From assembly GCA_029862185.1 (NCBI GenBank), contig JAOTXX010000027.1, positions 1 through 47,841 on the forward strand: 47,841 nucleotides of DNA, in the 5' to 3' direction. Below are positions 1 through 47,841 of the stretch, one piece after another (positions within the stretch are counted from its first letter, which is position 1; every line of letters begins with the position of its first letter). The stretch is from Myxococcales bacterium (GTDB lineage: Bacteria; Myxococcota_A; Polyangia; Polyangiales; Houyiibacteriaceae). Both the position numbers and the translations under genes were made by a program. The notes beneath the pieces are model-generated. The model made no database searches. It saw only the letters and a list, made by a program, of their open reading frames with translations, and was not told the origin of the DNA.

Positions 1-972
1 ATCCGCCAGCGGCTGAAGGCAGACGCCGAGCTGCCGCCGGGCGGGCCGGTGGGCGAGGCCTGGGAGCTCTCGGTGGAGCCGGATTTCCCGAGCCGGCTCG
101 CCGACGGACCGAGCCTGGACGAGGTGCTGCGTGCCGACCCGGCGCTCCTCGGCGCCGAGTCGCCGAATGAATCGACCTCGCTTCTGGTGAAGTTGGTCGA
201 CGCCGCAGACGATCTTTCGGTCCAGATTCATCCCGACGAAAACGACCGGCAGCTGGCGGCAGACGAAAGCGGAAAGCCGGAAGCCTGGTACATCATCGAC
301 GCCGAACCCGGCGCGGGTTTGTACCTCGGGTTTCGTGATGGCGTCTCGCGGCAGGAGGTCGAAACCGCAATCGATGAGCAGGGGGACGTGTCCGCGCTCA
401 TGTCGTTCGTCGGGGTGTCTCCTGGCGATCTGTTCTTGATTGGGCCGGGGACACCGCATGCAATCGGCAAAGGCGTCTTGCTGCTCGAGCCTCAGCGTGT
501 TGCGCCGGGCAAACGCGGCGTCACGTACCGGTACTGGGACTGGAACCGGAAGTACGATCGCGCCGGCCAACGGGACCCCAACGGCCAACCGCGCACGCTC
601 CACCGGGAGCGCGCTCTCGACGTGACGAAGTGGGGGCGCACAGCCGACGTCGCACGGAACGATCGTCTGAGTCACCGCGCGGGGCCGGCACCTATCGATG
701 GGCCGGCGAGTCTCGAAGTCCTGATCAGCCGCGACGGACCGCTCCGGTCGGAGGTGTTCTCCGTCCAACGCTTGGCGGGCTCGGGAAAGCTCGAGCTCGA
801 CGCGGCCGATCGATTGCGCGCGCTGACCGTTCTCGACGGACGGGTGACGCTCCACGATGGAGAGACCGTATTGGCTCTGTCGCGCGGACAGACATGCGCA
901 TTGCCCGCCTGCCTCGGTTCGCTCGACGTCGTCCTCGATGCAGCGCACGCCGTGATCTGTAGCTTGGCTTGA
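1..972 (+). CDS. manA: Mannose-6-phosphate isomerase, class I (5' truncated by window edge)
   Basis: Interconverts mannose-6-phosphate and fructose-6-phosphate in the cytoplasm and so feeds mannose into GDP-mannose and envelope sugars. The reading frame is open from base 1, so the true start lies outside the window; 323 residues are visible. Family signatures are GEAWELS near the visible N-terminus, SVQIHPDE (zinc Gln and His), KPEAWYII (zinc Glu), TPHAIGKGVLLLEPQ (zinc His) and YRYWDWNR. A GTG at 49 could be read as a start, but it would remove the residues before GEAWELS that the family normally has. The next gene is a glycosyltransferase 33 bp downstream on the same strand, which fits a sugar/envelope cluster. 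Confidence 0.93.
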   Translation: MRQRLKADAELPPGGPVGEAWELSVEPDFPSRLADGPSLDEVLRADPALLGAESPNESTSLLVKLVDAADDLSVQIHPDENDRQLAADESGKPEAWYIIDAEPGAGLYLGFRDGVSRQEVETAIDEQGDVSALMSFVGVSPGDLFLIGPGTPHAIGKGVLLLEPQRVAPGKRGVTYRYWDWNRKYDRAGQRDPNGQPRTLHRERALDVTKWGRTADVARNDRLSHRAGPAPIDGPASLEVLISRDGPLRSEVFSVQRLAGSGKLELDAADRLRALTVLDGRVTLHDGETVLALSRGQTCALPACLGSLDVVLDAAHAVICSLA

Positions 973-1005
973 CGCCGTCATCTCGACGTAAGACAGTGCC
1001 GCGCC

Positions 1006-1728
1006 TTGGCCGAGCCCGAAACCGTCCCCTCGATCTCGATCGTGATTCCCGTCTTCAACGAGGAAGCGATGCTACGCGCGGCCATACTCGACCTCCTCGA
1101 TCGACTGAGCTTTTTCCCCTGGTCCTACGAGATCCTGATCGCGGAGAACGGATCGACAGACCGAACGGTCGAGATCGCGACCGAGCTCGCCGGGCGTCTC
1201 GACGTGTTCCGATGTCGCCACACCGTCGAGCCGAACTACGGGAAAGCGCTCCGTGAAGGCATCCTCGATGCCAAGGGTGAGATCGTGATTTGCGACGAAA
1301 TCGACCTTTGCGATACGGACTTTTACGAGCGCGCCCTGTCGCTCCTTCGAGACCCATCGGTGGATTTCGTCGTCGGTTCCAAAGCGATGGAAGGCGCCAT
1401 GGACCAGCGCCCCTACTTCCGGCGGCTCGGCACCGTGGTGATCAACGGCATGCTGAGGGCCGCGCTTGGATTCAGAGGAACCGATACGCACGGCCTCAAG
1501 GCCTTTCGAAGAGAACGCGTTCAGCCGATCGCCAGCGCGTGCCAGATCGATCGCGACCTCTTCGCCTCCGAGCTCGTCATCCGGGCAGAGCGCGCTGGAC
1601 TCGGCGTGCGCGAGATTCCGGTCCGGGTGCAGGAGAAGCGGCCGCCGACGGTCGGGCTGGCCCGGCGAGTTCCCAATGTCCTCAAGAACTTCGCGAAGCT
1701 CTTCATTGCAATCCGGTTCAAACGGTGA
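1006..1728 (+). CDS. Family 2 glycosyltransferase (polyprenyl-phosphate sugar synthase type)
   Basis: A 240-residue GT-A fold glycosyltransferase. The N-terminus [12 protein letters not shown] is the nucleotide-sugar binding start of GT2 enzymes. ENGSTDRT and [10 protein letters not shown] follow, as in dolichol/undecaprenyl-phosphate mannosyltransferases. An acidic segment ([10 protein letters not shown]) takes the place of the usual DxD-type metal site. No transmembrane segment is evident, as in soluble DPM1-like enzymes. The start is a TTG at 1006 chosen for family alignment; no in-frame ATG precedes the first strand and the ribosome site is weak. The last four bases (GTGA) overlap the start of the deacetylase gene, so the two proteins are probably coupled. 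The sugar donor cannot be told from sequence. Confidence 0.85.
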
Positions 1729-2660
1729 TTCTGAAACTAGCCGCCATTTCGATCGACTTGGACGAGGTGCCTCGCTACGCGGCGATCCACGGGGTCGAGG
1801 TGCCAGCAGGACGGGGCGCCCGGGCGGTATACGAAAAGTGCGTGCCACGACTCACTGCCTGGCTGGATGACGAATCGATCCGAGCCACGTTCTTTGCCAT
1901 CGGCGAGGACCTCGAGCGCGAGGAGAACCGAAAGACAATCGCCAGGCTTCACGCTGCAGGGCACGAGATCGGAAATCACTCGTATCACCACCATTACGAT
2001 CTCACGCGTCGCGCGGCGGGGGACATCGGCGACGAGATCGAACGTGGCGCGACGATCATCGAACAGAGCTGCGGCAGGCGACCCGTCGGTTTTCGCGCGC
2101 CGGGCTACAGCGTTAGCGACGTGCTGTTCAGCGCGCTCGAAGCGTCCGGGGTCGAGTACGATTCGAGCGTCTTTCCGTGCCCGAGCTACTACGCGTTGAA
2201 GGCCGCAGCGCGGGCGGCGATCAGGCTTCGAGGCCGAAAGAGCTCGAGCATCTTGGACCAGCCAGCAGTTCTACGCGCGCCCCGGGAGCCGTACCGGATC
2301 GGGCGGCCGTACTGGAGAAAGGGGGACGGTATGATGGAACTGCCGATCGGCGTAACGCCGCTGCAGCTCCCTTACATCGGAACTTCCCTCGTCCTTGGCG
2401 GGGACCAACTCGCCGAGCGGCTGAGCAAGCAGATGCTCCGGAGGGAGCTCATCAATCTCGAGCTCCATGGATTCGACGTGGCCGACGCCTACGAAGACGG
2501 GCTCGAGGCGCTCAGACCGTATCGTGCGGACTTGAGGCGAACGGCGGCGGAGAAGCTTCGCTCGCTGCGAACCGCAGTTCAGGTGATTCGGGAGGGCGGC
2601 TTCGAGCTCGTTACCCTCGAAGAAGCGGCGCGCCGCTTCAAGGCGAAACCCAGCCCGTAG
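1725..2660 (+). CDS. Polysaccharide deacetylase (NodB-homology, carbohydrate esterase 4-like)
   Basis: A 311-residue metal-dependent deacetylase that removes acyl groups from amino sugars. The catalytic motifs appear in order: SIDLDE (catalytic and metal Asp), [10 protein letters not shown] (metal His pair), VGFRAPGYS (Arg motif) and LELHGFD (late catalytic His). There is no signal peptide, so it probably acts on a cytoplasmic or lipid-linked substrate rather than on finished wall polymer. The GTG start at 1725 overlaps the glycosyltransferase stop (GTGA). I infer a pair in which the glycosyltransferase makes a lipid-linked N-acylated sugar and this enzyme deacylates it, as in ArnC/ArnD or FlmF2/NaxD. 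The 3' end overlaps the convergent RNase H gene by 23 bp. Confidence 0.87.
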
Positions 2661-3348
2661 AGGATTTGTCCTGCACCGCGCGGACGGCGAGCCCGTCGGC
2701 CTCCTCGTTGAGTCGCACCCCTTGGTGGCCGCGGACGTGATAGAGCTTGGCGTCGGGATGTGTGTCTAGCGCCTGTCGCACTTTGGCGACCAGCTCTTTG
2801 TTGGCACGGACCTTCCAACCCTGCGTCAGCACGCCGATCGAATACGTCGAATCGGTGTAGAGCCGGAGCGGCCTGCCCAGCTCCATTGCAAGCTCTGCCG
2901 CGCGAAGAATGCCCGTCAGCTCGGCAATGTTGTTGGTCGCCTCCCCGATGTACTCGCTGAGCTCGCGTCTCTGATCCGCCCAGAGCGCGACTGCGCCGAC
3001 TCCTGCCGGGCCAGGGTTGCCGCTGCAGGCGCCGTCCGCGTAGACGAGCACTTCGTCACCTTCCGGCTTTTCGGGGGCCGCCGATTCTTTGGAGGAGGCT
3101 GCGCCCGCGGGCTTTTTGCTTGCCTTCTTTGCCTTCTGCACCGCTTCGCCGGGCGCGCAAAACGAATCTGGCTCGATCTGCGAGGTTGCTCCGGACGGCT
3201 TCAAATTCGAGGCGCCCGCGAAATACGCCCTTCCGTCATTGGGTTTATACCGAACCTCGACCCTGCCCTCGCGTGCGACGAGCTCCCCGCTCTCATCACA
3301 ACGCGCGAGGACCTCGGCATTGCGTAACCGCATTCGGCGCCATGGCAT
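2638..3348 (-). CDS. rnhA: Ribonuclease HI with an N-terminal extension
   Basis: Cleaves the RNA strand of RNA-DNA hybrids. The C-terminal part is a complete RNase HI domain: YADGACSGNPGPAG (first Asp), NNIAELTGIL (Glu), YTDSTYSIGVL (second Asp), VRGHQGVRLNEEAD (His and last Asp). Before it lies an extension of about 100 residues: a small possible domain (RLRNAEVLARCDESG... to YFAGASNL) and a Lys/Ala/Glu-rich linker. This is not the classical eukaryotic hybrid-binding domain as far as I can see. The start is the ATG at 3348; an ATG at 3333 is a close alternative. It diverges from the next gene across only 30 bp. Confidence 0.9.
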   Translation of the reverse strand: MPWRRMRLRNAEVLARCDESGELVAREGRVEVRYKPNDGRAYFAGASNLKPSGATSQIEPDSFCAPGEAVQKAKKASKKPAGAASSKESAAPEKPEGDEVLVYADGACSGNPGPAGVGAVALWADQRRELSEYIGEATNNIAELTGILRAAELAMELGRPLRLYTDSTYSIGVLTQGWKVRANKELVAKVRQALDTHPDAKLYHVRGHQGVRLNEEADGLAVRAVQDKSSTGWVSP

Positions 3349-3378
3349 GGGGCACCCGTTAGCACGAGGGCTTGCCCC

Positions 3379-4341
3379 GTGAAAAGAACTTCCTACCCTC
3401 GAGCCGTGTCTCGCTCGCTCAAGGTGGCCGCCGTCGTTTCGATCAGCATGGCGGGCTTGCTCTTCGCGGCGATGCAACACGCAAAAACGCTACGGGGGAA
3501 TCGGCTGCTCCATCAGCTTCCGAGCACGGCCCGTGCCATCTTGAGGATCGACGCTGCCTCGCTCGAAGATACAGCTGCGGCCAAGACGCTGATTGCCGCA
3601 TTCGTTGCCGACGAGCAGCTGAGCGAGATCGAAGCGATCTGCGCTCTGGATCCGATGAAGGCACTGACTGAAGTCATCGTTTGGGTTCGCGGTCCCGACG
3701 ATCAACCGCTTCAATCGATCGGCGTGATGTTGCAGGGACGTGCCGCAAGCGCCGCAACCTTGGCGGCCTGTCACCGTGCACTCGTCGAAGGCCGCGGTGG
3801 CTCGATCGTTCGCATCGACGGTCCAGCAGGGCCTATGCAGGCAAACCTCGATCAGCGGAGCGCAATTGCAGTGATCGATGACCGGACCATCATCGCCGGC
3901 TCTGTGACGACCGTGAAGGAGGCCATCGCGGTACGGCGCGGTACGGCGCCCGCGCTCGTCGAACGGGGCCGCATTGCCGAGCGTTGGCCGCTCTTGAGTC
4001 GCGGCAGCAGCATTTCTGCGATTTTGGAGCCCCCGGACCATTGGATGTCTGCGTTGGAGCGGGTGGCGAAGCGGTCGGACGGACCCTCCGCGCTAGAAGG
4101 CGCGCAAACCATCGGCTTGTTCGTCGAGTCTGGAAGCGCCGGGACCGTGACGCTTTCCATCGACGTGGGCAGTGTGGAGCTCGCAGCTCAAGATGCAGAG
4201 CGCATTCGCGATTGGATCGCCTCGCCGCCCGAGAACGTCGAGCCGCCATGGACGAACGTGCTGCATTCGGCTCGCGTGGCGGCTCGCGAACGCACCATCG
4301 AAGTGACCGTCGACGTGTCTAGTCTTTCGACGGCTCGCTAG
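3379..4341 (+). CDS. Unknown membrane-anchored protein
   Basis: A 320-residue protein I do not recognise. A basic N-terminus followed by a hydrophobic stretch (VAAVVSISMAGLLFAAM) looks like an uncleaved signal anchor, so the rest is probably extracytoplasmic. The body begins LPSTARAILRIDAASLED and has alternating short strands and helices (AIAVIDDRTIIAGS, GLFVESGSAGTVTLSIDV). That pattern recalls large, poorly characterised Myxococcota periplasmic proteins, but I see no catalytic motif. The GTG at 3379 is the first start; a GTG at 3406 is also possible and keeps the anchor. It overlaps the convergent permease gene by 23 bp. Confidence 0.72.
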   Translation: MKRTSYPRAVSRSLKVAAVVSISMAGLLFAAMQHAKTLRGNRLLHQLPSTARAILRIDAASLEDTAAAKTLIAAFVADEQLSEIEAICALDPMKALTEVIVWVRGPDDQPLQSIGVMLQGRAASAATLAACHRALVEGRGGSIVRIDGPAGPMQANLDQRSAIAVIDDRTIIAGSVTTVKEAIAVRRGTAPALVERGRIAERWPLLSRGSSISAILEPPDHWMSALERVAKRSDGPSALEGAQTIGLFVESGSAGTVTLSIDVGSVELAAQDAERIRDWIASPPENVEPPWTNVLHSARVAARERTIEVTVDVSSLSTAR

Positions 4342-5449
4342 CGCTGCGCGTCTTGGCGTTTCGCCCGATGAAGAACTCCGACTTTCTATACCCGCCGTCG
4401 ATTCGTTGGATCAAAATCTTGATGACCGCAGCGGCGGGGACTGCAAGCAAGACCCCAGTGAATCCCAGCAGCTCCGCGCCCACCAGCAACGCGAACAGGA
4501 CCGCGATTGCAGAAATCCCGACGGTGTCCCCCATGATCTTCGGCGTGATCACGAAGCCCTCCAGGCCCTGAATGATCGCGTGTACGCCGAGCACCCAGAG
4601 GACCTGCGTCCAACCCTGCCAGTCGAGCGCGGTCATCAGCAGAGCCGTACCGAGCGCGAGGGTGCTCCCGAGATACGGAATGAAGGAGAGCAAGCCCGCC
4701 ATGATCCCGATCGGCAGCGCCAAGGGCACCCCGATCGACCCGTACCCAACCGAATACAGGACAGCCAAGATGGCCATGACGGTGAACTGACCTCGGAAAA
4801 ACTGCCCGAGCACCTCGTCGACCTCGCGAAAGAAGCCGTAGGCCTGTGGCCGATGTCGCGGTGGAATCAAGTCCGCGGCCCGGGCCACGAGAGCATCGAA
4901 GTCGTAGAGAAGGTAGAACGCGAAGACCGGGATCATCAGCGAGGCGACGATTGCACCAACCGCCGAAGCCGTCCCACCAAGAAGCCATTTTGCGACGGCC
5001 GTGGCGGGGGTGTAGCCCTTGGTGAGAACCGATTGGAGGTCGAGGTGCAGCTCCTCGAACGCGTCGCCCACCGAGTTGGGAACTTGCAGGCCGTACTCGA
5101 GGAGGATTGGCTCCCACTCCGCGCGGCTGCGTGCGACGAGCCCGGGCAATCGCTTCACGAAGCTCGAGATCTCCTCGTAGACCATCGGTAAGATGACCAG
5201 CAGCGAAATGACCGCGATCGCGAAGACACCCAGAAGAAGCACCGCAATGCCGACGGCGCGGCCAATCGAGCGGTCGCGGAGAAGCCGGCTCTGCTCGATC
5301 CGATCGACTAGCGGGTCGAGCATGTACGCGATCAGGAAGGCAAAGAAGACCGGCGCCAGCACGCCGCGCAGAGTGAAGAGCAGCCACCCGACGGCGAGGG
5401 AAACACCCAGCCACAGTACCCAGCGCGGAGCCCTGTCTCGCTCAGACAT
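4319..5449 (-). CDS. AI-2E family transporter / PerM-type permease
   Basis: A 376-residue polytopic inner-membrane protein of the PerM/YdiK/TqsA family (formerly UPF0118). It shows the typical order: two N-terminal helices (WVLWLGVSLAVGWLLFTL and the following segment), a long amphipathic middle region between VILPMVYEEIS and the next membrane block, then IPYLGSTLALGTALL and GFVITPKIMGDTVGISAIAV. Family members have been linked to autoinducer-2 export or Na+(Li+)/H+ antiport; the substrate here is unknown. The ATG at 5449 lies 21 bp after the stop of the RNase HII-like gene on the same strand, so they may be cotranscribed. Confidence 0.88.
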   Translation of the reverse strand: MSERDRAPRWVLWLGVSLAVGWLLFTLRGVLAPVFFAFLIAYMLDPLVDRIEQSRLLRDRSIGRAVGIAVLLLGVFAIAVISLLVILPMVYEEISSFVKRLPGLVARSRAEWEPILLEYGLQVPNSVGDAFEELHLDLQSVLTKGYTPATAVAKWLLGGTASAVGAIVASLMIPVFAFYLLYDFDALVARAADLIPPRHRPQAYGFFREVDEVLGQFFRGQFTVMAILAVLYSVGYGSIGVPLALPIGIMAGLLSFIPYLGSTLALGTALLMTALDWQGWTQVLWVLGVHAIIQGLEGFVITPKIMGDTVGISAIAVLFALLVGAELLGFTGVLLAVPAAAVIKILIQRIDGGYRKSEFFIGRNAKTRSASEPSKD

Positions 5450-5470
5450 ACCCGCCTTCTAGCACAGCCA

Positions 5471-6394
5471 TCAGGCGTGCCGCTGGAAGCAATCGGGCGC
5501 GATGCCGAGGCGGCGGCGCGATCGCTCGGTCGCTTGGATGAAGCGCGTGGTCACCGGGTCGTGGTAGCCGCTCGCGAGCATCAGCCCAGGGAGGTCGTTT
5601 CGGTAGAACGCGCCAATCCGGTGCATGCAGACCTCGCGCACGTACTTTCCCACGATGGAGGCGAGCGCGACCGGAAGGTGCCGAGCATCTGCATCGACTT
5701 CGAAGCGAAGCTCGCCCACGCGGTCGACCGCATATCGGCGCTGGCCGCGACGGTCGGCCAGAGCCTCGACCCGATTGGAATCGAAACGGGTGAAACGTGA
5801 GGCGTAGTCGCGGATGCCACCGATCATTCCGCAAAGGACGAGCAGCGGAGAGCCGTGGCGGACATGGACCGAAGCGATCAGATCCTCGAACAGCTCGAGA
5901 TCGACGGCAAGCTTGTTCGTTCCACGCGAGAGCTTTGCGTTGAGCATGCCAGCGCAGGCGACACGGCTTTGAACGTCGACGATGCGAAGGCTCGATCGGC
6001 CGATCAGCTTATCGAGCAGCTGCCTGCCGTGAGCCGCATTGCCTCCGAACATCGGCAGCGAGAGGTCGACTCCCCAGCACTGCCGCGCGGTCGCTTCGTC
6101 TGGACAGCAAGCACGTAGCCGTGGGCGGGACAGAGGCGCAACGCGGTCGAGAAAGTCATCCAATGAGGCAGGCAGCCCTGCTCCGCCACGTTCCACCAGA
6201 GCCAGGGCCACCGATTCGATGAACGCCATCCTCCCGAAGCCACCTGTCTCCTTGCTGTCGGTCAGCCCAAGGCCAAGCCCCCGCTTGCACAGCGCCGCTC
6301 TGGGATAGCGTGAAGCCTCGAGAACCACGGACGTGGCCACCAGAGGCCCCAGGCGCGGCCCCAGGCCGTTCTCGTCGACCCCCATCACGAGCAT
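5471..6394 (-). CDS. Divergent RNase HII-like protein
   Basis: About 307 residues from the ATG at 6394; a TTG at 6421 is possible but less likely. The N-terminus GVDENGLGPRLGPLV aligns with the RNase HII active-site start G-D-E-A-G-R-G-P-x-x-G-P, keeping Asp7 and Glu8 but with Leu in place of the GRG arginine. TDSKE matches the DSK motif, and DARHLPVALASIVGKY matches the GD...AASI.AK block, with Asp236 in place. The family's third acid (in DG after a hydrophobic strand) appears to be Cys188 in LLVLCGM. The protein is longer than usual RNase HII (about 200-260 residues). It may be a paralogue with altered nucleic-acid specificity, or inactive. Confidence 0.66.
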   Translation of the reverse strand: MLVMGVDENGLGPRLGPLVATSVVLEASRYPRAALCKRGLGLGLTDSKETGGFGRMAFIESVALALVERGGAGLPASLDDFLDRVAPLSRPRLRACCPDEATARQCWGVDLSLPMFGGNAAHGRQLLDKLIGRSSLRIVDVQSRVACAGMLNAKLSRGTNKLAVDLELFEDLIASVHVRHGSPLLVLCGMIGGIRDYASRFTRFDSNRVEALADRRGQRRYAVDRVGELRFEVDADARHLPVALASIVGKYVREVCMHRIGAFYRNDLPGLMLASGYHDPVTTRFIQATERSRRRLGIAPDCFQRHA

Positions 6395-6441
6395 GTCCGC
6401 GATGTACCACGGAGGCCCCAAGTCGCACCACTCGGCAGGGT

Positions 6442-6470
6442 TTGGCCTCGTCGCGAAATCACGGTAATAT
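6442..6470 (+). promoter_or_regulatory. Sigma70-like promoter, leaderless arrangement
   Basis: -35 TTGGCC (6442-6447), 17-bp spacer, -10 TAATAT (6465-6470). Only nine bases separate the -10 from the GTG at 6480, so transcription would start at or almost at the start codon. The AT-rich patch 6463-6479 stands out against the GC-rich surroundings. Confidence 0.5.
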
Positions 6471-6479
6471 TATGGTATT

Positions 6480-7295
6480 GTGGTAGCTCGCATAGACTCT
6501 GCATCCGGGGACGAGGATCAGGGGCAAACGGAAAACCCGATTGCCCGGATGGTCCGAGAAGCGATCGAGAGCGTCGCGACCCCAGAGGTGCAGGTGCAGA
6601 TCCTCCATCGCGCCCTGCACATGGCACGGGAGCATGAAATCCCGGGCGCGGGGGATCGCCTGCACCGCTTCGTGGATAAGCATCTCCGAAGCGCGATGGA
6701 GTTCTATCTTGGCAACGCCGCCACGGACGCCGTGATGCAGAACCTCGAGCCCATGCTGATGTTCGCCGAAACGATCGGCTCTCAGCCGCCACAGGACGAC
6801 GCTCGCGAGGACGCGACGCGGAAGCTTGGCCGCGAACGGGCGAGCTCGGGCGTCAGCAGGAAGCACAGCGGTCATCCATCGGAGCCCAGCACCTCGAAGT
6901 ACCCCACGATTCAACCCTTGGGCTCCGCGCTACCGATGGTCTTCGTCGCGACCCGCGACCGTGCGCGATACGACGAGATCGCCAAGAAGGTCGGATCCGC
7001 CGCGGCGGTACAGCAAATCGAGGACGTCGTCGCGTTTCTCGACAACGTCAAGGCCACCGCATCCTTGAGCCCACTGCTCGTCATCGATTGCGTCGAGGCT
7101 TCCGTCCAACCCGCCACGATCGCGACGTTGGCGCACGAGCTGCCCAAAAACTCCGCGGTCTTGGTTTGGGGCGCCACCGAAAAGCACCGCGCTCTGACCG
7201 ACCTAGTGACGGGCGATCGAGGATGGTTTCGCTGCGGTGTCGAGGCCAAGCCTGGCGATGTCGCTGCCCTGATCCAAATGCTCCTCGGCAAATAG
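6480..7295 (+). CDS. Unknown protein with helical N-terminal domain and receiver-like C-terminal domain
   Basis: A 271-residue soluble protein. The N-terminal 100 residues are helical and acidic (IARMVREAIESVATPEVQVQ and so on), a Ser/Pro/Arg-rich linker follows, and the last 125 residues resemble a degenerate response-regulator receiver: LPMVFVATRDRARYDEI as strand 1/helix 1, SPLLVIDCVEAS as strand 3, and NSAVLVWGATEK as strand 4. The Asp in VIDCVEAS could stand where the phosphoacceptor sits, but the acidic pocket and the conserved Lys are not clear, so it may be a pseudo-receiver. The GTG at 6480 is placed by the promoter spacing. The 3' end overlaps the convergent mepA-like gene by 93 bp. 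Confidence 0.65.
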   Translation: MVARIDSASGDEDQGQTENPIARMVREAIESVATPEVQVQILHRALHMAREHEIPGAGDRLHRFVDKHLRSAMEFYLGNAATDAVMQNLEPMLMFAETIGSQPPQDDAREDATRKLGRERASSGVSRKHSGHPSEPSTSKYPTIQPLGSALPMVFVATRDRARYDEIAKKVGSAAAVQQIEDVVAFLDNVKATASLSPLLVIDCVEASVQPATIATLAHELPKNSAVLVWGATEKHRALTDLVTGDRGWFRCGVEAKPGDVAALIQMLLGK

Positions 7296-8087
7296 CCAAC
7301 GAAGGATGCCGGCATCGTTGGCGGCGACACTTGCGCGACTGTCCTCCTTGCGCGCGGGGTCGCTCAGCCACGGCCAGTGGGGCGCTTGTTCCCTGCAACC
7401 GAGATGCCGTTCCTTGGGCCCACAGCCCACGCGGAGATGAAAGTGATCGTCGTGTGGCTCGCCGCGCGATGGCTGATGAAGGACCCAGGTGGCTCGAACC
7501 AGCGCTTGAGGCGAACGCTCGTGGCGCGCGGCGTAGCGCAGAAGCCGAACCTTGAGCTCATTCGAGCAGAAGAGCCATTTCACGCGGGCTTCGTCGTCCA
7601 TCAGCAAGCTGCGCACCAGGTGCCAATTGCGCGCTTCGTCGAAGCGGACCGACTCGCCGGGCAGGATCGCGAATCCAAACCGGTCGAACCGGAGCCAGGG
7701 ATCGGGACTCGTGGTGAGCCCGCCGACGTCTCTCGCGAAAAACAAAAGGTCGGCGTCCCGGCCAGTGCGATGGGTTCGATGCCTCTCGTGCGAGCCGCCC
7801 AGGTGGCTCGACAGATCGCCAACCCGAAGCGGGGGTCCAGTTGGAAATGCGTGGGCTACTTCACGGGCCGCGCGCTCGATCGCACCAACGAGAGTCTCCG
7901 TGCCGTATTGCGTTCGGTCCTGGGGCCGCAGCCGCCGATAGCCCTCGCCGCGGTCGGCGAGGCCAACGGCATCACGAAGGTAGCCGTAATCGGCAGTGCC
8001 CACCGAGATCGTCTGGCCTGCCGGCACCGGCTCGGTCACGCAGGAACAGATCACGATGATTCCCGCAAACGGAAAAACCCTCAACAT
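7203..8087 (-). CDS. mepA: MepA-type penicillin-insensitive murein endopeptidase, probable lipoprotein
   Basis: A zinc peptidase of the LAS (MepA/VanY/lysostaphin) group that cuts peptide cross-links in peptidoglycan. The signature is the His/Asp cluster HRTHRTGRDADLLF and the late metal motif DDHFHLRVGC. The N-terminus FPFAGIIVICSC looks like a lipoprotein signal with Cys near residue 16, so it is placed in the periplasm or outer membrane; the lipobox is not canonical. It has 294 residues, close to the family size. The C-terminal 90 bp overlap the convergent gene ending at 7295. The ATG at 8087 is preceded nine bases upstream by a TATCAT box. Confidence 0.82.
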   Translation of the reverse strand: MLRVFPFAGIIVICSCVTEPVPAGQTISVGTADYGYLRDAVGLADRGEGYRRLRPQDRTQYGTETLVGAIERAAREVAHAFPTGPPLRVGDLSSHLGGSHERHRTHRTGRDADLLFFARDVGGLTTSPDPWLRFDRFGFAILPGESVRFDEARNWHLVRSLLMDDEARVKWLFCSNELKVRLLRYAARHERSPQALVRATWVLHQPSRGEPHDDHFHLRVGCGPKERHLGCREQAPHWPWLSDPARKEDSRASVAANDAGILRWLFAEEHLDQGSDIARLGLDTAAKPSSIARH

Positions 8088-8096
8088 TTCAAATGC

Positions 8097-8102
8097 ATGA
8101 TA
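8097..8102 (-). promoter_or_regulatory. -10 box for mepA-like gene, leaderless arrangement
   Basis: Read on the minus strand the hexamer is TATCAT, nine bases upstream of the ATG at 8087. No good -35 is seen at 16-18 bp. It lies back to back with the promoter of the TPR/zincin gene in the 69-bp divergent gap. Confidence 0.38.
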
Positions 8103-8116
8103 GCCTACGGTTCCGC

Positions 8117-8144
8117 TTGACGTCCCAAACCCGCCACGTAAGTT
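8117..8144 (+). promoter_or_regulatory. Sigma70-like promoter for TPR/zincin gene
   Basis: -35 TTGACG (8117-8122), 16-bp spacer, -10 TAAGTT (8139-8144). The predicted transcription start falls 2-6 bases before the GTG 8154 / ATG 8157 pair, so the mRNA has almost no leader. Confidence 0.48.
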
Positions 8145-8156
8145 TCGGAATTAGTG

Positions 8157-9191
8157 ATGTCCGAGCCAATCGAAGGATTTATGGACCGCCTCAGCGCGCA
8201 CCTCGACCGCGGCTGGGAGTTGGTCACGCAGGGTGACTTGAGCGGCGCGATGGCGTCGGCCGAGCAGACGCTCGAGCTCGACGGCGAATCGCCGGATGCG
8301 CACAACCTCATCGGCTACATCCATGCCGCCAATGGCAATCTGGACATGGCGCTCGAGCATTACCGCCAGGCCATCGACCTCGATGAGCACTACCTCGAGG
8401 CGATGCTCAACGCTGCCGAGCTTCTAATTCACCCGTTGGGAAGCCTGGCGGAGGCGATTCGCGTGCTCGACCAGGCGCTCGAAAGCTGTCAAACGGCGGA
8501 CGACATCGCGGATGCGTCCGTACTCAAGGTCGACGCGCTGCTCCAGCAGGGCGACCGAGCTGCCGCTGCCGAGCTTCTTCTCGGGCTGCCGGAAGGTCCC
8601 TACGAAAACGAACAGCTCGACTTCCTGATCGGGCGCGCGCACTTCGAGCTCGACCAGATCGATGCCGCGGCCGTTTTGATCGAACGCGCAGCATCCCGCC
8701 CGGACGCATCCCCCGATGTACTCTACTATGTTGGACTCTTGCGCGACCGGCAGGAGCGTCATGGCGAAGCCGCACTGGCCTTCCTCAAGACGCGGCATCT
8801 CGACGGACTGCTTCCGAGCCCTCCTTGGTCGCCGACGCATGGGCGCTTCGAGAAGATCGTGCAGTCCGCGCTGCGGGCGCTCCCCGAGGGACTCACGCAG
8901 CGCCTGGAAGGCAATCTAATCATGGTGAGCGACCTGCCCGGCCTGGAGGTCGTGGCCGAGGGCGTCGACCCACGAACCCCACTGCTGCTGGACGAGATGG
9001 CCACCACCACGGGAGGCGAAGAGCAGCGACGCCTCTTCGTTTACCAGCGAAACATCGAGCGGCTGATTCGACACCCGCTCGGGCTCCAAGAAGACGTGCA
9101 GGAGATTCTTCATCGCGAGCTCGAAGCCCATTTCAACAGGCCAAAGGACGCGCCCGCGGGCACGAAGTTCTCGTCCAAGCGTCAGGGCTGA
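8157..9191 (+). CDS. TPR protein fused to a degenerate zincin (DUF1025-like) domain
   Basis: 344 residues from the ATG at 8157 (a GTG lies three bases earlier). Residues about 10-220 contain TPR units (for example AHNLIGYIHAANGNLDMALE, LYYVGLLRDRQERHGEAALA). The last 110 residues match the small zincin/DUF1025 metallopeptidase family: RFEKIVQSALRALPEGL, then RRLFVYQRNIERL, then the helix that should carry HExxHH. Here that helix reads HRELEAHF (319-326). Aligned to the family's HEIGHHF, the two zinc histidines are Arg320 and Ala324, and only the Glu and the following His remain. It is probably not a peptidase but a TPR-based binding protein with a pseudo-enzyme domain. The stop overlaps the convergent gene by 10 bp. 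Confidence 0.78.
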   Translation: MSEPIEGFMDRLSAHLDRGWELVTQGDLSGAMASAEQTLELDGESPDAHNLIGYIHAANGNLDMALEHYRQAIDLDEHYLEAMLNAAELLIHPLGSLAEAIRVLDQALESCQTADDIADASVLKVDALLQQGDRAAAAELLLGLPEGPYENEQLDFLIGRAHFELDQIDAAAVLIERAASRPDASPDVLYYVGLLRDRQERHGEAALAFLKTRHLDGLLPSPPWSPTHGRFEKIVQSALRALPEGLTQRLEGNLIMVSDLPGLEVVAEGVDPRTPLLLDEMATTTGGEEQRRLFVYQRNIERLIRHPLGLQEDVQEILHRELEAHFNRPKDAPAGTKFSSKRQG

Positions 9192-9901
9192 AGGTCCGAG
9201 GCTGTCCCGCCCAGGGCGATCCAAATCCTTTGCATGTCGAGTCGTGCGGGCACTTCGAACCGCAGCTGCGCGCCGCCCGACGGCGACGGAAAACTCAGCC
9301 GGGCGCAGTGGAGCATCACCCGTCGCGCCGTGACGACCGTACCGTCAGGCAGGACTGCGCGCCGCTTGCCACCGTACCCGTGATCGCCGAAGAGCGGGCA
9401 GCCTGCGCACGCCGCATGCACTCGGATCTGGTGCGTTCGACCGGTCCTGGGCATCAGCCGGAGAAGTGTCGCGCCCGGGCTGCGGGCGGTCACGCGGTAC
9501 CGAGTCAATGCGGCTCGCTCGCCGCGGCCCTTGCCTGCGACACGGAGCTTGGGATTGCTTGGATCGATGGAAATCGGCCGGGCCCAGTCGCCCGCCTCGA
9601 CGGGCACCACCTCGAGGGTGATGCCGAGGTAGACACGCGCGTAGGTCCCCGCACGCCGCGCGTCAAGCAGCGTCCGATTCGCCTCCGATGTGAGCGCAAA
9701 GGTCACCAATCCACTGACTTGAGAGTCGAGGCGAGAGGTGGCGTGTGCCTTGAGGTCCGCAAACTGCTTGGATACCCACTGAACGAGCGACGGGTCCTCC
9801 GCACGTGGAGCGGTCGTCGGGAGGCCCGGAGGCTTGTGGACGATCAGGAGATGCTCGTCGTGATGGATGATCTCGGGCTCGGTGCTCTCGCCCTCAGGCA
9901 C
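9182..9901 (-). CDS. RluA-family RNA pseudouridine synthase without S4 domain
   Basis: Isomerises uridine to pseudouridine in rRNA or tRNA. 239 residues from a GTG at 9901. HLLIVHKPPGLPTT is the start of the catalytic domain, and SRLDSQVSGLVTFA is the HRLDxxTSG motif with the catalytic Asp kept and His changed to Ser. RTGRTHQIRVHAACAGCPL closes the fold. No S4 RNA-binding domain precedes it, unlike the second synthase at 20939. The GTG start overlaps the end of the upstream phosphotransferase gene by eight bases, so it is probably translationally coupled to it, although no functional link is obvious. The RNA target is unknown. Confidence 0.86.
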   Translation of the reverse strand: MPEGESTEPEIIHHDEHLLIVHKPPGLPTTAPRAEDPSLVQWVSKQFADLKAHATSRLDSQVSGLVTFALTSEANRTLLDARRAGTYARVYLGITLEVVPVEAGDWARPISIDPSNPKLRVAGKGRGERAALTRYRVTARSPGATLLRLMPRTGRTHQIRVHAACAGCPLFGDHGYGGKRRAVLPDGTVVTARRVMLHCARLSFPSPSGGAQLRFEVPARLDMQRIWIALGGTASDLQP

Positions 9902-12527
9902 CGAGGATCTCCACCGTGCCTGCGTCACCGTCGATTCGAACGATGTCGCCATCGCAAAGCGAGCGGGTTGCATTGGCGACATTGACCACGGCGGGCACCG
10001 CGTACTCTCGCAAAATGATCGCCGCATGCGAGAGAGGGCCGCCGAGCTCCGTGACGACACCCGAGGCCGCCAGGAACAACGGTGCCCATCCGGTGTCCGC
10101 GGCCGCCACCACGAGCACTTCACCGGGCTCGAAGTGGGCCGCCTGGGCGGCATCGCGGAGGATGCGCACCCTGCCCTCGGCGACACCCCGACTCGCCGCC
10201 AGCCCGCGCAGACGCTTTGCCTTGGAAGCAACGCCCAGATCATCGGGTGGGAAGCCTACGAACGTCGTTGGCGGCTCAGGCAGCGCCCGGTTGCGATCGT
10301 GCTCCAAGCGGCGCCGCTGGACGCGGATCGCGACGCGCTCGTTCTCGTCGTAGAGAACCCGCCGAACTTCCCCGAGCGTCAAAAAGAACACGGCATCCGA
10401 GCCGGCCTCGGGCTCGCGGGCTTCGATCCGACGGGAGGCCTCGAGGGCGACACGGCGAAACATGCCGAGAACCTCGACCACGTGACCGCGCAGGTGCTCC
10501 CGCATTCGGGTGAAGCGGCGCACCAAGCCGAGGAGCTTTGCAACCGCGGGCCGAAGCGGGAACGGAACGCTCTTCTTGAGCCTCTCTTCGGCCTCTTCGC
10601 GGACGGCTTGCAGGTCGCGCCCGCGCTGAACCAGGTCGACCGTACCCGCAAGATGCGAGCGCAGCGTCGCGAACATGAGCGTAGGGTCTTCGGACCAGCG
10701 CGGCGCGGCAATTTCGGCTTCGCGGATGCCTCGGAAGCCATAGTCTTGGAGGAAGCGAATCATGGCTTCCCGTGTGCGGCCGCCTGGAAGGCCCGCCACG
10801 GTGAGCTCTTTGAGGTTCGCCGTCCGGATGCGGTCCGCCAGCTCGGGCTCGTCGCGTGCGAGCTGGGCGATCTGCCACAGCACGAACCCGGGACGCGCGC
10901 TGTCGACGTCTTGCAAGCCCGAAAGCAGCTCGCGGTAGAAGCCCGATCCCTGGCTCCCCGCGAAGGTCCGCAACAAGCCATTGAGCACGAGCGTGGCGGT
11001 CAGCAGGTTTGCGTACGCAGTCAACATGATCGAGCCCGTCTCGTCCAAGAGGTGCTCGACGTCTCCGAGCATTCGGTCGAGGCCACTGGGCTCGAGTAGA
11101 CGAGGGTCAATGCCGTTAATTCGCATTCGCTCGTCAGAGAAATACAATTCGAACTCGTCGACTCGCGCCTTCAGGCGGAAGTTCTCGCGGGCATATCGTG
11201 AAACCGTCTGAGGCAAACGGAGGAAGAAGCCCGCAGAGCTCCGCCCGGCGACGACGTCGTCGAGCTCGGACGCGTACTGTCCGCCCCCGAGCCGAACCAG
11301 AGCGGCCGGATCGATCCACGGAATCTGGGACAAGATCGCGCTGAATTCCGTGAGATTGAGGTAGATCCGACCGCGAAAGTCGCCGACGAGCTCGGCGTCG
11401 CGCGGGACCGCACAGCCCATGGCGCCAAATGCCCGGCGAAAGCCGAGCTCGCTGAACTGGCTGAGCACAGACCAGGTAAATGGCGTGGCGACTCCGGGAA
11501 GCGCCTCTCCGACGTTTGCGTTGCTCCAGACGATCTTGCGGCGATCGACCTGACGATCGCGTCGTGAGCTGCGTCGGGTTCGCATGCTCGGAACCGCGAT
11601 CGGTCGCGCTTGCAAGACGTAAAGCTCGTGTTCGGCGAATGCCCACTCGACGTCGCGCGCGTTCCCAAAATGGCTTTCGACTCGGGTAGCTAGCTCGGTC
11701 AGCTGCAAGAGCTGCGGCTCGCTCAGCGCCGGAACCTCACGATCTGCCGGAGCGACCTCGACCTCACGAACGCCGCCCGATCGATCGAGCAAGGTTTGCT
11801 GGGCCTTCTCGCCGAGGACCCGGTCGCGTAGCTGGCCGGTGGCCTTGTCGACTCGATAGGTGTCCGGCGTCACCCGGCCGTCTACCACCGACGACCCCAA
11901 GCCATACGCGGCGTTGATAACGACCTCCCCGGCGTCCCCGGTGAGCGGGTTGGCTGTGAACAAAACCCCCGAAACCTGGGCTGGAACCATGGCCTGAATC
12001 ACCACGCCGACCGAGACTGGGATCTCATCGCCGAGCGCGCGCAGGTACGACAGCACACGAGGGCGAAAGAGGCTCGACCAACAGACCTTGATCGCATCGA
12101 GCACCTCGTCTTCGCGCATCAGGTTGAGGAGGGTCAGATGCAGCCCGGCGGCCGACGCGCCTTCCTGGTCTTCGTGCATCGCCGAAGAGCGTACGGCGAA
12201 GCTGGTGGCGCCCTCATCTCGCATCGCGAGCAAGGCATCGGTGACGCTCCGAACCACGTCTTGCGGAAGGGTCGCTTGCCGTACCCGCTCGGCGATCGCT
12301 TGCAGGCGCGCATCCGAGACGTGCGGCGTGCGCAGAAGCGCCCTCGGACGATCCGCAATGTCGAGAACACTCGAAAAGAACGAATCGCCCACCCAGCCAG
12401 GCATGGCGTAAGCGGCAGGAACGGGGAAGCCGGCTCGCGCAAGCGCAGCGAGGCCCCGGGCTTTGCCGCCGTAGCCGGAGGCCCTTCGAGGCACGACCGA
12501 TTCAATTCGCTTCAATACCCGTGGCAT
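9894..12527 (-). CDS. PEP-synthase-related dikinase, rifampin-phosphotransferase-like
   Basis: An 877-residue enzyme of the PEP-utilising dikinase family. The N-terminal ATP-grasp part carries [43 protein letters not shown] and DVEWAF...LQARPI. A middle domain of about 400 residues follows. The C-terminal swivelling His domain ends the protein with [15 protein letters not shown], catalytic His834. The order ATP-binding, substrate domain, terminal His domain, with no PEP-binding TIM barrel, is that of rifampin phosphotransferase (Rph, about 870 residues) rather than PpsA. It may inactivate rifamycins or phosphorylate another substrate; the middle domain is too variable for me to decide. The ATG at 12527 diverges from purF. 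The downstream pseudouridine synthase overlaps its stop. Confidence 0.75.
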
Positions 12528-12622
12528 CGCAATCGGCGGGTTCTAGCGCACGCCCGGACCGAGGGCATGCGGGACTCATGGACGCGGGGGGGGCCCGGCG
12601 CTATGAACGCGCCGTGCGCTGG

Positions 12623-14029
<1,407 letters not shown>

Positions 14030-14043
14030 ACCCAGGCAGGCAC

Positions 14044-14060
14044 GCTGGCGCTGACGCTGC
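14044..14060. repeat. Degenerate CTGGCR hexamer repeat in a 3' intergenic gap
   Basis: GCTGGCGCTGACGCTGC in the 36-bp gap between the converging purF and hydrolase genes. Three further runs of the same type lie at 16202, 38712 and, more degenerate, 34511. Confidence 0.45.
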
Positions 14061-14065
14061 CCCTG

Positions 14066-14920
14066 CTAGTGCCCCTCAAACCACCGAAGAATCGCTGCGT
14101 TCACCTCGCGGGGACGCTCCAAATGCAAGAAGTGGCCTGCGTCTGAGAGTTTGACCATTTCGAAAAGAGCGCTGAAGTGCTTTTCCTGGCCATCAGCGAT
14201 CTCTGGCCCGATGCAACCGTCGCGCTCGCCGTGCAGGTAGATCGTCGGAACGACGATGGGTTTTGTCCCGACCATCCGGCGCACCGCGAGAACGACCTTC
14301 GGCGAGAGCAGCGCCCGATAGTATCGGATCGGGGCAGGCATGCTCGAACGTAGGCAGATTTTGAGCTCGTCGAAATAGTCGCGTCCTGGATCGTATCCCG
14401 GTGACCAGACTTCCCAGAGGCGCTCGACGAAACGGAAGTTGCGGAGCCGCACGAGGCGATCCGACAGGAAAGGCAGTTGAAATAGCCCCATGTAGGCGCT
14501 TCGACCGAGCTGGCGCGGATACCGCTCGATGTTTGCTTCGATCGCCAAGACATGAGGGACCGCGAGCATGGCCGCGGCGCGAAAACGCTCTGGCTGGAGC
14601 GACATTGCGCATTGGGTGATGAACGCGCCCCAATCATGACCGACGATCCGAATCGGCTCCGAAGGCGAGAGCTCGTCGACGAAGCTGAGGATCGTCCGTG
14701 CCAGCGTAGCGGGGTCAAAGGGCCCCTCGAGCGACGAAGGGGCGTAGCCTGGCAACCAGGGGCTCGCCACGCGATAGCCGGCGTCGCGAAGACGCTCCGA
14801 CAACGGCCCCCAGGTTCGCGGAATGTCGGGAAAGCCATGCAGGCAGAGCACCAAGGGAGCGTCATCGGCTCCAGAAGAGAGGTAAGAGAGCCCGGTCTGC
14901 TCGGAGCGAAGTCGTCGCAT
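14066..14920 (-). CDS. Alpha/beta hydrolase, epoxide hydrolase/haloalkane dehalogenase-like
   Basis: A 284-residue alpha/beta hydrolase from the ATG at 14920. The oxyanion motif is LHGFPD, the nucleophile elbow is GHDWGA with Asp as nucleophile, a late acid lies in HGERDGC, and the catalytic His is in DAGHFLHLE. An Asp nucleophile with HGFP points to the epoxide hydrolase / dehalogenase branch rather than to Ser esterases. The substrate is unknown. The start lies ten bases after the stop of the amidohydrolase gene, so the two form a pair. Confidence 0.85.
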   Translation of the reverse strand: MRRLRSEQTGLSYLSSGADDAPLVLCLHGFPDIPRTWGPLSERLRDAGYRVASPWLPGYAPSSLEGPFDPATLARTILSFVDELSPSEPIRIVGHDWGAFITQCAMSLQPERFRAAAMLAVPHVLAIEANIERYPRQLGRSAYMGLFQLPFLSDRLVRLRNFRFVERLWEVWSPGYDPGRDYFDELKICLRSSMPAPIRYYRALLSPKVVLAVRRMVGTKPIVVPTIYLHGERDGCIGPEIADGQEKHFSALFEMVKLSDAGHFLHLERPREVNAAILRWFEGH

Positions 14921-14930
14921 GGGTGCAAGC

Positions 14931-15641
14931 TTAGGAGAAGAAGCTCGCGAGCGCTTCCGCAAGCCTCCCGGAAAACGACTCGTCGACGATCAGGTCTTGG
15001 CGCGCCTCGATTTCAAGCGCGCAACGGCCGAATTCCTGGGCGTGACGCACGGACGAGTACGCGAGGCCGATTTTGCCGGACCATGGTTCGTTCGCCGCCA
15101 CGTGAAAGCCGGCATCTGCCAGGTGCCGGACGAGCCGGTAGGCCGGCTCCTCGTCGTCGTCGAACAGGACCCCAACCTCCAGGTGCCGTTTCTCGCCTTC
15201 GTAGTCGTCGGTGAAGGTGTGGATGGAGAACACCGTGTCGCAGGCGCTGCGCTCGACGATCGAGCTGACCGCGGCGTGATAGGGCTCGTAGAAGCGCTCG
15301 ATTCGGCGGATTCGCTCTGCGTCGAGGAGCGCTTCGTTCAAGTGAACCGTCCTGCCCTCGGCGTTTTCACGGAATAAGGTGTCCGAGTCGAGCGGCCGGT
15401 TCGGATCGATCAAGAGGCGCGAGAAGCACGAAAGCACGGCTGGCGCGTTCATGAGGGCGGCGACCCGTCGCGTGAAGTCGGCGGCACCGATGTCGATCGC
15501 CCAATGCGTATCGACCAGCCATCGGTCTTGTTGTGGCCAGGTCCACGGCTCGGGAAGCGCCGCGGAAGCGTGCTCGCAGGTGAACACCAAGCGACCCTCG
15601 AGGTCGCCGTCGATCAACTCCGCTGCGTCGGTCCACTCCAT
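14931..15641 (-). CDS. N-formylglutamate amidohydrolase family protein
   Basis: 236 residues, ATG at 15641. It belongs to the FGase (HutG-like) metal hydrolases: VFTCEHASAALP carries Glu and His ligands, THWAIDIGAADFTRRV the Asp, SRLLIDPNRP the substrate-binding Arg/Asn/Arg block, and VFSIHTFTD a His. True HutG sits with histidine-degradation genes, but none are present here. In many genomes this branch is annotated only by family and acts on unknown N-acylated amino acids. The next gene on the strand is an alpha/beta hydrolase, suggesting a small catabolic pair. Confidence 0.85.
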   Translation of the reverse strand: MEWTDAAELIDGDLEGRLVFTCEHASAALPEPWTWPQQDRWLVDTHWAIDIGAADFTRRVAALMNAPAVLSCFSRLLIDPNRPLDSDTLFRENAEGRTVHLNEALLDAERIRRIERFYEPYHAAVSSIVERSACDTVFSIHTFTDDYEGEKRHLEVGVLFDDDEEPAYRLVRHLADAGFHVAANEPWSGKIGLAYSSVRHAQEFGRCALEIEARQDLIVDESFSGRLAEALASFFS

Positions 15642-15683
15642 CCGTCGAATTGTAAGCAAAGTCTCGAAAAGTCGAGCTCCTCG

Positions 15684-15711
15684 ATGACACTGAACAATTG
15701 AGCGGTATACT
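15684..15711 (+). promoter_or_regulatory. Strong sigma70-like promoter
   Basis: -35 ATGACA (15684-15689), 16-bp spacer, -10 TATACT (15706-15711), the closest match to consensus in the window. The predicted start near 15718 leaves a leader of about 35 bases before the GTG at 15753. It supports transcription of the small plus-strand gene. Confidence 0.58.
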
Positions 15712-15752
15712 CGAAAACGAAGCCGTTGGGGGTGGTGGAGAGACAAAGACCC

Positions 15753-16178
15753 GTGCCGCACCCTGATGACAAACCGGAGCTCCCCGGAAAGGCTAAACGC
15801 CGACCGAGTCATTTCCGGAAAAAGCGCAGAGACACCACGACCAAAGTGGTGCGGGTGCTCCGAGAACCCGCCTCCGATCATCGTGGCGTCGCCGGCGTGG
15901 AGCGCAGTCACGTTGTCCCGAGGCCGCGGGCACGCCAAGAGCAGTGGAACGAAGTGATCAATCCAGCTCCCGCGCTTCCCGACCCGAGTCTGCGTCGCCC
16001 GATCCCTCCGCCCGCGCCCCTGCCCGCGGAGGCCGCGACGCACGGCTCCACCATCCCTGGCTCCCTAGACGATCAGACGCGGCGAAAACGCGTGGAGGAC
16101 CTCGTCGGCACCGTGGTCCTGGCGCTTATGGTGGCCGCCATGCTGGTCGCCATGTGGTTGCGGATGACCGGGTCGTAG
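15753..16178 (+). CDS. Small basic, proline-rich, tail-anchored protein of unknown function
   Basis: 141 residues from a GTG at 15753. GGAGAG ten bases upstream serves as ribosome site, and a good promoter lies further up. The N-terminal half is very basic (KAKRRPSHFRKKRRD) and the middle is Pro-rich (RRPIPPPAPLPAEA). One membrane helix sits at the extreme C-terminus (LVGTVVLALMVAAMLVAMWL). This is the layout of a tail-anchored protein with a disordered cytoplasmic part, which could bind nucleic acid or acidic lipids. I recognise no family. A minus-strand frame also runs through part of this region, but promoter, ribosome site and hydrophobic tail favour the plus strand. Confidence 0.55.
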   Translation: MPHPDDKPELPGKAKRRPSHFRKKRRDTTTKVVRVLREPASDHRGVAGVERSHVVPRPRARQEQWNEVINPAPALPDPSLRRPIPPPAPLPAEAATHGSTIPGSLDDQTRRKRVEDLVGTVVLALMVAAMLVAMWLRMTGS

Positions 16179-16201
16179 AACGGAACTATTCATCGCCGGG
16201 C

Positions 16202-16218
16202 GCTGGCACTGGCACTGC
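16202..16218. repeat. Degenerate CTGGCR hexamer repeat in a 3' intergenic gap
   Basis: GCTGGCACTGGCACTGC in the 40-bp gap between the converging tail-anchored protein gene and the mutase gene. It matches the run at 14044 at 14 of 17 positions. Confidence 0.45.
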
Positions 16219-17931
16219 CTAAAACTCCGGCCGATCCTGGTGCTGGCCGAACACCTCCCGAAACACGTCGCAGACCTCTTGCTCCGTGCAGTACGCCTTG
16301 GCGGCTTCGATGATGCCTGGCATCACGTTGCGATCCATGCGGCAGTCGTCTGCAATCGCGGCCAACGCCTTTGAAACCGCCGCGTCGTTTCGCTCGGCTT
16401 TGACCTTTGCCAACGCTTCGACCTGCTCCTTTTGAATCGATTCATCGACGCGAAGGGTCGGGATGTCGGGCTGCTCGTCCTGTTCGTACCGGTTGACCCC
16501 AACGACTGTCTTTTCGCCACGCTCGACTTGCTGCTGCAGGCGGTAGGCCGATGCGCCGATCTCGCGTTGCGGGTAGCCCTGCTCGACCGCCTCGACCATG
16601 CCACCCAGCTCGTCGATCTTGCGGATGTAGTCCAAAGCTTCTTTTTCGAGGCGGTTGGTCATCCACTCGACGAAATAGCTGCCCGCCAAGGGGTCGATGG
16701 AATTGGTGACGCCCGACTCCTCGGCAATGATCTGTTGCGTACGGAGCGCGACGGTGACCGCTTCTTCGGTCGGGAGCGCGTAGGTCTCGTCGAGGCTGTT
16801 GGTGTGAAGCGACTGGGTCCCGCCGAGCACCGCGGCGAGCGCTTGAAGCGCCACGCGCGTCACGTTGTTGTAGGGTTGCTGGGCCGTGAGCGACACACCC
16901 GCGGTCTGCGCATGCGTCCTCAACATCAACGACCTCGGGTTCTTCGGGTTGAACCGCTCTTTCATCAATCGAGCCCACATCCGGCGCGCCGCGCGGAACT
17001 TCCCAATCTCTTCGAAGAAGTCGTTGTGAACGTCGAAGAAGAACGAGAGACGCGGCGCGAATTCGTCGACGTCCAGGCCCCGGTCGACAGCCCACTTCAC
17101 GTACTCCAACCCATCGGCAATCGTGAACGCGAGCTCCTGCGCGGCAGTCGAGCCGGCTTCACGAATGTGATAGCCACTGATGCTGACGCTGTTCCAGCGT
17201 GGCACCTCTTTCGCGCAAAACTCGATCGAGTCGGTGACGATGCGCATCGCCGGACGCGGGGGCACCACCCAGGCGTGCTGCGCGATGAACTCCTTGAGGC
17301 AATCGTTTTGGACCGTGCCGCCGATCTTATCGCGCGGAACTCCGCGCTTATCGGCCAGGGCGACGTAGAAGCCGAGCAGCACCGCGGCGGGGCCGTTGAT
17401 CGTCATCGAGGTAGTGACCTGGTCGAGCGGGATCTCGTCGAACAGAATCTCCATGTCGCGAAGCGTATCGACCGCCACGCCGACCATGCCTACCTCACCG
17501 AGGGAACGCGGCGAGTCACTGTCGTATCCCATCAGGGTCGGGAAATCGAAGGCGGTCGACAGCCCGGTCTGCCCCTGATTGAGCAGATACCGAAAACGCT
17601 CGTTGGTCTGCCTGGGCGTTCCAAACCCCGCGAACATTCGCATCGTCCAGAGGCGGCCCCGGTACATCGTCGGCTGAACCCCGCGGGTGAACGGAAACTG
17701 ACCCGGAAAGCCGAGATCACGCTCATAGCTGTCGTCGAAGTCGGCCGGGGTCAAGAGGTCGGGCACCTCCACCTCGCTGTGCGTGACGAAGCGCTCCTTG
17801 CGCAGAGACTGGCGGGCAACCGCAGGCTGCACAGCCTGGGCGCGCCACTGAGCAGCTCGTTCACGCAGGCCCTCTTTGTGGTCATCTGACGGCAACTCAG
17901 CTGCCAGCTTCTCGGCGGGATCCGCTTTCAT
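16219..17931 (-). CDS. B12-dependent acyl-CoA mutase large subunit, isobutyryl-CoA mutase-like
   Basis: 570 residues covering the acyl-CoA-binding barrel of the methylmalonyl-CoA mutase family, with no cobalamin domain, so it needs a separate B12 subunit that is not in this window. [44 protein letters not shown] and [15 protein letters not shown] are clear. By alignment the residue equal to methylmalonyl-CoA mutase Tyr89 is Phe100, Arg207 is Gln218, and His244 is His255; the 118- and 37-residue spacings match exactly. Phe plus Gln is the isobutyryl-CoA mutase pair, whereas Arg binds the carboxylate in methylmalonyl-CoA mutase. The Ala in STAFD argues against 2-hydroxyisobutyryl-CoA mutase. 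GAGGA precedes the ATG by seven bases. It is last in a four-gene operon. Confidence 0.88.
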
Positions 17932-17943
17932 TGCAGGCTCCTC

Positions 17944-18462
17944 TTAGTTCTCTACCGTGTCCTCGGCGCCTGGAAAAGGCAAGACCTCGCCGCGAACGAC
18001 CTGCAGCATGCCCTCAACTTCGAGGGCGACTTCCAACTCGGGACTCGTTTCGAGGAAACGTTCGAGATAGCGTTTCGCGGCCTGATTCTCGCCTTTTTGG
18101 AAGTGCGCCGCGCCAACGAGGAACAAGGCGTCGCCATCGTCTTGCTGGCTTCGGAGCACGCGCTGACCCATTCGGATCGCACGGTCGTATTCGCCCATCA
18201 TCCGAAGCGTCTGCCCAGCGCCTAGCATCGCGCCAACGTAGTCCGGCGCCAGCTTCAAGGCTTCCACGTAACTCTTGAGCGCCTCCGGATAGGCTTCCTT
18301 CTCGAAATAGGCATGACCCAAGAAGTGAAACGCGTATTCGTTCTGCGGGTCTTCGCGCGCCACGCGCAAGAGCTCGTCGATCGCTTGGTCGGCTTCACCG
18401 GCGTGCAAGAGCTCCATCCCTTCTTCGGCAGCCTCCCAACGCTTCGACTGGGGGTCGTCCAC
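17944..18462 (-). CDS. TPR protein
   Basis: 172 residues from a GTG at 18462, chosen because GGAGAG stands four bases upstream. It is made almost wholly of tetratricopeptide repeats (AIDELLRVAREDPQNEYAFH, ALKSYVEALKLAPDYVGAML, AIRMGQRVLRSQQDDGDALF, AKRYLERFLETSPELEVALE), so it is a protein-binding scaffold in the cytoplasm. It lies 10 bp after the small membrane protein gene and 12 bp before the mutase gene on one transcript. Its partner is unknown; an assembly or chaperone role for the mutase is possible but not shown. Confidence 0.8.
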   Translation of the reverse strand: MDDPQSKRWEAAEEGMELLHAGEADQAIDELLRVAREDPQNEYAFHFLGHAYFEKEAYPEALKSYVEALKLAPDYVGAMLGAGQTLRMMGEYDRAIRMGQRVLRSQQDDGDALFLVGAAHFQKGENQAAKRYLERFLETSPELEVALEVEGMLQVVRGEVLPFPGAEDTVEN

Positions 18463-18472
18463 GGTTCTCTCC

Positions 18473-18790
18473 TCAGTCACGGTTGCCGTAGTCGATGGAG
18501 CCCGCCCGCGTTCGGTCACGTGGCTGCACACCGGAGGCCAAGGTGCCGAGCGCAAGCACCAGAAACAACACGCCTCCGATGAGAAGCGTGATGCCCATCA
18601 GTTGCCGGTTATCGAGCACCCAGTAGCAGACCGCGGCAATCGCCAGGGTCAAGACGGCAACGGCTGCGGAAATGCGTATCTGCAAACGACGACGTTGCTG
18701 CATGCGTTCTTGGGCCTCGCGTTTGGCTTCTTTGGCCTCTTTGGCTCGCTCTTTGCGCGCCTGGCGCCGGTCGTTCTGTTTCTTCGCCAT
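18473..18790 (-). CDS. Small membrane protein with basic coiled-coil N-terminus
   Basis: 105 residues. The first 35 are a highly charged helix (RQARKERAKEAKEAKREAQE), then two membrane helices (ISAAVAVLTLAIAAVCYWVL and LMGITLLIGGVLFLVLALGT) and a short hydrophilic tail. The hairpin topology puts both ends in the cytoplasm. No family is recognised. It is second in the operon that ends with the mutase, with 12 bp to the upstream TPR gene. Confidence 0.72.
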   Translation of the reverse strand: MAKKQNDRRQARKERAKEAKEAKREAQERMQQRRRLQIRISAAVAVLTLAIAAVCYWVLDNRQLMGITLLIGGVLFLVLALGTLASGVQPRDRTRAGSIDYGNRD

Positions 18791-18802
18791 CGGCGGAGCA
18801 TA

Positions 18803-20188
18803 CTACTGAATTGCTCGACGGGCCCGATCCGACAAGGTACCCCTCGGCACGAGCTCCAGATACTTCTCATAGGCTTGCCGAGCCGCGGGGCTGTTGTCGC
18901 TCGAAAGCGCTTCGCCCAGGTAGAACCAGGCCTCCGGCGGCGCGCTCGGGAGAGATATGGACTGCCGGAACAAACGACGGGCCGCGTCCCGCTCACCCCG
19001 CTCGAAGTGTACGCGACCCATTTGATAGATCGCGGCAGCCTCCAGCCCGGGACGCGCGTCTACGCCGCGAGCGAGCTGCAGTGCACGGGTCGCATTCTTC
19101 ATCGCGTCGGAGTATTTCTTGGCGCGCAAGATACTCTGGCCCATGCCTACCAGCGCTGGCGCGTAATCGGGATCGATCTCTAGCGCGCGACGGTAGTAAC
19201 TCGCAGCGAGCGCCGAGTGGCCCTTTGCGTAGAGCGCGTCGGCCCGGTTCGTGAGCTCTCGCGGATCCATTGAGGTCAACTCTGCGCGAACGACGGCATC
19301 GCTTGGAGGCTCCTCTGCCGGTGGGGCAGTGGTATCGGGAGACGAAGACCCGGTGGAACCAGAGGGGCGTGGCGTGGGCGCTGCTTTTCGCGGAGTCACT
19401 GACGCGGCCGCTTTGCCATCAAGCTTTGGGGGCCTTGGAGGATCCGCCACCGTTGGCGCCGCGAGCTTGGGAAGCACAGCCATTGGGGGCTCCACGATCT
19501 CGACTGCGATCGGCTCTTGGGGCTCTATAACCTCCACGACCGCCGGCGGCGCCTCCAGCTCCGCAGCCGGCTCCGATGCCGCGGGGTCTTCCAGGGTGGC
19601 CACCGCAGAAGGTTCGGAGCCGCGGGGCGGCGAAGCCGTTTCACGAGGAGACGTCACCATCACGATGCCCGCGATCAGCAGTGTCAGCGACAGCACTGCC
19701 ACCAAGGCGAGCAAGACCTGGCGCGGGGTCAGCGCCCCTTGAGTCTTTCGCTCGCGTTGCTCCGCGAACGCGATCAGGTCTTCTTCCGCAGTTGGTCCGA
19801 TATCATCCAGCGGCAGGTCGCTCTCGCGCGCCTGGAGCTCCAGCAAACGGGCTTTGGCCCAAAGGAGCTCGGCCTTGTCGTGCTCGCCACGCTCGGCTAG
19901 CAGCTCGCCGAGCCCTTGCAGCGGCCTCGGGTCCTCCGGAGCAAGCCGAGCTGCACCCTGCAACGCTTGCTGCGCGCGCAGCGTTTCGCCATCCGCCCAC
20001 CAGGCAGCGGAACAGAGCAGCAGGTACTCCGGGTCGTGGTCCAGTTGAGCGTGGTGAGCGCTCAGCAGATCGAGTGCTTCACGCGGCCGACCAGTCGCGA
20101 TCAGATCGCGTGCGATCTCCAACGGATGCGGCTGCCCGGAGGTATCCAGGTCGTCGAGCGCATAGGCGTCGAAGCCGAAATCAGACAC
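18803..20188 (-). CDS. Membrane-spanning TPR protein with Pro/Ala-rich linker
   Basis: 461 residues from a GTG at 20188. The cytoplasmic N-terminal half has TPR-like repeats (AREALDLLSAHHAQLDHDPE, AQQALQGAARLAPEDPRPLQ, LGELLAERGEHDKAELLWAK). One membrane helix follows (VLLALVAVLSLTLLIAGIVM), then a long Pro/Ala/Glu-rich linker, then periplasmic TPRs (ALAASYYRRALEIDPDYAPA, AARRLFRQSISLPSAPPEAW). A TPR array on each side of the membrane is uncommon and suggests a bridging scaffold, as in Myxococcota signalling or motility complexes; this is inference. It heads the operon and diverges from the DUF72 gene. A TAGTAT box lies seven bases upstream of the GTG. Confidence 0.77.
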   Translation of the reverse strand: MSDFGFDAYALDDLDTSGQPHPLEIARDLIATGRPREALDLLSAHHAQLDHDPEYLLLCSAAWWADGETLRAQQALQGAARLAPEDPRPLQGLGELLAERGEHDKAELLWAKARLLELQARESDLPLDDIGPTAEEDLIAFAEQRERKTQGALTPRQVLLALVAVLSLTLLIAGIVMVTSPRETASPPRGSEPSAVATLEDPAASEPAAELEAPPAVVEVIEPQEPIAVEIVEPPMAVLPKLAAPTVADPPRPPKLDGKAAASVTPRKAAPTPRPSGSTGSSSPDTTAPPAEEPPSDAVVRAELTSMDPRELTNRADALYAKGHSALAASYYRRALEIDPDYAPALVGMGQSILRAKKYSDAMKNATRALQLARGVDARPGLEAAAIYQMGRVHFERGERDAARRLFRQSISLPSAPPEAWFYLGEALSSDNSPAARQAYEKYLELVPRGTLSDRARRAIQ

Positions 20189-20195
20189 GGCAGCG

Positions 20196-20201
20196 ATACT
20201 A
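20196..20201 (-). promoter_or_regulatory. -10 box for the TPR/mutase operon, leaderless arrangement
   Basis: TAGTAT on the minus strand, seven bases before the GTG at 20188. The -35 region is poor. It supports the GTG choice if the transcript is leaderless. Confidence 0.38.
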
Positions 20202-20273
20202 ACAGAGACGCTGCTCAATCCATGAATTCCCGCCAATTCCCGAGTCAGCTCGGGCCTTCTGCCCCAAAGCTTG

Positions 20274-20279
20274 TATACT
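20274..20279 (+). promoter_or_regulatory. -10 box for DUF72 gene, leaderless arrangement
   Basis: TATACT, eight bases upstream of the ATG at 20288; no SD-like sequence would fit between them. No convincing -35 at 16-18 bp. Confidence 0.45.
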
Positions 20280-20287
20280 CCCGCGCA

Positions 20288-20935
20288 ATGTTTGTGGTCG
20301 CATGTTCCGGTTTCCCCGTGCCGGTCAGCCGATATTGGCGGGAGTTTGATGCGGTGGAAATCTCGGACACCGAAATCGCCATCCCAGGCGCCGGTACCGT
20401 GCGGCGCTGGATTCGGGAGGCGCCCAAGGGCTTCCTCTTCACGGTGGTGGCGCCCGGCTCGGTGAGCGAATCTGGTTTTCGGCGCACCAAAGAGAACAAG
20501 GCGACCTGCGAGGAGGTGGCCGCGCTTGCCAGCGACCTCAAAGCCAAGGCGGTCATTTTTCACGCCGATGAAACGTTCAAGCACGGCAAGGCAAACCGCG
20601 CCGCTCTTCGAGCGTTTCTAGGTTTTCTTCCATCGAACATGCCTCCGGTCGTCTTCGACTTGGAGGCCTGGAAGCCCGGCGACATCGCCGCCGCCTGCGG
20701 TGATCGGCCCGCCATCGCGGCCTACGACCCGCTGACCGACGACCCACCCCCGGACTCCAAGATCGTCTACCTCCGCCTGCCGGGGCCCGCAGGCCATCGG
20801 TCGCGGTACGACGAGGCGTCGGTCGCCAAGATCGCCGATCACTGCAACAGCCTCAATCCCGAGCTGGGCATCTGCGTGTTCCGCAACATCGACATGCAGA
20901 CCAACGCCCACCAGCTCATCAAGAGACTCGAGTAA
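20288..20935 (+). CDS. DUF72 (YecE-like) family protein
   Basis: 215 residues with the TIM-barrel-like DUF72 fold: VACSGFPVPVSRYWREFDAVEISDTEIAIP at the N-terminus, APKGFLFTVVAPGSVSE, then DLKAKAVIFHADETF and PVVFDLEAW. DUF72 proteins are widespread and their biochemical role is not established; some are linked to Fe-S proteins or nucleases by context. The start codon is fixed by the -10 box eight bases upstream. It is followed three bases later by rluD, so the two form an operon. Confidence 0.8.
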   Translation: MFVVACSGFPVPVSRYWREFDAVEISDTEIAIPGAGTVRRWIREAPKGFLFTVVAPGSVSESGFRRTKENKATCEEVAALASDLKAKAVIFHADETFKHGKANRAALRAFLGFLPSNMPPVVFDLEAWKPGDIAAACGDRPAIAAYDPLTDDPPPDSKIVYLRLPGPAGHRSRYDEASVAKIADHCNSLNPELGICVFRNIDMQTNAHQLIKRLE

Positions 20936-20938
20936 GCG

Positions 20939-21883
20939 ATGTCCGAATCGGCGCCGACGCCGACGGTCCTCACGCTCTCCGCGGACGACGCGGGAGAGCG
21001 CATCGATCGCGTCCTGGCTCGGCGCTGCCCTGAATTCTCGCGCAGCGCGCTCCAGCGCTGGATTGAGCAGGGGCGGGTTGAGCAGTCTGGCGAGGTGGTT
21101 TCGCGCAAAACCAAGGCTGTGGATGGCGCAGAGGTTTTGATTCACCCTGCCCCGCCCGAGGCGATGAGCGCCGAGCCCCAAGCGATTCCTCTACAGTTGT
21201 TGTTCGAGGATGAGCACCTGATCATCGTCGACAAGCCCGCCGGGCTCGTGGTTCACCCCGCTCCCGGACACCCCGACGGCACCCTCGTCAACGCGCTGCT
21301 GCACCACGCCCAGGTTCGGGGCGGCCCCGATCCGCTGCGTCCGGGCATCGTGCACCGGCTCGATAAGGACACCAGCGGCGTGATGGTGGTCGCGAAAACC
21401 CCCCAGGCGCACGAGGGACTCGTGGAGATGTTTCAGCAACACAGCCTGGAGCGGGCCTACCTCGCCATCGCGCTTGGACGGCCGCCGAAGTCGATCCGCT
21501 ACGAGACCATGCATGCAAGGCATCCGGCGAGTCGAAAGAAGTTCACCTCACGCTCCGATCGAGGCCGCCGAGCGGTCACGGATCTAGAATCAATCGAGCT
21601 TTTGCACGGAAGCGCTTTGGTGCGCTGCCGGCTCGAGACGGGGCGTACGCATCAGATTCGGGTGCATCTCGCCGAACACGGGCACCCTGTCCTCGGAGAT
21701 CCGCTCTATGGAAAGTCGATTGGGGACCCGAAGCTCCGCCGCGTAGCCACCGAGCTGGGGCGCCAGGCGCTTCACGCGGCCGTTCTTTCGTTTGCCCATC
21801 CGATCACCAGCGAGGCGATGCGGTTCGAAACCGAGCCGCCGGGGGATTTCCAAGAGGCCTTGCGCTCACTTCGACGAGACTAG
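20939..21883 (+). CDS. rluD: 23S rRNA pseudouridine synthase with S4 domain, RluD-like
   Basis: 314 residues. An N-terminal S4 RNA-binding domain (RIDRVLARRCPEFSRSALQRWIEQGRV) is followed by the RluA-type catalytic domain: LLFEDEHLIIVDKPAGLVVHP, the catalytic motif HRLDKDTSGVMVVAKT, and GRTHQIRVHLAEHGHPVLGD. RluD makes pseudouridines 1911, 1915 and 1917 in helix 69 of 23S rRNA in E. coli; equivalence is inferred from domain order and length. Start ATG three bases after the DUF72 stop. Confidence 0.92.
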   Translation: MSESAPTPTVLTLSADDAGERIDRVLARRCPEFSRSALQRWIEQGRVEQSGEVVSRKTKAVDGAEVLIHPAPPEAMSAEPQAIPLQLLFEDEHLIIVDKPAGLVVHPAPGHPDGTLVNALLHHAQVRGGPDPLRPGIVHRLDKDTSGVMVVAKTPQAHEGLVEMFQQHSLERAYLAIALGRPPKSIRYETMHARHPASRKKFTSRSDRGRRAVTDLESIELLHGSALVRCRLETGRTHQIRVHLAEHGHPVLGDPLYGKSIGDPKLRRVATELGRQALHAAVLSFAHPITSEAMRFETEPPGDFQEALRSLRRD

Positions 21884-21892
21884 TCGACCGGC

Positions 21893-22603
21893 CTAGGGCT
21901 GCGCGTCGGACGCGCACTGCGGGTAGCCGTCGAGCACAGTCTGGCATTGGACCCGATCGCATTCGAGCACCACGGAATTGCAGGTCTGGAAGAAGACCGG
22001 ATTGATCAGAATCGCCCGGCAGCAGTCCAGAAGCTCGAGGCAGGTTTCCTGCGCCGCGTCGTCGCATTCCCTGGAGATCGAAGCCGCCCAGCCGACTCGA
22101 CAATTGGAATCGCCTTCGTCCCGTCGTGCGATCCCCGAGGCCGACTCCCGGACGATCTGCCCGGAGAACGCATACACTGCGTCATCACCCGCCAACCGGA
22201 AGTCGGAAGCTCGGAATGAGTTGCTGTCCTGATCGATGGTGACCGGATCCGCGTACCGAAGTGTCAAGCTGCATGGCTTACCGTCTTGATCGACTCCAAC
22301 GAGGTCGACGTCGAGGTCGAAGGAGTACCCCAACCCCCCCGACAGGCTGCAGTTGGGGTTCGCTTCGAGCGTCAAACCGTCGCCTGCGACGTTGAAACAG
22401 ACACGGACCCCACGGCTCTGTCCCTCCCAGAGCAGCGGTAGGTTGCCGCCCACTCCCCCTTCGCCACCCACGCCGCCCGCCCCAACGGTGCCGGCCGCGC
22501 CGCCGCTCGGGCCAGGCTCGTCGCCGCATCCCGGTGCGGAGAAGCACGCGAGCAAAGCAAGGCAGCCAGCCGAGGCCAGCCGCCTGACATGGATGGCGCT
22601 CAT
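21893..22603 (-). CDS. Lipoprotein with Gly-rich linker, unknown function
   Basis: 236 residues from the ATG at 22603. The signal peptide (RRLASAGCLALLACFSAPGC) ends in a lipobox Cys followed by GDEP, then a Gly-rich linker (GAAGTVGAGGVGGEGGVGG) of a kind common in Myxococcota surface lipoproteins. The folded part is acidic with about ten cysteines, including a cluster CLELLDCC and CNSVVLECDRVQC at the C-terminus, probably disulfide bonded. No enzyme motif is seen. The gene is the last of the long minus-strand run and lies 13 bp after the small gene at 22617. Confidence 0.78.
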   Translation of the reverse strand: MSAIHVRRLASAGCLALLACFSAPGCGDEPGPSGGAAGTVGAGGVGGEGGVGGNLPLLWEGQSRGVRVCFNVAGDGLTLEANPNCSLSGGLGYSFDLDVDLVGVDQDGKPCSLTLRYADPVTIDQDSNSFRASDFRLAGDDAVYAFSGQIVRESASGIARRDEGDSNCRVGWAASISRECDDAAQETCLELLDCCRAILINPVFFQTCNSVVLECDRVQCQTVLDGYPQCASDAQP

Positions 22604-22616
22604 GGCAGTCGCTGGC

Positions 22617-22880
22617 CTACCACATCGAGGATTCGACGTGCGCCTTAGAGCGAACGAGTAGGTCGATGATGGCGCGGTCGTAGAGGTTCCGACCGAGAAG
22701 CTCGGGTGCGACACGGCTTTGGTAAAGGTCGCGTCCTTCTTGAATTTCCTCTTCCATCACATCGAAAAGAGTGTCGTTTCGAACACCCTCGGCAATCTTG
22801 TCTTCGTTGTAGAGAGCAAGGTCGCTCGAGATCGCCCTTGCCAAGCGACGTGCGGCTTCTTGAGTTTCGATCAGCGCCAT
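22617..22880 (-). CDS. Small conserved-looking protein of unknown function
   Basis: 87 residues, mostly helical and acidic (IAEGVRNDTLFDVMEEEIQE), no cysteine and no membrane segment. The start is well supported by a full GGAGG eight bases before the ATG. I do not recognise the family. It sits between the Sua5-type gene and the lipoprotein gene on the same strand. Confidence 0.7.
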   Translation of the reverse strand: MALIETQEAARRLARAISSDLALYNEDKIAEGVRNDTLFDVMEEEIQEGRDLYQSRVAPELLGRNLYDRAIIDLLVRSKAHVESSMW

Positions 22881-22923
22881 CGGTCCTCCGTTCGCGAAGA
22901 GTGACGCAGCATGCCCAGGTCTG

Positions 22924-23502
22924 TCAAAGAGCGGCCGGGTCGATTTCGACGGCGCCCGCTCGAAGGATCTCCATCGGGGTCCGGGTCGAGTCGATCAAAG
23001 TCGACGGGGCGCCCCCTGGAGAGGTGCCGGGCACCAAGCCCCCGAGTCCCTCGGTGAGCTCGCCGGGCAGCTCCGCCGCGCTTCGGAGCGGTGGCTCTCC
23101 GGTCCGGTTGGCGCTCGTCGCGGTCACTGGGTGGCCAAACGCCCGAACCAGGTCTGCGGCTGGGCTCGGGCCGGGCACTCGGACCCCGACCTTGCCCTCA
23201 CGGCAAAGCCGAGGATTCAAACCTGGCTTCGCCGTTAGCAATATCGTCAGGGGGCCGGGCCAATGATTCGCGATCAGGGCCAGCGCCGCTGCACTGGGGG
23301 GCTCCGCGACCGCGGCCACCGAGCCAGCATCCGGCAGAAGCAAGGCGATCGGCATGTCAGAGGGCCGCCCCTTGAGCGCGGCGACCCGTTCGACCGCCTT
23401 CTCGTTTCGCGCATCGGCCAGCAGTCCGAGCCAGGTTTCGGTCGGACAGGCCACCACGCCGCCCTCCGCAAGAACCCGAACGAGCGCCGCGAGATCGTCC
23501 AT
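22924..23502 (-). CDS. tsaC: Sua5/YciO/YrdC family threonylcarbamoyl-AMP synthase
   Basis: 192 residues. Makes threonylcarbamoyl-AMP for the t6A37 modification of ANN-decoding tRNAs. The fold is seen from GGVVACPTETWLGLLADARN, VAALKGRPSDMPIALLLP (the KxR substrate loop), WPGPLTILL and VTATSANRTGEPP. It has the short TsaC length without the Sua5 C-terminal domain. The ATG shares its A with the purD stop (TGATG), so translation is coupled. A paralogous role (YciO) cannot be excluded. Other t6A genes are not in the window. Confidence 0.88.
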   Translation of the reverse strand: MDDLAALVRVLAEGGVVACPTETWLGLLADARNEKAVERVAALKGRPSDMPIALLLPDAGSVAAVAEPPSAAALALIANHWPGPLTILLTAKPGLNPRLCREGKVGVRVPGPSPAADLVRAFGHPVTATSANRTGEPPLRSAAELPGELTEGLGGLVPGTSPGGAPSTLIDSTRTPMEILRAGAVEIDPAAL

Positions 23503-24770
23503 CAGCCGCTGCGGGCCCGCCACCCGATGTCTCGGCGAAATTGCTTGCCTTTGAAGTCGATCTTCTCGACCGCTTCGTAGGCGCGTTCGGCTGCTTCGTC
23601 GATCGATTCACCAATCGCGGTGACCGAGAGCACGCGTCCGCCCGACGTGACAACGGTGTCGTCGTGGAGCGCGGTGCCGGCATGGAACACCGTCACGTGC
23701 GGGAGCGCCGATGCAGCGTCGAGCCCGTGGATGGGCGTCCCTTTTTCGTAGCTGCCGGGATAGCCCCCCGCGGCGAGCACGACGCAGAGCGAAGCGGGCG
23801 CCTCCCACTCCGGTGTCAGCCCTGCGAAATCACCCTGGGCGGAGCCTTGAATGAGCGGCAGGACCGAGCCCTTCCAACGGGTCATCAGAGTTTGACACTC
23901 GGGATCGCCGAAACGCGTGTTGTATTCGAGAACCAGCGGTTCCCCGTCGACAATCATCAGCCCCACGAAAAGCGCCCCGCGAAACGGTCGCCCTTCGGCG
24001 GCCATGCCACGAAGCGTCGGCTGGACGACACGATCGAGGATCTTTTTCTCGATTCCAGGGGTCACGACCGGTGGCGGCGAGTAGGCGCCCATGCCGCCGG
24101 TGTTCGGGCCCTCGTCGCCGTCGAAGGCACGCTTGTGATCTTGCGCAGGCGCCAGGGGAATGAACCGCACGCCGTCGGAAACGACGTGATAGCTTACCTC
24201 TTGCCCGACGAGGCACTCCTCGATCAACACGCGATCGCCCGCACCGCCAAAAGCGCGCTCTCGCATGATGCGATCGACCCCGGCGATTGCGTCCGCGGCA
24301 TTGCTCGCCACGATGACGCCCTTGCCGGCGGCCAGGCCGTCGGCTTTCACGACGAGAGGCCGGTTGGCCTCTTGGATGTAGCGCGTGGCCGAATCCGGAT
24401 CATCGAAGACGGCGAAGCCCGCCGTCGGGATCGCGTGGCGCGCCATGAACTCCTTGGAGAAAATTTTGGAACCCTCGAGCTGCGCGGCCTCGCGACTAGG
24501 ACCAAAGGCCTCGATGCCGTGGTCGCGGAGCGCGTCGACGACTCCGGCGACCAGAGGCGCTTCCGGGCCGACGACCACCAGGTCCGCAGACTCTTTCTGA
24601 GCAAGCGCGACGACCCGGTCGGCATCGCTTGGATCAACGGGAACCGTTCGACCGATCGCGGCGATGCCCGCGTTGCCCGGCGCCCCGATGATCTCCACTC
24701 CGCTGTCTTGCGACAGGCGCCATGCAAGCGCGTGCTCGCGCGCGCCCCCTCCAACGATGAGAACCCGCAT
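23502..24770 (-). CDS. purD: Phosphoribosylamine-glycine ligase
   Basis: Second step of purine synthesis: joins glycine to phosphoribosylamine using ATP. 422 residues with the GARS order: [17 protein letters not shown], the ATP-grasp block ([33 protein letters not shown]), [20 protein letters not shown], and [17 protein letters not shown]. It follows purH after two bases and precedes the tsaC gene with a one-base overlap. Confidence 0.96.
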
Positions 24771-24772
24771 CG

Positions 24773-26323
24773 TCAGTGCCGGAAGTGGCGCACGCCAGTG
24801 AAGACCATCGCCATGTCGGCTGCGTCGGCTGCGGCGATGACTTTGTCGTCGCCCTTGGAGCCGCCGGGATGAACGACGGCGGTGATGCCGACTTTAGCGG
24901 CGGCTTCGATGCCATCGGGAAACGGGAAGAAGGCGTCAGAAGCCATGACCGCTCCCCTCGAAAGCTCGCCGGCTTTCTGTGCGGCGATGCCAACGGCGGT
25001 GACGCGCGCCATCTGCCCGGCGCCGACGCCCACCGTTCGGTCAGGCTTGGCAAAAATGATCGCGTTCGACTTCACGTGTTTGCAAACGCGCCACGCGAAA
25101 TCGAGTGCGCGCATTTCGTCGTCGGTCGGATGACGCTTGGTGACGACCTTGCCGGCACGCACCTCGCTCGGCCCGGTGGCGTCGCGATCCTGGACGACCA
25201 AGCCACCACCGACGCGTTTGAATTGGAGCGCAGCGTAGTCGGCTGGAAGCCACTCTCCGGTTGCCAGGATTCGGAGGTTCTTCTTCTTTTGAAGCCGCTC
25301 GAGCGCCGCCGGCGCAAAGTTCGGTGCGATGATGCACTCGATGAAAGTCTCGGCAACGGTGTTCGCGGTCGCCTCGTCGACCTCGCGATTCAGGGCGACG
25401 ATCCCGCCGAAAGCGCTTTGTGCATCGGCCTCCCGGGCGATGCGGTACGCCTCTTCGAGGGTTGCCGCGGTGGCCACGCCACAGGGGTTGGTGTGCTTGA
25501 CGACGACCGCGGCCGGCCCGTCGAACTCGCGCACGGCTTCGATGGTGGCGTCCACGTCGACCAGGTTGTTGAAGGAGAGCTCCTTGCCCCCTGCGCCAAG
25601 CGACTGAGCCAAGGCCAGGCTACCGTTGCGCGCGTTGCGCTCGATGTAAAAGGCGCCCTGCTGATGCGGGTTCTCGCCATATCGAACGTCATAGGCCTTG
25701 GTGAAGCTCAAGGTGAGCGCCCCGGGGAACTTGGAGTCGGTCCCTTGCGAGGTCAGATAGGCGGAAATCGCGCCATCATAGGCCGCAGTCTGGGTAAACG
25801 CCTTGGAGGCCAAGCGTGCGCGGAGCGCCGCGTTTGGACCATCGCCGGACTTCACGGCGGCAAGCACCTCCGCGTAGTCCGCGGGCTCGGTCACGACCGT
25901 GACGCGTGCCTGGTTCTTGGCGGCGCTTCTCACCATCGAGGGGCCGCCGATGTCGATATTCTCGATCGTCTCTTCGTGAGACGCGCCTCGCGCGACTGTC
26001 TGCTCGAAGGGATAGAGGTTCACGCAGACGAGATCGATCGGCTTGCCACCAATCCCGCGGAGCGCATCGCGGTCCTCGAGACTATCGCGCATGAGAATCC
26101 CGCCGTGCACCCGCGGATGCAAGGTCTTGACACGACCGTCCATGATCTCGGGCGACTCGGTGTACTCCGAGACGTCGATGACCGGGACTCCGCCCTCGCG
26201 GAGCGCGCGGGCGGTGCCGCCAGTCGAAAGAATCTCGACGCCAGCTTCGGCAAGCGCTTTGGCAAACTCGACGACGCCTGTTTTGTCGGAGACCGAAATC
26301 AGTGCGCGTTGGATCTGTGTCAT
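24773..26323 (-). CDS. purH: Bifunctional AICAR transformylase / IMP cyclohydrolase
   Basis: Last two steps of purine synthesis. 516 residues. The N-terminal cyclohydrolase (MGS-like) domain begins RALISVSDKTGVVEFAKAL with STGGTARALREGGV. The C-terminal transformylase has RYGENPHQQGAFY, VVKHTNPCGVATA and a final ITAVVHPGGSKGDDKVI. The 134-bp gap upstream holds a promoter, and AAGGTAGGGG precedes the ATG as ribosome site. It is first of a purH-purD-tsaC unit. Confidence 0.96.
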   Translation of the reverse strand: MTQIQRALISVSDKTGVVEFAKALAEAGVEILSTGGTARALREGGVPVIDVSEYTESPEIMDGRVKTLHPRVHGGILMRDSLEDRDALRGIGGKPIDLVCVNLYPFEQTVARGASHEETIENIDIGGPSMVRSAAKNQARVTVVTEPADYAEVLAAVKSGDGPNAALRARLASKAFTQTAAYDGAISAYLTSQGTDSKFPGALTLSFTKAYDVRYGENPHQQGAFYIERNARNGSLALAQSLGAGGKELSFNNLVDVDATIEAVREFDGPAAVVVKHTNPCGVATAATLEEAYRIAREADAQSAFGGIVALNREVDEATANTVAETFIECIIAPNFAPAALERLQKKKNLRILATGEWLPADYAALQFKRVGGGLVVQDRDATGPSEVRAGKVVTKRHPTDDEMRALDFAWRVCKHVKSNAIIFAKPDRTVGVGAGQMARVTAVGIAAQKAGELSRGAVMASDAFFPFPDGIEAAAKVGITAVVHPGGSKGDDKVIAAADAADMAMVFTGVRHFRH

Positions 26324-26406
26324 GCCCCTACCTTCTGCCGAAAAGTCGCCGGAATCGCGTCGTCCACGCGCCGTTGCTGGCCCGGCGGTCGACCCCTGAA
26401 GGTCGG

Positions 26407-26435
26407 CCCATACCGCGCGGGCAGAATGTCGTCAA
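26407..26435 (-). promoter_or_regulatory. Promoter upstream of purH
   Basis: On the minus strand -35 TTGACG (26435-26430), 17-bp spacer, -10 TATGGG (26412-26407). The start near 26400 gives a leader of about 77 bases. I see no recognised purine riboswitch or PurR box in that leader. Confidence 0.45.
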
Positions 26436-26457
26436 TGGAATCTCGGAGAGACGCCGC

Positions 26458-28643
<2,186 letters not shown>

Positions 28644-30554
28644 TCAGTTTCCAGGGGCCGTGATGAACCGCACGCCGTAGGTGTCGCTCGGCTGCGCGAG
28701 TCGGCCGCCCTCTTCCCGTGGGTCGGCCGAAACTTCGACACAGAGCTTGCCGGCTTCGGCATTGCGCCAGGTCTTGCTGGTTTCGCCGCGCCCCACGCCC
28801 TTGTCATCGAACTTCCCGCTGCGGTCGGTTCGCCGATCGACCACTCGAAGAACCAGATCGACCTCCGGCAGTGCGCTCACCTGCGCGATGACGCCCTTGG
28901 CGTCGGTATTCAAGCAGAAGGTGTCTACGTCACCTGGCCAACCGATCCAGCCGCGCCGCTCCGCACCGAGCTCGAGGGGCTCGGCCAGCTCCAGTGAATC
29001 GTTGAGCTCGCGCTCGAAGCTCGGATCCTGATCGAGAAGCTTCCAGCGAACGTAATACGCATCGGACACGTTCTCGGTGGGGAGCTCACCTTCCACACTC
29101 TGCTCGCGCACGCGAATCAGGTACGCGCCGGGCTCGATCGAAACGTTCGGGAGCCGCTCGCCCTCCCCGATGCCCCGAGAGTCAGCGACGATGAGGGGCT
29201 CGTCCTGGCCCGGCCTCAGGAGCTCGAGCAAGACGTCCATGTTGGGGATCGAGCTGACCTCCAGCTCAGCGGCGCGTCGGTCGTTCCCCAGGTACTGAAC
29301 CTCGAAGAGATCGACGTCGCCCGACTCTTCGCTGAGACGCTGCCCGAGGTAGGCCTCCATTTCAGTGTCTTCCGGCAAACGTGTGGCGATGTTTGCATTG
29401 TGGTTGGGCTCCTTTTCCGAGGGCCCCCGGGTGGCGAGCTGCCATGCGAGCACGCCGGCGCCAGCCAGGAGAAGCACCCCTATCGCCCACCAGAGCCTTC
29501 GCTTGGGTCGAAAGATCGAGTCGATCTTGTCGACACGACGCGAGCCGCTCCCGAATGGCGCTTGGCCTACTCCGCTCAAACGCCAATCACCGGAGCCGAC
29601 CGTCGTGAGGTAATCGACCAAGTCCCCGCGGAGCTCTTCTGCGGTCTGATAGCGGAGCTCGGGGTCCTTCTGGAGACAGCGCATGATGATCTCGTCAGCC
29701 TCCGCAGGCACGGAGAGAGGCGACCGCGCCGACGGGCGCAAGGGTTGTTCCGACAGGTGCTTTGAAAGAACGCCAACCGGATTGGGCGCTTCGAACGGCG
29801 GATGGCCAACGACGCACTCGTACATGATCGCTCCCATCGCATAGATGTCGCTGCGTCCGTCGAGCTCCTGTCCATGAATCTGCTCGGGCGACATGTAGAA
29901 CGGGGTCCCAACGATCGTACCGCTGCTGGTCACCTGCGTCCCGATGTTGCCTTCGAAGAGCTTGGCCAGCCCAAAGTCCAGAACCTTGGCCGTCTCGCCA
30001 TCGCGGCCCTCGGCGATGACGATGTTCTCCGGCTTGAGGTCGCGGTGCACGATCCCAGCGGCATGCGCATCGGAGACGGACCCGGCCACCTGCGCGCAGA
30101 GGTAGGCCACGCGTCCGAATGGCATCGCCCCTTCCATTTCGAGGACTTTGGACAGATCCTCACCGTCCACGTACTCCATTACGAGGTAGAGAGAGCCGGA
30201 CTTCGTACGACCGAAGTCGAATACATGAACGGTATTGGGGTGGTTGAGGCGGGATGCCGACTCCGCTTCGCGATGAAAGCGAGCGACGTTCTCCGGTTGC
30301 TCCTGAAGCTCTCGATGCAGCAACTTGATGGCCATCACCTTGCTGATCTGGGTGTGCTCGACTCGATACACGGTGCCCATCGCGCCACGCCCGATCGGCG
30401 CGACGACGCGGTAGCGCTCCGCAATGATGTCGCCGGGCTTGGGTAAAGAAGAGCCGAGAGGCGCTCCGCACTTACCGCAGAACTTCGATTCGGGCGGGTT
30501 GGTCTCGCCGCAGGCGGTGCACAGCGCCGGGCTCTCTGGCACGGTACTAGCCAT
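28644..30554 (-). CDS. Transmembrane Ser/Thr protein kinase with zinc ribbon and extracytoplasmic PPC-like domains
   Basis: 636 residues. A zinc ribbon opens the protein (Cys12, Cys15, Cys26, Cys29). The PknB-type kinase domain spans roughly 45-310: GRGAMGTVYRV, AIKLLHRE, IVHRDLKPENI, LDFGLAKLF, GTPFYMSPEQ; all catalytic residues are present. A membrane helix (LWWAIGVLLLAGAGVLAWQL) leads to an outer part of about 270 residues with two units resembling bacterial pre-peptidase C-terminal domains (EKEPNHNANIATRL...SGDVDLFEV and ERELNDSLELAEPL...GDVDTFCLN). This looks like a sensor kinase binding an outside ligand. Its start overlaps the upstream zinc-ribbon protein gene by eight bases. Why it lies with queA and tgt is unclear. 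Confidence 0.93.
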   Translation of the reverse strand: MASTVPESPALCTACGETNPPESKFCGKCGAPLGSSLPKPGDIIAERYRVVAPIGRGAMGTVYRVEHTQISKVMAIKLLHRELQEQPENVARFHREAESASRLNHPNTVHVFDFGRTKSGSLYLVMEYVDGEDLSKVLEMEGAMPFGRVAYLCAQVAGSVSDAHAAGIVHRDLKPENIVIAEGRDGETAKVLDFGLAKLFEGNIGTQVTSSGTIVGTPFYMSPEQIHGQELDGRSDIYAMGAIMYECVVGHPPFEAPNPVGVLSKHLSEQPLRPSARSPLSVPAEADEIIMRCLQKDPELRYQTAEELRGDLVDYLTTVGSGDWRLSGVGQAPFGSGSRRVDKIDSIFRPKRRLWWAIGVLLLAGAGVLAWQLATRGPSEKEPNHNANIATRLPEDTEMEAYLGQRLSEESGDVDLFEVQYLGNDRRAAELEVSSIPNMDVLLELLRPGQDEPLIVADSRGIGEGERLPNVSIEPGAYLIRVREQSVEGELPTENVSDAYYVRWKLLDQDPSFERELNDSLELAEPLELGAERRGWIGWPGDVDTFCLNTDAKGVIAQVSALPEVDLVLRVVDRRTDRSGKFDDKGVGRGETSKTWRNAEAGKLCVEVSADPREEGGRLAQPSDTYGVRFITAPGN

Positions 30555-31149
30555 TCAACGTTAGATAGCGGTAACCAAGCCAGGCTGCGGCAAGGACGAC
30601 GAGCACCGCGAGCCCGCGCAGCGCCTTCGCTCTTCTTTGAATCACGGGGAGCGACTCGTTGGCGCTGTCGTAACGGACGCGAGCCCGTACGCGATGACTC
30701 GGAGCTGCTGCCTCGGACACTTCGCCCTGTTCTTCGTCCGGCGGAGCGTCTCGATTCGAATCGAACTGCCCCGGTGGCACCGGATCGGCAGCTGGAGCGA
30801 TCGGTTCGACTGGCCGCATGCCGATCATCGTCTTTTGAGGTGTACGGCCGCGCGGTCGCTCTTGGTGCGTCGATGAAATCGGCGTAGGCGGAGGCGATGG
30901 AATGGGCGGCGGGGTCGGAACCCCTGCGGGTGGGGTGCCTGGTTGAATCCCTAGCACCGTATGCTTTCGAACACGTTGCTGAGACGTTGTTCGACTTGGC
31001 CCATCTTCGGCCGAAGGGTCCGGGCTCTCGTGCACGCGGATGCGTGACTGGTCTAGGCGATCCGGGGTCTGATCGCGACGGGCGTATCCGCATTTGCCGC
31101 AGAACGCATCGTCCGACGGAACTTCAGCTCCACATTGGGGACAATCCAT
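30547..31149 (-). CDS. Zinc-ribbon, Pro-rich, C-terminally membrane-anchored protein
   Basis: 200 residues. CPQC...CGKC (Cys3, Cys6, Cys17, Cys20) forms a zinc ribbon much like that of the kinase that follows. The middle is disordered and rich in Pro, Thr and Ser (GTPPAGVPTPPPIPSPPPTP), with several candidate phospho-sites (HTVLGIQPGTPP, PQKTMIGMRP). A single membrane helix ends the protein (ALRGLAVLVVLAAAWLGYRY). The eight-base overlap with the kinase gene and the shared ribbon suggest an adaptor or substrate of that kinase; this is inference. Ribosome site GGTGAGG. Confidence 0.8.
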   Translation of the reverse strand: MDCPQCGAEVPSDDAFCGKCGYARRDQTPDRLDQSRIRVHESPDPSAEDGPSRTTSQQRVRKHTVLGIQPGTPPAGVPTPPPIPSPPPTPISSTHQERPRGRTPQKTMIGMRPVEPIAPAADPVPPGQFDSNRDAPPDEEQGEVSEAAAPSHRVRARVRYDSANESLPVIQRRAKALRGLAVLVVLAAAWLGYRYLTLNG

Positions 31150-31189
31150 AACGCGCCCTCACCGTATCAGATTTCCTTGGCGCCTGCGC

Positions 31190-31996
31190 CTACCGGGGGA
31201 TCCCCATCACGTCCGCCATGTCATACAGGCCGGCCGGGCGGCTCACGACCCAGCGCGCCGCACGTACCGCACCTCGGGCGAAGATCGAGCGGTCGGTCGC
31301 GCGATGGGTCAGCTCGATGCGCTCGCCCTGCCCGACCAGGTAGAGGGTGTGCTCGCCGACGACGTCACCGCCGCGCAGGGCCATCACAGCGACCTCCTCG
31401 AGGGGCCGGGCGCCGACCTGGCCGCTTCGTCCGTGGCTCACCACGCGCTCCGGGTCGAGTTGCTTCGCCGCGGACACCACCTCGGCGAGTCGGACTGCCG
31501 TACCGCTGGGCGAGTCGACCTTGTGCCGATGGTGAATCTCCACGATCTCGGCATCGAACGCCGGGCCCAACAGCTCGGTCGCGCGTGCCGCGAGGAAATA
31601 CAAGGCGTTGATGCCTTGGCTGTAGTTGGGCGCAAAGACGATCGGCACGCGCTCCGCCGCCCTCTCGAGGCCGGCCCGGGTCGAGGCATCGAGCCCGGTC
31701 GTTCCAATGACCATGGGAATGTGCTGTCCGGCGCAAAGCGGCATGAGCTTTGCGGTGGCCGAGGGGATGCTGAAGTCGATGACGACCTCGACGTTGCTCA
31801 GAAACTCCTCGACATCGGACGTGATGCAGACCCCCGATGGCGAAGCCCCCGCGAGTGCACCCATGTCCCGACCGATGAGCTCGCAGCCTTCACGGTCCAT
31901 CGCTGCGACGAGATTGGCTTCGAGGTCGTCGGCCAAGACCGCAGCAATGCTTTGCCCCATGCGGCCCGCTGCTCCGTGTATCGCAACTTGCGCCAT
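31190..31996 (-). CDS. dapB: 4-hydroxy-tetrahydrodipicolinate reductase
   Basis: Second step of the diaminopimelate branch of lysine synthesis. 268 residues: AIHGAAGRMGQSIAAVL (NAD(P)H fold), VVIDFSIPSAT, GTTGLDA, the active-site signature EIHHRHKVDSPSGTA, and RGGDVVGEHTLYLVG. It lies 43 bp after tyrA and 40 bp before the zinc-ribbon gene on one strand. dapA is 3.6 kb away on the same strand but separated by the symporter gene. Confidence 0.95.
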   Translation of the reverse strand: MAQVAIHGAAGRMGQSIAAVLADDLEANLVAAMDREGCELIGRDMGALAGASPSGVCITSDVEEFLSNVEVVIDFSIPSATAKLMPLCAGQHIPMVIGTTGLDASTRAGLERAAERVPIVFAPNYSQGINALYFLAARATELLGPAFDAEIVEIHHRHKVDSPSGTAVRLAEVVSAAKQLDPERVVSHGRSGQVGARPLEEVAVMALRGGDVVGEHTLYLVGQGERIELTHRATDRSIFARGAVRAARWVVSRPAGLYDMADVMGIPR

Positions 31997-32039
31997 GGCC
32001 AGGGCATCGCAGATGCGGCGATGAGCGTCAATCGACTGG

Positions 32040-33200
32040 CTAGGTCGACGAGCGGCCGGCGCTCAGCTCCACCAGGCGGTCGATGAGGAAGCCGCTCTGT
32101 TCGAGCGCTTCCTCGGTGAAGTCGCCGAAGAACGCGCGAACCTCGACAAAGACCCGGTCGAAGGCGTCCTGGTCGCCGTCTGCAAGGATCTTCGCCAAAT
32201 CGGCCGCGGCCGCCCGAAAGACTTCGATCACCCGCTTGGAATCTGGATTGAACATCTCGATCGGCCCGTAGAGGTCCGGCGACTGAGCGAAATGTCGGCC
32301 GGTCACGTAGGCTTCGAGAAGGTAGGCCGGCGAGGTGAAGCGAAGCGTTTCTTCGAGCGTGGCTCCCGCGCGACTCAATGCCATTCCGAGCACCTGCGTT
32401 TTGAAGTGGTGCAGCACCTGTACGATCGCCATCATCGAGTCGTGATCGGCCGGGGTCGCTTCGGTGATGACCAGGCCGCGCGCGCTGAACATTTGCCGAA
32501 CCCAATCGAGCCAAGCGTCCCCGCGCCCCGGACAGATCACCACCCTTTGCCCTTGGTAGGTGTTGACGCCCGGGCCGAACATCGGATGGGTGCCTACGAC
32601 GCTCGCTTTGGTCGACGCCAACATCGCCGCGACGGGGTCGGCTTTGATCGACGTCACGTCCATCAGGAGAGCATCTTTGCGGACCAGCGGGCCGAGCTCC
32701 TCGATGACCGAACGTGTCTCGCGAATCGGCACGCTGATGATCACCACATCGGCCTTCGACGCGACATCTGCAGGCCGCAGCTCGGTGTCGACGTCCGCAC
32801 TCAGCACCTCGTGTCCAAGATCGGAGAACAAGGTGCGGAGCGAGCTCCCCATCCCCCCCTCGCCGCCGATGATCGCGACCGTCTGCGACTTGACGTCCAG
32901 GGGCACCTCCGTGCGGAGCGCTGCTTGGCGCTCACGGCTCATGAGCATAAGCTGCCGCCAAATCGACTCGATGCTCTCGGCGGAGAGCCCGAGCTGGTCT
33001 GCACGGGCACAGCGATCCTCGAGAACCCGGCGTTCGCGCGCGAGGTCGCGAATCCGAACTTGATGCGAACGCTTGCGCGCGGCGATGTCCGCGACGATGT
33101 TCATCCGCCGTACCAGCAGATCCAGCAGCTCGTGGTCGAGGGCATCGAGCGCTCCTCGCAGCTCCAGAAGCGGGCCTTTGTCTGGATTCTCGTCGGTCAT
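32040..33200 (-). CDS. tyrA: Chorismate mutase / prephenate dehydrogenase (TyrA)
   Basis: Tyrosine pathway: chorismate to prephenate to 4-hydroxyphenylpyruvate. 386 residues. Residues 1-95 are an AroQ-type chorismate mutase (LRGALDALDHELLDLLVRRM, VADIAARKRSHQVRIRDLAR). The NAD-binding dehydrogenase starts at AIIGGEGGMGSSLRTLFSDLG, then VVIISVPIRETRSVIEEL and GTHPMFGP. This is the enterobacterial T-protein layout. Feedback by tyrosine is known for the family but no separate ACT domain is visible. It heads the long minus-strand run and diverges from the symporter gene over 45 bp. Confidence 0.94.
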   Translation of the reverse strand: MTDENPDKGPLLELRGALDALDHELLDLLVRRMNIVADIAARKRSHQVRIRDLARERRVLEDRCARADQLGLSAESIESIWRQLMLMSRERQAALRTEVPLDVKSQTVAIIGGEGGMGSSLRTLFSDLGHEVLSADVDTELRPADVASKADVVIISVPIRETRSVIEELGPLVRKDALLMDVTSIKADPVAAMLASTKASVVGTHPMFGPGVNTYQGQRVVICPGRGDAWLDWVRQMFSARGLVITEATPADHDSMMAIVQVLHHFKTQVLGMALSRAGATLEETLRFTSPAYLLEAYVTGRHFAQSPDLYGPIEMFNPDSKRVIEVFRAAAADLAKILADGDQDAFDRVFVEVRAFFGDFTEEALEQSGFLIDRLVELSAGRSST

Positions 33201-33208
33201 GTCTTGGT

Positions 33209-33237
33209 TTTACATCGAAGTAGGGCGTACGCATAAT
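33209..33237 (+). promoter_or_regulatory. Promoter of the dicarboxylate symporter gene, leaderless arrangement
   Basis: -35 TTTACA (33209-33214), 17-bp spacer, -10 CATAAT (33232-33237). Eight bases separate the -10 from the GTG at 33246, so the transcript starts at or next to the codon. Confidence 0.52.
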
Positions 33238-33245
33238 GCGCGCCC

Positions 33246-34508
33246 GTGAAGCGACTGCAACTCCATCATTGGATCTTGATTGCGATGGGTCTAGGCGCCG
33301 CCCTCGGGCTGGGCCTGAACTGGGCGGGCGCCCAGGGCGTGGTCGATGCGAGCGTCGTCGGCAACGTGGCCACTGTCGGCAAGAAGATCGGGGATCTCTT
33401 CCTCCGGCTCCTGCAGATGCTGGTCGTCCCCTTGATCGTTTCGTCGCTCATCACCGGCGTGACCGGCATGGGGGACCTGCGCACGCTGGGCTCGATTGGC
33501 GGACGGGCCATCGGTTTTTATCTGACGACGAGCTTCCTGGCGATCGTCACGGGCATCGCCGTCGTGAACATCATCCGGCCCGGCGAAGGTGCCGAGCTTG
33601 CCATGCTCGAAAAGGGCGCGGCCGCCAAGCCGCTGTTGACCGAGACGCCGAGCAGCATCGGTGTCGTCCTTTGGGAACAGCTCGAGAGCTTGATCCCGAA
33701 AAATCCGCTCGCCGCAGCCACCGAAGGCGACATGCTGCCGGTGATCTTCTTCTCTTTGCTGATCGGCGTTTTCATCGGGATCGCAGAACACCGCGAAGGC
33801 TCGAAAGACGCAAGCGTCGTGCGGCGGTTCTTCTCCGGCCTCTTCGACGTGATGATGCAGATGACGCTCTTCGTCGTCAGGTTCGCGCCGATCGGCGTCT
33901 TCGGGTTCACCTTGTACGCGGCCGCGGGGAAAGGCCCCGCCGCGTTTCGAGTCCTCGGCTGGTACGTGCTCACGGTCTTCATCGCGCTCCTGATCCACGC
34001 GACGATCACCCTGCCGCTCATCTTGAAGCTACGAACCGGCCGCTCCCCCATCGAGTACGCCCGTCAGCTCCTGACGGCCCTGGTGACCGCTTTCAGCACG
34101 GCCTCGAGCAACGGCACCCTCCCGCTTACGATGGAAAACGTCGAGAAGGCGGGGGTGAGGCCGCAGGTGACCTCGTTCGTTCTGCCGCTCGGTGCCACGA
34201 TCAACATGGACGGCACCGCACTTTACGAAGCCGTAGCGGTTTTGTTCATCGCCCAGGTGTACGGGATTGACCTGACGATGACACAGCAGGGTCTGGTCGC
34301 ATTGACGGCCTTGCTCGCAAGCATCGGCGCAGCAGGCATTCCGCACGCCGGGATGGTCATGATGGTCGTCGTCCTAAACGCGGTAGGACTGCCCACCAGC
34401 GCAGTCGCTCTAATCCTCGCGGTCGACCGGATCCTCGACATGCTTCGAACGACCGTGAACGTCTGGTCGGACTCGATTGCGGCCGCGGTCGTGGACGCAG
34501 CCGACTAG
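33246..34508 (+). CDS. Dicarboxylate/amino acid:cation symporter (DAACS/SLC1 family)
   Basis: A 420-residue Na+ or H+ coupled importer of glutamate, aspartate or C4-dicarboxylates, with about eight membrane helices and two re-entrant hairpins. Diagnostic parts are FLRLLQMLVVPLIVSSLITGV, the Ser-rich hairpin TAFSTASSNGTLPLTM, the NMDGTALYE motif in helix 7 and the second hairpin IGAAGIPHAGMVMM. The substrate cannot be fixed from sequence. GTG start placed by the promoter. Convergent with pyrD across an 11-bp gap. Confidence 0.94.
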   Translation: MKRLQLHHWILIAMGLGAALGLGLNWAGAQGVVDASVVGNVATVGKKIGDLFLRLLQMLVVPLIVSSLITGVTGMGDLRTLGSIGGRAIGFYLTTSFLAIVTGIAVVNIIRPGEGAELAMLEKGAAAKPLLTETPSSIGVVLWEQLESLIPKNPLAAATEGDMLPVIFFSLLIGVFIGIAEHREGSKDASVVRRFFSGLFDVMMQMTLFVVRFAPIGVFGFTLYAAAGKGPAAFRVLGWYVLTVFIALLIHATITLPLILKLRTGRSPIEYARQLLTALVTAFSTASSNGTLPLTMENVEKAGVRPQVTSFVLPLGATINMDGTALYEAVAVLFIAQVYGIDLTMTQQGLVALTALLASIGAAGIPHAGMVMMVVVLNAVGLPTSAVALILAVDRILDMLRTTVNVWSDSIAAAVVDAAD

Positions 34509-34519
34509 CCCTGACAGTG

Positions 34520-35554
34520 TCACTGCCCCGCAATCCCCTTCGCCAACCGACTCGGCAACCACGGGCCCTCGTAGACGAACGCCGTGTAGACCTGCACTAG
34601 GGTGGCTCCGGCCTCGAGCCTTTCTCGGGCCTGTTCGGGGGTTTCGATTCCACCGACGGAGATCAGGACCATTTCCTCGCCCACTCTGGCGCGCAATCGC
34701 TGGAGCACCTCCATCGAGCGCTCCCGCAATGGCGGACCGCTCAGCCCTCCGGTGCCGCAGCGTTCGACGTCGTCCGCGGAGCTGGCGAGACCGTCTCGCG
34801 AAATCGTCGTGTTGGTAGCGACGATACCGTCGAGACCCAGATCGAGCGCGAGGTCCGCAACGGCGTCGACGTCCTCGTCGGCCAAGTCGGGGGCGATTTT
34901 GACGAGCAACGGTACGGGCCTGTCCGGAGACACTTCATTAAGTGCTTCATGAACTGCGACGAGCAAGGGGCGAAGCTTTTCGGTGGCCTGGAGGCTGCGT
35001 AGGCCCGGCGTGTTGGGCGAGCTCACGTTCACTACGACGTAGTCGGCATGCGGGCCGACCCTCTTGGCGCTGGCGACATAGTCGCCGATCGCCTGCTCTT
35101 CGGGGATTACCTTCGTTTTGCCGATGTTGACGCCCACAATCGTCTGGTGGGGCCGCTGCAGACGCGCCACGGCGTCTGCCGAGCCGCGGTTGTTGAAGCC
35201 CATGCGGTTGACCAGTGCGCGGTCTTTCGTAAGCCGGAACACGCGTGGCTTCGGGTTTCCTGGCTGCGCCTGTCCCGTGAGCGTTCCTACCTCGACGAAG
35301 CCGAATCCCATCGCACCCAGCGCCTCGTAGCCGACCGCATCTTTGTCGAAGCCTGCGGCCAAGCCGATTGGATTCGGAAAGTCGAGCCCGAGCGCCCGAA
35401 CATGCGCTGAATCGTCGCCCTGGTGAAAAACGCGCCGCATCAAGGCGACCACACCAGGAATCACAGCAAGCAAACGCAGGCAGCCAAACGCCACATGATG
35501 AGCGGCCTCTGCGGGCAAGAGATACAGCAGCGGACGAATCAGGGCTTTGTACAC
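34520..35554 (-). CDS. pyrD: Dihydroorotate dehydrogenase (quinone), class 2
   Basis: Fourth step of pyrimidine synthesis, passing electrons to quinone at the inner membrane. 344 residues: the N-terminal amphipathic membrane helix ([20 protein letters not shown]) marks class 2. [35 protein letters not shown] with the catalytic Ser, VKIAPDL, and [11 protein letters not shown] follow. GTG start at 35554 with GAGGGG just upstream, seven bases after the dapA stop, so it is translated from the dapA transcript. Confidence 0.95.
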
Positions 35555-35561
35555 GGTCCCC

Positions 35562-36623
35562 TCAACGGGCGAGCGCCGACCATTTCGCGTCGTCCCCGAG
35601 TCGCTGATCGATGCGTACGTCGAACGCCTCTTCGATCGGACCGAGAATCCCTGGATCGGCGGCGTGAACTTGGCGCAACGCGTCCCTGCAATGTGTGACC
35701 GCGGTCGCGCTCATGCGCCCGAGCGGTGGGCGCTTGGTTGGGGAGATCATCCCGAGCCCCGCCATCATCGTCTTGAGCGGCACCGGATTTCGAAACTTGT
35801 CGGTGACCTCGGCACTTTGCCCGTTCGGGAGGGTCCGCACGGAGGTGACCGAACACGTCACGAGCCTGAGCACGGGCGCAAGCGCTGCGGCAAGCCGATC
35901 CGTTTCCTCGCCGTCCCCGGCCACCTGGGAGCGCACCATGGAAGCGATGGCGCCGGGCACGATGTTCGAAAGTACGCTGATCACGCCGGAGCCTCGGATC
36001 TCGTCGTCGCGCATCATCATGAGCGTGAGGTCATCATCGCCCGACAGGATGCTCAGAGCAGACCCTGCGAGCTTGCGGTCCAAGCGCATGCGATCGGCGT
36101 CGCCCGTCGCCTCCTTGACCGCGGGCACCCGCTGCGGGTCGTTTAGGTGCAAGATCGCGAGGTCGGCGGCGGAAAGCGCGCAGCCGCTGCGCCCCGGAAT
36201 GATGTAGGGGACAACCGGGATGTCGGGAACGCCCTCCAGAATCGGCTCGTAGTACTCGGTGCGCAGCTCGAGGCTCGAAGGGCCGTTGTAGTAGCAATCC
36301 ACGAGGAGCACCGCGGTGGCACCGGCTTTCTTCGCTTGGGTCGATGCGCGAATCGCTTCGTCCGTGTTGTTGCTACCCGTGCCCGCCAAGACGCCCGCAC
36401 GCCCGTCGACGGCCCGCACCGCTGCGTCGACGACGGCATCGTGCTCCTGCCAGGAAAGGGTCGGCGACTCGCCTGTCGTGCCGCATGGGAGGACGCCGTC
36501 TGCGCCTTCTTGTATCTGGAATTCGATGAGCCGACGCAACGAGTCGTAATCGACCTGCTTGTCCGCTGAAAACGGAGTCGTCAGGGCGGTCCACACGCCG
36601 TGCGGTCGGAAGGTCCCACTCAT
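35562..36623 (-). CDS. dapA: 4-hydroxy-tetrahydrodipicolinate synthase family, with C-terminal extension
   Basis: Condenses pyruvate with aspartate semialdehyde, the first step to diaminopimelate and lysine. 353 residues, about 60 more than the usual 292. Core motifs are present: [12 protein letters not shown], the active-site Tyr in [14 protein letters not shown], and the Schiff-base Lys in [10 protein letters not shown]. The extra length lies in an insertion near [15 protein letters not shown] and at the C-terminus after [14 protein letters not shown]. The extension leaves room for doubt between DapA and another lyase of the family, but the motifs and dapB in the region favour DapA. Operon with pyrD. 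Confidence 0.87.
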
Positions 36624-36706
36624 GCCGGGACCTTAGCGTTTTTCGTCCCAAAGGAAAGCGGGATTGTACTTGACCAAAACCTGAAAAAAGCCCACCAACG
36701 CGACGA

Positions 36707-38422
36707 ATGGCAGCCGTGGCCGCAGCTTTGATCCTGGGTGCATTCCTGATCGCGTATCGATTCTATGCGCGATTTCTGGGTAAGCGCGTCTTTGAAGACC
36801 AAGAGGACCTCGTCACGCCCGCGCACGAGCTCAACGACGGCGTCGATTTCGTGCCCACGCAGCGCGCAGTGCTCTTCGGCCACCACTTCACCTCGATTGC
36901 AGGAGCGGCGCCGATCATCGGTCCATGTGTGGCAGCGTACTGGGGCTGGGGTCCCGCGCTCGCCTGGGTCGTCTTGGGTACCATCTTCATGGGCGCCGCA
37001 CACGACTTCGGCGCACTGGTCGCCAGCGTGCGGGAAAAGGGCCGCTCGATTGCGGAGATCACGGCGAAAACGATCAGCAACCGGGCCCGCATCTTGTTCA
37101 TGTGCTTCGTGCTGGTGCTGATTTGGCTCGTTCTCGCCGTATTTTCGATGGCGATCGCCGGACTCTTCGTCAGCCAGCCGACGAGCGTCATACCGATCAA
37201 TATTCAAATTGTAGTCGCCGTGGTGATCGGCTGGTTGGTCTACAAGCGGCAGGCGAAGATCCTCTGGCCGTCCCTGATCGCCCTCGCCGTGCTCTATTTC
37301 TTCGTCTGGGTCGGAACCGAGGTACCCGTCGACTTCGTCGCGATGGGCTTCGACAAGCACGCGGTCACCACGGGCTGGATCTTCTTTCTGCTGGTGTATT
37401 CCGCAATTGCGAGTCTCTTGCCGGTCTGGCTGCTTCTGCAACCTCGCGATTACATCAACAGTCACCAGCTCTTCGTCGGCCTCGGCCTGTTGTTTCTCGG
37501 CGTTTTGATCGCGCACCCGAGCTTCGATGCGCCCATGTACCGGACGGCAGAGGCCGGCGCGCCGTCGATCTTCCCGATCTTGTTCGTGACCATTGCCTGC
37601 GGCGCCATTAGCGGTTTTCACGGCCTCGTCTCGTCCGGGACCACGTCGAAGCAGCTCGACCGCCTACCGGACTCTCGGCTCATCGGCTACGGCGCCATGC
37701 TCGGCGAAGGGTCGCTCGCCCTCGCCTCCACCCTCGCGGCGGTTGCCGGGATTGGTCTGGTCGGCGCGTGCGCCCTCCCTGGCCAAGGAGTCGTCGATGA
37801 TCTGAGCTGGGCGGTCTACTACGACAGCTGGGCACATGCCGGTGGCAACAAGGCGGCTGCATTCGTCCTCGGCGGCGGAGCATTTCTCGAAGCGGTGGGT
37901 TTGTCGCCGGAGCTCGCGCGCACGCTGATGGCCGTTTTGGTGATCGCGTTTGCGGCGACCTCGCTCGACACGGCGACACGCATCCAACGTTTCATCCTCG
38001 GCGAGCTCGGCGACGCGCTTCGAATCAAGCCGCTCACCAATCGCTACATCGCGACCGTCATCGCGGTCGTTCCGGCGATGTACTTGGCACTTGCCGAAAC
38101 CCCAGACCCCGCAACCGGCCAGGCCAAGGCGGTCGGATGGGTTCTCTGGCCCATCTTTGGAGCAAGCAACCAGTTGCTGGCCGCCCTCACACTGATGACG
38201 CTTTCGCTCTACTTCTTCGCGCGGAGGCGTCCGGTTTGGCCGCTTGTAATTCCGATGCTCCTTGTCATGCCGGTGGCAGGCCTCGCGCTGATCACGAAGC
38301 TCCAGCAGTTCCTCGCCGAAGGCAACGCACCACTCACCGCACTGGCATCACTTCTGCTCGTGTTGCTTCTGTGGATGATCGTCGAGGGGTTGATGGCCGT
38401 GCAGCGGTTGAGACGCGCCTAG
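36707..38422 (+). CDS. cstA: CstA-family carbon starvation protein / pyruvate-type transporter
   Basis: A 571-residue integral membrane protein with about 16 hydrophobic segments. CstA marks: DFVPTQRAVLFGHHFTSIAGAAPIIGP, GAAHDFGALVASVREKG, SGFHGLVSSGTTSKQL and GASNQLLAALTLM. Family members import pyruvate or peptides on starvation. The 83-bp gap upstream contains TTGACC but no clear -10 at the right distance. The TAG stop shares CTAG with the stop of the convergent GlsB-type gene. Confidence 0.93.
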   Translation: MAAVAAALILGAFLIAYRFYARFLGKRVFEDQEDLVTPAHELNDGVDFVPTQRAVLFGHHFTSIAGAAPIIGPCVAAYWGWGPALAWVVLGTIFMGAAHDFGALVASVREKGRSIAEITAKTISNRARILFMCFVLVLIWLVLAVFSMAIAGLFVSQPTSVIPINIQIVVAVVIGWLVYKRQAKILWPSLIALAVLYFFVWVGTEVPVDFVAMGFDKHAVTTGWIFFLLVYSAIASLLPVWLLLQPRDYINSHQLFVGLGLLFLGVLIAHPSFDAPMYRTAEAGAPSIFPILFVTIACGAISGFHGLVSSGTTSKQLDRLPDSRLIGYGAMLGEGSLALASTLAAVAGIGLVGACALPGQGVVDDLSWAVYYDSWAHAGGNKAAAFVLGGGAFLEAVGLSPELARTLMAVLVIAFAATSLDTATRIQRFILGELGDALRIKPLTNRYIATVIAVVPAMYLALAETPDPATGQAKAVGWVLWPIFGASNQLLAALTLMTLSLYFFARRRPVWPLVIPMLLVMPVAGLALITKLQQFLAEGNAPLTALASLLLVLLLWMIVEGLMAVQRLRRA

Positions 38423-38670
38423 TTCTTCTTGACTTGTCGGTAGACCCACAAGAGCGCTACCGAGCCTGCGATCGCGATAGCGAAGCTCCGGACGTTGAAA
38501 CCCGTCACGTCGCCAAAACCCAGCTGCGTGCCGATGAAGCCGCCGACCAACGCGCCTGCGACACCGAGGGCGGTCGTCCGGATGAAGCCGCCACCGTCGT
38601 CGCCCGGCATGACGAACTTGGCGAGAATGCCCGCAAGCAATCCGAACACGATCCACGAGATGATTCCCAT
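38419..38670 (-). CDS. GlsB/YeaQ/YmgE-family small membrane protein
   Basis: 83 residues, ATG at 38670 with a GGAGG seven bases upstream. Three membrane helices and the family pattern IISWIVFGLLAGILAKFVMPG, TTALGVAGALVGGFIGTQLG and AIAGSVALLWVYRQ. It is known as a transglycosylase-associated protein family, but the biochemical role is unclear; members are often stress induced. Stop overlaps that of cstA. Confidence 0.9.
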   Translation of the reverse strand: MGIISWIVFGLLAGILAKFVMPGDDGGGFIRTTALGVAGALVGGFIGTQLGFGDVTGFNVRSFAIAIAGSVALLWVYRQVKKN

Positions 38671-38711
38671 CGAGGCCCTCCTGCGGGGAGAGTGTTGAGC
38701 AAGATCGGGGT

Positions 38712-38728
38712 CAGCGCCAGCGCCAGCG
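38712..38728. repeat. Degenerate CTGGCR hexamer repeat (minus-strand sense)
   Basis: CAGCGCCAGCGCCAGCG, the complement of the runs at 14044 and 16202, in the gap between the DUF420 and GlsB-type genes. Confidence 0.42.
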
Positions 38729-38738
38729 AAGCCCCGTG

Positions 38739-38754
38739 GCCGACACAAGTCGGC
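38739..38754. terminator. Hairpin downstream of the DUF420 gene
   Basis: GCCGAC-ACAA-GTCGGC, six perfect pairs with a four-base loop. An outer CCCGT/ACGGG stem extends it across internal bulges to about 38733-38762. It lies ten bases after the DUF420 stop (38764). There is no U-run on the minus strand, so it is a weak intrinsic terminator or an mRNA-stabilising hairpin. Confidence 0.4.
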
Positions 38755-38763
38755 TTTACGGGA

Positions 38764-39294
38764 TCAGCGAAGCATGAAGTAGATCACGACGCCGGTGACC
38801 GAGACGTAGAGCCAGATGGGCAGGGTCCACCTGGCCAGCCGCTTGTGTGCCGCGAAGCGCTCTCGCGCCGCCAAGAAGAACGTCGTCAGGATCATCGGAA
38901 GCATCACGATCGACAAGAGCACGTGGCTGATCAGGATCGTGAAATACGCGATTCGAATCGTGCCTTCGCCCTGGTATGGCGTATCGCCGTGTGCGTAGTG
39001 ATAGAAGACGTAGCCCACGAGAAAGACGGCGGAGGCGGCAAACGCCGAAACCATGAGCCGCTTGTGAATCTCGCGTCGGCCGTTTCGAATCGCGACGAAC
39101 CCCCCAACGAGCAGGCTGGCCGATGTCGCGTTGAGCGCAGCATTGATGCCCGGCATGAAGCTCAGGTCCGCGTGGACGCCACCGCCTTCTCGAACGAGCA
39201 GGAGCCAGCCGAGAAATCCGACGGCGGAGCTGGAAACGAGGGCGTTGAAGATCCAGAAACTCCGATCGCTTTGGCGAACCATCTTGCGAACCAT
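38764..39294 (-). CDS. DUF420 membrane protein (CtaM/YozB-like)
   Basis: 176 residues with four to five membrane helices (FWIFNALVSSSAVGFLGWLL, GFVAIRNGR, VSAFAASAVFLVGYVFYHYA, YFTILISHVLLSIVMLPMIL, LPIWLYVSVTGVVIYFML). It carries conserved His residues at HKRLMVS, FYHYAHG, ISHVLLS and AHKRLARW, as in DUF420. The Gram-positive members YozB/CtaM are needed for aa3-type terminal oxidase function; no oxidase genes are seen here, so that role is only a family hint. It follows the aminotransferase gene after 15 bases. Confidence 0.84.
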   Translation of the reverse strand: MVRKMVRQSDRSFWIFNALVSSSAVGFLGWLLLVREGGGVHADLSFMPGINAALNATSASLLVGGFVAIRNGRREIHKRLMVSAFAASAVFLVGYVFYHYAHGDTPYQGEGTIRIAYFTILISHVLLSIVMLPMILTTFFLAARERFAAHKRLARWTLPIWLYVSVTGVVIYFMLR

Positions 39295-39309
39295 TTCGCG
39301 AGCCTAGGC

Positions 39310-40503
39310 TCAAGCGCGAAGCTCGGCCAGCGCCTGGTCTACGGCGTCGAGGACGCGGGGGACTTCATCGTGAGCGTTCGGCCAGTGCGGCGCGAAGCGC
39401 ATCAGGCCGTCCGGTGTGTTGACGACGACGCCACGATCGCGAAGGGCTGCGGCGAGCTTGGACAGGCGGACGTCGGCCGGCACCGTCATGCCGAGCAGCG
39501 TGGAGCGAAACGCGGGCGCCGTGGCCCGATGACTTTGAAACCCTCTCCCAACGAGACCCGATTCGAGCGCTTCGAGGTAAGCATCGACGTGTTCGTGGAT
39601 GGCCGGTACGCCCAGCTGGCCGAGCAGCTCCAGCGACGCGCCGAGCGCAGCAAGCCCGATGACGTTGCTGGTGCCAGTTTCGAGCGCCGGTGCGCCTCGC
39701 TTGAGCGGATTGTCGTAGCGCAGCTGCGGCTCGTCGCTGACCAAAAAGGCAACGGGATCCTCATGACCCAGCCAACCTGCAAGCCGCGGTTTCATCGCGG
39801 CTGCGCAGCGTTCGGCCACGTACAAGAAGCCTGTTCCCTCGGCCCCCATCAGGTGCTTGTGGCTGCCTGAGCTGAGGTAGTCGATGCCCCAGGACACGTC
39901 GACCGGAGTTGCCCCGAGCGCTTGAATCGCGTCGACGAAAATCTCCGCGTCGTACTTGTGGCAGAGCGCGGCCATTTCGGCGAGCGGCATCCGAAGCCCC
40001 GTCTTGTATTGCACAGCACTCACCGCGACGAGTCGGACCCCCCGCTGCAAGACCCGTTCGAGCGCAACCAGACCCTCATCGACGGAGCGGTGAAAGTCGT
40101 CGAGCGACGACCACAAAAGCTCCAGGCCAAACTCCTCGGCAGCCTGTTGCCAGGGCGTCACATTGGCCGGGAACTCGCCGTCGAATAGGACGACGCGATC
40201 GCCCCTGCGCCAGGGCAGTCCGAATGCGACGTCGATGACGCCCTGCGTGGTGTTGGCCACGATCGCGACTTCAGTAGGACTTGCCGAGATCAGGGTTGCA
40301 AGATCGTGCCGGACTTGCGCGAGCCGCGGCGCCCAGCGTACGAAGCCCGCCATCCCGCCGCAGGCGTAGTCCTCCGTCACTTCTCGAATGCGTTCGCAGA
40401 CCGGCGCGGAGAGTGGCGAAATCGCCGCGTGGGCGAGATATGCAACCCCTTCGAGCCTGGGAAACAGTGCCCGGTCACCGAGCTGGGGACACTCTCCACC
40501 CAC
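39310..40503 (-). CDS. Class V PLP-dependent aminotransferase
   Basis: 397 residues from a GTG at 40503, which stands five bases after GGAGG. Fold-type I with IVANTTQGVIDVAFGLPWRRGD, VAVSAVQYKTGLRMPL, the Asp of DAIQALGATPVDV and the Schiff-base Lys in SSGSHKHLMGAEGTGFLY. It resembles the cysteine desulfurase / isopenicillin-N-epimerase-like branch; the catalytic Cys loop of SufS is not seen, so desulfurase activity is unlikely. The first codons lie inside a copy of the 65-bp repeat (40486-40550). It follows the acyl-CoA carboxylase genes and may act in the same pathway. Confidence 0.85.
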   Translation of the reverse strand: MGGECPQLGDRALFPRLEGVAYLAHAAISPLSAPVCERIREVTEDYACGGMAGFVRWAPRLAQVRHDLATLISASPTEVAIVANTTQGVIDVAFGLPWRRGDRVVLFDGEFPANVTPWQQAAEEFGLELLWSSLDDFHRSVDEGLVALERVLQRGVRLVAVSAVQYKTGLRMPLAEMAALCHKYDAEIFVDAIQALGATPVDVSWGIDYLSSGSHKHLMGAEGTGFLYVAERCAAAMKPRLAGWLGHEDPVAFLVSDEPQLRYDNPLKRGAPALETGTSNVIGLAALGASLELLGQLGVPAIHEHVDAYLEALESGLVGRGFQSHRATAPAFRSTLLGMTVPADVRLSKLAAALRDRGVVVNTPDGLMRFAPHWPNAHDEVPRVLDAVDQALAELRA

Positions 40504-40550
40504 ACAAGCCTCCGAAATCACTTCAAGTCTCGGCCAAAGATCGCAGCGCC
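40486..40550 (-). repeat. Solo copy of a 65-bp repeat, covering two gene ends
   Basis: Read on the minus strand it begins GGCGCTGCGATCTTT and ends GGGTGGAGAGTGTCCC. It matches the copy at 46446-46510 at 52 of 65 positions without gaps. It encodes the last eight residues of the biotin carrier protein (ALRSLAET), its stop, the ribosome site and GTG start of the aminotransferase. No inverted partner lies next to it. Confidence 0.72.
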
Positions 40551-41113
40551 AAGATGACATCGCCCCGAACCACATCGTCGCCCTCATTTGGTACGACCTT
40601 TTCCACCTGCGCTGACTCCGGCAAGGCGTCACCCTGGTACACCAAGCGGTTAAAAGTCTTCATGACCTCGAGCAGACCAAGCGTTTGGCCGCGCTGCACG
40701 ACGTCACCTGCCGATACGAACGGCGGCTCGGTCGGAGATGGTCGGCTGTAAAAGCGGCCACTCATCGGCGCGGTGAATGCGAGCGCACCGTCCGGATCCC
40801 CCGTCTCGGAAGAGTCTGCGTCGCTCAGGTTTACCATCGACGTCGTCGAGATCGAGAGCAAAGCGTCGTCATACTGAACGGCGACGCGCGCACGGCCGCC
40901 ACCGATACGGTCGGCCACTCGCCCCTCGACACCCGCCGGAACGAGAAGCTCGCGCCGCACGCCAAGCACTTCGATCATCCCAATCGATTGCCCAGAAGCA
41001 ACGACGTCGCCCTCAGTAACCCTGGGCATGAATACCCCAACGCTAGGCGACAAGAGCTCACTACCGTCGCGGTCCATCGCGCGGACGCGCAGAACGTAAA
41101 CCCCCTCGTTCAT
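40523..41113 (-). CDS. Biotin carboxyl carrier protein with a second, degenerate biotinyl-like domain
   Basis: 196 residues, ATG at 41113 with GGAGG eight bases upstream. The C-terminal domain (about 108-190) has the biotinylation motif LEVMKTFN with Lys152 and carries the carboxyl group between the biotin carboxylase and carboxyltransferase. The N-terminal part (about 20-90) looks like a copy of the same fold ([33 protein letters not shown]) with Gly51 where the biotin Lys should be. The start overlaps the carboxyltransferase stop (ATGA). The last residues are encoded by the 65-bp repeat. Confidence 0.88.
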
Positions 41114-42840
41114 GCAGGTCCTCCGTTCATCAAGACGTCGAGGTCGTGCAGGCTCCAAATTCGTGGGTTCTTGACTCGGCGGTAGCCGACTCCCTGATAA
41201 CTCATCTCCACCAAAACCTTCAGCCAATCGCGAAGCTCGTCCAGACGCACAATCTCATCGGTGTCCATTTGTCTGGCGGCCACATAGGGATCCATGTCCG
41301 CTTCGATTCGCGCTTCGACCTCGGCCATGCGCTTTTCGATCCTTTCGCGGTCCTCTGGGTCGGTCGTGACGATCTCGAAGTCGTCGTCGAGCTTGCTGTT
41401 GTACGAAGCGATCGCGAGCGTGCGACCCTCCATGACACTGAGTCGAGAGATGGGGGTCGAAAGCTGCACGACGGGATCGTAGGGAAGCCCCGCCATCGCA
41501 TAGTAGCCAGCCCCGGATGCTTTCCGTAGCAGCACCGTGAACATCGGCGTCTCGTTGGTGCTGTTGGTGTAGATGAGATTAGAGCCGTAGGCGAGAAGCC
41601 CGTGGCGCTCGGCCTCGGCGCCGATGTCGAAGCCGCTGATGTCCTGAAGCCATATCAGCGGAATGCCATCGCTGTTGCACGCCCTGCTGAACGCGCTGAT
41701 CTTGGCGATCCCTTGCCGATAGAGAATGCCTGCGGGGCGCTGCTCGTCGCTCGCCTCAGGGTCGTCGATCAATCCCTGCCGGTTGAGGACGAACCCCGCG
41801 TACAAACCGCCGACGCGAGCGACGCCGCAGATCATCTCCCGGCCCACCGACGGCAACACCTCCCAAAAGAGGCTTTGATCGCAAAGGCGTGCGAGGATTT
41901 CGGTTGCGTCGTAGGCCTGACGGTGGTCGACCGGAACCAAGCCAGGAAGCTCTGCCGGTGAGTAGGCGGGCTCCATCGATCCCACGCCGCCTCGATAGAA
42001 TGCCGCGCCCGAGCTTGGGAGCCGTGCAACTTCCCGGCGCAGACAGTCGATCAGAGTGACGTCGTCCGGAACGCGTTCGTCGGCGCAGCCGGATTGGTGC
42101 ACGTGCACCTCGGGACCGCCGATGTCTAGCGAGGTGATGTGTTGGCTCTTTGCGCCCTTGATCAGAGCGGCGCCGGCGATGACCATGTAAGCTTGCTCGG
42201 TCATGTACACGCGATCGCTGATGATCGGCATGTACCCCCCGCCGGCGATGCAGTCTCCGAACACGCCCGCAATCTGCGGTACGCCTTCAGCCGAAAGAAG
42301 GCTATTCATTTTGAAGATGTGGCCGGCCCCCGTTGCGCCTGCGAAGCTCCGACGCTGCTCCGGCAAGTACAGCCCGCTGCAATCGACGAGGTAGAGCGCC
42401 GGCAAACGAAGACGACGAGCCATCTCTTGAGCGCGTTGGATCTTTTCCGGGGTCTTTGGCCACCATGCGCCGGACGCCACCGTATTGTCGTTGGCGATGA
42501 CGACGCACCAACGGCCCTCGACCCGAATAAATGCCGTGATGACGCCGGCCGCGGGGGAGCGGAGTCCGTCGAAGTCGACGCCGTAGTTGACGAACGTGCC
42601 GACCTCGAACATCGCCGAGCCGCTGTCCTTCAATCGTTCGAGCCGCTCGCGCGTGGTGAGCTTGTCCTTTTCGTGAACCCGAGCGACGTACTTGTCCCCC
42701 CAGCCCGCCTGGACCTCGGCGCGACGCTCATCGAGACGCGACTGCAGTGGCTCATGACCGGCCTGTTCGCGCTCGTAGGACGCCTTATCAACGATCGCCT
42801 CACGCGCCTTGCCAATTGGAACTACCGGAACCCGTGCCAT
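41110..42840 (-). CDS. Acyl-CoA carboxylase carboxyltransferase subunit (PccB/MccB type)
   Basis: 576 residues of fused beta/alpha carboxyltransferase halves. It moves CO2 from biotin to an acyl-CoA. N-terminal crotonase-fold half: [57 protein letters not shown]-terminal half: [54 protein letters not shown]. The acyl-CoA (propionyl, methylcrotonyl or another) cannot be fixed by eye; the 576-residue length and [16 protein letters not shown] are compatible with a branched substrate. TGATG overlap with the biotin carboxylase, ATGA overlap with the carrier. Confidence 0.92.
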
Positions 42841-44189
42841 CAGCTCTCCCAACCTGGCACGGCGCTCGTGTCGTACCGATTCTCCCGGAACTCTTTCGAG
42901 CTCAGGACCGCGAGATGCATTGGGGTCGTGGTGGAGATCCCGTCGCAGCGAAGGCTCTGCAGCGCTTCGGTAAGACGATCGCACGCGGCATCTCGGTCTT
43001 GACCCCATGCGATCACCTTGCAAATCAAACTATCGTAGTGGGGTGGAACCTCGTAGCCAGACTCGACATGGGTATCGACTCGTACATGCTCATCCCCGCA
43101 GAGCGCGACCTCCCATCGGTCGATGACGCCGGGGCTCGGAGCAAATCCGCTCTCGGGGTCCTCCGCGTTGATTCGGCACTCGATTGCATGACCGCGGAGA
43201 CGGATGTCTTCCTGCGAGAACCAGAGCGGCTCGCCCGTCGCGATACGAATCTGCGCCTCGACGAGATCGATGTCCGTTCGCATCTCCGAGACCGGATGCT
43301 CCACTTGAAGGCGCGCGTTCATCTCCATGAAACGAAGCTCACCGCCCTCATCGAGAAGAAACTCCATCGTGCCTGCGCCGACGTACCCGATCGCAGAGGT
43401 GGCGCGCACGGCGGCAGCAAGCGTCTGCTCGCGCTCGGCGTCATTCAAGACCGTGGCCGGCGACTCTTCGATGAGCTTCTGGTGGTTCCGTTGCACCGAG
43501 CAGTCCCGCTCCCCCATGTGCACGACCTTTCCGTACTTGTCGGCAAGCAGTTGGATCTCGATGTGGCGCCCACCTTCGATTAGCTTTTCGAGATAGAGCC
43601 GGCCATCGGCGAAGCACGCGAGCGACTCGGACTGCGCCGAATCATAAGCCGCTTTCATTTCGCTCGCTTTGCGGACGATGCGCATGCCTCGACCGCCACC
43701 GCCGCTCTCGGCCTTCAGCAAGACGGGGAATCCGATGGCATTCGCAACCTCGCGAGCCTGCTCGACGCCGTGCACCACGCCGTCGCTTCCGGGAATCAAT
43801 TTCAACCCCGCAGCCGCCATAGAAGCCTTGGCGGGGGTCTTGCGACCGAGCTTTTGCATCACTGCGGGCGGCGGACCGATGAAGGTCACGCCGTGTGCTT
43901 CGCACAGGGACGCGAACAGTGGATCCTCGGCGAGAAATCCCCAGCCTGGGTGAAGTGCGCTGCACCGGGTCTGAACGGCAGCTTGGACGATGCGCTCCCT
44001 AGCGAGGTAGCTCTCGCTCGACCTCGCCGGTCCGAGTAGAACGGACTCGCAGCCGCGCAGGTACGGTGCGTCGCGGTCGGCCTCGGAGACGCCAAAGACC
44101 GGTGTGATGGCAAGCCGGTCGCAAGTCCGTGCAATGCGAGCGGCAACCTCGCCTCGGTTCGCGATGAAAAGTCGCCTAAATCGCTTCAC
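42840..44189 (-). CDS. accC: Biotin carboxylase subunit of acyl-CoA carboxylase
   Basis: 449 residues from the GTG at 44189 (AAGGTG seven bases upstream; a GTG at 44207 is possible). ATP-grasp enzyme that carboxylates biotin: [49 protein letters not shown], the ATP and bicarbonate residues in [16 protein letters not shown], and [13 protein letters not shown]. It ends after the BC domain with no biotinyl domain, which is supplied by the separate carrier. First gene of the carboxylase operon, and the downstream genes are translationally coupled. Confidence 0.94.
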
Positions 44190-44271
44190 GGGCGCGCACC
44201 TTAACACCCGGCCCGCGTTCTGAACAGCGGAGGGGGCATCGCGGCACGGTTCGTGTCAAAATGATGGAGCC

Positions 44272-45123
44272 ATGTGTCGGTTATTCGGGTTTCGCAGCGT
44301 GATTCAGAGCCAGGTGCACCGTTCATTGATGGACGCCGACAACGCGCTCGGCGCTCAGAGCAACGATCACCGCGACGGTTGGGGCGTGGCATTCTACGTC
44401 GACGGCTCCCCTCACATCACCCGGAGCCCGGCAACGGCCCTCGACGACGCCCTTTTCCATCGCGTGAGCGGCATCGTCGCCTCCGAAACCGTGCTGGCGC
44501 ACGTGCGGCGCGCGACCAATGGCGAGCTCTCCGTGCTGAACTGCCACCCGTTTCAGTACGGCAAGTGGATCCTCGCGCACAACGGTGACATTCAAGATTT
44601 TGCCAAGCACCGGCCGGAGCTCATCGAGCGCATCGCACCCATGCTCCGGCGATACATCCTCGGCGATACCGACAGTGAGGTTTTGTTCTTCTTGTTTCTG
44701 ACTCATCTCTCGCAGCACGGTCCGCTGCACGGTCGCATTGGAGTCGAAGAGACTTCGATGGCGCTTCAATCGACGCTCGAGCACGTGCGCTCGATTTGCG
44801 ACATCGATCCCAAAAAGGAGCCATCATTGCTAACCGTGATCGTGACAGACGGAACGACCATGGTCGCGGCTGAAGGTGGTAAGGAGCTCTACTGGTCGAC
44901 CTACAAGACGCGCTGCGCCGATCGCGACACTTGCCCCAGCCTTTCGTCCGAGTGCGAAGCGCCATCCGAGAGCGGCTACGTGAACCACCTCATCTTCTCG
45001 AGCGAAACGATCATGGGTGAAAACATCTGGCTGCCATTGGAGCCCGGGGAGCTGATTGGCGTCGACTGGCGCATGAAGCTCCTTCGAACCAACGGGCAGC
45101 GTCGTCTTGCCGTAGTGAACTGA
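44272..45123 (+). CDS. Class II glutamine amidotransferase (EgtC/YafJ-like)
   Basis: 283 residues. MCRLFGFRS puts the Ntn nucleophile Cys at position 2, exposed after Met removal. NDHRDGWGVAFY, LAHVRRATNGELSVLNCHPF, LAHNGDI and LGDTDSEVLFF are the remaining glutaminase signatures. There is no synthase domain, so it either hydrolyses gamma-glutamyl compounds like EgtC or serves an unknown partner. No ergothioneine genes are nearby. GGAG lies just upstream of the ATG at very short spacing. Followed after 43 bp by the dihydrouridine synthase gene. Confidence 0.87.
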   Translation: MCRLFGFRSVIQSQVHRSLMDADNALGAQSNDHRDGWGVAFYVDGSPHITRSPATALDDALFHRVSGIVASETVLAHVRRATNGELSVLNCHPFQYGKWILAHNGDIQDFAKHRPELIERIAPMLRRYILGDTDSEVLFFLFLTHLSQHGPLHGRIGVEETSMALQSTLEHVRSICDIDPKKEPSLLTVIVTDGTTMVAAEGGKELYWSTYKTRCADRDTCPSLSSECEAPSESGYVNHLIFSSETIMGENIWLPLEPGELIGVDWRMKLLRTNGQRRLAVVN

Positions 45124-45166
45124 CAGCAGAACGGAGACCGTCCCCCTCCGAAGGACCAATGCCGCC

Positions 45167-46345
45167 ATGGAGAAGGTGTACAAGAGCGAGCTGAATCGCG
45201 ATGTGCCATTGGGGCGTCAGCGCGAGTTTGCAGCCATCGATATCGGCCCGCTATCGGTATGGCCTCCGGTCGTCCTGGCCCCCATGGCGGGCGTGACGAA
45301 CTGGCCGTTCCGCATGATCTGCCGGCGGTTTGGTGCGGGGTTGTATGTCAGCGAAATGGTGACCGCCCGGCCTTTGGTCGAAGGCCGGGCCAAGACGCTG
45401 ATGCTCGCCGAATTCGGTGAAAATGAATCGCCGAGAAGCCTTCAGCTGTATGGAGTCGACCCGCACTACGTGGGCGAAGCGGTCAAATGGCTCGTGGGTG
45501 AAGGGCGCGTGGACCACATCGACATGAACTTCGGTTGCCCCGTCCCGAAGGTCACCCGAAGGGGAGGTGGCTCTGCGATTCCTGCGAAGCCGCGGCTGCT
45601 AGCAAAGATCGTCCAAGCTGCGGTGCAGAACGCCGGCGAGATCCCCATCACGATCAAGTTTCGCATAGGCATTGACGAGACTCTGGTCACCTATGAGGAT
45701 GCAGGCCGTATCGCGGAACAAGAAGGTTGTGCAGCCGTCGCCCTGCACGCTCGCACGGCTGCGCAGCTCTACGACGGCGAAGCACAGTGGGACGCAATCG
45801 CACGGTTGAAGAAGCACGTCCGCACGATTCCGGTGCTCGGCAACGGGGACATCTGGGAAGCCCACGACGCGCTCCGCATGATGCGCAACACCGGCTGCGA
45901 CGGCGTGGTGATCGGCCGAGGATGTCTCGGTCGGCCCTGGCTGTTCCGGGATCTGGCGGACGTGTTTGAAGGGCGTGAACCGCAGAACCCGCCCACCTTT
46001 GGCGAAGTCGCCGAGATTGCGATCGAACACGCTACGCTCTTGAGTGAGTGGGCGGGGGAAGCCCCGGCGATGCGCATGTTCCGGCGGCACAGCAGCTGGT
46101 ACACGAAGGGATTTCGAGGCAGCGCCAAGCTCCGGGCGCGCTTGATGCGCGTCACCACCCTCAGCGAGCTCAGCGCGGTCCTCCGTGCGGGCGACCGAGC
46201 GGAACCCTTCCCCCCAGACGCCATGCGAGTCCCCCGCGGCAAGACCGCCGGTCGCCAAAAAGTCTCCCTTCCGGAAGGCTTTCTGCAAAACCGCCTCACC
46301 GACGAGACCTCACCCGCCTACGTAAACCCCGGCAGCGGCGGCTAA
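45167..46345 (+). CDS. dus: tRNA-dihydrouridine synthase
   Basis: Reduces uridines in the tRNA D-loop with FMN and NADPH. 392 residues: VLAPMAGVTNWPFRMICRRFGAG at the start of the barrel, RSLQLYGVDP, catalytic Cys in HIDMNFGCPVPKVTRRGGGSA, ALHARTAAQLYDG, VLGNGDIW and IGRGCLGRPWLFRDL. DusB-like by overall pattern, with a longer N-terminus and a C-terminal tail rich in Lys/Pro. The 3' end lies three bases before the inverted repeat element. Confidence 0.92.
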   Translation: MEKVYKSELNRDVPLGRQREFAAIDIGPLSVWPPVVLAPMAGVTNWPFRMICRRFGAGLYVSEMVTARPLVEGRAKTLMLAEFGENESPRSLQLYGVDPHYVGEAVKWLVGEGRVDHIDMNFGCPVPKVTRRGGGSAIPAKPRLLAKIVQAAVQNAGEIPITIKFRIGIDETLVTYEDAGRIAEQEGCAAVALHARTAAQLYDGEAQWDAIARLKKHVRTIPVLGNGDIWEAHDALRMMRNTGCDGVVIGRGCLGRPWLFRDLADVFEGREPQNPPTFGEVAEIAIEHATLLSEWAGEAPAMRMFRRHSSWYTKGFRGSAKLRARLMRVTTLSELSAVLRAGDRAEPFPPDAMRVPRGKTAGRQKVSLPEGFLQNRLTDETSPAYVNPGSGG

Positions 46346-46348
46346 ACG

Positions 46349-46413
46349 GGGACACTCTCCACCCCTCTATCTCGCCGAAACCACAGAGGTTCTGGCGTCA
46401 AGATCGCAGCGTC
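46349..46413 (-). repeat. 65-bp repeat, left arm
   Basis: Minus-strand copy. It matches the right arm at 47 of 65 positions without gaps. The ends are best conserved (CGCTGCGATCTT and GGGTGGAGAGTGTCCC). Confidence 0.65.
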
Positions 46414-46445
46414 GCATCCTTCCGATGGGTTGGATCCAGAGAATA

Positions 46446-46510
46446 GGCGCTGCGATCTTTCGCTGAGAAAGGCCGTGATTTCGGGGGGTTGAAGGGGTAG
46501 AGAGTGTCCC
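46446..46510 (+). repeat. 65-bp repeat, right arm, abutting a start codon
   Basis: Begins GGCGCTGCGATCTTT and ends GGGTAGAGAGTGTCCC. The ATG of the OsmC-like gene is the very next base, so the repeat is the 5' flank of that gene. Confidence 0.7.
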
Positions 46511-46966
46511 ATGTCAATGTCAGAGCACAGGGCAGGGATTCGTTGGAATCGCCAGGGGACCGCGTTTACGCACAAGGAGTACACGCGCGACCACGTTTGG
46601 AAGTTCGACGGGGGAAGCGAGATTGGAGCCTCGGCGGCGCCTCAATACCTTGGGAACCCAGCGCTCGTCGACCCAGAGCGAGCGTTCGTCGCCGCCCTAT
46701 CGAGTTGCCACATGCTGACGTTTCTCGCGCTGGCGGCACGCGATGGTTTCGTCATCGACGAATACACGGATGACGCGGTCGGCATCATGGAACGGAACGC
46801 AGAGAAGCGAATGGCAATCACGCGTGTCGTCCTCCATCCAAACATCGCCTGGGGAAGCGAACCGCCCAACCAGGAGCAGCTCGATGCGCTTCACGCGAAT
46901 GCCCACAAGCACTGCTTCATTGCAAACTCGGTGACCACGGTGGTCGAAATCGCGCCGCCCGCCTGA
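46511..46966 (+). CDS. OsmC/Ohr-like thiol peroxidase family protein
   Basis: 151 residues (ATG 46511; a second ATG at 46517). Reduces organic hydroperoxides using two cysteines: Cys in FVAALSSCHMLTFLALAA and Cys in HKHCFIANSV, both present at the usual spacing. The N-terminal strand block (HVWKFDGGSEIGASAAPQYL) and VDPERAF carry the conserved Arg. No OhrR-type regulator is nearby. The upstream sequence is entirely the 65-bp repeat arm, so its promoter or ribosome site (GGGTAGAGAG) may come from the element. Confidence 0.88.
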   Translation: MSMSEHRAGIRWNRQGTAFTHKEYTRDHVWKFDGGSEIGASAAPQYLGNPALVDPERAFVAALSSCHMLTFLALAARDGFVIDEYTDDAVGIMERNAEKRMAITRVVLHPNIAWGSEPPNQEQLDALHANAHKHCFIANSVTTVVEIAPPA

Positions 46967-46995
46967 CGATGATGGTGAGACCGTCAGGCAGGCGG
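46955..46995. terminator. Long hairpin between convergent genes
   Basis: CCGCC-C-GCCTGACG, 13-base loop, CGTCAGGC-A-GGCGG: thirteen pairs with one mismatch, overlapping the end of the OsmC-like gene. No U-run on either strand. It sits between two converging genes and may end transcription in both directions. Confidence 0.45.
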
Positions 46996-47019
46996 TTCGA
47001 AGTACGATACGTCAAGTCT

Positions 47020-47841
47020 TCAGCAGACGGCGCCCTCTGGGAGGCACTCCCAGCTGACCCAGCAGTACCCGCAGTACTCACCGTCGCCGCAGCCGGTGGC
47101 GCGGCAATCGAACTGCGAAAGGCACTCGTCGAGCTCGGGGGTTGGAGTCCAGCCGCACTGTCCCCAGGGCTGGATTTCACAAACACCAACCTCTCGGTAA
47201 CAAGCGAACTCGGGCAACGCGACACAAGGAGACGCCACGTCTTGGTTCGCACAGATCTCACCGTTGCAGCCGGTCGGGCGGCATTCGTCGGGAGGCAGGC
47301 AAGCCCCCGCGTTCGGCGGAAGGCAGATCCACTCCGCCTGCCCGTCCGGCGTCGGGCAGTAGTCGCAGGTCCAGCCCGCTTCACAACCGTTGGTTCGGCA
47401 GTCACCGGCCGGTGGAACACACCAGCCAACGCAGACGTCGCACTCCGGGCAAGCCGGATCCTGTCTGCACACTTCCGGGGCGTTGCAGTGTTGCTCGTCG
47501 CCGCACTGCTCCGGCCCGTAGCACTTTGGCACGCACTCACCTTGGAAGTTTCGGATGTGCGTCTCGACGGGACAATCGTTCTTACACTCGCCATCGTACG
47601 CGACGCGAACATGCGCACAACGGGCCTCGCAGGCATTGCCATACGTCTGTCCGTCTACGCCGCAGACGGGAGAGTAGATCTCGGGGCAGCCACATGGTTC
47701 GCAGACGCCTTCCCGCTGCGGCGCTCCCAAAATGCCTTCCCGGCAAATCCAGCCGATCGGGCAGTCGTAGTCATTCTCGCAGAACGGGTGTTGCGGGATG
47801 CACTCGCCCAGCTCGCAGATGTACCCGGGCGCGCAATCGAT
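47020..47841 (-). CDS. Cys-rich extracellular-type protein with Kazal-like domain (5' truncated by window edge)
   Basis: 273 residues are visible and the frame stays open to the last base, so the N-terminus and any signal peptide lie outside. The protein is packed with cysteines. One segment, CGCPEIYSPVCGVDGQTYGN followed by CEARCAHVRVAYDGEC, has the spacing of a Kazal serine-protease-inhibitor domain. Around it are repeated Cys-rich units (CEAGWTCDYCPTPDG, CRPTGCNGEICANQ, CRATGCGDGEYCGYC) that resemble each other and may be an internal repeat. It is almost certainly secreted and disulfide bonded. Such proteins are frequent in predatory Myxococcota; the target is unknown. Confidence 0.83.
   Translation of the reverse strand: MDCAPGYICELGECIPQHPFCENDYDCPIGWICREGILGAPQREGVCEPCGCPEIYSPVCGVDGQTYGNACEARCAHVRVAYDGECKNDCPVETHIRNFQGECVPKCYGPEQCGDEQHCNAPEVCRQDPACPECDVCVGWCVPPAGDCRTNGCEAGWTCDYCPTPDGQAEWICLPPNAGACLPPDECRPTGCNGEICANQDVASPCVALPEFACYREVGVCEIQPWGQCGWTPTPELDECLSQFDCRATGCGDGEYCGYCWVSWECLPEGAVC

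Follow-up and report, generated by a model that had tools for sequence, protein, structure and literature searches.

What can a peptidase domain still do once every ligand of its metal has gone? The question is raised by a gene in the window, by which we mean the whole 47,841-nucleotide stretch of DNA analysed here. It encodes what a sequence-only reading had described as a TPR protein fused to a zincin domain without its zinc histidines, and we refer to it here as the TPR-pseudo-mini-zincin. The open reading frame starts with an ATG at 8157, with a GTG at 8154, and its translation contains EILHRELEAHFNRPKD, including R320, E321 and A324. Its features, and those of the region upstream, are listed in Table 1.

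Table 1. Coordinates of the TPR-pseudo-mini-zincin gene, its parts and the upstream region, in window positions.
Feature	Position	Strand	Basis or remark
TPR-pseudo-mini-zincin CDS	8157..9191	+	344 aa plus stop
TPR solenoid, about residues 9–218	8181..8810	+	Pfam TPR families, AF2 helices, PDB searches
Mini-zincin (DUF1025-like) domain without metal ligands, about residues 243–331	8883..9149	+	Pfam, AF2, Foldseek, profiles
Former active-site helix, residues 307–326	9075..9134	+	AF2 secondary structure; profile alignment to 3E11
Codons 320–324, RELEA replacing HExxH	9114..9128	+	R320/A324 replace the zinc histidines; Glu kept as E321
Codon 330 (Lys), third zinc-ligand position	9144..9146	+	E or D in 54/55 HExxH relatives
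Peptidase_M74 (MepA-like murein endopeptidase), divergent neighbour	7203..8087	-	Pfam PF03411, E 2.5e-16
Divergent intergenic region, 69 bp, between the M74 and TPR-zincin genes	8088..8156	.	

Tandem TPR motifs exceed the Pfam cut-off in the window protein (TPR_16, TPR_2, TPR_1, TPR_8 and others), and TPR structures rank top when it is searched against the PDB. In the full-length AF2 model (mean pLDDT 90.5, pTM 0.84), helices span residues 3–218 with pLDDT mostly above 90, and residues 332–344 have pLDDT below 50. The former active-site helix, which reads ...EILHRELEAHF, ends a small α/β domain comprising residues 243–331. With the AF2 model of this domain alone, Foldseek places the DUF1025 structures 3E11 (Acel_2062) first and 2EJQ second, which bears out the structural kinship that the sequence-only reading had proposed; 3E11 is the only PDB match with an E-value below 1e-3 (1.6e-4). 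Superposition on 3E11 gives a VIA Z-score of 7.0, middling by the tool's own note, with an r.m.s.d. of 4.2 and 86 aligned positions, and other zincin-like structures (YbeY, selecase and others) reach Z-scores of 5.4 or less. The chain of a listed toxin is also weakly matched, with a Z-score of 4.0.

Sequence comparison leads to the same family. The PF06262 match of the window protein (residues 280–327) is below threshold, at 16.6 bits where the cut-off is 22.4, with an E-value of 0.053 for the whole protein and 0.008 for the domain alone; of 60 homologous domains, 35 match PF06262 at E ≤ 0.1, the lowest E-value being 1.7e-7. As phmmer with the domain sequence alone returned nothing meaningful from the PDB, a profile of the 60 homologous domains was run against all PDB sequences, and 3E11 came top (E 0.024). 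Comparison of the pseudo profile with a profile of five HExxH relatives gives an hhalign probability of 99.2 and an E-value of 2.4e-19. The domain is thus a homologue of PF06262 (DUF1025, Zincin_1) by descent and fold, and the window protein lies outside the catalytic Asp-zincins.

The domain profile aligns the helix to 3E11 without a gap, setting R320, E321 and A324 on His95, Glu96 and His99, so that the placing of Arg and Ala at the two zinc positions, first read from the translation, is borne out. The loss extends further than had been noted: of the HExxHxxGxxD zinc site, N327 replaces the turn glycine (G in 55/55 HExxH relatives) and K330 replaces the third ligand, and only the active-site Glu position is retained. 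The domain had been called well kept apart from the histidines; this holds for the fold and for D271-P272-R273, N299, R302 and E321, and less so for the overall sequence. A one-residue register shift restoring two histidines is ruled out, as H319 and H325 stand six residues apart (i, i+6) rather than four, and neither is conserved: the position of H319 is N, S, Q or R elsewhere in the same genus. Assembly error or decay is excluded by the R-E-A pattern in 14 of 14 distinct rows of the genus, the window's own included and two short rows (L071, L110) left out, and by dN/dS values of 0.018–0.087 in seven within-genus comparisons. The TPR part and the domain give similar values, which argues that the domain is used. 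A viral origin was also considered and rejected; a scan of viral contigs gave 15 pattern matches, none of which is a relative by tblastn.

Homologues of the window protein occur in 54 of the 57 nearest genomes (E ≤ 1e-5), some of the matches being at the level of the TPRs only. The substitutions prove common within Polyangiales: among the best 80 of 154 confirmed loci, an uneven sample for that reason, none has both histidines and all 80 have Glu at the catalytic position. Within the order, the sequence-only reading thereby withstands the check set for it, that an intact HExxH in orthologues would refute it. In the same best 80 of 154, the first-His position is Arg in 61 and His in 4, and the second is Ala in 55 and His in 7. 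One His is thus kept in a few rows, and some of these members may bind metal weakly. A further 82 distinct sequences, left after removal of matches with shared tails, include ten with HExxH, all outside Polyangiales by kinship labels; the Glu can be seen in 79 and is missing from one (L073), and two are unaligned there. It was also not found in L293, and both L073 and L293 may be problems of alignment or quality.

At the C-terminus, 44 of 80 homologues finish exactly in Leu-Asn and 54 of 80 in Asn, behind a linker that varies in other respects. Such an ending resembles a conserved tag or recognition motif; in the window protein the last residues are KRQG instead. A simple hydropathy scan found no strongly hydrophobic N-terminus or evident signal peptide in the homologues, and the TPR-pseudo-mini-zincin is probably cytoplasmic.

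Across the class, TPR-zincins are present in 168 of 192 genomes (E ≤ 1e-20). The 60 class loci outside Polyangiales comprise 46 with HExxH, 13 that have lost it and one without a usable motif (L278); HExxH in these more distant relatives points to an old loss rather than an original lack. We computed a tree without the helix columns from 113 rows, namely chosen earlier rows together with non-Polyangiales class loci whose matched part exceeds 240 aa. In this tree, which comes from a short search without bootstrap, a single branch with SH-aLRT 99.4 separates 56 ligand-less from 55 HExxH rows, so the loss is ancient. Two ligand-less rows on long branches (L093 and L311) fall outside the main clade and are set aside from this statement. 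Most simply, a single loss of the metal ligands took place in the ancestor from which Polyangiales and the rest of the clade descend. Three HExxH zincins from Polyangiales genomes (L102, L103 and L105) group with the HExxH rows and are therefore paralogues or gained copies. Further TPR-zincins lacking the histidines are seen outside Polyangiales (L259, L262, L263, L265–L269, L273, L274, L276 and L293); nearly all keep the Glu, and some have very divergent helix ends. Many Polyangiales genomes also carry a second zincin-like group with an HE(L/V)EHH-type motif in open frames of about 345–714 aa (L112, L115–L119, L122, L124, L129–L131, L136 and L142). It matches the domain profile weakly and the full query not at all, and as a different, weakly related group it was left out of the trees.

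Within the lost clade the Glu is held in 55 of 56 rows, and at positions 319, 320, 324 and 325 the commonest residue reaches at most 27 of 56. D271, P272, R273, N299 and R302 are conserved in the lost clade and the HExxH relatives alike; the conservation of E264 and Y296 is much stronger in the lost clade.

YkuD enzymes form 3-3 cross-links, and both M74 and YkuD enzymes act in the envelope. MepA cleaves the D-alanyl-meso-diaminopimelyl bond, according to the part of PMC6403190 consulted. Genes for such peptidoglycan cross-link enzymes are frequent neighbours of the TPR-pseudo-mini-zincin, a feature absent from the sequence-only reading, as was the identity of the Glu as the retained active-site position. 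One lies directly upstream, no more than 500 bp away, in 48 of the best 80 of 154 Polyangiales loci, M74 in 22 and YkuD in 26. In these 80, the M74 neighbour is found in 13 of 14 loci of the window's own genus and in 9 of the 66 others, and is divergent in 21 cases and co-directional in one. The YkuD L,D-transpeptidase genes of the 26 loci are co-directional with the TPR-zincin gene, and the gap between the two often measures 40–190 bp; a YkuD neighbour is found in 30 of the 80, these 26 included, by a stricter search and in 31 by clustering. Neither gene lies within 500 bp in 32 of the 80. Among smaller loci elsewhere, an M74 neighbour is also found in families f1, f3, f5, f8 and f10. As M74 genes number 1–12 per genome (96 genomes) and YkuD genes 9–13 (six f12 genomes, in all six of which one lies just upstream of the TPR-zincin), adjacency by chance is unlikely; shared descent could account for it. 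In the window, the M74 product has a probable lipoprotein-type N-terminus, judged by eye.

With neighbour models built from Polyangiales loci and less sensitive outside the order, no M74 or YkuD neighbour was found at the HExxH loci examined. The same models gave none at 20 loci (L232–L251), made up of relatives from other orders, both HExxH and ligand-less, and of four HExxH copies from Polyangiales, and none at the 60 non-Polyangiales class loci, the 13 ligand-less ones included. Other genes surround the window locus. An RNA pseudouridine synthase gene (PF00849; 9182–10243, minus strand) is convergent with the TPR-zincin gene and overlaps its 3' end by 10 bases, and is in turn overlapped by a gene for a PPDK/PEP-utilising enzyme. 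The conserved gene at 6480–7295 (plus strand) has no assigned function and matches nothing in Pfam at 1e-5; 13 of 69 loci carry it, including one outside the genus (28% identity).

Taking these observations together, we consider it somewhat probable that the protein is an ancient TPR adaptor without catalysis, which binds partners in what was once the active-site cleft and serves peptidoglycan cross-link remodelling. By the computations above, a TPR-fused mini-zincin metallopeptidase of Myxococcota lost all its metal ligands, and the lost clade has since kept the fold, E321 and a polar frame (D271-P272-R273, N299 and R302), not the metal positions. With no metal ligand left, zincin chemistry is not available, and the zinc-free protein would be unable to hydrolyse peptides in zincin fashion. 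The groove of the TPRs and the cleft, now free of metal, may together form a cytoplasmic binding platform, in which E321 would hold the cleft together or touch the ligand. Binding was one of the two roles suggested earlier, and it is argued for by a conserved zinc-less fold under strong purifying selection and joined to TPRs. In Polyangiales the platform would serve the remodelling of peptidoglycan cross-links, a wall role proposed because the gene so often adjoins those of MepA-like endopeptidases or YkuD L,D-transpeptidases.

The TPR part may instead do the work, with the ligand-less domain a leftover structural cap or dimerisation unit and E321 a buried structural residue. The TPR region is constrained like the domain by dN/dS, and D271, P272, R273 and N299, being equally conserved in HExxH relatives, may be structural; yet retention of the Glu in 55 of 56 rows, against the drift of the residues around it in the helix, is seemingly more than a plain cap needs, and the stronger conservation of E264 and Y296 in the lost clade also speaks against this account, which we regard as unlikely. 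That the protein acts on an active DUF1025 peptidase as a decoy, the other role suggested earlier, or as a dominant-negative partner is highly improbable. The window genome (100% complete, 3.45% contamination) has no second PF06262 match at E ≤ 10 and hence no active sister to mimic there, and although some Polyangiales genomes also hold an HExxH zincin (for example, G021 and G284), such copies are scattered in the order, where the pseudo form is nearly universal. We find it scarcely credible that the protein is still a metallo-enzyme with a displaced site made, for example, of D331, H325 or other acidic residues: H319, H325 and the tail are not conserved beyond the genus and residues 332–344 are modelled at pLDDT below 50, even if H325 is kept within the genus and D331 is one residue from the third-ligand position.

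A more serious contender, to which we give an appreciable chance short of even, concerns the neighbours. Their linkage may have no functional meaning and simply reflect inherited gene order, with the protein playing an unrelated cytoplasmic role: the 32 of 80 loci and the 13 loci outside the order lack them, M74 adjacency could be a single ancestral arrangement, and some loci show synteny with RluA-like and PEP-synthase-like genes as well. Against this, the upstream position is taken in different families by two enzymes that are not homologous but belong to one cell-wall layer, and the adaptor is probably tied to wall cross-link remodelling, as gene order and an analogy with NlpI suggest. Direct contact is not obvious between a probably cytoplasmic protein and the envelope enzymes M74 and YkuD. 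A bolder reading, which we think improbable, is that the metal-free site around the retained Glu binds, in the cytoplasm, some peptide from the turnover of the cell wall, such as a recycled stem peptide, and that the TPRs report it to the control of the neighbouring enzymes that make (YkuD) and break (MepA-like) cross-links; the protein would then be a cytoplasmic sensor of cross-link status, or an adaptor, made from a dead peptidase.

Among known systems, the closest are the PF06262 mini-zincins (Acel_2062, 3E11; TTHA0227, 2EJQ), with which the window domain shares its fold, the ungapped alignment of the active-site helix and the apparent lack of a signal peptide, and from which it differs in having lost the three ligands and the turn glycine, only the Glu being left. 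The DUF1025 Zincin_1 mini-zincins are called M94 in the part of PMC3890501 consulted, which reports that 17 family members also carry TPRs and that the motif is incomplete in 80 of more than 500 homologues, in many of them through replacement of the third ligand; in that same part we found no description of a TPR clade without the histidines. Nor did we find a paper on this clade or its gene neighbours in the open-licence PMC literature. DUF1025–TPR fusions and homologues without the full motif are thus already known, and the linkage to peptidoglycan-enzyme genes is new. Among CLCA and ADAM proteins, which belong to other families than the window protein, inactive zincins with a substituted HExxH likewise conserve the fold and have lost catalytic residues in a non-random manner; the excerpt of PMC3650047 that treats them judges metalloprotease function in DUF1025 most likely conserved. 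With a clade free of metal ligands, many relatives with intact sites and one selected active-site residue, the present group would be a clean and old case of a peptidase turned adaptor, in which comparison of both groups makes testable what a pseudopeptidase keeps and why.

For the wall link, the comparison is with NlpI of E. coli, a TPR protein that is not known to have a zincin domain. NlpI is an outer-membrane lipoprotein and an adaptor of peptidoglycan endopeptidases (PMC7049810, in the portion consulted), whereas the window protein is probably cytoplasmic and its possible link to the wall is drawn from gene order only. The likeness is one of working, an analogy and not homology; should the wall link be true, Polyangiales would have, in the TPR-pseudo-mini-zincin, a so far unstudied regulator of how the cell wall is cross-linked.
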